Source: a virus
Direction: 5' to 3' (one strand)
IMG/VR virus record: IMGVR_UViG_3300009545_000038
Location: 1 to 41,421 of that record
Length of the DNA: 41,421 nt
Made by a program: the position numbers and the translations under genes. Below are positions 1 to 41,421 of this stretch, in pieces. Within the stretch, counting starts at the first letter, position 1. Each line of letters opens with the position of its first letter. The notes under the pieces were generated by a model that was not told where the DNA came from, did no database searches, and was given only the letters and a program-made list of their open reading frames with translations.

Positions 1-269
1 AGGATCGGGATGCCCTCAAACACGCTGTCGATCATCGGGTCAGCCACAAGGCCCGCGGGAAGCGCCTTGATCGTGCCCGCCTGCCCGCTGCCCGGCGTTG
101 ACACGAGCGGAGCGGGAACGCTCTCACTCTGCGCGCCTGGGGCCACGAGCAAGCCAATCCCAACGGCGCCTTCCGCAACCTTCGAAAAGATGCGGGTGCC
201 GTCGGTCCATCGAACCATACCCGCCAATGCGGCGGGCGGGTTATTCGCGTAGCTAGTCTGCTGTCCCAT
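1..269 (-). CDS. Capsid cement/decoration protein, N-terminal part (cut by window edge)
   Basis: The reading frame opens at ATG 269 behind a strong GGAGGG site and runs off the left edge, giving 89 codons without a stop. The N-terminus (MGQQTSYANNPPAALAGMV) followed by a Thr/Gly/Pro-rich beta stretch resembles phage structural cement proteins of the Gp24/DUF2190 kind, which sit on the outside of the capsid lattice. It directly follows the DUF2213 prohead gene (18 nt gap), the usual place for a cement protein just ahead of the major capsid gene. The family call rests on the N-terminal pattern and gene order only. The plus-strand open frame over the same bases is antisense. Confidence 0.6.
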   Translation of the reverse strand, partial: MGQQTSYANNPPAALAGMVRWTDGTRIFSKVAEGAVGIGLLVAPGAQSESVPAPLVSTPGSGQAGTIKALPAGLVADPMIDSVFEGIPI

Positions 270-287
270 CGTTTTTCCCTCCGCGCC

Positions 288-974
288 TTAGCGCATCGTT
301 TCCAACATCGAACCCTGCACGGCCGGATAGCCGTCGATTTCCCGATTCGGATTGCTCTTGCTCATCGCGAGCGGGCGACGGTGGCGCTCCTCTTCGGAGG
401 CATCGCGGCGCGAGCGATAGTGATCCATCGTCGGTTGCTTGCCGTCGTCGCGCGTGAAGCCCTCGGGCGGCTTGCGGAGGTGGGCCGGAACACGGCCACC
501 CTGCACGCGGTTGTTTTCGTCGAGGCGCAGCCCCTGGCCATCCTTGCGCGTGGCGGTGTCGGGCTGCGCGGGGATCGCGCGAAACAACCCGTCGAGATAA
601 TCCTTCGACTTGCCGTCAAGCTTGATCTCCGTGTGATGCGCCTTGATCGCCAACAGCTTGATCGCGGGCACGCTGAGGCCATCCAGCTTCGTGTCCTTCG
701 GTAGCACAACGCGCGCCCGGCGGATTACCGCGTCGCGAACCTGCACGGCGCGATCGAGGCGCTGCGGCGAATTGGCGACGGCCAGTTGCTTCTTGAGCTT
801 CTCGGTTTCCACCGTTGCAGCGTCGGCACGTGCCTTAGCCTGATCGCGTTCCTTGATGAGCTGCGCGCGAGTGGCGGCGGCATCCTTGCGCGCCTTGTCT
901 CGACGGGTAACCGCCGCCTTGTGGGCGTCGGTGCCCACTTCGTACTTGGTACCGCCGATCACTTCGATTTCCAT
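288..974 (-). CDS. Nested in-frame scaffold protein (internal start in DUF2213 gene)
   Basis: Inside the DUF2213 frame an ATG at 974 (codon 191, MEIEVIGGTKYEVG) is preceded by AGAGGAGCGAAAC, a near-ideal Shine-Dalgarno at normal spacing. The full-length start at 1544 lacks one. Translation from here gives 228 aa holding the charged coiled coil and the C-terminal tail without the protease-like part. This is the lambda C/Nu3 arrangement, where scaffold is made in excess from an internal start. The start signal is visible; its use is inference. Confidence 0.55.
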   Translation of the reverse strand: MEIEVIGGTKYEVGTDAHKAAVTRRDKARKDAAATRAQLIKERDQAKARADAATVETEKLKKQLAVANSPQRLDRAVQVRDAVIRRARVVLPKDTKLDGLSVPAIKLLAIKAHHTEIKLDGKSKDYLDGLFRAIPAQPDTATRKDGQGLRLDENNRVQGGRVPAHLRKPPEGFTRDDGKQPTMDHYRSRRDASEEERHRRPLAMSKSNPNREIDGYPAVQGSMLETMR

Positions 975-1544
975 GTTTCGCTCCTCTTTGTCCCGTCGTT
1001 GGTTACCCTTCGAATCGAGTCGCAAACGGACTTCCGGCCCGGCCCGACCATCCGGGACAAGCGCCACGTGGTTGTAACGAATATTGCGTTGAATGCGATC
1101 GTAGCGCTCGCCGTCGGGCGCAACGCCCGCCGTCTCATCCACGTCGCAGTTGTAGCCGCAGCTCAATTCACGCGTGCCGTTGCGAATCGCGTCCACCGCT
1201 TCCTGTGCCTGCCAAACGGTACGCGCGGCAATCTTGTCGCCATCCTGCTTCACCGTGCCGCTCTCCACGTGCCCCATGTTGTGCTTGCGATGCATCTTGG
1301 GGGTCATGGGATCGGTAGGGTGAAGGTGCGTGAGCGGCGCGTTGGGAAGCGTCGCGAGGCTATCCGCGTTGAAAACCTCTTCGGGCGGGCGATACTCGCG
1401 GATGACAGTGCCGTCATCCTGCACGTAATCGAAAACACCCGTACGCGTCAGAAAAGCGGGGATGCTGAATCCACCTTGCGGCGTGATGGTAACTTCCCCG
1501 AGTGAGCCAACATCGAAGCGGGTACGCCCTTTGATAACGCCCAT
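288..1544 (-). CDS. DUF2213 prohead protein: putative maturation protease with C-terminal scaffold
   Basis: 418 aa. Residues 1-175 match the DUF2213 pattern: FLTRTGVFDY, a YRPPEEVF block (51-58), LTHLHPTDP (71-79), GHV (91-93), ELSCGY (126-131) and NHVALVPDGRAG (158-169). By analogy with herpes-like prohead proteases, His92, Ser128 and His159 could be catalytic; this is inference. Residues about 195-255 are Lys/Glu/Ala-rich and look like scaffold coiled coil, and the C-terminus (MSKSNPNREIDGYP) is a tail typical of head proteins. No clear ribosome site precedes ATG 1544. A strong internal site lies at codon 191 (see next entry), so the locus probably makes both a protease-scaffold fusion and a free scaffold. 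Neighbours are the head morphogenesis and cement proteins. Confidence 0.85.
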   Translation of the reverse strand: MGVIKGRTRFDVGSLGEVTITPQGGFSIPAFLTRTGVFDYVQDDGTVIREYRPPEEVFNADSLATLPNAPLTHLHPTDPMTPKMHRKHNMGHVESGTVKQDGDKIAARTVWQAQEAVDAIRNGTRELSCGYNCDVDETAGVAPDGERYDRIQRNIRYNHVALVPDGRAGPEVRLRLDSKGNQRRDKEERNMEIEVIGGTKYEVGTDAHKAAVTRRDKARKDAAATRAQLIKERDQAKARADAATVETEKLKKQLAVANSPQRLDRAVQVRDAVIRRARVVLPKDTKLDGLSVPAIKLLAIKAHHTEIKLDGKSKDYLDGLFRAIPAQPDTATRKDGQGLRLDENNRVQGGRVPAHLRKPPEGFTRDDGKQPTMDHYRSRRDASEEERHRRPLAMSKSNPNREIDGYPAVQGSMLETMR

Positions 1545-1627
1545 TTAATGGACTATGAGAGCAGATTTTTTGAATGGCTGCAAGGGGTTGGCCGGGATAC
1601 GGCGAATTACCTAGTAGCTGCGATCGG

Positions 1628-2503
1628 TTATTCGCTGTCGTCTTCTCCTGCGCCGAAGGCAGATTCTATGGCAGGGACGGCGATGCAACGGCAATTGTAA
1701 TCGTCGCCCGGGTGATCGTCTTCCCCGTTGCTGGACTTGTCCGCCTTCAGTGGGGGATCATCCCATTCATAAATTTCGTCGGGATCGTCCAATTCAGCGT
1801 GCTCGGGGCGCACGCTACCGTCGCGGCGGGACAGCCAATGATACCCCGTAACGCCGGCTTGTTTCTGCGTCGCCTGATTCATATCAGCGAACGTGTTACC
1901 GAAGAGTAACCGAACGCTCGTTTGCAATTGGCTCTCTGCGCCGTCGAGTGCCCCGTCGAGTAGCGTGCTGAGCGCCTCGCGCGTGCGATCCTCTTCGGCC
2001 ACCGATTCCCATTCGGCAAACGCTTGGCTGACGCGCTTTGTGGCCTCCACTGGGTAATCCTCGAGAATCGACACCAACCCGTCAACGAAGCCGTACGTTT
2101 GTTCGCTCAGGTCCACTTCTAGGTCGCGCGCCTGCACGCCCAAGCTTTCCGCGACCTGCGCGTGGACGTTCTTCGCCATGTCGTGCGCGAGCGGTGTCAC
2201 CGTTGAGCGCAACTCTTTGCGAGCCACCGTGCGCGCACGCGGGGCGTCTGTGCGCGCATTGCGATGGAGCCATGCGACTTTCAGGTGCGGGTTGTGCGCG
2301 CGCGCGACCGCAGCGACGATGAGCCGCAGCCTCGCTTCGATGCCTACCGGATGCTTGGGTGCGCGGCGCCGCAGCTCTGCGCGCTTGGTTGCTTTACTCT
2401 TACGAGGCGCGCGTTTTCTGATGCGTTCGCCAACTTTGGCAATGCGCGCATGAGCATGTGCGGCGAATGAATTGAACGGCGCCGTCTGACGTGGTTTTTC
2501 CAT
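1628..2503 (-). CDS. Head morphogenesis protein (SPP1 gp7 / Mu gpF family)
   Basis: 291 aa. The last 80 residues carry the family signature: GYHWLSRRDGSVRPEHAELD, then DDPPL, then HPGDDYNCRCIAVPAI, the conserved H-P-G-D-x-x-x-C-R-C block. The N-terminal 60 residues are strongly basic (KRAPRKSKATKRAELRRR), as expected for a protein near DNA or the portal. The middle is helical. Members are minor capsid proteins carried into the prohead with the portal. Here portal and this gene are separated by two small structural genes. An AGG-type ribosome site lies ahead of ATG 2503. Confidence 0.85.
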   Translation of the reverse strand: MEKPRQTAPFNSFAAHAHARIAKVGERIRKRAPRKSKATKRAELRRRAPKHPVGIEARLRLIVAAVARAHNPHLKVAWLHRNARTDAPRARTVARKELRSTVTPLAHDMAKNVHAQVAESLGVQARDLEVDLSEQTYGFVDGLVSILEDYPVEATKRVSQAFAEWESVAEEDRTREALSTLLDGALDGAESQLQTSVRLLFGNTFADMNQATQKQAGVTGYHWLSRRDGSVRPEHAELDDPDEIYEWDDPPLKADKSSNGEDDHPGDDYNCRCIAVPAIESAFGAGEDDSE

Positions 2504-2566
2504 GCGCCTTATCCTGTTTCACACGGCGGCGAACGTTTTCACATGGCTCGAATGGAAGCGCTTTGT

Positions 2567-3277
2567 TCATGCGTAGTGGTATCCAAATTCAGCGCGCACC
2601 GACGCAGACGCGGTGTTGCCCGGCGTAGCATAGAGCTGCACGCGCGCCGGACCCTGCACGACAGCGATGGGCGTACCCGGCCCGAGCGAACGCGTGCCCG
2701 CGAGCCCCTGCGCGGCAAGGGTGGACGTCAACGCCTTGTCTGCCACGTTCGCCAGCGGATACGCCGTCGATCGCAGGTTGAATTGCGTCTGCACCGTGGC
2801 CACTTCCAAGCTGTCAACCTGCACGTCATCCACGAAGAGGCGGCGCCCGCTAGGCACGTACGCGTGCCCGATATATGAGCGTCGATCACCAGCGGCGAGT
2901 GCAACGATTGCCGTGCCCGTGCCGTCGGCGGAGGGGTAGAGGCTGATCGCGCCCGCTGCCACGGCGCCACTGCCCGCGGTGAGCGCCTCGATTTTGTCGA
3001 TCAGGCGGATGGCGTTCGCGGCATCGATTTGCACCGCAGTCGTGCCATTGAGCGTTGCAGTGTACGTGAACGGGCCTGCGATGCTGCCATCCGCGGCCAA
3101 CGTGTAGTACGTCACCTTGACGGTGCGCACGCCCGTGCCCGCAGCGGCATCGTTGGCCGATGCGCTCTTGACGCTGAGCGGGGAGGCCACCGACGGCTCA
3201 TTGTAGGTGGCGGCATTGACGGGCACCTCAGTGCCCGCGGTGAAGGCGGCTGCATTGTATCCAAACGCGCGCGGCAT
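2567..3277 (-). CDS. Beta-rich virion structural protein, function unknown
   Basis: 236 aa, rich in Ala, Gly, Thr, Ser and Val with alternating hydrophobic strands (TVKVTYYTLAADGSIAG, FTYTATLNGTTAVQI) and almost no Lys, so it is probably an all-beta protein. A good AAAGGATAAAAAGC site precedes ATG 3277. It lies between the portal-linked acidic protein and the head morphogenesis gene, which suggests a capsid, decoration or head-fibre protein. I do not recognise the family. A major capsid protein is unlikely: it is short, lacks the expected HK97 features, and a more natural capsid position exists downstream of the cement gene. Confidence 0.6.
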   Translation of the reverse strand: MPRAFGYNAAAFTAGTEVPVNAATYNEPSVASPLSVKSASANDAAAGTGVRTVKVTYYTLAADGSIAGPFTYTATLNGTTAVQIDAANAIRLIDKIEALTAGSGAVAAGAISLYPSADGTGTAIVALAAGDRRSYIGHAYVPSGRRLFVDDVQVDSLEVATVQTQFNLRSTAYPLANVADKALTSTLAAQGLAGTRSLGPGTPIAVVQGPARVQLYATPGNTASASVRAEFGYHYA

Positions 3278-3282
3278 GCTTT

Positions 3283-3615
3283 TTATCCTTTCGCAGAGGT
3301 TGGGTTAGCGCGGCGTTCACGTGCCGCTTTCTTTTCGTACTTGGCTGCGATCTTTTCGTGTCCCTCAGCTAGCGCTGTATTCCCTCGGCTGCGTTCAATA
3401 TTAGCGATGGCTTGATGATATTCGGCGTGGTGCGCGTTGGTGTTGCCTTTGAGCGACACCATTTGCACGTTGCCGCTACTCGCTGCGCCTTCGCTTCCAC
3501 TGCTGCCACCATTGCCCTCACCGAATTTGCCGTCTTTGTCGCGCGGATGATCGCTTTCGTTCCAATCATCCATGCGCTCCGATTCATCAAGCAGCGTTTC
3601 GTCATCGTCAATCAT
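3283..3615 (-). CDS. Small acidic portal-associated protein
   Basis: 110 aa. The start ATG (3615) overlaps the portal stop (TGATG); a GTG one codon upstream is an alternative. The N-terminus is acidic (MIDDDETLLDESERMDD), followed by the motif WNESDHPRDKDGKFGEGNGG, a short HPRDKDGKF element that recurs in phage head-region proteins. The C-terminus is a basic Ala/Lys/Arg helix (KIAAKYEKKAARERR). Function is unknown. Its place between portal and structural genes suggests an internal head or assembly role. Confidence 0.65.
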   Translation of the reverse strand: MIDDDETLLDESERMDDWNESDHPRDKDGKFGEGNGGSSGSEGAASSGNVQMVSLKGNTNAHHAEYHQAIANIERSRGNTALAEGHEKIAAKYEKKAARERRANPTSAKG

Positions 3616-5240
3616 CACGTCTCCGTCACGCGCGGCGGCACAGGTTCGGCCGAATTCTGCGCCGTCTGCTGTTCAGCAGCGATACCCGGCGTAGGCGCAG
3701 GATCCTCGGCTGCGGCTTGCGCGTTGCCGGCTTCTGTCTCCATCGTCTGGAGACTCGTGGCCATGATGCGTTTGCGGCTGTCGCTGTCGATCTTCGTCTC
3801 GAGGCTGTACTTGCCGCCGCCAAAGCGCGACAGCGCGGCCTCTTCGGGCGTCACCATGCCACTGGTGATGTTTTGCGTATCCGCCTGCGCCTGCGCCAAG
3901 TGCATCTGCGCCTCCTCCGTGGCGGTGAGCTGCCACAGCGGCGGGAAAACGATCGACCAGTCCTCGGGGTTATCGAAACCCTGTGCGACCGCTTCAATGT
4001 ACAGGTAAGTCTCGATCTGCGGGCGGATGCCTTGCGTTTGCGTCGCTTTGATCGTGTCATACCACCAACGGATGTTGCCGTCGGCAGCGTTGCCAGCGTT
4101 CAAGCCACCGGGCGACTCACCGAAGAGGATTTGCTTAGGCATGCGCGCGGCGCCCGCAACGCGTGTGTACGTCTGATCGAGCATGTCAGGGATGCCATCG
4201 AACGGAGTTGCCACGCGCTCGAATTCCTCCGCATCGCCGCTTTGATCGCCTGCGTCGAGGAGGATCGCGCGGAACGTGCTACGGATCATGTCCATGAATT
4301 GGAAGCGACTCAGCATCGTTTCTTGATCCGAGTCGATCATCTGAATCAGACCGCGGATCTTGAAAACCACTTGCGAAGCATCGCTGAGGAGCGTGGCGGC
4401 TGACTGCCAATTGTCGTTGAACAATTGCAACGCGCGGTAGCATTTCTGCAACACGCTGTAGTCGGTGCCCTGATTGGCCAGGCGCAGGCGCTTTGACGTC
4501 AACTCCCCGCCAAAGCGAATCATACGCGACTCATGAATCAGTAGCACTTGGCTCGTGTTGAAAATGTCGTACGGCGCGCCCACGTAGACGGCAACGGGTT
4601 GGCACAGGTAAATCGCCACGTCGCCGAATTTCGGCGCGAGCATATCCGCGTACCAACGCCACGGAGTCAAGTCGCGCTTGTCAAAGACGGTGAGCGTTTC
4701 AACGTTCTTCACGTTGTCGCGGTCGAGCGGCTCCCATGGGTCGCGCCCGTCATCCACTACCATGAAGATGCTGCCCAAGCCGTAGAGGCGACCCCACGTC
4801 ATGGCTTCGCGCGCCTTTTGCGCGAGCCCGTTTTCGTCGACGCGCTTCTGTAGAATGTTGGCTTGCTCTTGCACCGTGCCACTCTGCTTTTTCATCGCAG
4901 CTTGGGCGACGGTGCGGAGATCATCCGCCTTCGGATTGGGGTTCTTTTTCAGGAAGTCGTTAACCTCCGCTTGCGCGGATTTTGAGATCACCATGAAGCC
5001 TTCACGGAAAGCTTCGTCGGGGACAGCAGAGACGATGCGCGCGGCAACGTCGTCGCTGTGGTACATGGCTTCAAGCTCAAGCGGAGAGATAATCGGGTCC
5101 AAGACGGGGCGCGTATACGTCGTCTTGTCGCGGCCCCCCGCGAGCCCCGTCATTGCATTCATCCAACCGTCAACGCGCGTGCGGAATTTGGCCATCGCAT
5201 CGGCGCCACCAATCGCTAACTTTTTCGCCCACGAGGCCAT
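3615..5240 (-). CDS. Portal protein (DUF1073 / HI1409-type)
   Basis: 541 aa. The portal ring is the packaging channel at one capsid vertex. Family features include a Tyr-rich N-terminus (MYHSDDVAARIVSAVPDEAFREG), TWGRLYGLGSIFMVVDDG, the DLTPWRWYAD region, a long helical stem (LSRFQFMDMIRSTFRAILLD) and FGESPGGLNAGNAADGNIRWWYD, typical of DUF1073 portals. The C-terminal 70 residues are Ala/Pro/Glu-rich and disordered. ATG 5240 overlaps the terminase stop (TGATG) and has GGAGGAATTG upstream; the TTG one codon earlier is less likely. Terminase-portal order is standard. Confidence 0.92.
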   Translation of the reverse strand: MASWAKKLAIGGADAMAKFRTRVDGWMNAMTGLAGGRDKTTYTRPVLDPIISPLELEAMYHSDDVAARIVSAVPDEAFREGFMVISKSAQAEVNDFLKKNPNPKADDLRTVAQAAMKKQSGTVQEQANILQKRVDENGLAQKAREAMTWGRLYGLGSIFMVVDDGRDPWEPLDRDNVKNVETLTVFDKRDLTPWRWYADMLAPKFGDVAIYLCQPVAVYVGAPYDIFNTSQVLLIHESRMIRFGGELTSKRLRLANQGTDYSVLQKCYRALQLFNDNWQSAATLLSDASQVVFKIRGLIQMIDSDQETMLSRFQFMDMIRSTFRAILLDAGDQSGDAEEFERVATPFDGIPDMLDQTYTRVAGAARMPKQILFGESPGGLNAGNAADGNIRWWYDTIKATQTQGIRPQIETYLYIEAVAQGFDNPEDWSIVFPPLWQLTATEEAQMHLAQAQADTQNITSGMVTPEEAALSRFGGGKYSLETKIDSDSRKRIMATSLQTMETEAGNAQAAAEDPAPTPGIAAEQQTAQNSAEPVPPRVTET

Positions 5241-6841
5241 CAATTCCTCCGCATACCTAGAACCGAGTATATCTCACCGGACTTGACTTTCGCCATCGCT
5301 TTTGCATACCGCGGGCCCATGTTGTCGTGCAGGTAAATCAGCGCCTGCGTCATCGCGTCCACGTCATCGTCGTGCCGCGCGAAGGGGAAGCCGCACAGCT
5401 CCTCAATCATGTCTTCCACCCACGCATACGTGAGCTTTGTTCCGTCGGGCAATTCAAATTCAGCATCCGCGGCCGGCAGCACTACGTCACGCGATTCCGC
5501 CAATGGGCTGACGGCGTTCGCGCGTGCGACCTTGCCGCCTTCGGGATCCACCATGATGATGCCGGGCAGCTTGCCGCGTAGCACTTGCTCCACCGCTGTG
5601 CCGTTGGCTTTGTCCTCTATGAGCTTGGCGCGCGCCTTTGGCCATCGCTTGGCGAGCGCGAGCAAGCACGCGACGGTGCCCGGTAACCCTAGCTTGTCGT
5701 GGATGCGATCGATCAAATAGTACTTGCTATCCCAACCCAGCGCCCACACGTGAATGGCCACGTAGTCAGCGCTCTTCGTGTCTTTGAATGAGCAGTCAGC
5801 GGAGATAGCGAGCGCGAGGATCCTCGACGGCAGTGTCTTCCACCGCTGCGAAAACCATTCGCGCTTGAAGATATTTCCTTCACCCGGTGACGGCCGCTGT
5901 TGCAACTGCGCGGCTGCCACTTGGCTGCCCATTTCACGTTCTAGGAATGCGACCGACGTTTCATCGAATCGCGTAGGCACAAGCAGCTCCCCTTCGACGG
6001 TGCGCCGATCGCCGCCCCATTTCGTTTTGCACGCGCGCTCAGCCTCGAATCGCATGGGGAAGCAAAGCACCGTCCACGCGCCCACATTCTTGTCCTCTTC
6101 AAGAATGCGGCCCACGAGATCCAACTCGTGGAGGCGCTGCATAATGATCACGCGCGTGAATTTTTTGGGGTTGTTTTGGCGGCTGGCCATGGTGCCACGC
6201 CACCACTGCCACGTGCGTTCAAGCGCTGCGGCGGCTGTCTCAGGGTCACCGCTCACATCCTTCGGCTTCGTCGGATCGTCGATTACCTGTCGCTCAGCGT
6301 GCCAGCCCGTGCCTTTGCCTGCGACAGTGACAGAGACGCGGCGCCCGCCCTTCGATGTGCTGTACACGCTCTGCGTCGTCTGATCGTCTTTGCTGTCGGC
6401 GATCGTAACGCCCTTGCCCCATCGATCTTGAAACCATCCGCTGCGAATGAGCTTGCGACAGCGGAGCGCATCGCGATGCATTAGATCTTGATCGAACGTG
6501 GCAAACATCCATTTCGTTTTCGGTTTGATGATCCATTCCCAAACCGGCCACAAAACGCTCACGATGGTGGATTTAGTGCAACCGGGGGGAACGGCGATGA
6601 TGAGACGTGAGATCTCACCGTTGGTGACCGCTTCAAGGTGCTTGCAGATCTCCTCCATGTGCCACGAGGGCACGAGATCATCAGGCTCGACGATGTGCCA
6701 CGCAAGTTGGACGAATTGCCACAAGCCGCCGCGCTTCACCAGCTCGACGTCAAGGGCAATGTCGTTGTCGGTGGCTTTGTAGACGGCTGCGTCTGAGGCG
6801 AGGAGTTGCACGGGCGGGGCGACTAAGGTGACCGATACCAA
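5240..6841 (-). CDS. Terminase large subunit (packaging ATPase/nuclease)
   Basis: 533 aa. ATPase: Walker A-like PPGCTKST (85-92), where a canonical G-x4-GK[ST] would be expected, and Walker B VIDDP (186-190). RNaseH-like nuclease: Asp349 (ISADCSFKD), the IEDKANG block (408-414) and HDDDVDAM (490-497) supply the acidic triad. The motor translocates phage DNA through the portal and cuts it. The predicted start is TTG at 6841 without a clear ribosome site; a GTG at 6811 would also keep all motifs. It overlaps the preceding small gene by 19 nt. No classical small terminase lies immediately upstream; a candidate is at 11607-11975. Confidence 0.92.
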   Translation of the reverse strand: MVSVTLVAPPVQLLASDAAVYKATDNDIALDVELVKRGGLWQFVQLAWHIVEPDDLVPSWHMEEICKHLEAVTNGEISRLIIAVPPGCTKSTIVSVLWPVWEWIIKPKTKWMFATFDQDLMHRDALRCRKLIRSGWFQDRWGKGVTIADSKDDQTTQSVYSTSKGGRRVSVTVAGKGTGWHAERQVIDDPTKPKDVSGDPETAAAALERTWQWWRGTMASRQNNPKKFTRVIIMQRLHELDLVGRILEEDKNVGAWTVLCFPMRFEAERACKTKWGGDRRTVEGELLVPTRFDETSVAFLEREMGSQVAAAQLQQRPSPGEGNIFKREWFSQRWKTLPSRILALAISADCSFKDTKSADYVAIHVWALGWDSKYYLIDRIHDKLGLPGTVACLLALAKRWPKARAKLIEDKANGTAVEQVLRGKLPGIIMVDPEGGKVARANAVSPLAESRDVVLPAADAEFELPDGTKLTYAWVEDMIEELCGFPFARHDDDVDAMTQALIYLHDNMGPRYAKAMAKVKSGEIYSVLGMRRN

Positions 6842-7008
6842 ATAGGCGGCGCAAGCGGCCCGTTCGGAAACGGTGGATCTCCGACGTACGGCGCGGGCAA
6901 ATGCACAGGTGAGCCCAACAGTGTCGGTAACAGCATCAGTAACGTGGTGCTATCCGCTTCCAACTCGATCACGGTGCCGTCGGGCCGCGTGAGCTTGCAC
7001 TTACACAT
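6823..7008 (-). CDS. Small protein upstream of terminase, unknown
   Basis: 61 aa. Its ATG shares the upstream gene's stop (TAATG), and it runs 19 nt into the terminase frame. It starts MCKCKLTRPDGTVIELEADS, a short beta-like segment with a CxC pair, followed by a hydrophobic stretch (TLLMLLPTLLG) and a Pro-rich tail. Translational coupling on both sides supports a real gene. The function is not recognisable. Confidence 0.55.
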   Translation of the reverse strand: MCKCKLTRPDGTVIELEADSTTLLMLLPTLLGSPVHLPAPYVGDPPFPNGPLAPPIWYRSP

Positions 7009-7553
7009 TAGTCCTCTTCCGCCTCTTCGTCGTCGCTCTCATCAAAGGCCTCGTGCTCCTCTTCGGTGAGCATGGACTCCTCAAGCGTGTCAGGGTCGTT
7101 ACTGGCGGCGCCCGGAAGCGTGCCCGGATGCGAGCGCACAGCGTCGTCGCTCGGGGGCGCTTGCGCCGTGGGATAGTTAGCGCCGTCCGCCTCCGATTCG
7201 TCGAGTAACATTTCGTCGCTGTCTTCCTTGCCAAAATTCATTTCCGCCCCTCCGTCATCGTGTTCACCGATGGGCAACCGCTCTTCAGTTGCCAGCTCAT
7301 AATCATCGCCTTCGCCGTTGCCCGCCTTCGCGCCTGCCGACACATACGGCGTGCCGTCGTTGTTACCGCTGCGGCTGAACAGCTCACACGCGGCATCCAA
7401 CACGTCTTTGTTCATTGCGTCATGCGGGGTGTAGCCTTCGGATTGCATCCAATTCGCGAGCGCGAATGGATTCGAGATTTCGCTGTGGCCCTTCATGGCC
7501 TCAACGGTGCCTTCCCAACCGGCTGGTGCGGAGTCATTTCGCTGATCGGCCAT
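7008..7553 (-). CDS. Acidic phage protein with WExTVxAMKxH domain
   Basis: 181 aa. The N-terminal 55 residues (GWEGTVEAMKGHSEISNPFA then LANWMQSEGYTPH) form a small helical module that I associate with phage and parasite-like proteins encoded near head genes. The rest is strongly acidic and low complexity (DSDEMLLDESEADG; a DEE/EED-rich C-terminus), so it is probably disordered. LLDESE recalls the acidic LLDESERMDD of the protein at 3283-3615, so the two may share a head-internal role. It is the first gene of the packaging operon and follows a promoter-like segment at 7577-7600. Confidence 0.6.
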   Translation of the reverse strand: MADQRNDSAPAGWEGTVEAMKGHSEISNPFALANWMQSEGYTPHDAMNKDVLDAACELFSRSGNNDGTPYVSAGAKAGNGEGDDYELATEERLPIGEHDDGGAEMNFGKEDSDEMLLDESEADGANYPTAQAPPSDDAVRSHPGTLPGAASNDPDTLEESMLTEEEHEAFDESDDEEAEED

Positions 7554-7571
7554 TATGCGCTCCTACCCACT

Positions 7572-7600
7572 AGCGCAGCATAACCGATCGTAATTGTCAA
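7572..7600 (-). promoter_or_regulatory. Candidate promoter with regulatory element ahead of packaging operon
   Basis: On the minus strand a perfect -35 TTGACA (7595-7600) is followed within the spacer by CGATCGGT (7583-7590), the element shared with promoters at about 9.98, 11.55, 12.67 and 15.68 kb. The -10 hexamer at normal spacing is poor (TGCGCT), so this promoter may need an activator. The start codon of the first head-packaging gene lies 19 nt downstream. Confidence 0.45.
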
Positions 7601-7902
7601 GAATTGGGCGTAGAGCGCGGATGAAACCCCACGAAAGTGGGGATCGAGTTGTGCCGATTCTCGAGAAACATGCGGAACATTTCAAGCATGGTGGGATCGA
7701 GCAACTCAGGAACGGGATTCATGGGATCGCTCATGATGGCCGCAGCGATGAGCAACAGCGAACAAACCACCACACCCTGCTTTTTTCCTTTGAACGTGGC
7801 TTCGAGCGGCGTTTCCAGCTCCTGAATCAACGCCTCCATTTGCCCCTTGATCGACTGATAAATCGCAACCGCTTTCTTTCGCTCCACGCTTTCATCGCTC
7901 AT
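7597..7902 (-). CDS. Small protein with one hydrophobic segment, unknown
   Basis: 101 aa. Charged N-terminal helix (MSDESVERKKAVAIYQSIKG), then GKKQGVVVCSLLLIAAAIMSD, where about 15 residues could span or dip into a membrane, then a Pro/Met-containing C-terminus. The upstream gene ends within this start (ATGA overlap), so it is translated as part of the accessory operon. No family recognised. Confidence 0.55.
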   Translation of the reverse strand: MSDESVERKKAVAIYQSIKGQMEALIQELETPLEATFKGKKQGVVVCSLLLIAAAIMSDPMNPVPELLDPTMLEMFRMFLENRHNSIPTFVGFHPRSTPNS

Positions 7903-8348
7903 CGCTTGGCCCCTTTGTTGATTTGTTTCCGCAAGCGGAAATAACCTCGATCGAACACTTCCCCGATTTGATCCTGTGTCGGTTTCTTTTTCTTCCCCAC
8001 CTTGATGCGCTCGCGCGTGTCGGCCACGAGTCCCTGATACATCGTGCGGATTGCACAGATGACGTATCCGGGGCCGCCGCCCACAGGCACGATGTCAGCT
8101 TGCGGCCATGGCGGAGGGGGCCGCAGCGCACCGTCAGCGCTCACCGCTTTGAGCACGTCAAGAATACCCGCACGGCGGCAGATTTCGATTGCCGCTGAGC
8201 GCAGCCGTTGATAGCTCGGGTCGTTGGAATTGCGCGCGCCGTCGAGCGCCTTCCCAAGCTCAGCAATGGCGAAGTGATCCACCACTGCCATCAACTCAGG
8301 GTCTTTTTCATAATCGTCGTCAGTGGGCACGATTTCAGCAACCTCCAT
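7899..8348 (-). CDS. Hypothetical protein, possible DNA-associated role
   Basis: 149 aa from ATG 8348 (MEVAEIVPTDDDYEK). A longer in-frame opening exists, but it would run through the whole upstream lipoprotein in another frame and its composition is shadow-like. The chosen start overlaps the lipoprotein stop by 14 nt. Residues 1-70 look helical; a Pro-rich turn (RPPPPWPQ) and a Gly-rich segment (VGGGPGYVICAIRTMYQG) follow; the C-terminus is basic (KVGKKKKPTQ, RKQINKGAKR). No recognised domain. Confidence 0.55.
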   Translation of the reverse strand: MEVAEIVPTDDDYEKDPELMAVVDHFAIAELGKALDGARNSNDPSYQRLRSAAIEICRRAGILDVLKAVSADGALRPPPPWPQADIVPVGGGPGYVICAIRTMYQGLVADTRERIKVGKKKKPTQDQIGEVFDRGYFRLRKQINKGAKR

Positions 8349-8607
8349 CGGTGAAATAACACGCGGGCACGCAATTGTGATCCACGTGGCCGGGGCCGAA
8401 CGCGAGACAGTACCAACCCGCCGGGCACACGAAATTGACACCGCAGAGCTGCCCGCAGTGGCCATCGTCGGCGCACGCTTCACCGCTTGGGCAGCCACCG
8501 CCATCGTTGCACAGCGAAGGCGGACGCACGGCAGTGGGCGCCACATGCAACGGCTGAGGCACGCCACAGGCGGCGAGGAGCAAGGCGAGGATCGCGATCG
8601 TCTTCAT
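8335..8607 (-). CDS. Cysteine-rich small lipoprotein
   Basis: 90 aa. Residues 1-14 (MKTIAILALLLAAC) form a signal peptide ending in an LAAC lipobox, so the mature protein should be lipid-anchored at Cys14. The rest holds nine further Cys in short loops (CNDGGGCPSGEACADDGHC, CGVNFVC, CPAGWYC), a disulfide-knot pattern common in secreted proteins of myxobacteria and relatives. ATG 8607 overlaps the upstream stop. Phage lipoproteins are often expressed in lysogens or early infection and block superinfection; that role is a guess. Together with the one at 10002 it forms a pair in this block. Confidence 0.75.
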   Translation of the reverse strand: MKTIAILALLLAACGVPQPLHVAPTAVRPPSLCNDGGGCPSGEACADDGHCGQLCGVNFVCPAGWYCLAFGPGHVDHNCVPACYFTDGGC

Positions 8608-8993
8608 GGGGTCTCTCCCTTTGTTTTCTCGTCAAGCGCGGTGAGGGCAGAGCACAGTGTGTTGTAGCGCTGGACGTCGCTGCTCTTGTCTCCTGGCGCT
8701 ACGGTCAGCTTGTCTCGAAACTCCGAGGCCGCTTTCGCCACCGCCTCCAGCAGCGGCACGCGCTCGGCGATGGCGCGGCCGGCGTAGCCATTGAGTGCGC
8801 CGATAGCTGCACGCATCCGATCCGTAAATTCGTCGACAAACATCGTCCCGAATTTGCCATCCACCATGCGCTGTAGCACCGCGCGCATCGCCGCCGCCTC
8901 GGCCTGCGTGCGGGCCAATTCCGATTCCAATTGTTCGATTCTCTCGATATGTTCAGAAAGAACTGCCGCAGCGTCGGTCATATCGATCTTCAT
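8604..8993 (-). CDS. Coiled-coil protein, unknown
   Basis: 129 aa. Strong GAGGAGGG site ahead of ATG 8993. Residues 10-45 (LSEHIERIEQLESELARTQA and following) form a clear heptad coiled coil. The remainder is helical (IAERVPLLEAVAKAASEFRDKL). The stop overlaps the lipoprotein start by 4 nt, so the two are coupled. Function unknown. Confidence 0.6.
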   Translation of the reverse strand: MKIDMTDAAAVLSEHIERIEQLESELARTQAEAAAMRAVLQRMVDGKFGTMFVDEFTDRMRAAIGALNGYAGRAIAERVPLLEAVAKAASEFRDKLTVAPGDKSSDVQRYNTLCSALTALDEKTKGETP

Positions 8994-9008
8994 CGTTTGC
9001 CCTCCTCA

Positions 9009-9956
9009 TCACCCGCCCCCGCTCCGCGCGTCGACCTTGGCGATCGCCACGCACAAGCGGCGCAACACCTTGCCCTCGCCCGGCCACGTCGGGCCTCCGA
9101 GTGAAAACACGTCGCGGACGTCCTTCGCAGCCGCTTCCAGCTCCTCGCGCTCCTCCTGCTGCGCCCGCCACGCGTCGCGCCGTCGACACGGGTCGCACCA
9201 CTGGTCGCGCGTTAGCGTCGAGTTGGTGCCGTCGCACGGGTAGTCGAATCCGTTCGTGCACTCCTCGACGGCGGCTGATTCGGGGTCGGCGATGATGGCA
9301 TCCATACGCCCCTTCGCGCACGCTTCTATGTGCCCGCCTTCTTCGCTGCAGGCAGAAGTGCAGCACACGTCACCGTCGGCGAGCGCCCGGCGAATCTCCG
9401 CGACCGCGCGGCCGAGGAGGGCCTCTTGTTCGGCTATGACTTGGTCGGCACCGTAGCGCATTCCCTGCCAGTAATCGCGGTCATGCGCTACTTCGGCTAA
9501 CTTCTCCTCCGCCACCTCCACCCGCTTCCCCAGTCGCGCGTTCTCCTCGCGCAGTTGGTGCAGCTGTTCAATATGGCTGACGAGCAACGTTGTGCTGCGG
9601 TCCATGTTACGGACTCCTTGCAACGTTACCTCCGCCGTCTCCGCCCGCTTGACCGCGGCTGCTAACTCGGCATCTTCCAACGCCAGCTTGTGCGCTGCAT
9701 TGCCAGCAATCTTGCGCGCCTCATCCAGCTCCGCCCGCGCCTGCCCCAATTCGGCCAGCGCGGCATCACGTTCTTCGCGCGCGTTCAAACGGCCATTAAC
9801 TACGGCGTCCCGTTCCGCGCGCGCTGCGGTCAAATCCTCTTGCAACTTTTCGATTTGCTTCCCCGCGGCCAACAACTCCGCTTGCGCCTTGCGCGCGCAG
9901 TCTTTCCAAAAGCGATTGTCTGCTACGATTTCCTTGAATGCTGTGATGATCCCCAT
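9009..9956 (-). CDS. Long coiled-coil protein with cysteine cluster
   Basis: 315 aa. Residues 20-170 are an almost unbroken Ala/Glu/Arg/Leu coiled coil (KQIEKLQEDLTAARAERDAV; AELGQARAELDEARKIA). The last third holds a Cys cluster (DVCCTSACSEEGGHIEACA; EECTNGFDYPCDG; WCDPCRRRDAWR), possibly one or two zinc sites, followed by another helix. No signal peptide. It is the first gene after a promoter with a normal leader and a good GGAGG site. It could be a structural rod or a scaffold for membrane-associated partners. No family recognised. Confidence 0.6.
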   Translation of the reverse strand: MGIITAFKEIVADNRFWKDCARKAQAELLAAGKQIEKLQEDLTAARAERDAVVNGRLNAREERDAALAELGQARAELDEARKIAGNAAHKLALEDAELAAAVKRAETAEVTLQGVRNMDRSTTLLVSHIEQLHQLREENARLGKRVEVAEEKLAEVAHDRDYWQGMRYGADQVIAEQEALLGRAVAEIRRALADGDVCCTSACSEEGGHIEACAKGRMDAIIADPESAAVEECTNGFDYPCDGTNSTLTRDQWCDPCRRRDAWRAQQEEREELEAAAKDVRDVFSLGGPTWPGEGKVLRRLCVAIAKVDARSGGG

Positions 9957-9975
9957 GTAGCGCCTCCGACCTGTG

Positions 9976-10005
9976 AAACTAGCACGCCCCGATCGATTTC
10001 GTCAA
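9976..10005 (-). promoter_or_regulatory. Sigma70-like promoter with ATCGATCGG element
   Basis: Minus strand: -35 TTGACG (10000-10005), 18-nt spacer carrying AAATCGATCGGGG, -10 TAGTTT (9976-9981), then a 19-nt leader with GGAGG before ATG 9956. The spacer element matches those of the promoters at 11.55 and 12.67 kb, which suggests a common regulator. Confidence 0.6.
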
Positions 10006-10391
10006 GGCGAGTACGTACACGAGGTAGCGGCCCCACAGGTCGTGCAAGTCGTCTTGAATGGCTTGCCGTCGCTGTCGGTGCCCTCCGCCACCATCACTTT
10101 GCAGCACACAGCGTTAACGCATGCGCCGTGGTAGCTCTCTTGAATCAGCGCGAACGTGTCAGGCAATGCGCAGCAATCGGACGTCGCCGCGCACGTCTCA
10201 CCCAATGCGCTGCACATGGCAGGCGCGCACCCGGTGAACACGCCGTCTCTGTCATACTGCGGAGTACCCCCACTACCGTCAATGAGGCACGTGGGCACGC
10301 AATCGCCTGCGTTGGCTCGCGTCTCACCGGACGGGCAAGAGGCGCCTCCACAGCCCGCGAGGGTCAATGCAAATAAGATGACAGCACGCAT
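10002..10391 (-). CDS. Cysteine-rich lipoprotein (second copy type)
   Basis: 129 aa. Signal peptide with lipobox LAGC (MRAVILFALTLAGCGG); a GGGAGG ribosome site precedes ATG 10391. The mature part holds about 16 Cys, including TCAATSDCCALP and NAVCCKVMV, a CxxxxDCC / xxCC pattern typical of secreted disulfide-rich proteins of Myxococcota-like bacteria. It shares no obvious alignment with the lipoprotein at 8335 beyond this style, including a CPSGE segment soon after each lipobox. The stop lies against the next promoter. A host-derived surface or superinfection-exclusion function is plausible but unproven. Confidence 0.72.
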   Translation of the reverse strand: MRAVILFALTLAGCGGASCPSGETRANAGDCVPTCLIDGSGGTPQYDRDGVFTGCAPAMCSALGETCAATSDCCALPDTFALIQESYHGACVNAVCCKVMVAEGTDSDGKPFKTTCTTCGAATSCTYSP

Positions 10392-10394
10392 TTT

Positions 10395-10634
10395 TCAGCC
10401 TCCCCCATTGAGTAGCGCCAACTTGATCCGCAGCGTCTCACGCACATTGGCCAACGCGGCGACCGTCTGCCCGCCCGACGCCTGCGTACGCATTTCCGAT
10501 TGCACAGCGGCCAAGGCAGCGCCGAACGCGTCGATCTGCCCTGCCTTGTACGCGAGCGCCTTGACGCGTTCTTCGCGGTGTAGCTCCGTCTCAGCTTGCG
10601 TGATCGCGGCCCGTAGCTTTTCACGTGGTGACAT
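10395..10634 (-). CDS. Small helical protein, unknown
   Basis: 79 aa from ATG 10634 (MSPREKLRAAITQAETELHR). The site AGGGGGCTTGAAC precedes it, and it lies 2 nt from the stop of the 39-aa gene upstream. A start 17 codons earlier is possible but would lie inside that gene. Mostly amphipathic helix, Ala/Glu/Arg-rich, with no Cys. Probably a small coiled-coil adaptor; no family recognised. Confidence 0.5.
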   Translation of the reverse strand: MSPREKLRAAITQAETELHREERVKALAYKAGQIDAFGAALAAVQSEMRTQASGGQTVAALANVRETLRIKLALLNGGG

Positions 10635-10636
10635 GT

Positions 10637-10756
10637 TCAAGCCCCCTTGCGGTCGCGGATGCGGCTCGCGACGCTCATCAGCCATTCGCCGTTGCTGCGC
10701 CGGATGCGCACCAACACGTACTGAGACACGCGAATCTCAATCACCTCATCGCTCAT
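10637..10756 (-). CDS. 39-aa micro-protein
   Basis: Begins at ATG 10756 inside the stop of the upstream gene (ATGA overlap). The product (MSDEVIEIRVSQYVLVRIRR then SNGEWLMSVASRIRDRKGA) is basic and looks like two beta strands plus a helix. Coupling on both sides supports it. Function unknown. Confidence 0.45.
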   Translation of the reverse strand: MSDEVIEIRVSQYVLVRIRRSNGEWLMSVASRIRDRKGA

Positions 10757-10965
10757 GGGTACACCTGTAGGTTGCGAATGCAAATGCTCACCTCCGTATC
10801 GATTGTGAGCGGAACAGCCTGCCCGCCGTCCCCGGCGAGCATTTCGATATCGAAGGCGTGGACGGTGCAGAGCGTGATGGAAAATCGGCTCTCACCGATG
10901 CCCAGCTCGCGCAACTTGCCCGCCTTGTGCTCGCCACCCATCTGACAGATCCAACACGCTTCCAT
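10753..10965 (-). CDS. 70-aa protein with N-terminal CxxC
   Basis: Starts at ATG 10965 (MEACWICQMGGEHKAGKLRE), overlapping the upstream stop, and ends overlapping the next start. The CWIC pair near the N-terminus plus Cys33 could bind metal. The C-terminal half is beta-like (QAVPLTIDTEVSICIRNLQV). A longer open frame upstream is a shadow of three neighbouring genes. Function unknown. Confidence 0.5.
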   Translation of the reverse strand: MEACWICQMGGEHKAGKLRELGIGESRFSITLCTVHAFDIEMLAGDGGQAVPLTIDTEVSICIRNLQVYP

Positions 10966-11144
10966 CAGGGCACCACCACGTAGCGCACAACGTTCGAAAT
11001 CGTCTGCCGCAGCGTCCACGCCTCGCGTGCAATGTCGCGCGGCTCCATGGCGCCAATCTCTCGCGCCATGCGAAACATGTCCGCTTCCGACATCAACGCG
11101 GGATTCCCTGCGAGTGAAAACACAAGCTGCAATCGCGTTTCCAT
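10965..11144 (-). CDS. 59-aa protein, unknown
   Basis: ATG 11144 has GGGGAGGGGGC upstream and overlaps the previous stop (TGATG). Sequence METRLQLVFSLAGNPALMSE, then helices (ADMFRMAREIGAM; AREAWTLRQTISNVVRYVVV). Both junctions are coupled, as in the rest of this cluster. No family recognised. Confidence 0.5.
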   Translation of the reverse strand: METRLQLVFSLAGNPALMSEADMFRMAREIGAMEPRDIAREAWTLRQTISNVVRYVVVP

Positions 11145-11314
11145 CAGTTGCCCCCTCCCCAGGTGGTGTTGCGAAACAGAATGACCGTCTCACCCTCGAC
11201 GATGTACTCCGGTTCAAACTGTTCTTCAGTCTTGATGAGCGCGAGGCCATTGCGCTCCGTGGCCATGAGGCCAACCGCTTCGTTTGCGCTCTTTTTTCCA
11301 ACCGTCGTGCTCAT
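11144..11314 (-). CDS. 56-aa protein, unknown
   Basis: ATG 11314 overlaps the stop of the zinc-knuckle gene upstream. Product MSTTVGKKSANEAVGLMATE, then a beta-like segment (EYIVEGETVILFRNTTW). The first codons (ATGAGCACGACG) repeat those of the genes starting at 11538, 12522 and 12659. Function unknown. Confidence 0.5.
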   Translation of the reverse strand: MSTTVGKKSANEAVGLMATERNGLALIKTEEQFEPEYIVEGETVILFRNTTWGGGN

Positions 11315-11538
11315 GCCCACACCGAAAACGCGGCAACGATAGCGGCGCCAACCTCGCGAGCGCTCTTACGGAAGCAACGGGGGCACAAGGCGCCGCGCGT
11401 GTTGCTGACCGTCGACGCCTTACGCTTGCCGCAGAAAGTCGACGCCTTGCCAACCAAGCTGCGATGAAGATGCGTGCCCGTGACGCAACGAACGATTTGA
11501 ATCTCGAAAGCCACCGTTTCCGTCTGCATCGTGCTCAT
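11311..11538 (-). CDS. Small zinc-knuckle protein
   Basis: 75 aa. Cys18, Cys36 and the pair CPRC (52-55) suggest a small zinc site (FCGKRKAST, ALCPRCFRKS). It is the first gene after the promoter at 11545-11573: ATG 11538 lies only 6 nt after the -10 hexamer, so its mRNA would be nearly leaderless. Possible small DNA- or RNA-binding or regulatory protein; no family recognised. Confidence 0.55.
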   Translation of the reverse strand: MSTMQTETVAFEIQIVRCVTGTHLHRSLVGKASTFCGKRKASTVSNTRGALCPRCFRKSAREVGAAIVAAFSVWA

Positions 11539-11544
11539 GTTGTA

Positions 11545-11573
11545 AATCTAATCGGTCCCGATCGATTTAGCAA
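11545..11573 (-). promoter_or_regulatory. Promoter with palindromic operator
   Basis: Minus strand: -35 TTGCTA (11568-11573), 17-nt spacer, -10 TAGATT (11545-11550). The spacer contains the near-palindrome ATCGGGACCGAT (11551-11562), abutting the -10. A further half-site ACCGAT lies at 11591-11596. A protein bound here would block RNA polymerase. The architecture is almost identical to the promoter at 12666-12694. Confidence 0.65.
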
Positions 11574-11606
11574 GAGGAAAAATGCACGGCACCGATCATT
11601 TTTTAT

Positions 11607-11975
11607 TTACTTGTCATCATCGCCACTTGCAAGCGCTCGCCTACGCTGAGCGTTGCGAATGACATTGAGCGCTTGCAGCTCATCGTTGCTGAGCGCCTCC
11701 AATGGCGGCAATGGCGACGGGCCACCGTTCCCACCCTTCTGCGTCACCTCTGTGCGCTGCACAGGGATGCCCAGCGTGTACGCCAACGCGACTTTCTGCG
11801 CGGCGAGTTGGGTTTGCTCATCTAGCCCATACTTCGCGAGCCCCACCAACGAACGCCAAACGCCCTCAGCGTCGATCAGCATCTTCATGCGGAGGCGCCC
11901 AAGCCGCTCCTGGAATTCTTCTTCGCTGATCGAGTCCAAGCGCTCATCTTCGAATTGCAACAGTTTGCCGCTCAT
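11607..11975 (-). CDS. Helical protein, possible terminase small-subunit-like
   Basis: 122 aa. The segment SLVGLAKYGLDEQTQLAAQK, followed by ALAYTLGIPVQRTEVTQKGG and an acidic NDELQAL helix, resembles the helical core and GxPxQ linker of small terminase or terminase-associated proteins, which bind DNA at pac/cos sites. However, it lies 5 kb from the large subunit, so the call is tentative. ATG 11975 is 7 nt below a TAGAAT -10-like hexamer. Confidence 0.4.
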   Translation of the reverse strand: MSGKLLQFEDERLDSISEEEFQERLGRLRMKMLIDAEGVWRSLVGLAKYGLDEQTQLAAQKVALAYTLGIPVQRTEVTQKGGNGGPSPLPPLEALSNDELQALNVIRNAQRRRALASGDDDK

Positions 11976-11982
11976 GCGATCG

Positions 11983-11988
11983 ATTCTA
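11983..11988 (-). promoter_or_regulatory. -10-like hexamer just upstream of a start codon
   Basis: TAGAAT on the minus strand followed by CGATCGC and ATG 11975. No convincing -35 is visible (AAGCGC at 17 nt). The ATCGATCG overlap echoes the shared regulatory element. If active, the transcript would be leaderless. Confidence 0.3.
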
Positions 11989-12032
11989 CTGCGTTTTGGG
12001 GATGCGCGCTTGACAGAAAACGAACGGCGTGC

Positions 12033-12121
12033 GAGGCTTCCAAATTGACAGCCCGTTCCCCTGCGGGTGGCCTCCGAGTGGCCCCGTAGCGTTCCTCCCC
12101 AGGCGCTACGGGGCCTTTTTT
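12033..12121 (+). ncRNA. Candidate small RNA ending in a strong intrinsic terminator
   Basis: On the plus strand, against all nearby genes, a two-part hairpin (GAGGC 12033-12037 with GCCTC 12070-12074, inner CCCG/CGGG) is followed by a perfect 12-bp stem (see next entry) and six T. TTGACA occurs at 12010 and again at 12045, but neither has a good -10 at normal spacing, so the promoter is uncertain. No start codon-led frame explains the stretch. It could be an antisense or trans-acting RNA, or merely the end of readthrough from the plus side. Confidence 0.4.
12080..12121 (+). terminator. Rho-independent terminator, plus-strand direction
   Basis: Perfect inverted repeat GGCCCCGTAGCG (12080-12091) / CGCTACGGGGCC (12104-12115), 12-nt loop, then TTTTTT (12116-12121). 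There is no T-run on the minus-strand side, so it works for plus-strand transcripts only, although genes on both sides are on the minus strand. Confidence 0.8.
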
Positions 12122-12177
12122 ATTCAGCGTCGTGCCCTCCATCGCGCGCCCGTCGCACTCGGGCGCGCTGTGCAGGG

Positions 12178-12522
12178 TTACGGGCGATAGTAGTTATCGC
12201 GGCAATAACCGCCGATCGTCTTGTCAGCGTGCGCCTTAGCGTACGCCTCCGCTTCGCCCGCGGTCGCGAACGTAGGCGCATCGGCCGGCGCTCCGATGCC
12301 CATTTCGCGCGCCATATCGAACGCGGGCGCGGTCCAGCTAGGTTCGTTCCACTTCGGCCGCTTGCCCTCGCCGCCTGCGATCATTGGAGCGGAACCGGAG
12401 CGATGAATGATCGGCAGAAACCGCGCGCCGTACTTCTGCGCGTAGACTTCCACGTGATGGTAGAAATAGCCGTCGTAATAACTGAGACGCTTCATCATCG
12501 TCGTGTCCTCCATCGTGCTCAC
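12178..12522 (-). CDS. Hypothetical protein
   Basis: 114 aa from GTG 12522 (GTGA overlap with the upstream stop). A start at 12498 or 12495 (MMKRLSYYDG / MKRLSYYDG) is as likely because GGAGG sits 8 nt before it. Aromatic-rich N-terminus (SYYDGYFYHHVEVYAQKYG), Pro/Gly middle, then a helix (AGEAEAYAKAHADK) and an aromatic C-terminus (GGYCRDNYYRP). Its first 33 nt are nearly identical to those of the next gene upstream. Function unknown. Confidence 0.5.
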   Translation of the reverse strand: MSTMEDTTMMKRLSYYDGYFYHHVEVYAQKYGARFLPIIHRSGSAPMIAGGEGKRPKWNEPSWTAPAFDMAREMGIGAPADAPTFATAGEAEAYAKAHADKTIGGYCRDNYYRP

Positions 12523-12659
12523 TTGCAGCGCTCCCAGGCCCAAACGGGCGCGTGTCCGCGAGCGATGAAAATGAACGTCTCCACCCAGACCGCTTGCCAC
12601 TGCCAACTACCAAAAATTTCATACGGCTTCGTCATCGTCGTGCCCTCCGTCGTGCTCAT
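12519..12659 (-). CDS. Micro-protein, 46 aa (or 38 aa)
   Basis: ATG 12659 lies 6 nt after a strong -10 (leaderless if used). Alternatively the real start is ATG 12635 (MTKPYEIFGSWQWQ) with GGAGG 8 nt upstream, in which case ATGAGCACG is 5' leader. The product is aromatic- and Trp-rich (GSWQWQAVWVETFIFIARGH). It overlaps the next gene by GTGA. Function unknown. Confidence 0.45.
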   Translation of the reverse strand: MSTTEGTTMTKPYEIFGSWQWQAVWVETFIFIARGHAPVWAWERCK

Positions 12660-12665
12660 GAAACT

Positions 12666-12716
12666 AATCTAACGCCACCGATCATTTTCGTCAACAAGAA
12701 AACGATCGGTACCGAT
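12666..12716 (-). promoter_or_regulatory. Strong promoter with two operator elements
   Basis: Minus strand: -35 TTGACG (12689-12694), 17-nt spacer with ATGATCGGT, -10 TAGATT (12666-12671). Upstream lies the perfect 12-bp palindrome ATCGGTACCGAT (12705-12716), touching the stop of the preceding gene. The palindrome plus a spacer half-site suggests cooperative binding of a dimeric regulator. Confidence 0.7.
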
Positions 12717-12925
12717 TATTTTTTCTTCGCCCCCTCGCCTGGGCTGTCGCTGTCGTTCTGCTCTGCGTCGAAGACGCCCAGCCCCCTGCATCGCGGCGCT
12801 AGCAGGTCCCACGTGCGGCGACTCGCTGCGGGTATCACCACACCGCAGTGGCCACAACGCAGCCAACGCGAGAGTGTTGCGGTTCCGCGGCCAACATACG
12901 GAAACCATTCATGTTCGGACTCCAT
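12716..12925 (-). CDS. Small zinc-ribbon-like protein
   Basis: 69 aa from ATG 12925 (MESEHEWFPYVGRGTATLSR). AAGGAAGG 4 nt upstream fixes this start over the longer one at 12964. CGHCG (37-41) and Cys59 suggest a single metal site; the C-terminus is KKK. It sits between the inverted-repeat region and the operator palindrome, so it could act on either. Function unknown. Confidence 0.5.
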   Translation of the reverse strand: MESEHEWFPYVGRGTATLSRWLRCGHCGVVIPAASRRTWDLLAPRCRGLGVFDAEQNDSDSPGEGAKKK

Positions 12926-12986
12926 CAGCCTTCCTTGCCTGTGGGTTGCCTGTGGGTGGCACATGTCCTACACCCAGGTGTGATTA

Positions 12987-13283
12987 CAGGTACTTAGCTA
13001 ATTTGATATTATCTAACCTATTGATCCACCTGTGGGACCTGGGGGATCTGGGGGTATTTTCTCAAGTTATAGCCACCTGAGCATGTTACTCCTACATGTA
13101 GTTATTGAATAATATCAAGTACTTAACCTCTACTTTATATCCTAACTATTTGATATTATTCAAGACACACATGTAGGAGTAACATCATATATACAACCCT
13201 GACCCCCGTTTTTGCCCCCAGTACCCCCAGGTATTTTCAATTTTTGAATTTAAAAATCGGGAATCATTGAGGAAAAGTACCTG
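12987..13283. repeat. Nested concentric inverted repeats, candidate replication origin
   Basis: AT-rich, no supportable gene. Four pairs of inverted repeats share one centre near 13134-13135: CAGGTACTT 12987-12995 / AAGTACCTG 13275-13283; CTGGGGGATCTGGGGG 13039-13054 / CCCCCAGTACCCCCAG 13215-13230 (one to two mismatches); ATGTTACTCCTACATGT 13083-13099 / its exact complement 13169-13185; TTGAATAATATCAA 13105-13118 / its exact complement 13150-13163. The innermost loop is 31 nt. A fifth TTGATATTAT copy lies at 13003. CCTGTGGG repeats flank it (12938, 12949, 13029). Its location beside the primase-helicase gene and its AT content suggest a replication origin. A recombination or telomere-type site is a weaker option. 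Confidence 0.65.
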
Positions 13284-13330
13284 CGTGCAAAAAGCGCTTG
13301 CCCCCCGGCGACTCGAGTAGCCACCTAATT

Positions 13331-15619
13331 TCAAAATACGTCGTACTGCCACTGCTTTTTGACACTTTGTCTAACGATTAGGCCATAGTAGGGGAAGTGA
13401 TCGCCCTCCACCGTGTACACCTTGTTTTCCCGCAGGCGACGGCCGAAGGTAGAATTTGCAATTGGGCGCCTGCCCGCCTCCTCGCACCAACGCTTGAAGT
13501 AGGGGTAGATTTCTCGCATCGGCGTGCGCTCGCAATCGTCAATCTCGCAGCACTCCGCAAGAAAGCTTGCCACGCTATCCACTTCGACGCGCCACCCGCG
13601 CAACAGCTTGTGATGCGACGCAGGTAGGGTGAAGGCCCCGCGGGCTAGCAGACGGGACGCGCCAGCGACAGCCCAGGCGGCAATGCCAGCCATTTCGGAG
13701 GCCACCAACGACTCTTTGAGCGTGTCGTCACGCATCGGGTGCCCCATGGGGAACGTCCGATTCCACTCGACGATGAGGAATCGCCGCCAAAAGGCGTTGG
13801 TGTGGTCTGCGGTGCCCGGTAGGCGATTGCAAGCGAAGAGGTGCCCTGCGATGGGGGCGTGTTGGAACGGCCGCCCTGAGGGGTTGCGCGCATCCATTTC
13901 ATCGCCCGAGATCACCGCTTTGAAGCTGTCACCGCTCACAATCTCTGCTTCGGGCAGCTCAGACACCACGTTGAGGCGCACGCCAGCCAACGCGGCTTTA
14001 TAATATTCCTTGCCCCAGTCCTGGGGCTTGATGCTTTGCCGCTGTTCTTTTGGAAATAGCTCAGAGGCAACGTGCGTGAAGACGCTTTTTCCATTTTCGC
14101 CCATCTGTCCGTACAGCACGAGCGCTTTCTGATACCGGGGGGCAATGCCAATTAAGCAGGCGCCTAGAAACTCCTGCAACAGATCGATCTTCTCTGCCGC
14201 GTCTTCATCCCCCTCGAAGCAAGCGGCCAAATACGTTCGCCACCGATCGCACCGCGCATCCGCGGCGTACGCGTGCGGTAGCCCCAGGTTCAAGCGATTC
14301 TCCGCATCGTGGGGAACGAACGCGGCGCCGTTGGGTGTAGCCATCAAGACGCCATTGGTGAACGCTACGCCTGGGGGCGCCTCGCCGAAGAACCGTGCAT
14401 CACCGCTCAGCGTCTTGGCCGCGGAAATGACGTTGTGGATATTTTTATGGTTGAGCCGCAACAATTTCTTGCCCACGCGCTTGCCAGCGTAGCGCGACAC
14501 GATTTGGTACAGCTCATTGTCATCATAGCTCACCCACAAGCCCGACGCAGAATCGTAGCGCCATAGCTCATCTTGCGTACCCACGAGCGCCTCCTCATGG
14601 GTGCCAGCCAAATCCGTCAAAAGCCGCTGTGCTAACTCGATATCGTCGCCGCGAGTGAATGGCGCTGCATCCGACGCCCACCCACCGACTTTGTCTTTTA
14701 GTTCGGCCCAGCGGTTTACGTTGCCCCCACAGGAGTCATGCCAGCAACCCGCCCATATGCCTCCGCGCGACTGCACACGGATCATCAGTTTCTCGACGTG
14801 AGCAGGATTGAACGCGCAACGGCGCAATCGAAAGGTCACGTCGTTGATTTGGGTGTGGGGGACGGCCATCGCTGTAAGCCAGTAGCCAATTCGTTTGGCC
14901 GTCGCAATGGCCGAATCTGTAGCAGCTTCGCGGGGGGCAGACGACGACAGCGCAGGCTGTTGGATGAGCGCTGCGGGAAGCGGATGCGCCGCTAAAATCT
15001 CTTCGTACGTGTATTTTCGTTCGGGGTAGGCTTCAAGCAGCGTGACGCGCTCGGGGGCCACTCGCCGCCGTTTGCTGCACTTCGCGCACGTCTCATCAGG
15101 GCAGGGGCCATGCATGTTCCACGTGCCCGGCAAGCGCATTACACGATCGAGATTCACCATACTCTTGTCGGTGCCATAGAAGAGCGCGAGGTGGCGCTGT
15201 ACGTCGCTCCATTTGTCAATCGATTGCCCGTCGGCAAGCAGCCAGTAATAATGCCGGTTGCGGTTGCTTTCGGATGACGCGACGACGATCGACGGTGGTA
15301 GCCGCGGGATGGGCGGCAACAAGCTGGTGCCGTCGTCGTCCACAAAGCAAGCGCGCACGCCGGTGATCGCATGCTTGCCGCGCCTGCCTGCGTTGATCTG
15401 CACGTAGGCGGCGCGTTGTGCGGCGTTCAACTTGCCGATGATATCGGTGAGCTGCGGCAAGCTGCCGATATGCACACGGTTGTATTCTTTTCGTTTCTTG
15501 GCTGTGTCGTCGACAAACTGCAATACGAGGGCTGTGGCTTGCGATCCTGTAAGCGCGGTGATAAAGCGCTGCGCTTGCCGAAAGTCAAACGGATACTGCG
15601 GCAACATTGGCGCTAGCAT
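13331..15619 (-). CDS. Primase-helicase: RepB-type AEP primase fused to D5-like SF3 helicase
   Basis: 762 aa from ATG 15619 (MLAPMLPQYPF). An opening 20 codons longer has no ribosome site. Residues 20-200: archaeo-eukaryotic primase fold with DDDGT (94-98), HYYW (123-126) and NLDRVMRLPGTWN (156-168), as in RepB-like primases. A zinc site follows (Cys268, His274, Cys292, Cys297). Residues 330-620: D5/P4-type helicase with Walker A GQMGENGKS (504-512), Walker B LNVVSELPE (549-557) and sensor Asn598. A C-terminal helical/winged domain ends the protein. It should unwind the origin and prime synthesis. It is transcribed away from the plus-strand replication genes and ends 48 nt from the inverted-repeat region. 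Confidence 0.9.
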   Translation of the reverse strand: MLAPMLPQYPFDFRQAQRFITALTGSQATALVLQFVDDTAKKRKEYNRVHIGSLPQLTDIIGKLNAAQRAAYVQINAGRRGKHAITGVRACFVDDDGTSLLPPIPRLPPSIVVASSESNRNRHYYWLLADGQSIDKWSDVQRHLALFYGTDKSMVNLDRVMRLPGTWNMHGPCPDETCAKCSKRRRVAPERVTLLEAYPERKYTYEEILAAHPLPAALIQQPALSSSAPREAATDSAIATAKRIGYWLTAMAVPHTQINDVTFRLRRCAFNPAHVEKLMIRVQSRGGIWAGCWHDSCGGNVNRWAELKDKVGGWASDAAPFTRGDDIELAQRLLTDLAGTHEEALVGTQDELWRYDSASGLWVSYDDNELYQIVSRYAGKRVGKKLLRLNHKNIHNVISAAKTLSGDARFFGEAPPGVAFTNGVLMATPNGAAFVPHDAENRLNLGLPHAYAADARCDRWRTYLAACFEGDEDAAEKIDLLQEFLGACLIGIAPRYQKALVLYGQMGENGKSVFTHVASELFPKEQRQSIKPQDWGKEYYKAALAGVRLNVVSELPEAEIVSGDSFKAVISGDEMDARNPSGRPFQHAPIAGHLFACNRLPGTADHTNAFWRRFLIVEWNRTFPMGHPMRDDTLKESLVASEMAGIAAWAVAGASRLLARGAFTLPASHHKLLRGWRVEVDSVASFLAECCEIDDCERTPMREIYPYFKRWCEEAGRRPIANSTFGRRLRENKVYTVEGDHFPYYGLIVRQSVKKQWQYDVF

Positions 15620-15799
15620 TGATTCCCCATGGTATCCTCTTCTACTGCCACAGCTTGAGGGTGTGCAATAACAAAACACACCGATCGATTTTTTACACGT
15701 GCGGTCGCGGGCTTAGCGTGTTTGCAAGCGATCGATACTTAAAAGAATTTGACACATGCAGCGACTGGGGAGCATAACACTGCGAGGGGAGACACGCCA
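15620..15799. promoter_or_regulatory. Divergent control region between primase and early operon
   Basis: Plus side: TTGACA (15749-15754), 18-nt spacer, CATAAC (15773-15778), then GAGGGGAG before ATG 15800. This is the likely early promoter. Minus side: ACCGATCGAT (15680-15689) in the orientation seen in the left-arm promoters, with only a weak core promoter for the primase (TGTTAT as possible -10). A second ATCGAT (15731-15736) lies 45 nt away, so one regulator could control both directions. Confidence 0.55.
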
Positions 15800-16009
15800 A
15801 TGCCGAAAGATTCAGGGGATGGTAAGGCGCCGCACTGCAAATGGTGCAGTGCGCTAATTCGGACGGAGAATTTTCACCGCTTCCCGCCCACTGTGTGAGC
15901 CGCATGGATCGCGGGCTACTGCTCACCGTACCATCAGGCGATGGGCGCCAAAGACACTGTGGAGCGCTCAGAGGCGTGGTGGCAGGATAACAACGCGAGC
16001 CGGCGTTAA
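15800..16009 (+). pseudogene. Small zinc-finger gene with in-frame UGA at codon 33
   Basis: ATG 15800 has a good GAGGGGAG site. The frame gives 32 codons (MPKDSGDGKAPHCKWCSALI and on to FPPTV), a TGA at 15896-15898, then 36 more coherent codons (AAWIAGYCSPYHQAM and on to NNASRR) to TAA 16007-16009. The TAA forms a TAATG overlap with the next gene, just like other junctions of this operon, which argues that the 69-aa frame is the original gene. Cys13, Cys16, Cys40 and His44 would form one zinc site only if the UGA is read through. Options: recent nonsense mutation (TGG or TGC to TGA), sequencing error, or recoding. UGA is a normal stop elsewhere in the window. Confidence 0.6.
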
Positions 16010-16122
16010 TGCGTCGGCTGATCTGTCGCATCATCGGTTGCTCTGACATCGTGTGTGGGCGTTGGCTTATCTGCCATCGCTGCGATTCGTTCACCCGATT
16101 CGGGAGGCCATACGCGTCATGA
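16009..16122 (+). CDS. 37-aa cysteine-rich micro-protein
   Basis: ATG 16009 overlaps the previous TAA, and its TGA overlaps the next ATG (16119). Product MRRLICRIIGCSDIVCGRWL then ICHRCDSFTRFGRPYAS. Cys6, 11, 16, 22 and 25 with a CHRC knuckle suggest a zinc-binding mini-protein. A gene of similar build (basic hydrophobic N-terminus, C-terminal CGRC) follows at 18573, so the two may be related. Function unknown. Confidence 0.55.
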   Translation: MRRLICRIIGCSDIVCGRWLICHRCDSFTRFGRPYAS

Positions 16123-16562
16123 TCCCAATCAGTGCGATGCAGATACAGGCGTTGCGTGCGCTCGCGAACGGCGCCGATGGGCTGGCCATGCATGGCTGCA
16201 CCGTTCATGGCTTGCGCCGCCGTAAGCTGATTGAGCTGCACGTGGACGGTTGGAAGCTGACGGAAAACGGACGCGCGGAGCTGGCGAAGCATCCGTTGAC
16301 GCAGGCGGTTGCTGCACCGTTGACGCGCATGGAAGCTATCCAGGAAGTGATGGGTGAGCGTGATTTCATGTTCGTTGCGCTGCCCCCACCTGTGCCTCCG
16401 ACAGTCACCGACGCCATGGTGGAGGTGTGCTGTGACGAATTCGACGCGGCGCTACAGTACCATGTGATTGCTCGTAGCAAAACCGTCGCGATGACGTATA
16501 TTGGCTATCCGGGGCGCTACTGGTCTATCGCCTACTGCCCTTTCTGCGGCGCCAAGCGATGA
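16119..16562 (+). CDS. Winged-helix-like protein with C-terminal zinc knuckle
   Basis: 147 aa from ATG 16119 (ATGA overlap; GGGAGG about 12 nt upstream). Residues 1-55 (MQIQALRALANGADGLAMHG; LRRRKLIELHVDGWKLTENG) look like a winged helix with a beta wing, which would bind DNA. The C-terminus ends YCPFCGAKR, and Cys-Cys occurs mid-protein (VEVCCDEF). A longer start at 16053 would cover the preceding gene and is rejected. Possible early transcription regulator; no family recognised. Confidence 0.6.
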   Translation: MIPISAMQIQALRALANGADGLAMHGCTVHGLRRRKLIELHVDGWKLTENGRAELAKHPLTQAVAAPLTRMEAIQEVMGERDFMFVALPPPVPPTVTDAMVEVCCDEFDAALQYHVIARSKTVAMTYIGYPGRYWSIAYCPFCGAKR

Positions 16563-16732
16563 GACTGACGTGGGAGCGGGGTACGTGCCCCGCGCCTGGG
16601 CACAGCCCGATGTGCTGGGGAGTCGTGCGCATGTGGTTGCTGTGGCTCAATGCTGCGCCTTCGATGCGTCGAGAAAAGCAATCCGTGGAGATTCAGCCCG
16701 ACGGCAACCGTTGCCTCATGGAGCTGTTATGA
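16559..16732 (+). CDS. 57-aa micro-protein, unknown
   Basis: Starts in the stop of the previous gene (ATGA) and ends in the start of the helicase (ATGA). Product MRLTWERGTCPAPGHSPMCW, then GVVRMWLLWLNAAPSMRREK. Three Cys and a Trp-rich helix. The tight coupling supports translation; a role in coupling helicase expression is possible. No family. Confidence 0.45.
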   Translation: MRLTWERGTCPAPGHSPMCWGVVRMWLLWLNAAPSMRREKQSVEIQPDGNRCLMELL

Positions 16733-18375
16733 AACAGATCGCAAAAGAGTGGTGGCGCGTCAATTGGAACGAAGTCTATGCGCGCACGGGCCTCGCGCCG
16801 ACGCAGGTGCCCGGCGTTCGCAGCGCGCCCGGAAGCGTTTGGGCTGACGTTCACCTGACGCACCTTCGCATGCTCGAATTGGAGTTGCCTCCCGGCCGCG
16901 TCACGGTGGGGCCACAGGTATGGCTTGACCGCTTGCGCCCCCATCAAGTCGCAGGCGTCGATTACATTCAGTCGCGCCGTGGCACGTTGCTCGCCGATGA
17001 AATGCGCGTCGGTAAGACGGCAACGACGATGTACAGCCACAACCCCAATGACGGAACCATGTTCGTTATCGGTCCGCTCGCCTCACGCGCCGTTTGGCAC
17101 GAATGGGCCGCGCGTCGGTTTGGCATGTGCGGGGCGCAAGATTGCTCCATTTGTGCGCGTGCTACAGGTAGTACTTTGCCTGACGACATGTGGAGCTTTA
17201 CGGCGCTTGCGGGGCGCAAGCCCAATGGCGACGATCTAGAAGAGATAAAAAACTCGCGCGTGGTGTTTTGCCACTTCGCAATTATGCCCGCGTGGCGTTT
17301 CTTATTCGAACACCTCCGCATCGGTACTCTCGTGGTGGATGAGATTCACCTCCCACAGAGCGGGATGCAGTCGCGCAAGAGCGAAACGGGTGGGGCCATC
17401 CGTTTCATGAACACCGTGGCCAAGCGCGCTGTATTCCTCAGCGGCTCCCCCTTGTGGAACAAGCCCAAAGGGCTGTGGCACGTCTTGGATATGCTCAATC
17501 CGGGCGCCTGGGGTGATTACTGGTCGTTTTGTAAACGCTACGCGGATGCGAAGCCGGGCGCGTACGGGTGGCGCGCTGAGGGGTCGAGCAACGAAGAGGA
17601 GCTGCGCACGCGGTTGCAGGAAACGATGTTGCGGCGTACGTGGAAGGATATCGCGGGCAACCTTCCGCCGATACAGCGCAGCGTGGAGGTGGTGCTGCTC
17701 ACCGACGACGTTCGCGATCGCGTCGAGGAGGGGGCTGCGCGGCTGCGCTCCGCCACTTCGTCAACGGTCGTCGGTGACCTTGCCCGCCTCCGAAAGATGT
17801 ACGCCAAAGAGAAAATCAACGCGGCGATGATTAAGGCGCGCGAGGCAATGCAGGATGGCCACAGCGTCATTGTGTGGGCGTGGCACCGCGATGTTGCTAG
17901 CGATATTGCGGAGCATATGGCCAACTCGAGTGAAGGCGCTGCCGCTTGCATCGATGGTGATACGGCGCCCGGCAACCGAGAGGTGTTGATCGAATCGCTG
18001 CGGCTCACAAGCCAATCGCGCCCCGTGTGCCTCGTAGCGACCATGGGCGCGCTCGCGACAGCTGTTAATTTGTCCTTCGCTGACGTCGAGATCTTCTGTG
18101 AGCTGGACTGGAACCCCGACAGTATCGCCCAAGCGGAAATGCGCCCCTACGACGGCACGCGGCCGATCGCGTCGGTGTTTCTCGTCGCTGATTGCGACGT
18201 TGAACAAAAGCTCATGGACGCGTTGTTATCCAAATTCGAGGTGAAAGATCGGCTAGGCGTCGCTCCCGGCGTGGGTAGCGTCGCGGAGGTGTTACAGGCG
18301 TCGATCGGCGTGGAGAACGCGCGCTCGCTTGACGCCCTTGCGGCGGCTGTGCTCGCCGAATTGGGGGACGGATAA
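16729..18375 (+). CDS. SNF2-like superfamily II DNA helicase
   Basis: 548 aa from ATG 16729 (GGAGCTGTT upstream); the longer open frame is a shadow of two small genes. Motif I LADEMRVGKT (88-97, SNF2-type DEMGLGKT), motif Ia IGPLASRAVWHEW, motif II VVDEIH (202-207), motif III LSGSP (237-241), a C-terminal RecA-like domain with VIVWAWHRDVA, and motif VI QAEMRPYDGTRP. A Cys cluster (CGAQDCSICAR, 134-144) interrupts lobe 1 and may bind zinc. Such phage helicases assist replication fork remodelling or recombination. It leads the replication gene series. Confidence 0.88.
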   Translation: MKQIAKEWWRVNWNEVYARTGLAPTQVPGVRSAPGSVWADVHLTHLRMLELELPPGRVTVGPQVWLDRLRPHQVAGVDYIQSRRGTLLADEMRVGKTATTMYSHNPNDGTMFVIGPLASRAVWHEWAARRFGMCGAQDCSICARATGSTLPDDMWSFTALAGRKPNGDDLEEIKNSRVVFCHFAIMPAWRFLFEHLRIGTLVVDEIHLPQSGMQSRKSETGGAIRFMNTVAKRAVFLSGSPLWNKPKGLWHVLDMLNPGAWGDYWSFCKRYADAKPGAYGWRAEGSSNEEELRTRLQETMLRRTWKDIAGNLPPIQRSVEVVLLTDDVRDRVEEGAARLRSATSSTVVGDLARLRKMYAKEKINAAMIKAREAMQDGHSVIVWAWHRDVASDIAEHMANSSEGAAACIDGDTAPGNREVLIESLRLTSQSRPVCLVATMGALATAVNLSFADVEIFCELDWNPDSIAQAEMRPYDGTRPIASVFLVADCDVEQKLMDALLSKFEVKDRLGVAPGVGSVAEVLQASIGVENARSLDALAAAVLAELGDG

Positions 18376-18573
18376 ATGCTTGCCGGAGAGCTGCAAAACT
18401 TCTTGCGCAACAATCGGGTGGCGATCAGCATCGATTACAATCCTAGCGGCGCATCGGATAGTCGTTGGTATGCGTCGCTGCGCAATAGCTTTGAGGCGCG
18501 CACCACGTGGGGTCCGACAGCGCAGATCGCTATCAAGCGCGCGTTGAAAAACTACCGCGATCGGCCATTCTGA
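18376..18573 (+). CDS. 65-aa hypothetical protein
   Basis: ATG immediately follows the helicase TAA. Product MLAGELQNFLRNNRVAISID, then YNPSGASDSRWYASLRNSFE, ending in a basic helix (AIKRALKNYRDRPF). It looks like a beta-hairpin plus helix. The stop overlaps the next ATG (TGATG). No family recognised; operon position suggests an early function. Confidence 0.55.
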   Translation: MLAGELQNFLRNNRVAISIDYNPSGASDSRWYASLRNSFEARTTWGPTAQIAIKRALKNYRDRPF

Positions 18574-18740
18574 TGCGCGGGCTGTGGCTACGCCTCGTGT
18601 GCGCCTTCGCGGGCCATCATTGGTTTCGCATGTGGGCACTCGAATACATCACGCCGTTTGAGCGCAAGCAGCATCGCACGCATGGATGGGTGTGTGGAAG
18701 ATGCGCAAAAACGGTTGACGACATCAATAAGGCACGGTAG
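18573..18740 (+). CDS. 55-aa zinc-knuckle protein
   Basis: Starts in TGATG at 18573. Product MRGLWLRLVCAFAGHHWFRM, then a C-terminal GWVCGRCAKTVDD. Cys10, the HH pair and CGRC could form one zinc site. Similar build to the 37-aa protein at 16009 (basic start, C-terminal CxxC). Function unknown. Confidence 0.55.
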   Translation: MRGLWLRLVCAFAGHHWFRMWALEYITPFERKQHRTHGWVCGRCAKTVDDINKAR

Positions 18741-18766
18741 CGTCTCTTTTCGCGAGGGTGAGAAAA

Positions 18767-19003
18767 ATGAGAAAAGGTATGATGTACAAAGATGCAAAAG
18801 GCGTGATTCGGTCGTACGATGATCTGTCGATCGAATTCGTGCCTGGCTTGTGCTGCGATCACGATTGGGCGCCCGGTATGGCGCCGCACCACTTCCGCTG
18901 CACGAAATGCCGCGCGTCGTGCAATCGCAACCCCAAAGACGGCAGCATTGAACATTATTCCAACAGCAGCGTTGATTACGCGGTCCCCAAGTTGGTGGGC
19001 TGA
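18767..19003 (+). CDS. 78-aa protein with two CxxC-type pairs
   Basis: ATG 18767 (MRKGMMYKDAKGVIRSYDDL) with GAGGGTG upstream; GTG 18758 is an alternative start. Contains LCCDHDW, HHFRCTKCRASCN, that is Cys/His residues enough for one or two zinc sites, then an acidic-neutral tail. It ends 1 nt into the nuclease start. Possibly a nucleic-acid-binding accessory of the nuclease; no family recognised. Confidence 0.55.
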   Translation: MRKGMMYKDAKGVIRSYDDLSIEFVPGLCCDHDWAPGMAPHHFRCTKCRASCNRNPKDGSIEHYSNSSVDYAVPKLVG

Positions 19004-20070
19004 TGGGCACGCCGATCGAAGCTGGCGACTTCACCATCGATATGCCGCTTGACCACGAGGCGCGACTATCGCAGCCGATTGAGGAGGCGATCGAGCTGGT
19101 GTGCAATGAGCTTGACCTCCCCGTCATCGGCGGCCCGTCGGGCAAGGGATGGAGCCGCGTCTCTACTGCGCAGCGTTGCCCGCGCCTCTTCTCCATTGAG
19201 CACGTGATCGGCGCGGGCCACGAGTCGCGCAATCCGGCGGCCTCGCTGCAAATCGGAGCGCTCTATCACTTCCTGCAAGCACTCTATTATGCGGCTGGCC
19301 TCGGGCCGTGCGCGCTCAGTGACAAGGGGTTGATTGCTGAGGCTGCGATCGGCCATCGCCGTGGCAAGCGCCCCAAGTTTTTTGAGGTGCCTCCCGATGC
19401 GGCTGACAATGCCTTGAAGCTCCTCAAAGAAATGGCCGCGCCCTTGGAAGAGGATCTGCAAGCGAGCGTTGACGGTAGCGCCAAATCGCCGCGCCCGTCG
19501 GCCAAGATCGTGGCTGAGGCGGAGCGTTGCTTTGACGCCCACACCGCGTACTACGGCGGCGATGGCGCTTCCGAAGATGTGATCCCACTGGCGATCGAGT
19601 GGTGGGCGAGCAATGATCCGCTCGATTACACGTGCCGCTATGACATCATCGCGCGACTCGGGGAACAGGATCCGCTGTGCTCGGACGCGTTGCCGCCCGG
19701 TAGCGTCGTGGTGTTCGAACGCAAGACGGCTGCGTACTTGTCAGAAATGGCACAGGTCGGATGGTTTCTTGACGGCGAAATCCTTGGGGAGCTACTGAAT
19801 TGGCAGCCTAGCGGTTGTGAAGCTCTCTTCGGGCCGCTCGCGGCCGTCGTGGTGGATATCGTGACGAAAGCGAAGAAACAACAGTTTCTGCGCGTCGTGG
19901 TGCCTCCGACGGCGCCAGCCGTGGCCAATCACGGCAAGTGGATTCGGTACATGCAAGCCGAAATGCATCGATGGGAGGCCACTGGGGTGTACCCGCAGTA
20001 CTTCACGCAATGCTTCGACAAGTGGGGCAAGTGCGGCGCCTTCGATATCTGCGCGGGCGGTGGAAAATGA
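19003..20070 (+). CDS. PD-(D/E)XK nuclease, RecB/Cas4-like
   Basis: 355 aa. RecB-family features: STAQRCPRLF (54-63), GALYHFL (85-91, the QhGxxxH-like His), Asp214 in RYDIIAR, and the E-x-K of VVFERKTA (Glu239, Lys241). The C-terminus has three Cys (QCFDKWGKCGAFDIC), which with Cys59 match the four-Cys iron-sulfur staple of Cas4/AddB nucleases; the staple is inference. Likely an exonuclease for phage recombination. It precedes the Sak4-like ATPase and the ssDNA-binding protein, as in phage recombination modules. Confidence 0.82.
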   Translation: MGTPIEAGDFTIDMPLDHEARLSQPIEEAIELVCNELDLPVIGGPSGKGWSRVSTAQRCPRLFSIEHVIGAGHESRNPAASLQIGALYHFLQALYYAAGLGPCALSDKGLIAEAAIGHRRGKRPKFFEVPPDAADNALKLLKEMAAPLEEDLQASVDGSAKSPRPSAKIVAEAERCFDAHTAYYGGDGASEDVIPLAIEWWASNDPLDYTCRYDIIARLGEQDPLCSDALPPGSVVVFERKTAAYLSEMAQVGWFLDGEILGELLNWQPSGCEALFGPLAAVVVDIVTKAKKQQFLRVVVPPTAPAVANHGKWIRYMQAEMHRWEATGVYPQYFTQCFDKWGKCGAFDICAGGGK

Positions 20071-20333
20071 AGGGGCGTTTGATTGTATTCGATTTCAATC
20101 GCGGCGCGCAATGGGTGTGGATGGAGTACGCCGGGCCTATGCCTACGTGCGCCGTAACGATGTATCGCGTGGGGCCGCGCACCGTGTCTACGATGGGTAA
20201 GCTCGCAGTGGGCGTCTGCGTTGGCTACGCGCCGCATTCGCGTTTGTGCGTCGTGCAGCTCTTCGCAGAGACGGCGATCGAAAACCACCCTGACGGTACG
20301 ATTTCGTTCCCCGAGCCGAATGGTGGCAAATAA
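20067..20333 (+). CDS. 88-aa hypothetical protein
   Basis: ATG 20067 overlaps the nuclease stop (ATGA). Product MKGRLIVFDFNRGAQWVWME, then beta-rich segments (CAVTMYRVGPRTVSTMG; GYAPHSRLCVVQLFAETAIE). Its stop forms TAATG with the next gene. It could be a small beta-barrel. No family recognised; a longer opening from 19938 is a shadow of the nuclease. Confidence 0.55.
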   Translation: MKGRLIVFDFNRGAQWVWMEYAGPMPTCAVTMYRVGPRTVSTMGKLAVGVCVGYAPHSRLCVVQLFAETAIENHPDGTISFPEPNGGK

Positions 20334-20509
20334 TGTGGGAGCTGATGATAGTGCTATCACGTATTCAAGAGAAGATCGAAGCCAAAGCGGCGGATGCAGG
20401 CGCGAGTGGCACGCCCGAGGGCGACGCACGTGAGAAGGTGCTCACTGCCATCGCGGAGGCCATCGGTGATGTGATCGCTGATTGGGAAGCAAACGGGAGG
20501 CGTCTATGA
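20333..20509 (+). CDS. 58-aa helical protein
   Basis: Begins in TAATG and ends in the Sak4-like start (ATGA). Product MWELMIVLSRIQEKIEAKAA, a Gly/Ser/Pro turn, and a second helix (AREKVLTAIAEAIGDVIADW). Two-helix bundle, acidic. Function unknown; coupled to the recombinase gene. Confidence 0.5.
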   Translation: MWELMIVLSRIQEKIEAKAADAGASGTPEGDAREKVLTAIAEAIGDVIADWEANGRRL

Positions 20510-21282
20510 CACGCATTGACTTGACGAAGCCACCACAGACGCTGTTGCGCACCAGCTTCGTTTACGGCGCATACGGCGCGGGAAAAACGGATTTCTGTTC
20601 CACGTACCCAAAGGTGGCGTGGATCGGATCCAACCGCGAAGGCGGCGCAGAAACTATGCGATGGATGGACCGCAGCCGTTGGTATGAGCCGAACGTGGCG
20701 CCCGACGTCTACGCCGTCGAGAACATGGCGCAAATGTTGACGCACCTCAACAAAGACATCATGCCGAAGGTGCAAGAGGGTCGGATCAAAACCATCGTGT
20801 TGGAATTATCGTTCTATACCGACGATTTGATTCGCTCCGCGCCCGAGGGTGCGATGGGTTGGACGATCTACGGTGATCTTGAGAAACACATCATTGGAAA
20901 AGATGAGCAGTGGAAGCGCATTCCGGGCCTCCGCATCGTCTACAACGCGCTCGCCAATCCCGAGCCCGACGATAAGAAACCGGCCGGGCCGCTCATGGCG
21001 GGCAAGGCGCTCGCGCGCAAGCTGCCCGCCATTTGCGACATGATCGGCTACCTCCGCACTGAGGAGGTGAGCGGCGGGCAGATCGATCGTATCTTGCACT
21101 TGCAGCCGTATTCCAATTTCCCCGCGCGGCATCGTTACGGTACGCGTCTGCCGCCGTTCGTTCGTAACCCCACGTACCGGATGCTTGAAGATCTGATCAA
21201 CGGCCGCGCCGTCGCTGACGCCTCGGGCGTTGTGTCGCCGAAGGCGCTCCCGGCCGTTCCGGGATTGCCCACGCTCAAATGA
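20506..21282 (+). CDS. Sak4-like RecA-fold ATPase (single-strand annealing/recombination)
   Basis: 258 aa from ATG 20506 (GGGAGGCG upstream). Walker A GAYGAGKT (21-28) follows a short beta strand (TSFVY); IKTIVLELSFYTDDL is the Walker B region, but with Glu where Asp is usual. PAGPLMAGKALARKLPAICDMIGYL and the RTEE/RILHLQP beta strands fit Sak4/AAA_24-type phage ATPases, which work with an OB-fold ssDNA-binding partner. That partner type follows two genes later. Family and context agree; biochemical role is by analogy. Confidence 0.8.
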   Translation: MTRIDLTKPPQTLLRTSFVYGAYGAGKTDFCSTYPKVAWIGSNREGGAETMRWMDRSRWYEPNVAPDVYAVENMAQMLTHLNKDIMPKVQEGRIKTIVLELSFYTDDLIRSAPEGAMGWTIYGDLEKHIIGKDEQWKRIPGLRIVYNALANPEPDDKKPAGPLMAGKALARKLPAICDMIGYLRTEEVSGGQIDRILHLQPYSNFPARHRYGTRLPPFVRNPTYRMLEDLINGRAVADASGVVSPKALPAVPGLPTLK

Positions 21283-21437
21283 GCTTGGAAAAAATAAATA
21301 CCGCGGCAACGGTTGTAAAAACTCTTGCCGATATATTTTGCATGTGGCACGATCGGAGGCAGAAGACAAAAGAGTTAGAAAAGAGAATTGAAGAGCTAGA
21401 AAAGCGAATCAACGAAAAGGGAGAAAAAGAACGATGA
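21279..21437 (+). CDS. 52-aa coiled-coil protein with AT-rich codons
   Basis: ATGA overlaps at both ends. Product MSLEKINTAATVVKTLADIF, then a perfect Lys/Glu/Leu coiled coil (KELEKRIEELEKRINEKGEK). Codons are strikingly A-rich (AAA, AAT, ATA, GAA) compared with neighbours. A small dimerising adaptor between the ATPase and ssDNA-binding protein is possible. Recent acquisition or selection for Lys/Glu content would both explain the composition. Confidence 0.5.
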   Translation: MSLEKINTAATVVKTLADIFCMWHDRRQKTKELEKRIEELEKRINEKGEKER

Positions 21438-22396
21438 GCAAGGAAAAGCAGACGGCAACTGATTGGGCGTTGGATGTTTCGGATGCGGAGCTGTCGAAGG
21501 CCAATCCGAACAATTTCGGCGGTGAGTTTCGCCGCGTCATGTACGGCGATCCGTACACCCTCGAAATTGCCGACGCACAGCAGGAAGCCAAGGAAGGGCA
21601 GAAGCCCCACGTGATGCTTGTCATCACGTGGAAGGTGGTGGGCGCGGGCTTCGACGCGGGCAAAGAGTACATCGGTGACAGCATCGTCGCGCGCTACGCC
21701 GGTTCGGCGCAGTCGCCCAAGCTGATGCAGGACAGCCGCGCGCGCCTCTTCGCCGCGCTGAAGCTGGGCGCAGGTCAGGTGAAGCGTTCGCAGCTTATTG
21801 GCAAGCGCGTGGACGCGGCGATCGTCTGGAACCTTGCTGCGCCGTACACCAACGTCGAGACGGGTAAGACGTCGCGAAGCGTGTTCGCGAACGTCACCGG
21901 TGAGCGCCCCGTGGGTGGCCAGTGCCCGCCCAGCCTCGACGCTGAGAAGATGAGCGCGAAGGCGGCGCAGTGGATCGCTGAGGAGTACGGCGAAGAGGCG
22001 GACGCGTCGTCGGACTCGGACACGCCCGCTTGGGAAAAGCCTGCCACTGCGGTGGGCAGCGAGGCGGATGAAGGCGCGGACAGCTCCGCTCCGTCGTGGC
22101 GCCCCGAGTCCGAGATCACCGATCCGGGTGTCTTCACCTATCGCGCCGTCGTCAAGTTGGGCGGTGAGCATGCGGAGGCCGCGCGTGATGGGCTGACGCA
22201 GTTGGGCTTCGACCCCGATGGCCCGATCGATGTGGCGCAGCTCAGCGGCGATATCGCTGAGCAGTACAAGGCGAAGTTTGCGCCGGCCAAGCCCGCGGGT
22301 CTTCCGGGGCTCCCCAGCCTGGGCGCGAGCAATGGCGCTGCGCCGGCGGCTGCCGCTCCTGCGCGGCGCACAGGCACCCGTCAGAAGTCGGCCTAA
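21434..22396 (+). CDS. Probable OB-fold single-stranded DNA-binding protein
   Basis: 320 aa. Residues 25-165 show the beta pattern of phage OB-fold/DUF669-like proteins: PYTLEIADAQQ, PHVMLVITWKVVGAG, a basic stretch and GKRVDAAIVWN. Residues 185-235 are acidic and Ser/Glu-rich; a second folded segment (TYRAVVKLGGEHAEAARDGL) precedes a Pro/Ala/Gly-rich C-terminus (LPGLPSLGAS). It directly follows the Sak4-like and coiled-coil genes and ends the first half of the operon. The SSB call rests on context and beta pattern. A 298-aa minus-strand frame over the same bases is antisense. Confidence 0.55.
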   Translation: MSKEKQTATDWALDVSDAELSKANPNNFGGEFRRVMYGDPYTLEIADAQQEAKEGQKPHVMLVITWKVVGAGFDAGKEYIGDSIVARYAGSAQSPKLMQDSRARLFAALKLGAGQVKRSQLIGKRVDAAIVWNLAAPYTNVETGKTSRSVFANVTGERPVGGQCPPSLDAEKMSAKAAQWIAEEYGEEADASSDSDTPAWEKPATAVGSEADEGADSSAPSWRPESEITDPGVFTYRAVVKLGGEHAEAARDGLTQLGFDPDGPIDVAQLSGDIAEQYKAKFAPAKPAGLPGLPSLGASNGAAPAAAAPARRTGTRQKSA

Positions 22397-22398
22397 GT

Positions 22399-22446
22399 CC
22401 TAGTCGGCGCGTCTGACTAGGCCATGCGAGAGTGGTGCCTCGCATG
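22399..22446 (+). other. Two tandem perfect hairpins after the SSB gene
   Basis: CCTAGTC (22399-22405)/GACTAGG (22415-22421) with 9-nt loop, then CATGCGAG (22423-22430)/CTCGCATG (22439-22446) with 8-nt loop. Only one base separates them. No T-run follows, so they look like RNA structure (mRNA stabiliser or processing site) rather than terminators. Confidence 0.5.
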
Positions 22447-22518
22447 AACAAAATCCGCGGTGGCTGAAATTGGTCGCTTGCAGTGCGCGACGACGGCCAC
22501 AGCTACCACGGTCGCCAT
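22447..22518 (+). other. Structured noncoding stretch before terminator
   Basis: No start-led gene found. GTCGC (22473-22477) can pair with GCGAC (22487-22491), which can equally pair with GTCGC at 22511-22515. This is a mutually exclusive arrangement directly ahead of the terminator at 22519, reminiscent of an attenuator. Function is inference. Confidence 0.3.
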
Positions 22519-22547
22519 GGGGGTAAGGCGTGAATCCCCCGTTTTTT
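22519..22547 (+). terminator. Candidate intrinsic terminator inside the early operon
   Basis: GGGGG (22519-22523) / CCCCC (22536-22540), 12-nt loop, then G and six T (22542-22547). It would separate the recombination genes from the tRNA and polymerase section unless antiterminated. Confidence 0.5.
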
Positions 22548-22548
22548 C

Positions 22549-22635
22549 GCGCGCATTGGCATGGATGCCAGCGGGCTTGTACATCCCGCACGGTCGTTGA
22601 CCGTTGGCGTGGTTCGAATCCACGGGCGCGCACCA
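22549..22635 (+). tRNA. tRNA-Tyr(GTA), long variable arm, encoded CCA
   Basis: Acceptor GCGCGC (22549-22554) pairs with GCGCGC (22626-22631), followed by discriminator A and encoded CCA. T arm CGTGG-TTCGAAT-CCACG. Anticodon arm GCGGG/CCCGC with TTGTACA in the loop (GTA after T33). Long variable arm CGGTC-GTT-GACCG, as expected for bacterial tyrosine tRNA. The D arm is unusually short (GGC-ATGGAT-GCC), base 7 is mismatched and position 37 is C, so it is a divergent phage tRNA. Confidence 0.6.
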
Positions 22636-22727
22636 GCAGCGGCGGCTAGGGCCGGCGTGGTGGTGGGGCTCCTGCCCGTAATGGCGCTGTATCCACGTGG
22701 TGGCAGGTTCGAATCCTGCCCGCTGCG
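22636..22727 (+). tRNA. tRNA-like element, isotype not assigned
   Basis: Starts at the base after the first tRNA's CCA. Perfect 7-bp acceptor GCAGCGG (22636-22642)/CCGCTGC (22720-22726), T arm GCAGG-TTCGAAT-CCTGC and G73, but CTC instead of CCA follows. The interior is 92-nt class, with a mini D arm (GGC-TAGG-GCC); no 5-bp anticodon stem with T33 is convincing. CGTGG/CCACG could close an oversized loop. It may be a degenerate or structurally odd tRNA. Confidence 0.4.
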
Positions 22728-22731
22728 CTCA

Positions 22732-22962
22732 ATGCGCGATCGTAGGGCGTATTACTGTGAATGGCGACGCAAGAAACACGCGTATGACGTACCTCGTGCG
22801 CGTGGCGCGCACAAAGTGTATGGGCGGTTGTCCGCTGAGGATAAGCAAGGCGTTTTGGCGTTGCTGAGCGCTGGCGTTTCTCAGACGGCAATAGCTAAGG
22901 CATATGGCGTTGTGAAACAAACAATCAGCCGGGTAAGGTGCAAAAATGATCGTGGCGATTGA
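22732..22962 (+). CDS. Small helix-turn-helix protein
   Basis: 76 aa from ATG 22732, 5 nt after the tRNA-like element. N-terminus basic/aromatic (MRDRRAYYCEWRRKKHAYD). Residues 34-68 (LSAEDKQGVLALLSAGVSQT; IAKAYGVVKQTISRVR) form a clear resolvase/Sigma70-r4-type HTH. The stop overlaps thymidylate kinase by 17 nt. It could be a transcription regulator; possible targets are the ATCGATCGG promoters of the left arm. No ribosome site is seen, since the start abuts the tRNA-like structure. Confidence 0.65.
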   Translation: MRDRRAYYCEWRRKKHAYDVPRARGAHKVYGRLSAEDKQGVLALLSAGVSQTAIAKAYGVVKQTISRVRCKNDRGD

Positions 22963-23554
22963 AGGGATCGACGCATCGGGTAAGGCAACGCAAAGCAAGC
23001 TACTCGCTGACAAGCTCAGCGCAAAGCTGATTAGCTTCCCAAACTATTCCACGCCCTCGGGCGTTATGATTGGCAAGATGCTCCGTGAACAAATGTGGGT
23101 GTCTCCGTCGATGCATGATGCGCAGGTGTTGCAGGCGCTCATGACGGTGAACCGTTACGAAATGTGGAGTGTGATCGACTCGCTGCGCAAGCTGGGCAAA
23201 TCGATCGTGTTTGACCGATATTACGCGTCGTCGATCGTTTATGGCAAATACGACGGCGTGTCCGAGGATTGGATCAAGCTCATCAGCGATGGGCTCCCTC
23301 AGCCGGATCACCACGTGCTGATTGACGTCTCCGTGGATGAAGTTGCCAAGCGTCGGCCCGAGGCGCGCGACAAGTATGAGCGCGATCGGAGCGCCATGGT
23401 GCAGCGTCGGGAGCTGTATCTCAAACTTTTCAACCGGATGCGGCGGTTAAATTACAAGGGCGAAGATCCGAAGTTGGCCCCTTGGCATGTCGTCGACGGC
23501 CATGGTACTATTTCTGAGGTGCACGGACGCGTAATCAACGCGGTGGGAGCGTAA
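22946..23554 (+). CDS. tmk: Thymidylate kinase (dTMP to dTDP)
   Basis: 202 aa. P-loop EGIDASGKATQ (6-16; Tmk-type EGxDxxGK[ST], with Ala after Lys). FPNYSTPSG is the substrate loop, DRYYASSIVYG carries the DRY motif, and KYERD is the lid region. It supplies dTTP for phage DNA synthesis. It overlaps the HTH gene and is followed 2 nt later by a small membrane protein. Length fits the family (about 205 aa). Confidence 0.88.
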   Translation: MIVAIEGIDASGKATQSKLLADKLSAKLISFPNYSTPSGVMIGKMLREQMWVSPSMHDAQVLQALMTVNRYEMWSVIDSLRKLGKSIVFDRYYASSIVYGKYDGVSEDWIKLISDGLPQPDHHVLIDVSVDEVAKRRPEARDKYERDRSAMVQRRELYLKLFNRMRRLNYKGEDPKLAPWHVVDGHGTISEVHGRVINAVGA

Positions 23555-23556
23555 AA

Positions 23557-23691
23557 ATGAAACATCTTCGTGATATGTGGCAAGCAGCGTTGAATGAACC
23601 TTTCGGCGCTCTTCTCGTCGGACTTGCTATTGCCGCCATTTGCAGTGGCTTTGGCGGCTGCGTCGCTGAAATCGTCAAATCGGCGCGTTGA
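23557..23691 (+). CDS. 44-aa single-span membrane protein
   Basis: ATG 23557 just after the tmk stop, with GGGAGCG upstream. Product MKHLRDMWQAALNEPFGALL, then VGLAIAAICSGFGGCVAEIV. About 21 hydrophobic residues would form one transmembrane helix. Early phage membrane micro-proteins often inhibit host functions; no specific function can be read here. Confidence 0.5.
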   Translation: MKHLRDMWQAALNEPFGALLVGLAIAAICSGFGGCVAEIVKSAR

Positions 23692-23988
23692 TTGGCGTGG
23701 CACGATGCACTTTTGCGCGCTGAGATAGCGCGCGAATTTGAGGATCGCACCCACGTTTCACACGTTCGCCACGAGCATTTGATCGGGTGGGATCAGGGCA
23801 TAGCTCACCGGGGAGATCCGACGCATCGCGTGCGGGACAATTACGTTCGGCGGCCCCGCCGGGCGCGAAAGCAGCGTCGTCGCCGCACTCGGGGGCCGTG
23901 GCGTTGCTTGTGCCGTCGGTCTGTGCAGCTCCACTTCCCTTTCTATCACGTGAGGAAAAAGCGGAGCTATGTTCGCCGATCAACGTGA
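23692..23988 (+). CDS. 98-aa basic protein
   Basis: Opens at TTG 23692, directly after the previous TGA, and ends 20 nt inside the polymerase. N-terminus MAWHDALLRAEIAREFEDRT is helical; then GDPTHRVRDNYVRR and a strongly Arg-rich stretch. Arg-rich composition can also come from a GC-rich non-coding frame, so this call is tentative. No other frame on the plus strand fills the 277-nt gap. Confidence 0.4.
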   Translation: MAWHDALLRAEIAREFEDRTHVSHVRHEHLIGWDQGIAHRGDPTHRVRDNYVRRPRRARKQRRRRTRGPWRCLCRRSVQLHFPFYHVRKKRSYVRRST

Positions 23989-26900
23989 CAGTACGCGGCT
24001 CAAGTTGCAGCTCATCGCTGATGGTGCGGACTGCAAGCGTTGCCCGCTGAGCCGTCACGGGCAGCCGCACCGCCCCGTGCCCACGGAGCTGTTGAGTAAA
24101 CGGCCGCTCGTGGCGCTCGTGGGTGAAGCGCCTGGCAAACGTGAAACGCAGGTCGGGCGCCCCTTCATCGGCATCAGCGGCAAGATTCTTGACCAGGCGA
24201 TGCAGCGCGGTGGCGTGCAGCGCACCGACTTCGCCATTTTGAACGCCATCGCTTGCGGGCCCATCCCGTCGCAGGCGGACGGGATGAAGCAAGAGGCCAT
24301 GCTGGCGTGCCGCCCGCGCTTGTTGCGCGAGCTGGCGCGGCTACAGCCGAAGGTGATCCTAGCCGTCGGCGGGTACGCTCTCAAATCGTTGGGGGCTACG
24401 GCTGCGGGCGTCACGGCCGTGCGCGGCGCAACGCTCAAACTGAAGCCCGATGTGATAGCTTGTCTTGGGGTTGAAAGTGATCCTGTTACCTTCGCGCGTA
24501 GTACCGAAGATGAATGGCGGCAGGGCGCGAATGGAGGCAGTAAAGCGACGAAACCGACCTTTTCGCCTTTTCGGTCGGGGGAGCCCACGATCACGCCCCA
24601 TTTTCTGGCAACGCTGCATCCGGCGCACATCGCGCGCGGAGGCGATGGAGACGCCCCGGATGCGCCTGGGGGCGACTCGGGCCCCGCTGTAGATCTTCTG
24701 TTCTACTTTTTCATGTATGACGTGGTGAAATCCGTACGCCTCGCACGCGGCGAGATTCAGCCGTGGACGGACAGCCTTGATCTGTTCGCGTGGCGCGGGG
24801 GCCTCGTCAATCCAGTCTTTGACGACGATGACAACGTGGTGGGTTGGGAAGACGCGCCGCCCAACGCGATGGATGTGGCGATCGATCAGGTATACAGCGA
24901 GGCGAGCGAAGCCGGGGAGTTTGCCGTCGACGTCGAGACGGACAGCAAAGACGCTATGACTGCGAGCCTCACGGCCATCGCCTTCGCCACTACCCTGGGC
25001 GGCATGTCTGCGACGTGGGAGGCATGGCAGAGCAAACCGACGGCGAAGGCGCGAGCTGCGCAGTTGCTGGCTGATCGCAAAATCGCCGTCATCATCCAAA
25101 ATCGGATCTACGATACGATCGTTCTCCCACGTCATGGGATGCCCATCGGCGGCATCGTCCACGATACGCTGTTGCAGCATCACGCGGCGTTCCCTGGGTT
25201 GCCTCACAAGCTGCAAGCCATCGCAACGCAGTTTTTCGTCACGCGCCCCTGGAAAGACGAATTCCGTCGGACGGAGAAGGATGAAGGAAGTCTGATCCTC
25301 TACAACGGACGCGACACCGTTGCCACGGCGCGGGCTAAGCCCGTATTGGAGAAGATGATCGATGCGCATCGCACAGGTAAAGTCTATGAAGCTGATCGGC
25401 AGCAATTTTCTGTGGCTACTCATATGCGCCGCGTTGGGTATTTTGTGGATCGTGTCGAGCAAAAACGGCAGTCCGAGATCCAACACGCGCGCCTTGCCTA
25501 CATGCGCGATTCACTCATTACCGATTTCAAATCCATTGAGGAGCCATGGCGCAAGGCGTTGGCCCGTATCCTCGCGTCGACGGCGCGCAAGAAGGATCCC
25601 GAGTCTTACTTGGAACGCGTGGATCTCCGCTACCGCGAGATAGCCGAACGTGACAAGAAAGAGACTGACATCGGGCTATTCAAGCCGAAGGCGCACAAGG
25701 ATGTGCTAGCGCTCTTTGAGATTCTCAAAGTGCCGATCCTCGACTACACCAAAAAAGGCGCGCCCAAGACGGATAAAAAAGCGATGGAGGCAGCTGCGGG
25801 CCGCCACCCGCTGTTGCGCAAGATCATCCACCTTCGCGAAGCAAAGCACTTGCTGGCGACGTACATCGACGGGTTGCCGATCCTCGCGGATGGCCGCGTG
25901 CATCCTGATTGGAGCCCCAAGATCACCGGCCGATGGGGCGCAGGCAAGGCGCAGAATTGGCCGAAATTCGTGCAGGGTTGGCCCCCTGAAAAGGATGCAA
26001 ATGGAAACTTCAAGCGACGTCCGTCCGGTGAGCTTGTCACGCCGAAGGAAAATCCACGCCGCATTGTTACGGCGCCAACTGCCGATGAGATCTGCGCGCT
26101 TGGCGTTGCTGGCGTCGCTCCGAATGTGTATTTGCGAGCATTGCAGGGGCGCGGCCGGATGCTTGTCGGAGCGGATTTTTCGCAGTTGGAATTGCGGATC
26201 GCCGCTTTCCTCGCGCGCGATCCGTTCCTGCTTGGCATCTTCCGACGTGGTGAGGATCCTCATGCGGCGTTCGCCCGACGGGCGTTTCCGGCGGATTTTC
26301 CCAAACTAGAGACGCAATTCAAAGACCGCTGCAAGGCGTTGGGCCTCGAGATCAAGATCAAGGCGAATCTGACAAACCCTCAGGGTGAGAAATATGTGAC
26401 GGGGCTTGACGATGCGGACCGCAAGCAACTGGCCTCGTGGGCCGCGCAGTGGTCTCGCTTGCGAGACCTGACGAAGCGCGCGGAGTACTGCGGCATCTAC
26501 GGCGGCGAAGCTAAGACGGTCTATGACTCGATCGTCAAAGACTTCCCCGAGGTGAAGTTAGCTGATCTTGAAAAGCTAGTCGCCTCCGTCAACCGCGAAA
26601 TGGCCGGCGTAGTCGCATGGCGTAACCGTCAGGAAGAGAGCGCACATGCGCATCGCGAGATCCGCGAAAAGATCCTCGGGCGTGTGCGACTGTTCCCGCT
26701 GGGCAATTTCAATCCCAACGTGGTGTATAACTTTCCGATTCAAGCGATGGCTGCGTCTCTCCTCGCGCTGTCAATCTTTCGCTTCACTGCGTTGACGCAG
26801 CCGCAGTTGCTGGAAATCGATCGGCTGTATAGGTTTTCCTTGCTTGACGCCTCGTGGATAGCTAGGATGCGATCGGAAGGCTTCGACAAATGGCAGGCGC

Positions 26901-27082
26901 CAGTTGATTTGATCCTCAACGGCCATGACTCGCTGTTGGCTGAAAGTGACGAAGAGGACGCAGAAAAATGCACGGTGTTCATGGAAAAGTGCATGCATCA
27001 GGAATTGCACATGCCTGAATTGAACGAAGCCGTTGTGTTCATTGGGGAAGCGGCCAAGGGCCGCAGATGGAGCGACACATGA
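23969..27082 (+). CDS. UDG - 3'-5' exonuclease - family A DNA polymerase fusion
   Basis: 1037 aa; GCGGAGCT precedes ATG 23969. Residues 10-222: family-4-like uracil-DNA glycosylase with CKRCPL (22-27), GEAPGKRE (52-59), GRPFIGISG (63-71), LNAIACGP and HPAH (217-220). Residues 315-460: DnaQ-like exonuclease with VDVETD (Asp321, Glu323), NRIYD and YNGRD. Residues 480-1000: PolA with motif A DFSQLEL (736-742), motif B RDLTKRAEYCGIYG (832-845; Tyr840 at the Phe762 position of E. coli Pol I) and motif C HDS (986-988), where Ser replaces the usual Glu. It is the replicative polymerase; the glycosylase may detect uracil in template or be a DNA-binding relic. The 375-aa minus-strand frame inside it is antisense. 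Confidence 0.9.
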   Translation: MFADQRDSTRLKLQLIADGADCKRCPLSRHGQPHRPVPTELLSKRPLVALVGEAPGKRETQVGRPFIGISGKILDQAMQRGGVQRTDFAILNAIACGPIPSQADGMKQEAMLACRPRLLRELARLQPKVILAVGGYALKSLGATAAGVTAVRGATLKLKPDVIACLGVESDPVTFARSTEDEWRQGANGGSKATKPTFSPFRSGEPTITPHFLATLHPAHIARGGDGDAPDAPGGDSGPAVDLLFYFFMYDVVKSVRLARGEIQPWTDSLDLFAWRGGLVNPVFDDDDNVVGWEDAPPNAMDVAIDQVYSEASEAGEFAVDVETDSKDAMTASLTAIAFATTLGGMSATWEAWQSKPTAKARAAQLLADRKIAVIIQNRIYDTIVLPRHGMPIGGIVHDTLLQHHAAFPGLPHKLQAIATQFFVTRPWKDEFRRTEKDEGSLILYNGRDTVATARAKPVLEKMIDAHRTGKVYEADRQQFSVATHMRRVGYFVDRVEQKRQSEIQHARLAYMRDSLITDFKSIEEPWRKALARILASTARKKDPESYLERVDLRYREIAERDKKETDIGLFKPKAHKDVLALFEILKVPILDYTKKGAPKTDKKAMEAAAGRHPLLRKIIHLREAKHLLATYIDGLPILADGRVHPDWSPKITGRWGAGKAQNWPKFVQGWPPEKDANGNFKRRPSGELVTPKENPRRIVTAPTADEICALGVAGVAPNVYLRALQGRGRMLVGADFSQLELRIAAFLARDPFLLGIFRRGEDPHAAFARRAFPADFPKLETQFKDRCKALGLEIKIKANLTNPQGEKYVTGLDDADRKQLASWAAQWSRLRDLTKRAEYCGIYGGEAKTVYDSIVKDFPEVKLADLEKLVASVNREMAGVVAWRNRQEESAHAHREIREKILGRVRLFPLGNFNPNVVYNFPIQAMAASLLALSIFRFTALTQPQLLEIDRLYRFSLLDASWIARMRSEGFDKWQAPVDLILNGHDSLLAESDEEDAEKCTVFMEKCMHQELHMPELNEAVVFIGEAAKGRRWSDT

Positions 27083-27579
27083 ACCTGGACAACATTGTGG
27101 AAACGAAACTCACCCGTACCGAAGTGTTGGACATTTTGATCCATGAAATGTCTGACGATTTGCAGGCGGCTTTGCGGGGGCTTGAAGAATCAGTCAAGGC
27201 GCTGGAAACCTTCACGTGGGAGGAGGTTGCGCACCTGTTCACCCACGGCAACGTCAAGGAAGTGAGCGTCAATCGGTACTCGCGCAAGGAAGAGAAACTG
27301 CGGATCGAAGTCACGCTAGAGCTGCCCATGTCGTCGCCGAAGGTGGGCGCGGGCCTACGGCGCCATTTGGAAGAGCTGGCGGCGATGGAGAAAGATAAGG
27401 GCGACGCTCGCGCGCAGTTGCAGAGTATCTACGGGGAACGGGGCGCGCTCAAAGTCAAGCTGTTGCGGCAAATGCTGTCGCAGTCGGTGGACGGCCGGAA
27501 GCTGATCGAAATGCTCGACGGTATGAAGACGGCAGCCCGCAAGCAACTGGCGTTGCGCGCGAAAGGGGGCGAAGAGTAA
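27079..27579 (+). CDS. Helical protein downstream of polymerase, unknown
   Basis: 166 aa from ATG 27079 (GGAG 7 nt upstream, ATGA overlap with the polymerase stop); a start at 27067 is also open. Helical N-terminus (VETKLTRTEVLDILIHEMSD), a beta segment (VSVNRYSRKEEKLRIEVTLE) and Lys/Arg-rich C-terminal helices. Coupled to both neighbours (stop/start TAATG at 27579). Possible polymerase accessory; no family recognised. Confidence 0.6.
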   Translation: MNLDNIVETKLTRTEVLDILIHEMSDDLQAALRGLEESVKALETFTWEEVAHLFTHGNVKEVSVNRYSRKEEKLRIEVTLELPMSSPKVGAGLRRHLEELAAMEKDKGDARAQLQSIYGERGALKVKLLRQMLSQSVDGRKLIEMLDGMKTAARKQLALRAKGGEE

Positions 27580-28136
27580 TGGATGCGAATGAGTATCAGC
27601 GCCTCGCGCTACGCACGGAGAAGACGCCACATTTCGTGCGAGATCCCGCCGATGGTGACATGTTGGCGGCTGAGCGCATGGCGAAGCTGTTGCACGCACT
27701 ATTGGGCCTTTACTCTGAGGGCGGCGAGTTTGCCGATGCTCTCAAGAAACACCTTATTTACGGCGCGCCGCTCGATATTACCAACGTGATGGAAGAAATG
27801 GGTGATAAGCTGTGGTACATCGCGCTCGCGCTCCACGCGACGGGCTACACGATGGGCGAAGCCATGGAGCGCAACATTGCGAAGCTGCGCGCGCGCTACC
27901 CGGAAGGCTTCACGGAGGAAAAGGCGCTTGGGCGGGATCTCGATGCGGAGCGTGCCGCGTTGGCGACAGTGGCGCGGCCCGACGCGATCGCGCAAGAGCG
28001 CAAGCGGTGGGAGGCGTCGCGGCATCCCAACGCCATGACCGATTTGATGGAGCGCGCCGCGGTGGGCCTTTGCACGTGCCAAGTGCCCCGCTTCGTTGGC
28101 AACGGTCGCTGCGACTATTGCGGAAGGCGCCTGTGA
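27579..28136 (+). CDS. MazG-like nucleotide pyrophosphohydrolase with zinc knuckle tail
   Basis: 185 aa. MazG fold: LLGLYSEGGEFADALKKHL (Glu47, Glu50) and VMEEMGDKLWYIALAL (Glu73, Asp76), the E-x-x-E/E-x-x-D metal set, then NIAKLRARYPEGF. MazG enzymes hydrolyse NTPs; phage versions may clean aberrant nucleotides or alter alarmone levels. The C-terminus adds CTCQVP...CDYCGRR, a zinc knuckle not part of the core fold. Stop and next start overlap (TGATG). Confidence 0.8.
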   Translation: MDANEYQRLALRTEKTPHFVRDPADGDMLAAERMAKLLHALLGLYSEGGEFADALKKHLIYGAPLDITNVMEEMGDKLWYIALALHATGYTMGEAMERNIAKLRARYPEGFTEEKALGRDLDAERAALATVARPDAIAQERKRWEASRHPNAMTDLMERAAVGLCTCQVPRFVGNGRCDYCGRRL

Positions 28137-29146
28137 TGCTGCCGCCGCTCAAAGGATTGCCGCCGCTCAAACCGTCGTGCAAGGTGTGCGGCAAAGGCTC
28201 TACACGCCTCGTGCAGACGATGGTGGGTGTGTTTCACCTCTGCGATGCATGCGAGCCCCCCGACGTCGTGGCGCGCGGCCCGGTCACTCCGTTGCCGGGC
28301 TTGCCTCCTCTTCCGGGGCTCGCGAATGCGCCGCGCACTCTCGTGACGGGGCGTGCGTTACCGGCGACGCTGCCGCCGTTGCCTGCGCCGAAGGCCCCGA
28401 TCGTGTTCACGGGCGACGTTCGCACGCCTGTAGACGTGGCGATTTCGAGGTTCGATGCGCGGGTGCGAGCCGATGCCCAGCTCTACGCCGATTGCCCGCC
28501 CGCGCGGATCCTTGTGGCCGATCCACCGTGGCAGTTTGGCGACTCGACGCCCCACAAGGGAGCCGACGATCACTACAAAACGATGCGCATTGACGAGATC
28601 AAAGCGTTCCCACTGCCGCCCCTCGCTGATGACGCCGTGTTGCTCATGTGGCGCGTGGGCGGCGGTAGCGAGAAGGACGGGAGTCTGGGGGAGCAAGCCT
28701 ACGCGGTGATGCGCGCGTGGGGCTTCACGCCGAAGTCAGAAATGTGTTGGCAGAAGATCAATCCCTGCAAGGTGTGCGGCGGTAATGGCCACGTGCCATT
28801 GCCGCACCCGCCGCCGGGTATGGAAGAGGCGCTATCCGAGATCCGCGTCTGGTGCGACAATTGTAAGGGGCGTGGTTACAAAAACAGCCTTGGAATGGGG
28901 CGCTACGTGCGTGGGGCGCACGAGATTTGTCTCATCGGCACGCGAGGTAAGCCGCAATTCCCCGACGACAAAGGCGTGCATAGCGTCTTCCGGGCGCCTC
29001 GCGGAGCGCATTCCGCCAAACCGGATCTTTTCTACGATATCGTTGAACAGCTCTATGAAACCGGCCCCTACGTCGAATTGTTCGCACGTCGCCGCCGGGA
29101 GGGCTGGCACTGCTTTGGCGATGAGCTGCCACCACAGGAAGCTTGA
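28136..29146 (+). CDS. MT-A70 adenine methyltransferase with zinc modules
   Basis: 336 aa from ATG 28136. N-terminal zinc ribbon (CKVCGKG 15-21, CDAC 36-39) and a Pro/Leu-rich linker (45-90). The MT-A70 core begins VADPPWQF (128-135; DPPW catalytic motif), with DDAVLLMWRV. CxxCxGxG at 211-218 and 240-247 (CKVCGGNG, CDNCKGRG) form a DnaJ-type zinc hairpin inserted before the conserved RGAHEICLIGTRG (259-271). It probably makes N6-methyladenine in phage DNA to evade restriction. Longer openings upstream run through MazG and are shadows. Confidence 0.85.
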   Translation: MLPPLKGLPPLKPSCKVCGKGSTRLVQTMVGVFHLCDACEPPDVVARGPVTPLPGLPPLPGLANAPRTLVTGRALPATLPPLPAPKAPIVFTGDVRTPVDVAISRFDARVRADAQLYADCPPARILVADPPWQFGDSTPHKGADDHYKTMRIDEIKAFPLPPLADDAVLLMWRVGGGSEKDGSLGEQAYAVMRAWGFTPKSEMCWQKINPCKVCGGNGHVPLPHPPPGMEEALSEIRVWCDNCKGRGYKNSLGMGRYVRGAHEICLIGTRGKPQFPDDKGVHSVFRAPRGAHSAKPDLFYDIVEQLYETGPYVELFARRRREGWHCFGDELPPQEA

Positions 29147-29171
29147 CAAAATAGATCCCGCCGTTTAGTTT
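29143..29171 (+). promoter_or_regulatory. Internal sigma70-like promoter
   Basis: TTGACA (29143-29148), 17-nt spacer, TAGTTT (29166-29171). ATG 29181 is only 9 nt beyond the -10, so the transcript would be essentially leaderless. The -35 overlaps the methyltransferase stop. The -10 equals that of the promoter at 9976. The spacer lacks the full ATCGATCGG element. Confidence 0.65.
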
Positions 29172-29180
29172 CATTTCACC

Positions 29181-29780
29181 ATGTCAAATCACGACGAAGA
29201 TCCCGGAAAAATGATGGAGCGATCCGATTCGCTCCGCAACGAAGCCTTGGCGCTTGAAAAGGAAGCCATCCGTAAGGCGGCTGGCTTGGCAGGCGGCAAC
29301 CTCGCGCATGCGGCAACGATCTTGGGCCGGTCGCCGGGCGTGCTCGCGCGAGCCATTGAGCGGCGCGGCGGGCGCCACAAAGAGCTGTGGAACGCCTTCT
29401 CCCATACCAAAGGGCGCCCGCCACTGAAGTTGGAAGTCATTCAGAAGCGCGCCAACAAGCTCCCCAAGGGGCTCGCGCCGCTCATGCCGACGAAGGGCAA
29501 GGCGAAGGTCGCGAAGGCAGCCAAGCCCGCGGCGAAGCCGAAGGCGGCGAAGCCAGCGCCTCCGCCCGCGCCGGCCAAGCTGACGGAAGCTCAGTGGATG
29601 GATGTGATCGAGGCGTGGATCGAGGCGCGCGCCAACGGTGAGAATCAGAAGGATTTCGCCAAGCGGCACAACGTGGGCGTGTCCACGTTGCGCGAGCGTA
29701 CGGCCGCGTACACGAGCGCCATGAAGGGGCCTGCCGTGGCCGTCGTTGCCCCGCCCGCGTCCGATGAGGCGTTGCTGTAG
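29181..29780 (+). CDS. DNA-binding protein with two HTH domains and H1-like linker
   Basis: 199 aa. Residues 22-64 (LALEKEAIRKAAGLAGGNLA; AATILGRSPGVLARAIERRG) resemble a Fis-type HTH. Residues 95-135 are Lys/Ala/Pro-rich (KVAKAAKPAAKPKAAKPAPP), like a histone H1 tail. Residues 138-180 (WMDVIEAWIEARANGENQ; DFAKRHNVGVSTLRERTAAY) form a second HTH. Two DNA-binding heads on a flexible basic tether could bridge DNA or regulate late genes. It begins its own transcript (29143 promoter). No single family recognised. Confidence 0.7.
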   Translation: MSNHDEDPGKMMERSDSLRNEALALEKEAIRKAAGLAGGNLAHAATILGRSPGVLARAIERRGGRHKELWNAFSHTKGRPPLKLEVIQKRANKLPKGLAPLMPTKGKAKVAKAAKPAAKPKAAKPAPPPAPAKLTEAQWMDVIEAWIEARANGENQKDFAKRHNVGVSTLRERTAAYTSAMKGPAVAVVAPPASDEALL

Positions 29781-29977
29781 TGGCGGAACGGAGAAGAGGC
29801 ACGCGGTTGCAGAATGGCGGCATCCGCGTGTCTCTCTACTTCCCCGCCGGCTTGCTTGAAGAAATCGAGCGCGAAGGGGATCGCCTCGATCGTCCGCTGA
29901 GCTGGGTAATTCGCCGGGCGTGGGAGCTGGCGCGAGCGGATATCAAACGGGTGCCCACGCCCGACGAAAACGAATGA
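29780..29977 (+). CDS. Ribbon-helix-helix protein (TIGR04563-like)
   Basis: 65 aa from GTG 29780, which overlaps the previous stop (TAGTG). RVSLYFPAGLLEEIEREGDR and LDRPLSWVIRRAWELARADI form a ribbon-helix-helix fold: strand, helix, SW turn, helix. The SLYFP...LDRxLSWVxxRAWxLA pattern recalls a small RHH family I associate with Deltaproteobacteria/Myxococcota, supporting that host. RHH dimers bind short palindromes, so ATCGGTACCGAT is a possible target (inference). Confidence 0.75.
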   Translation: MAERRRGTRLQNGGIRVSLYFPAGLLEEIEREGDRLDRPLSWVIRRAWELARADIKRVPTPDENE

Positions 29978-30219
29978 CATCACCTTGGACGCGAGCGGAG
30001 GCGATCCGCGATGTGTTGGCCGCTTGCGACGGTGCATACGGCCGCGTCGTGCGTCCCATTTGGCGCGCGCCTGCCCTCAAGCGTTGCCTGTGGCGCCACT
30101 GTCAGGCGCTGCGCCTTCCGGCTGACTCTCGGAAATGGTATTGCTCACGGCGCTGTCAAGAGGCTGCGCGGCGAAACCGACAATTCAAGCGGATGCTGGA
30201 ACGGCGCCGCAACACCTAG
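29974..30219 (+). CDS. Zinc-finger protein at end of early operon
   Basis: 81 aa; ATGA overlap with the RHH gene. Helical N-terminus (MTSPWTRAEAIRDVLAACDG), then CLWRHCQALRLPADSRKWYC and SRRCQEAARRNRQFKRMLER. This is a C-x4-C...C-x3-C treble-clef zinc finger with a basic helix, seen in many small phage proteins. It ends convergently, overlapping the minus-strand membrane gene by 4 nt, with no terminator visible between. Confidence 0.65.
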   Translation: MTSPWTRAEAIRDVLAACDGAYGRVVRPIWRAPALKRCLWRHCQALRLPADSRKWYCSRRCQEAARRNRQFKRMLERRRNT

Positions 30220-30614
30220 TGATGGCCGTCGACGTCGGGGAGTCGCAGGGTATGGGCAATTTGGTGGTGGTAGATGAATTGCCCGATGTTGATCAAAATC
30301 GTCACCGCCGCTAAAATCACCCACCTGATGATTTTTCGCTGCGTCCGCCGGGACAGTTGGATCTGATCTGTCTCCTCGAAACCGGGCAGCTTGAATTTTT
30401 TAGTATCTTCGATGGAGTCGCGACGACGGCGAGGGGCTGCGGCGTGTAGCTCGCTGCGCATGCCTAGTAGCATGCCTTGCAGCTCAGAGTGGCGGTTTTG
30501 CTCTCGGGTGGCAGCGTAGCCCAACCCCATCGCCAGCTCAGCCGTTGCTTTGGCTGCTAGCCTCTGCGCGTCGCGGATCTGCGTCAGAAGAATTTTGATC
30601 TCTTCGTCGCTCAT
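30216..30614 (-). CDS. Membrane protein of lysis region (possible spanin/holin partner)
   Basis: 132 aa. Residues 1-60 form a coiled-coil-like helix (LLTQIRDAQRLAAKATAELA). A Lys/Arg-rich segment precedes one transmembrane helix near the C-terminus (IIRWVILAAVTILINIGQFI), followed by a His-rich tail. It lies last in the lysis cluster, after the amidase. Not a standard Rz shape, where the membrane span is N-terminal. Confidence 0.6.
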   Translation of the reverse strand: MSDEEIKILLTQIRDAQRLAAKATAELAMGLGYAATREQNRHSELQGMLLGMRSELHAAAPRRRRDSIEDTKKFKLPGFEETDQIQLSRRTQRKIIRWVILAAVTILINIGQFIYHHQIAHTLRLPDVDGHH

Positions 30615-30678
30615 CTAGATATGACTCGCATACGCGCTGCATTATAACAAAGATCTCATCGTCGTCAGTATTTTCCAT
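30538..30678 (-). CDS. 46-aa acidic micro-protein overlapping the membrane gene
   Basis: ATG 30678, 11 nt after the amidase stop, with AAAGG about 9 nt upstream. Product MENTDDDEIFVIMQRVCESY, then a charged tail (LDERRRDQNSSDADPRRAEA). It overlaps the next gene's start by 77 nt in another frame. It may serve mainly to couple translation. Tentative. Confidence 0.35.
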   Translation of the reverse strand: MENTDDDEIFVIMQRVCESYLDERRRDQNSSDADPRRAEASSQSNG

Positions 30679-30689
30679 TGGCCCGACCT

Positions 30690-31220
30690 TTACCCGATAG
30701 CGCGGAGCGCGTTGGCGACACGCGTTATGTACCCGGCCCAGTCCCAACCGCAGCCCAGGGGGCATTTCGTGTGCGTCGTGGTTTTATCCGCCTCAGCGTG
30801 GCCAAGGATTCCCACGCGGGAAGCGGGAATGTTGAACGCCTTGCACAGCCAAGCGGCGAGGGCTGCGGAAGCGTCGTAGAGCTTGTCTGACGGAGGGAGG
30901 CCAGGATCATTGGCGCCCAGCTCGCCCGGTGTGCGGGCTGAATGCTCAATGCCGATGCTGTAGCTGTTGGCCTCGTGGGCGTGCCACGCGGTATCCTGGA
31001 CGCGAACGCACTGCACGATCAGCCCGTCTTGACCAACCCCGAAATGGAATGACGTGGGCTTGGCCAGGGGGCGGGCAATCATGGCCGCGGTGTTCCGGAT
31101 CTCACCATGGCCGTCGGTGCAATGGATAACGAGGCGGGTGGGCGCCTGGACTGCGCGCCCCTGACGAAAGTTACTGTGGTGGGCCGGAAGCCAAAGGGCC
31201 GCCGGGTAGTCGCCGCTCAC
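30690..31220 (-). CDS. Endolysin: N-acetylmuramoyl-L-alanine amidase (Amidase_2)
   Basis: 176 aa from GTG 31220 (GTGA overlap with the lipoprotein stop); the longer frame is a shadow. Amidase_2/PGRP fold: LVIHCTDG (His33), FHFGVGQDG, YSIGIEHSA (Glu92), ILGHAEADKTTTHTKCPLG (His150, Cys153), which supply zinc ligands and the catalytic acid. It cleaves the peptide from the glycan in peptidoglycan at lysis. No signal peptide, so it needs the holin. Pro/Leu N-terminus of about 25 residues precedes the domain. Confidence 0.88.
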   Translation of the reverse strand: MSGDYPAALWLPAHHSNFRQGRAVQAPTRLVIHCTDGHGEIRNTAAMIARPLAKPTSFHFGVGQDGLIVQCVRVQDTAWHAHEANSYSIGIEHSARTPGELGANDPGLPPSDKLYDASAALAAWLCKAFNIPASRVGILGHAEADKTTTHTKCPLGCGWDWAGYITRVANALRAIG

Positions 31221-31618
31221 AAGACGTGGCGCGAGCCGCAGCTCACGCCTTTGTGGAGGCTGAGAAACTGACGTGCGATGTCCGCGGCGTGCCACCGCTG
31301 CTGATCGGCGCGCGACGTCAAGAGCGCTGCCTTCGTGCTGATGGTGGTAGGTTCCGCCGGGCCGGCTTGCTTCGCCCAATAGGCTTCCAGTGCCGTCACA
31401 GCGCACACAACCTGCTGTTCCCCGAACTGCAACGCGGCACTCTCGAGATCCGCCACGACGCTACCCGGATCGGCCAAGATGCCTTGCACGGTCGCGGTGA
31501 CGATCTGTGACTCTTTGGGCATCGCGCCTAACTCGCACGTCTTCAGTGCGGCGCAACCGGCCATGAAGAGCGCGAGCGTGAAGCCGAACGCGCCGACTGC
31601 CATCGCCGCGCGCGTCAC
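31217..31618 (-). CDS. Lysis-region lipoprotein
   Basis: 133 aa from GTG 31618 (overlaps the holin-like stop, GTGA). Signal peptide MTRAAMAVGAFGFTLALFMA ends in lipobox MAGC, then helical segments (SVVADLESAALQFGEQQVVC). Outer-membrane lipoprotein next to the endolysin: an o-spanin-like role is plausible, though it is longer than lambda Rz1 and not Pro-rich. The longer open frame upstream is not used. Confidence 0.68.
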   Translation of the reverse strand: MTRAAMAVGAFGFTLALFMAGCAALKTCELGAMPKESQIVTATVQGILADPGSVVADLESAALQFGEQQVVCAVTALEAYWAKQAGPAEPTTISTKAALLTSRADQQRWHAADIARQFLSLHKGVSCGSRHVL

Positions 31619-31806
31619 TGGCCACCATCCTTCTTTTCCACGAGCGGGCGCGCGGCGGTGAAGCCAAGCACGTTGAGGAACGTGGATGCGGCGAGGCAGC
31701 CGATTGCCACTTTCCAGTTGCCTTGATACTGCAACGCGACGATGGGGCACACCGTCGCGAGCGTGATGCCAAGGGCACTGAGGATATTGTGGGACGCGTT
31801 AGACAT
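31615..31806 (-). CDS. Holin-like two-span membrane protein
   Basis: 63 aa from ATG 31806 with GGGAGGAAAC upstream. Two hydrophobic segments, ILSALGITLATVCPIVALQY and VAIGCLAASTFLNVLGFTAA, with a short turn (QGNWK) and a charged C-terminus (VEKKDGGQ). Size, topology and position ahead of the lipoprotein and amidase fit a class II holin that times lysis. Coupled by overlap to the lipoprotein. Confidence 0.65.
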   Translation of the reverse strand: MSNASHNILSALGITLATVCPIVALQYQGNWKVAIGCLAASTFLNVLGFTAARPLVEKKDGGQ

Positions 31807-31859
31807 GATGAAGTTTCCTCCCTGTTGGACAGCAATATAGCATACAGAATTCAGAGGCT

Positions 31860-32261
31860 TCAAGACGAAAGCGAGGAGGGCAAAAGCGAGACGAAAGCGA
31901 AGGGCAGAATCTGAAATTTGTTACCGCTCGCGTCGGTGACGAAAACATCTAATCCGTATGTTTTCGGCGCGAGCGCGAGCGTATCCGCCGACGCGATCGT
32001 GACCGTGACTTCGCCGTCTGTGGCCGGGCCTACGATCGTTGCCACCTTGCTCACGAGCGGCGGATGCGCCGGAAGCTGATAGACGTCCAAGTCGCAGATA
32101 TCGAGTGTCACCGTCGCGCCCGTCAGGTCGAACGCCGAACGGTCCGCTGGGTTTTGCAACGTCAGATTCAGTTGCGTCGTCTCACCGATCGCGAACGCGG
32201 GCGCGTCGATTTGCTGCCCGTAGATCGTCAAATCGATCGATCGGATTGCGTTTGTAGCCAT
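31860..32261 (-). CDS. BppU-like baseplate/tail protein
   Basis: 133 aa from ATG 32261 (MATNAIRSIDLTIYGQQIDA). Pattern FAIGETTQLNLTLQNPADRS, FDLTGATVTLDICD, GEVTVTIASADT, YGLDVFVTDASGNKF matches the N-terminal beta domain of BppU-family baseplate upper proteins. It lies between the SGNH hydrolase and lysis genes, so it is likely a small virion accessory or fibre adaptor. The longer frame from 32663 is a shadow. Confidence 0.7.
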   Translation of the reverse strand: MATNAIRSIDLTIYGQQIDAPAFAIGETTQLNLTLQNPADRSAFDLTGATVTLDICDLDVYQLPAHPPLVSKVATIVGPATDGEVTVTIASADTLALAPKTYGLDVFVTDASGNKFQILPFAFVSLLPSSLSS

Positions 32262-32262
32262 T

Positions 32263-33456
32263 TTATAAAATCGCCTCCCACCCGGTTTTTTCTTGCGTGT
32301 TGCCCGCCGCGTTGATGTGCGTTCCGTCGCCAGTGTCGTAGGTAGCGAATAGCGTCGTACCCGTCGTATTGTCCGCGAGGCCACCAACGTTTTGCTTGGC
32401 GTTGCGATCCCGTACGGCGGTGATGCCTTGGCCCGCGTAGTTGGCGAGTAGCCACGTGTTGTAGCCGGTGCGCACGTTGCCAGCGTCGGTGTAAGCGGCT
32501 TGCGGCGGGATGGTGCTCGCATAGACAAGCCCAGTCGACTTCGTATGAAAGTAGGCGATGATCGCGGCCAAGTTGCTCTGCATCGTCGCGAGCGACTGGC
32601 CGGGGATATCGTTGGTGCCAAGATTGATAACGAGATCGGGATTGCCCGTCCAATCCTCTTCATCCCACAAGAAAGGATTGGTGGTGTGGTCCGCGAACGT
32701 TGCTAGGGAGCCAATCTGCACGACGCCCTCAGCGTCGACCGACCAGTCTTTATGCGCGGCAATGAGCTGGAACGCGGTATTTTCGAAACCTACCGGCGTG
32801 CCTGTGCTGTAACCGACGGTGATGCTATCGCCGAACACGACGATTCGGCGTTTGCTTGTTGCGTATGCTAGATGCACGCATGCGGTCGCGCCAGCGTTGG
32901 CGCCTAACCCGCCGGGGATTGGCGAGACCGTCGTGGTGCCTGCGACGTAGTTGCCAAATTGTACGTTCGCGTCGTACGCGATCGAAGTCCCTTGTGGAAC
33001 ACCGAAGAGCACGACAACTTTGCCGTCGCTGCCACGCGCGCCCGAGAGTAGCGAGGTTTGAATGATTGTGCCGTCGCCCGGTACCGTTACCGATGCAGTG
33101 CCCCACGCGCTTCCGGTAGGCAGTCCTGTGCCGTCGCTCGTGTAGACAGCGAGCGTTGAGGAAAACGCTGCGACGCCAGCATTGTACGTGCGGTTGCCGA
33201 TGCGCACGCGCAGTGAGGACACATCGGATGGAACGTAGTAATCTTGCGCGTAGACACGGCCCCCGGCCTCGGGCGTGCTGCCCGTGCTGGTGCCGATGGG
33301 CGATCCGGTTCGCGCGCCGAATGTGGTGGGAACAGTCGCGCGGACGGCAACGGTGCCGCTTACGGTGACCTTGCCGCTGATCGTCGCGCCGATGCTAAGG
33401 CTAGCGATGGCAAGCGCTGCGAAGAGACCCGCTGCTTTGCTGAGACGCGCGCGCAT
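32263..33456 (-). CDS. SGNH hydrolase with signal peptide (tail-locus esterase)
   Basis: 397 aa from ATG 33456 (TAATG overlap with the fibre gene). Residues 1-24 form a signal peptide (RLSKAAGLFAALAIASLSIG). Residues 30-200 are beta-rich. SGNH/GDSL domain: VVFGDSITVGY (206-216, Ser211), NLGTND (278-283), DGTH (377-380; Asp377, His380). It may deacetylate host surface glycans. The secretion signal is unusual for a virion protein (see findings). Confidence 0.82.
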   Translation of the reverse strand: MRARLSKAAGLFAALAIASLSIGATISGKVTVSGTVAVRATVPTTFGARTGSPIGTSTGSTPEAGGRVYAQDYYVPSDVSSLRVRIGNRTYNAGVAAFSSTLAVYTSDGTGLPTGSAWGTASVTVPGDGTIIQTSLLSGARGSDGKVVVLFGVPQGTSIAYDANVQFGNYVAGTTTVSPIPGGLGANAGATACVHLAYATSKRRIVVFGDSITVGYSTGTPVGFENTAFQLIAAHKDWSVDAEGVVQIGSLATFADHTTNPFLWDEEDWTGNPDLVINLGTNDIPGQSLATMQSNLAAIIAYFHTKSTGLVYASTIPPQAAYTDAGNVRTGYNTWLLANYAGQGITAVRDRNAKQNVGGLADNTTGTTLFATYDTGDGTHINAAGNTQEKTGWEAIL

Positions 33457-35096
33457 TAGTTCAAAACCTCCCAACTCGAGGCAGTACCCACAACCGTTTG
33501 GCTAGCGCTACCAAGCGTTACTTGGGCGTCAAAAGCCAACGATCCGGTGGTATTGATCGTCGTGGTGCTGCCGTTGTTATTCAAATCTTGGACGCCACGT
33601 GCGCCTGCCGCGCTTGGATAGGTCGCAGCGCCGTCAACCATCACTGTCCCTGAGACGCCACATGACCGGAAGGTGATCAACGCGTCCATAGCCCAACCTT
33701 TGGTGGTTGCGCTCACCTGTGGCGTGAAAGTGCCCGTCGTGGCGATCGTGGTGGAACCCAACTTGAAAAAGAACGTGTAGTTGCCAGGCGTAGCGCTCGT
33801 GGTCATGACACCACCGACGTGCGCGCGAATCGATTTTCCGACGACGCACGTGTTAGCGGGGAACGTCAGCGTACCCACGCCCGTGCCAACCACGGTGGCC
33901 GTTGTCGCTGTGCTGACGGTAGCGCTGGCAGTGCCCGTAAAAATAACGCCCTCAAGCGTTTGATTGAGGCCATCCACGCGCGTTTTGACTGCCAACTGCG
34001 TAGCGTCCACCCAAACGTCGCCCGGCTGCGGGGACCCAGGCGCCGACTGCGCAACGACTTGCAGCGGGCCGTTGACCGTCGATCGAACGCCCGTCGTAGC
34101 AATGCCAAGGCTGGTGCAGTTGGTAGCATTTGAGCATAGCGCCATCGCTTGCGCTGCCGTCGCTGGATTGACGCTATTGGCGAAGGTATTGACTGAATAG
34201 ATATTGCGAACGCGTAATGAGGCGGTCCCGATATCGTAGACGTTATCACCTGATGGCGCGAGATAGTTATTCGCTACAAAATCCCAATTGTCATTATTGG
34301 CGCCATAGATACGGGTCGTATTCGGATCCTGCATCACAACGCCCGTACCCGAGCTGTTGCGCATGCCGATGTTGTCGCTAGCGCCGCGCAACTCGGGGAT
34401 CGTCGCCGCAGCGGGATAGCCAAAAAACCAATCGCGCGTTCCCGCTGTCTTATGCTCAAACGCAATATCGCCCGTCGTGAATGCGTTCGTTGAGTCGTGC
34501 GACTCAGCGATGCTACTACCCGTCATCGTCCCGCCATACAGGAACGTATTCGTGCTGGTGCCGTTTTGTAGCGGCCACGATGTACTGCCCGTCGAAATGG
34601 TGGCGTATGCGCCGCCGTTCGTACTGATTTTGAACGTGTGCGACGTATTATCGTAGATTAGGTTACCTTGCCCTGCGCTCGAAACCGCGGCGCTTGAGCC
34701 ATCCAAAAACGACGCAACCGCCGAATTTGCCGCCGCGGCGGACACAGAGAAATACGTGTTGGCGCCTGCGTTGTCAGTAACTTTGAGCAGGGGCGCGCCC
34801 AGCGGCGATGCAGTGTCAGCGACGGTGAACGGCGCCGTGACAACGCCTCCGCTGCCGCCACCGCCTGCACTCCATGAGATCTCCGTCCCATCGTCTTGAC
34901 GCACGGTCGGAAGGTTGGTGCTCGTTTTCCAATAGATGCCATGTCCACCGCCGCCCGTGGCGCTTGTCCACGTGGAAGCCGTACCGAATTGCAACGCTGA
35001 CTTGTAATTGACCACCGCAATGGCGCCACCCGCGGGCAGTAGCACCGTTGCGATAACGAGTAACAGCCACTTTTTAAAAGGCATGCGCTTGTGCAT
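33456..35096 (-). CDS. Tail fibre/receptor-binding protein with N-terminal signal
   Basis: 546 aa; GAGGAAA precedes ATG 35096. Residues 5-28 (PFKKWLLLVIATVLLPAGGA) are hydrophobic after a basic start, like a signal peptide. The middle is Gly/Ser/Thr/Asn-rich fibre with GDVWVDATQLAVKTR (a stalk motif of phage tail proteins) near residue 355. The C-terminal about 175 residues form a beta-sandwich-type head (IRAHVGGVMTTSATPGNYTF; RSCGVSGTVMVDG). Probably binds the host surface. Family call by composition and motif. Confidence 0.7.
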   Translation of the reverse strand: MHKRMPFKKWLLLVIATVLLPAGGAIAVVNYKSALQFGTASTWTSATGGGGHGIYWKTSTNLPTVRQDDGTEISWSAGGGGSGGVVTAPFTVADTASPLGAPLLKVTDNAGANTYFSVSAAAANSAVASFLDGSSAAVSSAGQGNLIYDNTSHTFKISTNGGAYATISTGSTSWPLQNGTSTNTFLYGGTMTGSSIAESHDSTNAFTTGDIAFEHKTAGTRDWFFGYPAAATIPELRGASDNIGMRNSSGTGVVMQDPNTTRIYGANNDNWDFVANNYLAPSGDNVYDIGTASLRVRNIYSVNTFANSVNPATAAQAMALCSNATNCTSLGIATTGVRSTVNGPLQVVAQSAPGSPQPGDVWVDATQLAVKTRVDGLNQTLEGVIFTGTASATVSTATTATVVGTGVGTLTFPANTCVVGKSIRAHVGGVMTTSATPGNYTFFFKLGSTTIATTGTFTPQVSATTKGWAMDALITFRSCGVSGTVMVDGAATYPSAAGARGVQDLNNNGSTTTINTTGSLAFDAQVTLGSASQTVVGTASSWEVLN

Positions 35097-35111
35097 TTTC
35101 CTCAGTCTCCC

Positions 35112-36500
35112 TTACGAACTGGCGCGCCAGCAAATGACGCCTTGAAAACTGTCGTTGATGGTAATCGTGATACCCGTCGTGCTCGGCGTTCCCGCTGTCG
35201 TTGATGGCGCACCCACATTGCCATCGGTGCGCATGATGCTGTAAGTAAAGCTGTAGCCGCCCACGCTAGGTGGTGCTGCCGCGAAGGGCGTAGAGAAAGT
35301 GATCGTCTTGCTCGTGTCGCCGCTGTTGACCTGCACAAAGCCGCTTTCAGCGTGTGCCGTTGCGAGCGGTGCCCCTGAAAAAGACGTCCCCAGGTTGAAC
35401 GCGATCAATTTGCCTGTAGCGCCTGCGAGGCCCGCAGCGCCGCCATTGCCACCCACACCAGGCGTACCCGCGGGGCAATTCGTGGCATCGGAGAACACGA
35501 GCCCCGCCTTTGCCGTGTAGTAAATAAGTACTAGCGTCCCGCCGCCCCCCGCTCCGCCACCGCCCGTAACGGGCGTCCCGCCGCCCGAGGTACCGCCGGC
35601 GCCGCCGTTGCCGCCCTTGCACAAGAGATCTGCGGCTGCCGCGAGATTCAGCGAGCGGAACGCGACGACACCTGAGCGGCCGCCGTTGCCACCGCCACCG
35701 CCAAACGTGGTGCCCGTGGCGGGGCCGCCACCGCCGCCACCGCCTGCGCCGCCGCCAATAGGCGTGAGTACGGGAGACGCGCCATTGCCCAACATGAAAC
35801 CCATAAGCATGGGCAGCGTGTTTGGGTTACCCTTGACGACTGTTGCGGGGGTGGCAATACCCGCAGCGCCACCACCACCGCCTGCACCCACACCGCCCGT
35901 ACCGCCTGAGCCACCATAGCTATTGACGCTTTGCCCAGCGCCGGCCACAGGCGTGCCCGTAGCGTTGCCGCCCACACCGCCCGTACCGCCGGGGGGTAAC
36001 GTTTGGCCCGCGTCAGCAGTGGTGCCACCGCCCGCGTTGCCTGCCGCGCCGCTGCCGCCTGACATGTCCACGAGGCCATTGGGCGAGCCTGCGACGGTCG
36101 TAAGAATGCCTTGGCCGATGAGGCGAAACCCCGCAGGCTTTAGCGTGATGCCGGCGTTTATCGTCAAATCTGTTAACGCGGAATCCCGCGTCATCGTATA
36201 GACGCTGCCGACAAGCGTAGCCCACGCGACAGTCGCAGCGCCATCTAGCACGGCAGCGCCATCCGCGCCATTACCGAAGAGGCTGATCGAAACCGCAGCA
36301 TCAATCGAATCGATCCACGCGCCGTGATTGTTGAGAACGAAGTTTAATTCGTCGGCAGCGACGGGATTTTCAGGTTCGAAACCCGTCCCGACTTTTCCAG
36401 CGCTGGGCTGCGATTTGTTGGGCTGCGCATTCCACGGGCGCCCGCCCGCGGGATAGTTAGCGTCGGTTGCCCAATCAGGTGATATCGTCGGTCGCGTCAT
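35112..36500 (-). CDS. Polyglycine-rich tail fibre/adhesin
   Basis: 462 aa. N-terminal phage-fibre motif (PDWATDANYPAGGRPWNAQP; NPVAADELNFVLNNHGAWID) attaches to the baseplate. A beta-helix-like part follows (90-150). Residues 150-350 are a mass of GGxGG/GGGG repeats (GGSGGTGGVGAGGGGGAAG) compatible with a polyglycine-II helix bundle as in GPIID adhesins. The C-terminal 90 residues form a beta head (GFVQVNSGDTSKTITFSTPF). Proline-rich frames on the opposite strand are shadows of the glycine codons. Confidence 0.78.
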   Translation of the reverse strand: MTRPTISPDWATDANYPAGGRPWNAQPNKSQPSAGKVGTGFEPENPVAADELNFVLNNHGAWIDSIDAAVSISLFGNGADGAAVLDGAATVAWATLVGSVYTMTRDSALTDLTINAGITLKPAGFRLIGQGILTTVAGSPNGLVDMSGGSGAAGNAGGGTTADAGQTLPPGGTGGVGGNATGTPVAGAGQSVNSYGGSGGTGGVGAGGGGGAAGIATPATVVKGNPNTLPMLMGFMLGNGASPVLTPIGGGAGGGGGGGPATGTTFGGGGGNGGRSGVVAFRSLNLAAAADLLCKGGNGGAGGTSGGGTPVTGGGGAGGGGTLVLIYYTAKAGLVFSDATNCPAGTPGVGGNGGAAGLAGATGKLIAFNLGTSFSGAPLATAHAESGFVQVNSGDTSKTITFSTPFAAAPPSVGGYSFTYSIMRTDGNVGAPSTTAGTPSTTGITITINDSFQGVICWRASS

Positions 36501-36513
36501 TCGCTGTTTCCTT

Positions 36514-37143
36514 TCAGATCATCACACTAGCAACCATGCCGCCCGCGTCGCCACCCATTGTGGCATCGCCCGACCAGCCCAACGACTGCGCCACCGTTGG
36601 CACCGTCGTACCATTCGCTTGCGAGTAGCCCCACATGAGTGTGTTGGCGATCGGCGCAGTGGTCCATGTGAACATGAGGTACACGCCCGCTGCCACCGCG
36701 GGGATTAAAAACTGATTGCCGATCAAATAGGGGTCGAAGCCAACTGGACCTTGCGGCACGACTGCCACCGATGCGGGCGGCATGTCGTAAACGGTGATTG
36801 ACGTGTTGGGAATCAACAGTTGCGCGATCTTGATGAGCGCGTTTCGCTGCGCCGACGATCGATTGACGAGAATGCGCGCAGAGATTAATAGCGCGTAGTT
36901 GTCGTTATTCTGCCCTTCCCGATTCTGTCCAACGATTTTCCCGATCTTGTTTAGGATGTCCGTCGTCAGATTCCCGCCGCGGAGCATGCGATCGACGTAC
37001 ACAGCCCAGATCGCATCTTCCAATTCTTGAATCTCTTGCAGGTAGCTTGACAGCCACGCGATATTGCGCGGCTTGCGTAGCATAACAAGGAGACGCGCGA
37101 CGCCATCAGCGACAACGCTCGTTTTCTGTTCCAGGTTACTCAT
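36514..37143 (-). CDS. DUF2612-like baseplate protein
   Basis: 209 aa. NLTTDILNKIGKIVGQNREG, NDNYALLISARILVNRSSAQ and LLIPNTSITVYDMPPASV follow the DUF2612 pattern (Mu gp48-like/tail protein I position). The C-terminus is aromatic/Gly-rich (LMWGYSQANGTT). It lies between baseplate gpJ and the fibre and probably anchors fibres to the wedge. Starts 8 nt inside the gpJ frame. Confidence 0.78.
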   Translation of the reverse strand: MSNLEQKTSVVADGVARLLVMLRKPRNIAWLSSYLQEIQELEDAIWAVYVDRMLRGGNLTTDILNKIGKIVGQNREGQNNDNYALLISARILVNRSSAQRNALIKIAQLLIPNTSITVYDMPPASVAVVPQGPVGFDPYLIGNQFLIPAVAAGVYLMFTWTTAPIANTLMWGYSQANGTTVPTVAQSLGWSGDATMGGDAGGMVASVMI

Positions 37144-38380
37144 GGACCACCGTCACGAAGATGCGGCCCGAATCGAAGCTTGCGATCTGTCGCACGCTAG
37201 TCGGAATGTTCACGGTTCCCACGGGCACGGGGTTAGTGTCGCAAGTAAACGTTGTGTAATCATCCACGCCAGGCACACCCTTGGCAGGATCGAGTGGATC
37301 AGGAAAAATGCTACCGGCCAACGCTTTTAGAAACACTTCGCCGCCGGGCGCGTACTCAGCTTGCCCATAAGCAAGCAACGCATTGACGACTTGCGCAGCG
37401 CCATCGGTGGGGAAATTTTTGTTCACCACGACAGTAATCGCGATGTACAGATTGAGCGGCGACGGACGCGTGTACTTGATGAGCGTTTGGATCCCTTGGC
37501 TGTCCGTGCTCAGTTTCGACGCGAGGCCATACGTGCCGATGCCCGCCGCCTTCGACGCGAGGATTAAATCCGCCAGCTTTTGATCATCGTCGCTCGTGCT
37601 GCCCGGTTGGTAGGCAATGACTTCGACGGTGTGCGGCGGAACGTTGTTTGCGTCGGTGTAATCCGTGTCGTTGTGCAGTACGGTGCAGTTGATCGTGTCC
37701 GTCGTGGTGAAGGGCGTGATCAACGTTTCGAGCACATCAGCGCGAATCGCGTCCGCTGTCGTGCTCCCTGCCGCTGAAAGCTCTTGATTACGCTTTTGAC
37801 GGAGCTGCGGATCGGTTTCGATGTTGCGGCCCGGGGCTCCGTCTGTCGCATTGGTGATGCTGTTCCATCCGGCAAGGGGCTGGGCGATCACCGTCAGTGT
37901 GCCAGCGAGGCACTGCGTTGGGCCCGTGCTCACCGCCTTGAACGCCGCGGCCACGTTTGCAGGAACGCCTCCGGGATTGTCCACGGCCAATTCATTGGTG
38001 AAGACCGCGGCAGCGTTGCCCGTGATCGACGCGAACATTGTTCCTGGATCAGCGTGGAAGCTGGCGTTGACGTTGACGGTCGCTTGCGTCACTGTGGCCG
38101 TTGCGTCGTCGCGTTCCGTGCCGCTGATGAGGCACACGTTATCGAGCTGGTCGCCCGCGGCTTCATCGGGATCCATCCCGTTATAGACGGCGCCGATTGC
38201 AGCCCATGCGTCGCCCAGCTCATCAGAGAAAATGCCGTTGAATTGACCGACGAGTGCGGTGGGCTGCACGTCGAGGCTCGCGCTGATTTCCTGCGTTTGC
38301 CGCTGTTGGACCGACGCTAGAATGTCGTCGGTCGTTTTGACGTTGAAACCCTCATCTACGACACCAAAGGGGCCAGCCAT
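37136..38380 (-). CDS. Baseplate wedge protein J (gp47/Mu gp47-like)
   Basis: 414 aa. N-terminal pattern KTTDDILASVQQRQTQEISA, GIFSDELGDAWAAIGAVYNG, GDQLDNVCLISGTERDDATA, PGTMFASI and ETDPQLRQKRNQELSAAGST are characteristic of Baseplate_J. Beta-rich core and C-terminal VPVGTVNIPTSVRQIASFDS follow. It forms the wedge ring of contractile baseplates, so the tail is myovirus-type. Confidence 0.9.
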   Translation of the reverse strand: MAGPFGVVDEGFNVKTTDDILASVQQRQTQEISASLDVQPTALVGQFNGIFSDELGDAWAAIGAVYNGMDPDEAAGDQLDNVCLISGTERDDATATVTQATVNVNASFHADPGTMFASITGNAAAVFTNELAVDNPGGVPANVAAAFKAVSTGPTQCLAGTLTVIAQPLAGWNSITNATDGAPGRNIETDPQLRQKRNQELSAAGSTTADAIRADVLETLITPFTTTDTINCTVLHNDTDYTDANNVPPHTVEVIAYQPGSTSDDDQKLADLILASKAAGIGTYGLASKLSTDSQGIQTLIKYTRPSPLNLYIAITVVVNKNFPTDGAAQVVNALLAYGQAEYAPGGEVFLKALAGSIFPDPLDPAKGVPGVDDYTTFTCDTNPVPVGTVNIPTSVRQIASFDSGRIFVTVVHE

Positions 38381-38383
38381 CGA

Positions 38384-38794
38384 TTACGCTCCTGTGGGGG
38401 TGGGGATGACGTATGCGGCGAAATCGGCGGACGTCAGCGTTTGCCCGTTCTGTAGCTGCGCTTGGAAATTCACTTGCAGCCCGCGATTTGGCAGGCGCGC
38501 AATAGAGAACGTCGTCAACGCCTTCACGCCTGGGCACGTGGTAATGATGCGCTTGAAGATCTGTGAAAGGATCCCAAGCGGTGTTTTCTTGCCCAGTATG
38601 CTTTGCAAGTAAGGCGCGCCCGAGTTGGGATCGAGGAACCAATCGCCTTTGAAGAATCGGAAGCGAATGTATAGCTCTTGCGCTACTGCCTCTTTCAAGT
38701 CGGCGGTGAGGCGTGGCGATCCGTTCCCGAGATACAAATCGCCCACGATGGGGTTATTTGCGTCCGTTACGAGCGTGATCTTGACGTCAGCCAT
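38384..38794 (-). CDS. Baseplate wedge protein gp46/W-like
   Basis: 136 aa from ATG 38794 (ATGA overlap); a longer opening from 39226 is a shadow. DADVK-like start (MADVKITLVTDANNPIVGDL), ELYIRFRFFKGDWFLDPNSG and LLGK-type KTPLGILSQIF match the GP46/W-type domain, which pairs with J at the baseplate. Neighbour order Gp138 - gp46 - gpJ is standard. Confidence 0.82.
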   Translation of the reverse strand: MADVKITLVTDANNPIVGDLYLGNGSPRLTADLKEAVAQELYIRFRFFKGDWFLDPNSGAPYLQSILGKKTPLGILSQIFKRIITTCPGVKALTTFSIARLPNRGLQVNFQAQLQNGQTLTSADFAAYVIPTPTGA

Positions 38795-39558
38795 CAGTCT
38801 TCCGCCTTCAAGTTTGATGCAGCCACGGCAGTGGCTGTGATTGGCCACGTGGTAGCAGCAAAAAGCGCACTCACGGCGGCTTTCAACGCCGTGTAAACAG
38901 GATCGGGCGCCCCTGCAATGGGCGTCGAAAGCGGCACGGATGCCGCGCCGAAAATGGTATTCAGCATCGTCGTAAAAGTCGCGAACGCCGTTTGCAGCTT
39001 GTCCGCCATGGCGACGAAGTTGGTAGCGTTCTCCCCCGCGAGGATCATCGTGGGCTGAATAACGATGCGCGCCGCTTGGTTTGTGTCGCTGCCTATCACG
39101 AGGTTGGTGGCGCTCGCGCTCTTCGCCACCTTTGCATCCGGTTGCAACATGGGGACGAAGATCGCGCCGTCGAGGGTGTGCATTCCTACGTCGCCAGGGT
39201 CGCCCTGTTGGCCGGTCGCACGCCACGCGCCTAGGGGGCGCTCACTGAAGATGAGCATACCCGTGTCACCCGCTGCCACGGGCAACGAAATGAGCATCCC
39301 ATTGGCCATTTGATCGCCGATGGGCACGTCTTTGAGCTGCGGCAATGGCTCGCTGATGAGGTTGCCCGCGCCATCGGGCACGTAGCGATTGATGCCAGGC
39401 GTGACCGTGACGGTGCGGCCATCCACAGCAGTAACAGTGCAAGGACAGCACGTGTGCAAATCGCTTTGCGCCGCTTCAATGAAGGCGTCGTAAAGCTCCG
39501 CATCGGTGATTTCTTCAAGCGCTGTTTCTTGGGCGCTATCTGTCTCGTGATCGGCCAT
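38794..39558 (-). CDS. Baseplate spike protein, Gp138-N-like
   Basis: 254 aa. N-terminal helix (MADHETDSAQETALEEITDA), then an OB-fold-like region (DLHTCCPCTVTAVDGRTVTV; SEPLPQLKDVPIGDQMANGM; LISLPVAAGDTGMLIF) as in Gp138 N-terminal/gpV-type spikes. Residues 120-170 form a short beta segment; the C-terminus is Ala-rich helix, unlike a full needle. It is the central spike or hub cap of the contractile tail. Confidence 0.8.
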   Translation of the reverse strand: MADHETDSAQETALEEITDAELYDAFIEAAQSDLHTCCPCTVTAVDGRTVTVTPGINRYVPDGAGNLISEPLPQLKDVPIGDQMANGMLISLPVAAGDTGMLIFSERPLGAWRATGQQGDPGDVGMHTLDGAIFVPMLQPDAKVAKSASATNLVIGSDTNQAARIVIQPTMILAGENATNFVAMADKLQTAFATFTTMLNTIFGAASVPLSTPIAGAPDPVYTALKAAVSALFAATTWPITATAVAASNLKAED

Positions 39559-40493
39559 CAGTACACCCGTGCAATCATCGTGCAGTGCCAGTCATTCGAC
39601 CAGCTTTGCCCTTGGTATTCTACCTCAGTGATGTAATACCCCCCATTGAAATCCCGTGATTGCAGCACGATTTTGCGGCCGGGCGTGAGTCCCGGAATGA
39701 GGAGCGATCGGATTTTCAAAATGCTCGAATCTTTCGGCTTGGGTGGTTTGGCCACCTTTTGCGCCGCGTTCGCTGCAAACTGCTGTGGGTTGCCCAGGCT
39801 CACAGTGGAATCGATCGACGCCTCGGGACTGCCGATAAGCCCCGTCTGAGGCGTCAACAGGATCGCGCTCAACCCCAGCGGTTGCCCCTTCTGAGCGATT
39901 TGCAGCGCCCCGCGTTGAATGCTCCACGTAAGTCCGATGGAGCGCAGGACCCGCGTCAGCGCCTGCGCAGCGTTACCGCTCAGCGTCATCGTGTGCGGTA
40001 GCGTTGCGCCGATACCAGTAATGTTCGCCGTCGCGGTGAAGTTGGCCGCGTTCCCCAGGCCTACGCCCATTGCTGTCGCAGCTTGTTGCAAGATGAAGCC
40101 AATCTGTGTGCCCTTCGCATAGCAGGCATTGATACGCCCCTCGCGGTGGGCGCGGCCCCCATCGTCGCCGCTCAGGACTGTTTTCCAGCCCGTGCGGTCG
40201 CGCTGCGATCCTACTTCGCGTAAGTCGCCGCTGAAAATCACCGACGTGTTATCGATATAGCCTGCTTCGACTTGCACAGGGATACCGACGATCTTGGACG
40301 ACGTAGCGCCCTGCGGCCGGTTGCGCTTCAAGAGCTGCGCGCGATGATCGTCGTTAAGGTTCCACACCGTCAATACGCACTTATTAGGTTCCGCTTTAAT
40401 CGTCGCAGTCGCACGAAATTCGATGTCCAGCGATGACACGTCAAGCGTATCAACTTGGACTTTCCAACTACGGCGAAACAGCGCGTCGCTCAC
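39558..40493 (-). CDS. Baseplate hub protein (gp27/gp44-type)
   Basis: 311 aa from GTG 40493 (GTGA overlap). SSLDIEFRATATIKAEPNKC, VLTVWNLNDDHRAQLLKRNR, VQVEAGYIDNTSVIFSGDLR follow the beta-barrel hub pattern seen in phage E217 gp41-like/T4 gp27-like proteins. Mid-domain SGNAAQALTRVLRSIGLTWS and the PGRKIVLQSRDFNGGYYITE C-terminus are also typical. It links tube and spike. Confidence 0.8.
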   Translation of the reverse strand: MSDALFRRSWKVQVDTLDVSSLDIEFRATATIKAEPNKCVLTVWNLNDDHRAQLLKRNRPQGATSSKIVGIPVQVEAGYIDNTSVIFSGDLREVGSQRDRTGWKTVLSGDDGGRAHREGRINACYAKGTQIGFILQQAATAMGVGLGNAANFTATANITGIGATLPHTMTLSGNAAQALTRVLRSIGLTWSIQRGALQIAQKGQPLGLSAILLTPQTGLIGSPEASIDSTVSLGNPQQFAANAAQKVAKPPKPKDSSILKIRSLLIPGLTPGRKIVLQSRDFNGGYYITEVEYQGQSWSNDWHCTMIARVY

Positions 40494-40864
40494 GCAAACG
40501 CCTCAGGATTAGCGAACACGTCATCGTCGCTGGTAATGTACGTCAGTGGATAGTTGCCGTTCAAATCTGACGGCACGCTGAGATCCAAGTTGGTTCCTGC
40601 TAAATCGGAGACTTGTAGTAGCCCCTTTGGCAAGCGAGGATCTTTGAATTTGCGTAGTAGGTCAACGCCGCACACGAGGCGGATGAAGAGCGCGATCGGA
40701 TTTTCATCCTGATCGTAGATATTCAGATAATAGCAATTCTCGCGCTTGCTCCAAATGAATCGGAACAGGTAGATAAAATCCTCGAGTTGGACGGATTGAT
40801 CCCACTTCAAAACGCTGCCGTCTGACAGAGAAAAATCCGTCTCAGCGTCAATTATGATTACCAA
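40490..40864 (-). CDS. DUF6983-like baseplate protein
   Basis: 124 aa. No ATG fits; the likely start is TTG 40864 with GGGGTGG just upstream, inside the end of the Dit-like frame. LEDFIYLFRFIWSKRENCYY and LNIYDQDENPIALFIRLVCG, ending LTYITSDDDVFANPEAFA, match the small conserved tail protein found between Dit and hub genes. The longer frame from 40999 lies antiparallel in composition and is rejected. Confidence 0.65.
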   Translation of the reverse strand: MVIIIDAETDFSLSDGSVLKWDQSVQLEDFIYLFRFIWSKRENCYYLNIYDQDENPIALFIRLVCGVDLLRKFKDPRLPKGLLQVSDLAGTNLDLSVPSDLNGNYPLTYITSDDDVFANPEAFA

Positions 40865-41421
40865 GGTCCACCCCGAATAAGCCTTTGAGGATTGCGTGCG
40901 CGACGGTTTGCCGCACCTTCGCCGTCGTCGCGGCATCCGCCTCTTTGCCGGATTTGGCACCGCGATGCCTGGGCGCGATCTTCGCGGGCAGCGCAGCAAC
41001 CGTCTGCGTCGTCACGAAGTTGATGTGTTGCAGGTCCATCGTGAAGCGCAGCACGTTTCCATTCTGCGCGTTGCGCGGCACAACGAAGCTGGTGCAAGCC
41101 ATGTCCTCATACGTCGCTAACGTCGTGGTGACTGTGAAGACGCCTGCACTTTGGATCGCGTTGGCCAAATCGCCGAACACTGCTTTCACGCGGTCAAAGA
41201 ACGCATCGAATTTAAACGCCGCGTAAGAGACTTTTTTCCCGCCCACCATGCGCGACACGGTTTGTACGCTGCCCGTGACTCCGTTCATGTAACTCGACAC
41301 GCCGCCGATTGGTGTGTTGCTCACGATGCCTTCAATCGTGAGCCGTTGCGGAATGGGCCGGATGTGATCGGTGATGTCCGCGCCCGTCTCCACTTGATGC
41401 AACGTGACTTCGGCCGTCGTG
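40848..41421 (-). CDS. Dit-like distal tail protein, cut by window edge
   Basis: At least 190 codons with no start inside the window; the frame continues past 41421 (TAEVTLHQVETGADITDHI precedes the first candidate start, a TTG at 41402). ETGADITDHIRPIPQRLTIE, TTTLATYEDMACTSFVVPRN and LRFTMDLQHINFVTTQTVAA fit the Dit-like fold that joins tail tube and baseplate. The C-terminus ends in a Lys/Ala-rich tail (HRGAKSGKEADAATTAKVRQ). The tape measure should lie beyond the right edge. Confidence 0.72.
   Translation of the reverse strand, partial: TTAEVTLHQVETGADITDHIRPIPQRLTIEGIVSNTPIGGVSSYMNGVTGSVQTVSRMVGGKKVSYAAFKFDAFFDRVKAVFGDLANAIQSAGVFTVTTTLATYEDMACTSFVVPRNAQNGNVLRFTMDLQHINFVTTQTVAALPAKIAPRHRGAKSGKEADAATTAKVRQTVAHAILKGLFGVDLGNHN

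Follow-up and report, generated by a model that had tools for sequence, protein, structure and literature searches.

We found that a 366-bp non-coding gap at positions 12965-13330 of a 41,421-bp phage contig from IMG/VR (the whole of which is called the window here) is very probably the replication origin of the phage, recognized by the primase-helicase that is encoded next to it. The gap begins immediately at the stop of the primase-helicase gene (minus strand, gene end at 13331), contains no gene, and has a GC content of 41% against 59% in its surroundings; the 300-bp stretch with the lowest GC content in the entire contig starts at 13001, inside the gap. A preliminary description of this DNA had already called the region a probable replication origin and characterized it as AT-rich, gene-free, and directly 3' of a primase-helicase. 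Our analysis agrees on these points, with support for the origin reading coming from the placement 3' of a D5-type primase-helicase, the AT-richness, a group of short iterons, a covarying stem, and the recurrence of the arrangement, both in relatives and in replicons that have been defined by experiment.

The probable initiator is an AEP/SF3 (D5-type) primase-helicase of 782 aa (13331-15679, minus strand), which matches the Pfam models DUF5906, D5_N, and Pox_D5 above the cut-off, the last of these as a winged-helix-like domain at the C-terminus (aa 701-752). AEP primase, SF3 helicase, and C-terminal winged helix are found in one protein, with the AEP part matched by RepB_primase below the cut-off in the window protein and above it in a more distant homolog, L005. 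The window protein also displays the sequences FVDDDGT, RNRHYYW, and LDRVMRLPGT, which we take to be AEP-like motifs. Its sole match among solved structures is the DNA primase 7ola/7om0, across the helicase part, and its best matches in a collection of named phages are D5 primases with 22-30% identity. An AlphaFold prediction of the primase-helicase made with three sequences had a pLDDT of just 33 and was set aside. Elsewhere in the window, the DNA polymerase I gene (23969-27082) codes for an N-terminal domain of the uracil-DNA-glycosylase superfamily (PF03167, aa 46-222) fused to the 3'-5' exonuclease and polymerase domains.

The center of the gap is occupied by a 103-bp hairpin (13083-13185, axis at 13134). 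Its two 43-nt arms (13083-13125 and 13143-13185, both given on the plus strand) are 86% complementary to each other and include two perfectly paired stems, an outer one of 17 nt and an inner one of 14 nt; the 17-nt loop between them (13126-13142) is AT-rich, non-palindromic, and not conserved in the close relative L004. The ungapped inverted-repeat score of the hairpin is 28. When the region was dinucleotide-shuffled 100 times, the score averaged 8.2 (sd 1.0) and never exceeded 12, and the second-best inverted repeat anywhere in the 41 kb scores 12.5. Folding as single-stranded DNA gives z-scores of -8.4 and -9.3. Two further inverted pairs share the axis, such that the four concentric pairs of the preliminary description, including the perfect 17- and 14-nt inner ones, are indeed present. 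The third pair (13037-13054 and 13215-13232) is 18 nt long and 89% complementary, with its clusters centered at -93 and +89.5 bp from the axis. The fourth and outermost is a perfect 9-nt pair, weak by itself, between CAGGTACTT (12987-12995, plus strand) and AAGTACCTG (13275-13283, plus strand), offset by -143 and +145 bp.

Inspection of the third pair, with its CTGGGGG arms, showed that these arms are tandem 9-bp iterons of the form AYCTGNGNG. The plus strand carries ACCTGTGGG-ACCTGGGGG-ATCTGGGGG at 13028-13054 (13028-13036, 13037-13045, and 13046-13054, respectively), and the minus strand carries ACCTGGGGG-TACTGGGGG at 13215-13232 (13224-13232, followed by a degenerate copy at 13215-13223). 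Read as a plus-strand triplet and a minus-strand doublet, both sets point towards the hairpin, converging on it from about 30 bp outside the stem and enclosing a core with just 28% GC. The earlier view that the symmetry is more elaborate than simple iterons is thus only partly upheld: the symmetry is real, but part of it consists of iterons in inverted sets. An additional single iteron, ACCTGGGTG (12971-12979, minus strand), has a counterpart at the same spacing in L004, namely ACCTGCGTG, and two copies of GCCTGTGGG with an 11-bp pitch (12937-12956, plus strand), which are not kept in L004, are possible auxiliary iterons. Five of the 15 occurrences of AYCTGNGNG in the 41-kb contig fall inside 320 bp at the gap, with no other 320-bp bin holding more than two, a count that is descriptive as the motif was derived from the gap region itself. 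The tandem 9-bp pitch is significant in the window (p <= 0.005); counting of exact 6-mers did not single out the window iterons (top count 4, shuffle maximum 5). The DnaA box TTATNCACA, expected in a DnaA-dependent origin, had no match in the gap with up to one mismatch allowed.

Two contigs code for primases close to that of the window, L003 being 100% and L004 89% identical, and more scans of viral contigs for primases of this type returned the same three contigs only; five genome contigs that match at no more than 31-34%, over the N-terminal part, were left out. The L004 locus sits in contig G001, relative to which the window, with no terminal repeat found, lacks about 8.4 kb of the genome. 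G001 and a second relative, G002, can be closed to circles via near-identical terminal overlaps. These overlaps measure 94 bp at 98.9% identity in G001 (L032-L034) and 200 bp at 99.5% identity in G002 (L035-L037); both contigs are classed as linear, and exact-repeat tests overlook the overlaps because of one mismatch. We also observed that the L003 contig and the L004 contig run out within about 50 bp of a common point on the map, immediately upstream of the primase, across which the window continues (15775-15829); either the assemblies broke at the same place or the DNA has a physical end there.

The comparison of the window with L004 bears directly on the hairpin and the iterons. The L004 hairpin is the strongest inverted repeat of its contig (score 18, the next being 13). 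When the inner stems are compared in a fixed register, three double changes preserve the pairing, and three stem positions that are unpaired in the window form Watson-Crick pairs in L004; as judged from these two sequences, the hairpin stem covaries. In G001, five of the 14 copies of AYCTGNGNG are clustered, their order, orientation, and spacing matching those in the window, and the tandem 9-bp pitch is again significant (p <= 0.010). The copies ACCTGCGCG-ATCTGCGCC lie at +87 bp in the expected orientation. A loss of the inverted orientation in the left iteron set of L004 was considered and is ruled out by ACCTGCGCG-ATCTGCGCC when read in the correct register. The preliminary description had named the loss of the symmetric arms in close relatives that keep the primase as the observation that should count against it: the hairpin and the iteron arms are kept, and only the outermost symmetry of CAGGTACTT and AAGTACCTG is not retained in L004 as a 9-nt pair. 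In L005, whose primase is 47% identical, the corresponding gap has a different 9-bp iteron. Nine of the 11 ACCCTCC copies of that genome lie in this gap, some facing one way and some the other, and 9-bp tandem pairs flank a central 108-bp stretch on both sides; here, the inverted iterons occur without a separate long central hairpin.

The same layout of inverted tandem 9-bp repeats was found in other phages and plasmids. It is seen in BMP-1 (arms with two copies of GTTTGCCTC), BcepC6B (two copies of GGGACGATA), Acinetobacter 4316 (two copies of AGTGACGTT), pRN1 (TGTCCATAG-TGTCCAACT), and pHEN7 (TGTCACCAC-TGTCACAAC); it is weaker in pRN2, and across pRN2 and pDL10 the 9-bp pitch is weak or absent. 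Between the stem arms of pRN1 and pHEN7 (L038-L040 being pRN1, pRN2, and pHEN7), we observed a change of TGTCCA to TGTCAC in both tandem copies. In the pooled arms of nine replicons, which were trimmed by hand, self-identity was 72% at lag 9 and 19-32% at the other lags from 5 to 14, a value reached in none of 20,000 permutations; among six held-out replicons, likewise, no permutation reached the self-identity at lag 9. As the arms had been trimmed by hand, the test was repeated in automated form on 80 IMG/VR loci of BPP-1-type primases, reduced to 50 non-redundant ones, with an inverted-repeat threshold score of at least 14. An inverted repeat at or above this threshold was present downstream in 49 of the 50 loci, compared to three of 111 control stretches from the same loci. 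The best pitch was 9 bp in 41 of those 49, although the surveyed loci are homologous and the 41 are thus not independent events.

The letters of the iterons vary widely among these loci (GCGACGTTT, TTGGAACGT, AGTGACTTA, TACGGCAGG, and others) while the layout stays constant, which indicates that the copies changed in concert. Iteron distance correlates with the divergence of the helicase (rho 0.50) and of the C-terminal part (rho 0.46), and less so with that of the primase domain (rho 0.22); these domain-wise correlations do not tell which of the two, helicase or winged helix, reads the iterons. The 9-bp rule is not universal for D5 primases, since a number of D5-primase phages, namely Vibrio 393E50-1, Flyfo, KLEA5, LMAVpVPP, SanaSana, and Proteus 2207-N35, showed no sizeable gap or clear signal after the primase.

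Among the known systems, the closest parallels to the window are the stem-loop origins. In the Sulfolobus plasmid pRN1, a stem-loop of about 100 nt located 3' of orf904 is required for replication (PMC4234260, PMC3869888), an element that PMC3869888 mapped, and a similar stem-loop has been seen in Bordetella BIP-1 (PMC4234260). In pRN1 and in the proposed stem-loop origin of BIP-1, BMP-1, and BPP-1, as in the window, a gene that codes for AEP primase and SF3 helicase is followed directly on its 3' side by a stem-loop of about 100 nt; the placement 3' of the gene is the same for the 103-bp hairpin of the window as for pRN1, pRN2, pHEN7, and BMP-1. As in pRN1 and BIP-1, the stem is kept while its sequence changes, and the central part is variable. 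pRN1 was described as being without iteron structure, and no origin iterons were reported for BIP-1 (PMC4234260); in the present analysis, pRN1 and BMP-1 have two tandem 9-bp repeats per arm, which form the base of the stem. The window departs from these in that its iterons, in 3 + 2 copies, lie outside a separate hairpin, and in the N-terminus of the primase, which is RepB_primase-like rather than of the Prim-Pol kind found in the pRN1/BIP-1 type.

The iteron-based origins offer a second set of parallels. PICI origins feature AT-rich DNA between two iteron sets 3' of rep (PMC6092414). In agreement with this PICI/SaPI type, the window has two opposed iteron sets flanking an AT-rich core directly 3' of an initiator helicase gene; unlike it, the core has a long covarying hairpin, and the setting is a free-standing phage genome and not an island. 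In the putative origin of SCCmec Cch2, too, the gene of a D5-type helicase is followed by a gap with short iterons, and the origin has inverted repeats as well. The C-terminal domain of Cch2 binds these iterons, and deletion of the inverted repeats was without effect on binding; the system differs in its three 5-bp AAGTG iterons and in having helicase and primase on separate proteins (PMC7581432). The alpha protein and ori of bacteriophage P4, as described in PMC4234260, resemble the window in being a primase-helicase whose C-terminal winged helix binds origin repeats, and differ in the TOPRIM primase and in that a long hairpin is not reported there.

An RNA role for the hairpin in a leftward transcript, where it would serve in processing, attenuation, or transcript stability between the primase and the downstream genes, appears quite improbable. 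The stem is strong and covarying, both flanking genes are leftward, and of the four non-Watson-Crick pairs that the L004 inner stem has in its outer part, three are G-T when read in the transcript sense, as such a role would have it. However, no Rfam family was matched at the gathering score, a T-run is absent after either arm, and the sole terminator-like site lies elsewhere at chance level. Further, a structured transcript accounts neither for the inverted 9-bp iterons, nor for the fact that these recur elsewhere, with unrelated sequences, in other replicons, nor for the lowest-GC composition.

The GC skew, proposed earlier as a check of the origin, bears on a second alternative, namely that the gap is a mere operator or regulatory region for the downstream genes and that the origin lies elsewhere, e.g., within the primase gene. 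In the two closable relatives, the circular skew has its minimum 1.7-1.8 kb from the axis and its maximum near the antipode, which is compatible with an origin at the gap; the minimum itself falls inside the primase gene, off the hairpin, in both relatives and likewise in the window, although GC skew is confounded here by the divergent gene order. Against this regulatory role, which we regard as highly unlikely, a scan found no promoter-like excess, the genome has no second iteron cluster of this kind, and the analogous 3' gap holds an origin element that pRN1 requires (PMC4234260, PMC3869888) and serves as the origin of PICIs (PMC6092414).

Recombination and partition systems typically have symmetric sites with flanking repeats. 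A site of this kind (attP, resolution site, or centromere) would account for the symmetry, which is itself real, but is just as unlikely: tyrosine recombinase (PF00589), protelomerase (PF16684), and serine resolvase (PF00239) were not found in G000, G001, and G002, of which the latter two are closable, while absence from the window by itself is not final given the roughly 8.4 kb that it lacks; a protelomerase target would not be centered, as this site is, on a non-palindromic loop of 17 nt, and the telomere- or resolution-type processing suggested in the preliminary description finds no family to carry it out in the three contigs.

For the gap as a replication origin, we propose the following mechanism. 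The C-terminal winged-helix domain would bind the AYCTGNGNG iterons, in two convergent sets about 90 bp to each side of the axis. One SF3 hexamer could then load per iteron set, giving two opposed rings with the AT-rich hairpin between them. The core would next be melted in an ATP-driven step, whereupon both strands may fold as hairpins. Priming by the primase domain and extension by the phage PolA would then send forks in both directions. The role of the hairpin itself is the least certain step of this scheme, because the inverted repeats of Cch2 are dispensable for binding (PMC7581432).

More broadly, we consider it reasonably likely that the stem-loop origins (pRN1, BIP-1) and the iteron origins (PICI/SaPI, Cch2) represent one design, common to archaeal plasmids, phages, and satellite islands, in which convergent tandem 9-bp iterons serve to place two SF3 primase-helicase rings, facing each other, at an AT-rich core. 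The window would then be a member that has diverged, its iteron sets now forming a module of their own apart from the core hairpin. Convergent tandem iteron sets will necessarily also read as a stem-loop. The flanking of AT-rich DNA by iteron sets (PICI/SaPI) and the stem-loop origin (pRN1, BIP-1) are already known; what appears to be new, relative to the open-licence PMC papers compared, is that the stem-loops of the pRN1/BIP-1 type also carry tandem 9-bp iterons in their arms. The origins of many phages and plasmids with AEP/SF3 primase-helicases are mostly unmapped. With a rule of inverted tandem 9-bp repeats in the gap that follows the gene on its 3' side, such origins could be placed from sequence alone and the binding sites of their initiators predicted, and the stem-loop proposal of 2014 could be tested together with the PICI origin model as a single mechanism.

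The far edge of the gap is formed by a downstream gene for a small protein (12716-12964, minus strand) with a CGHCG motif, which is conserved in L004 and had no PHROG or Pfam match. CGATCG-type palindromic repeats next to TTGAC-like hexamers occur both upstream of the primase (15683-15740) and downstream of this small gene (12690-12721), and are possible repressor operators. Finally, the leader ATGAGCACGACGGAGGGCACGACGATGACGAAG is identical at 12625-12660 of the window and 3151-3185 of L004, with different genes following it in the two.
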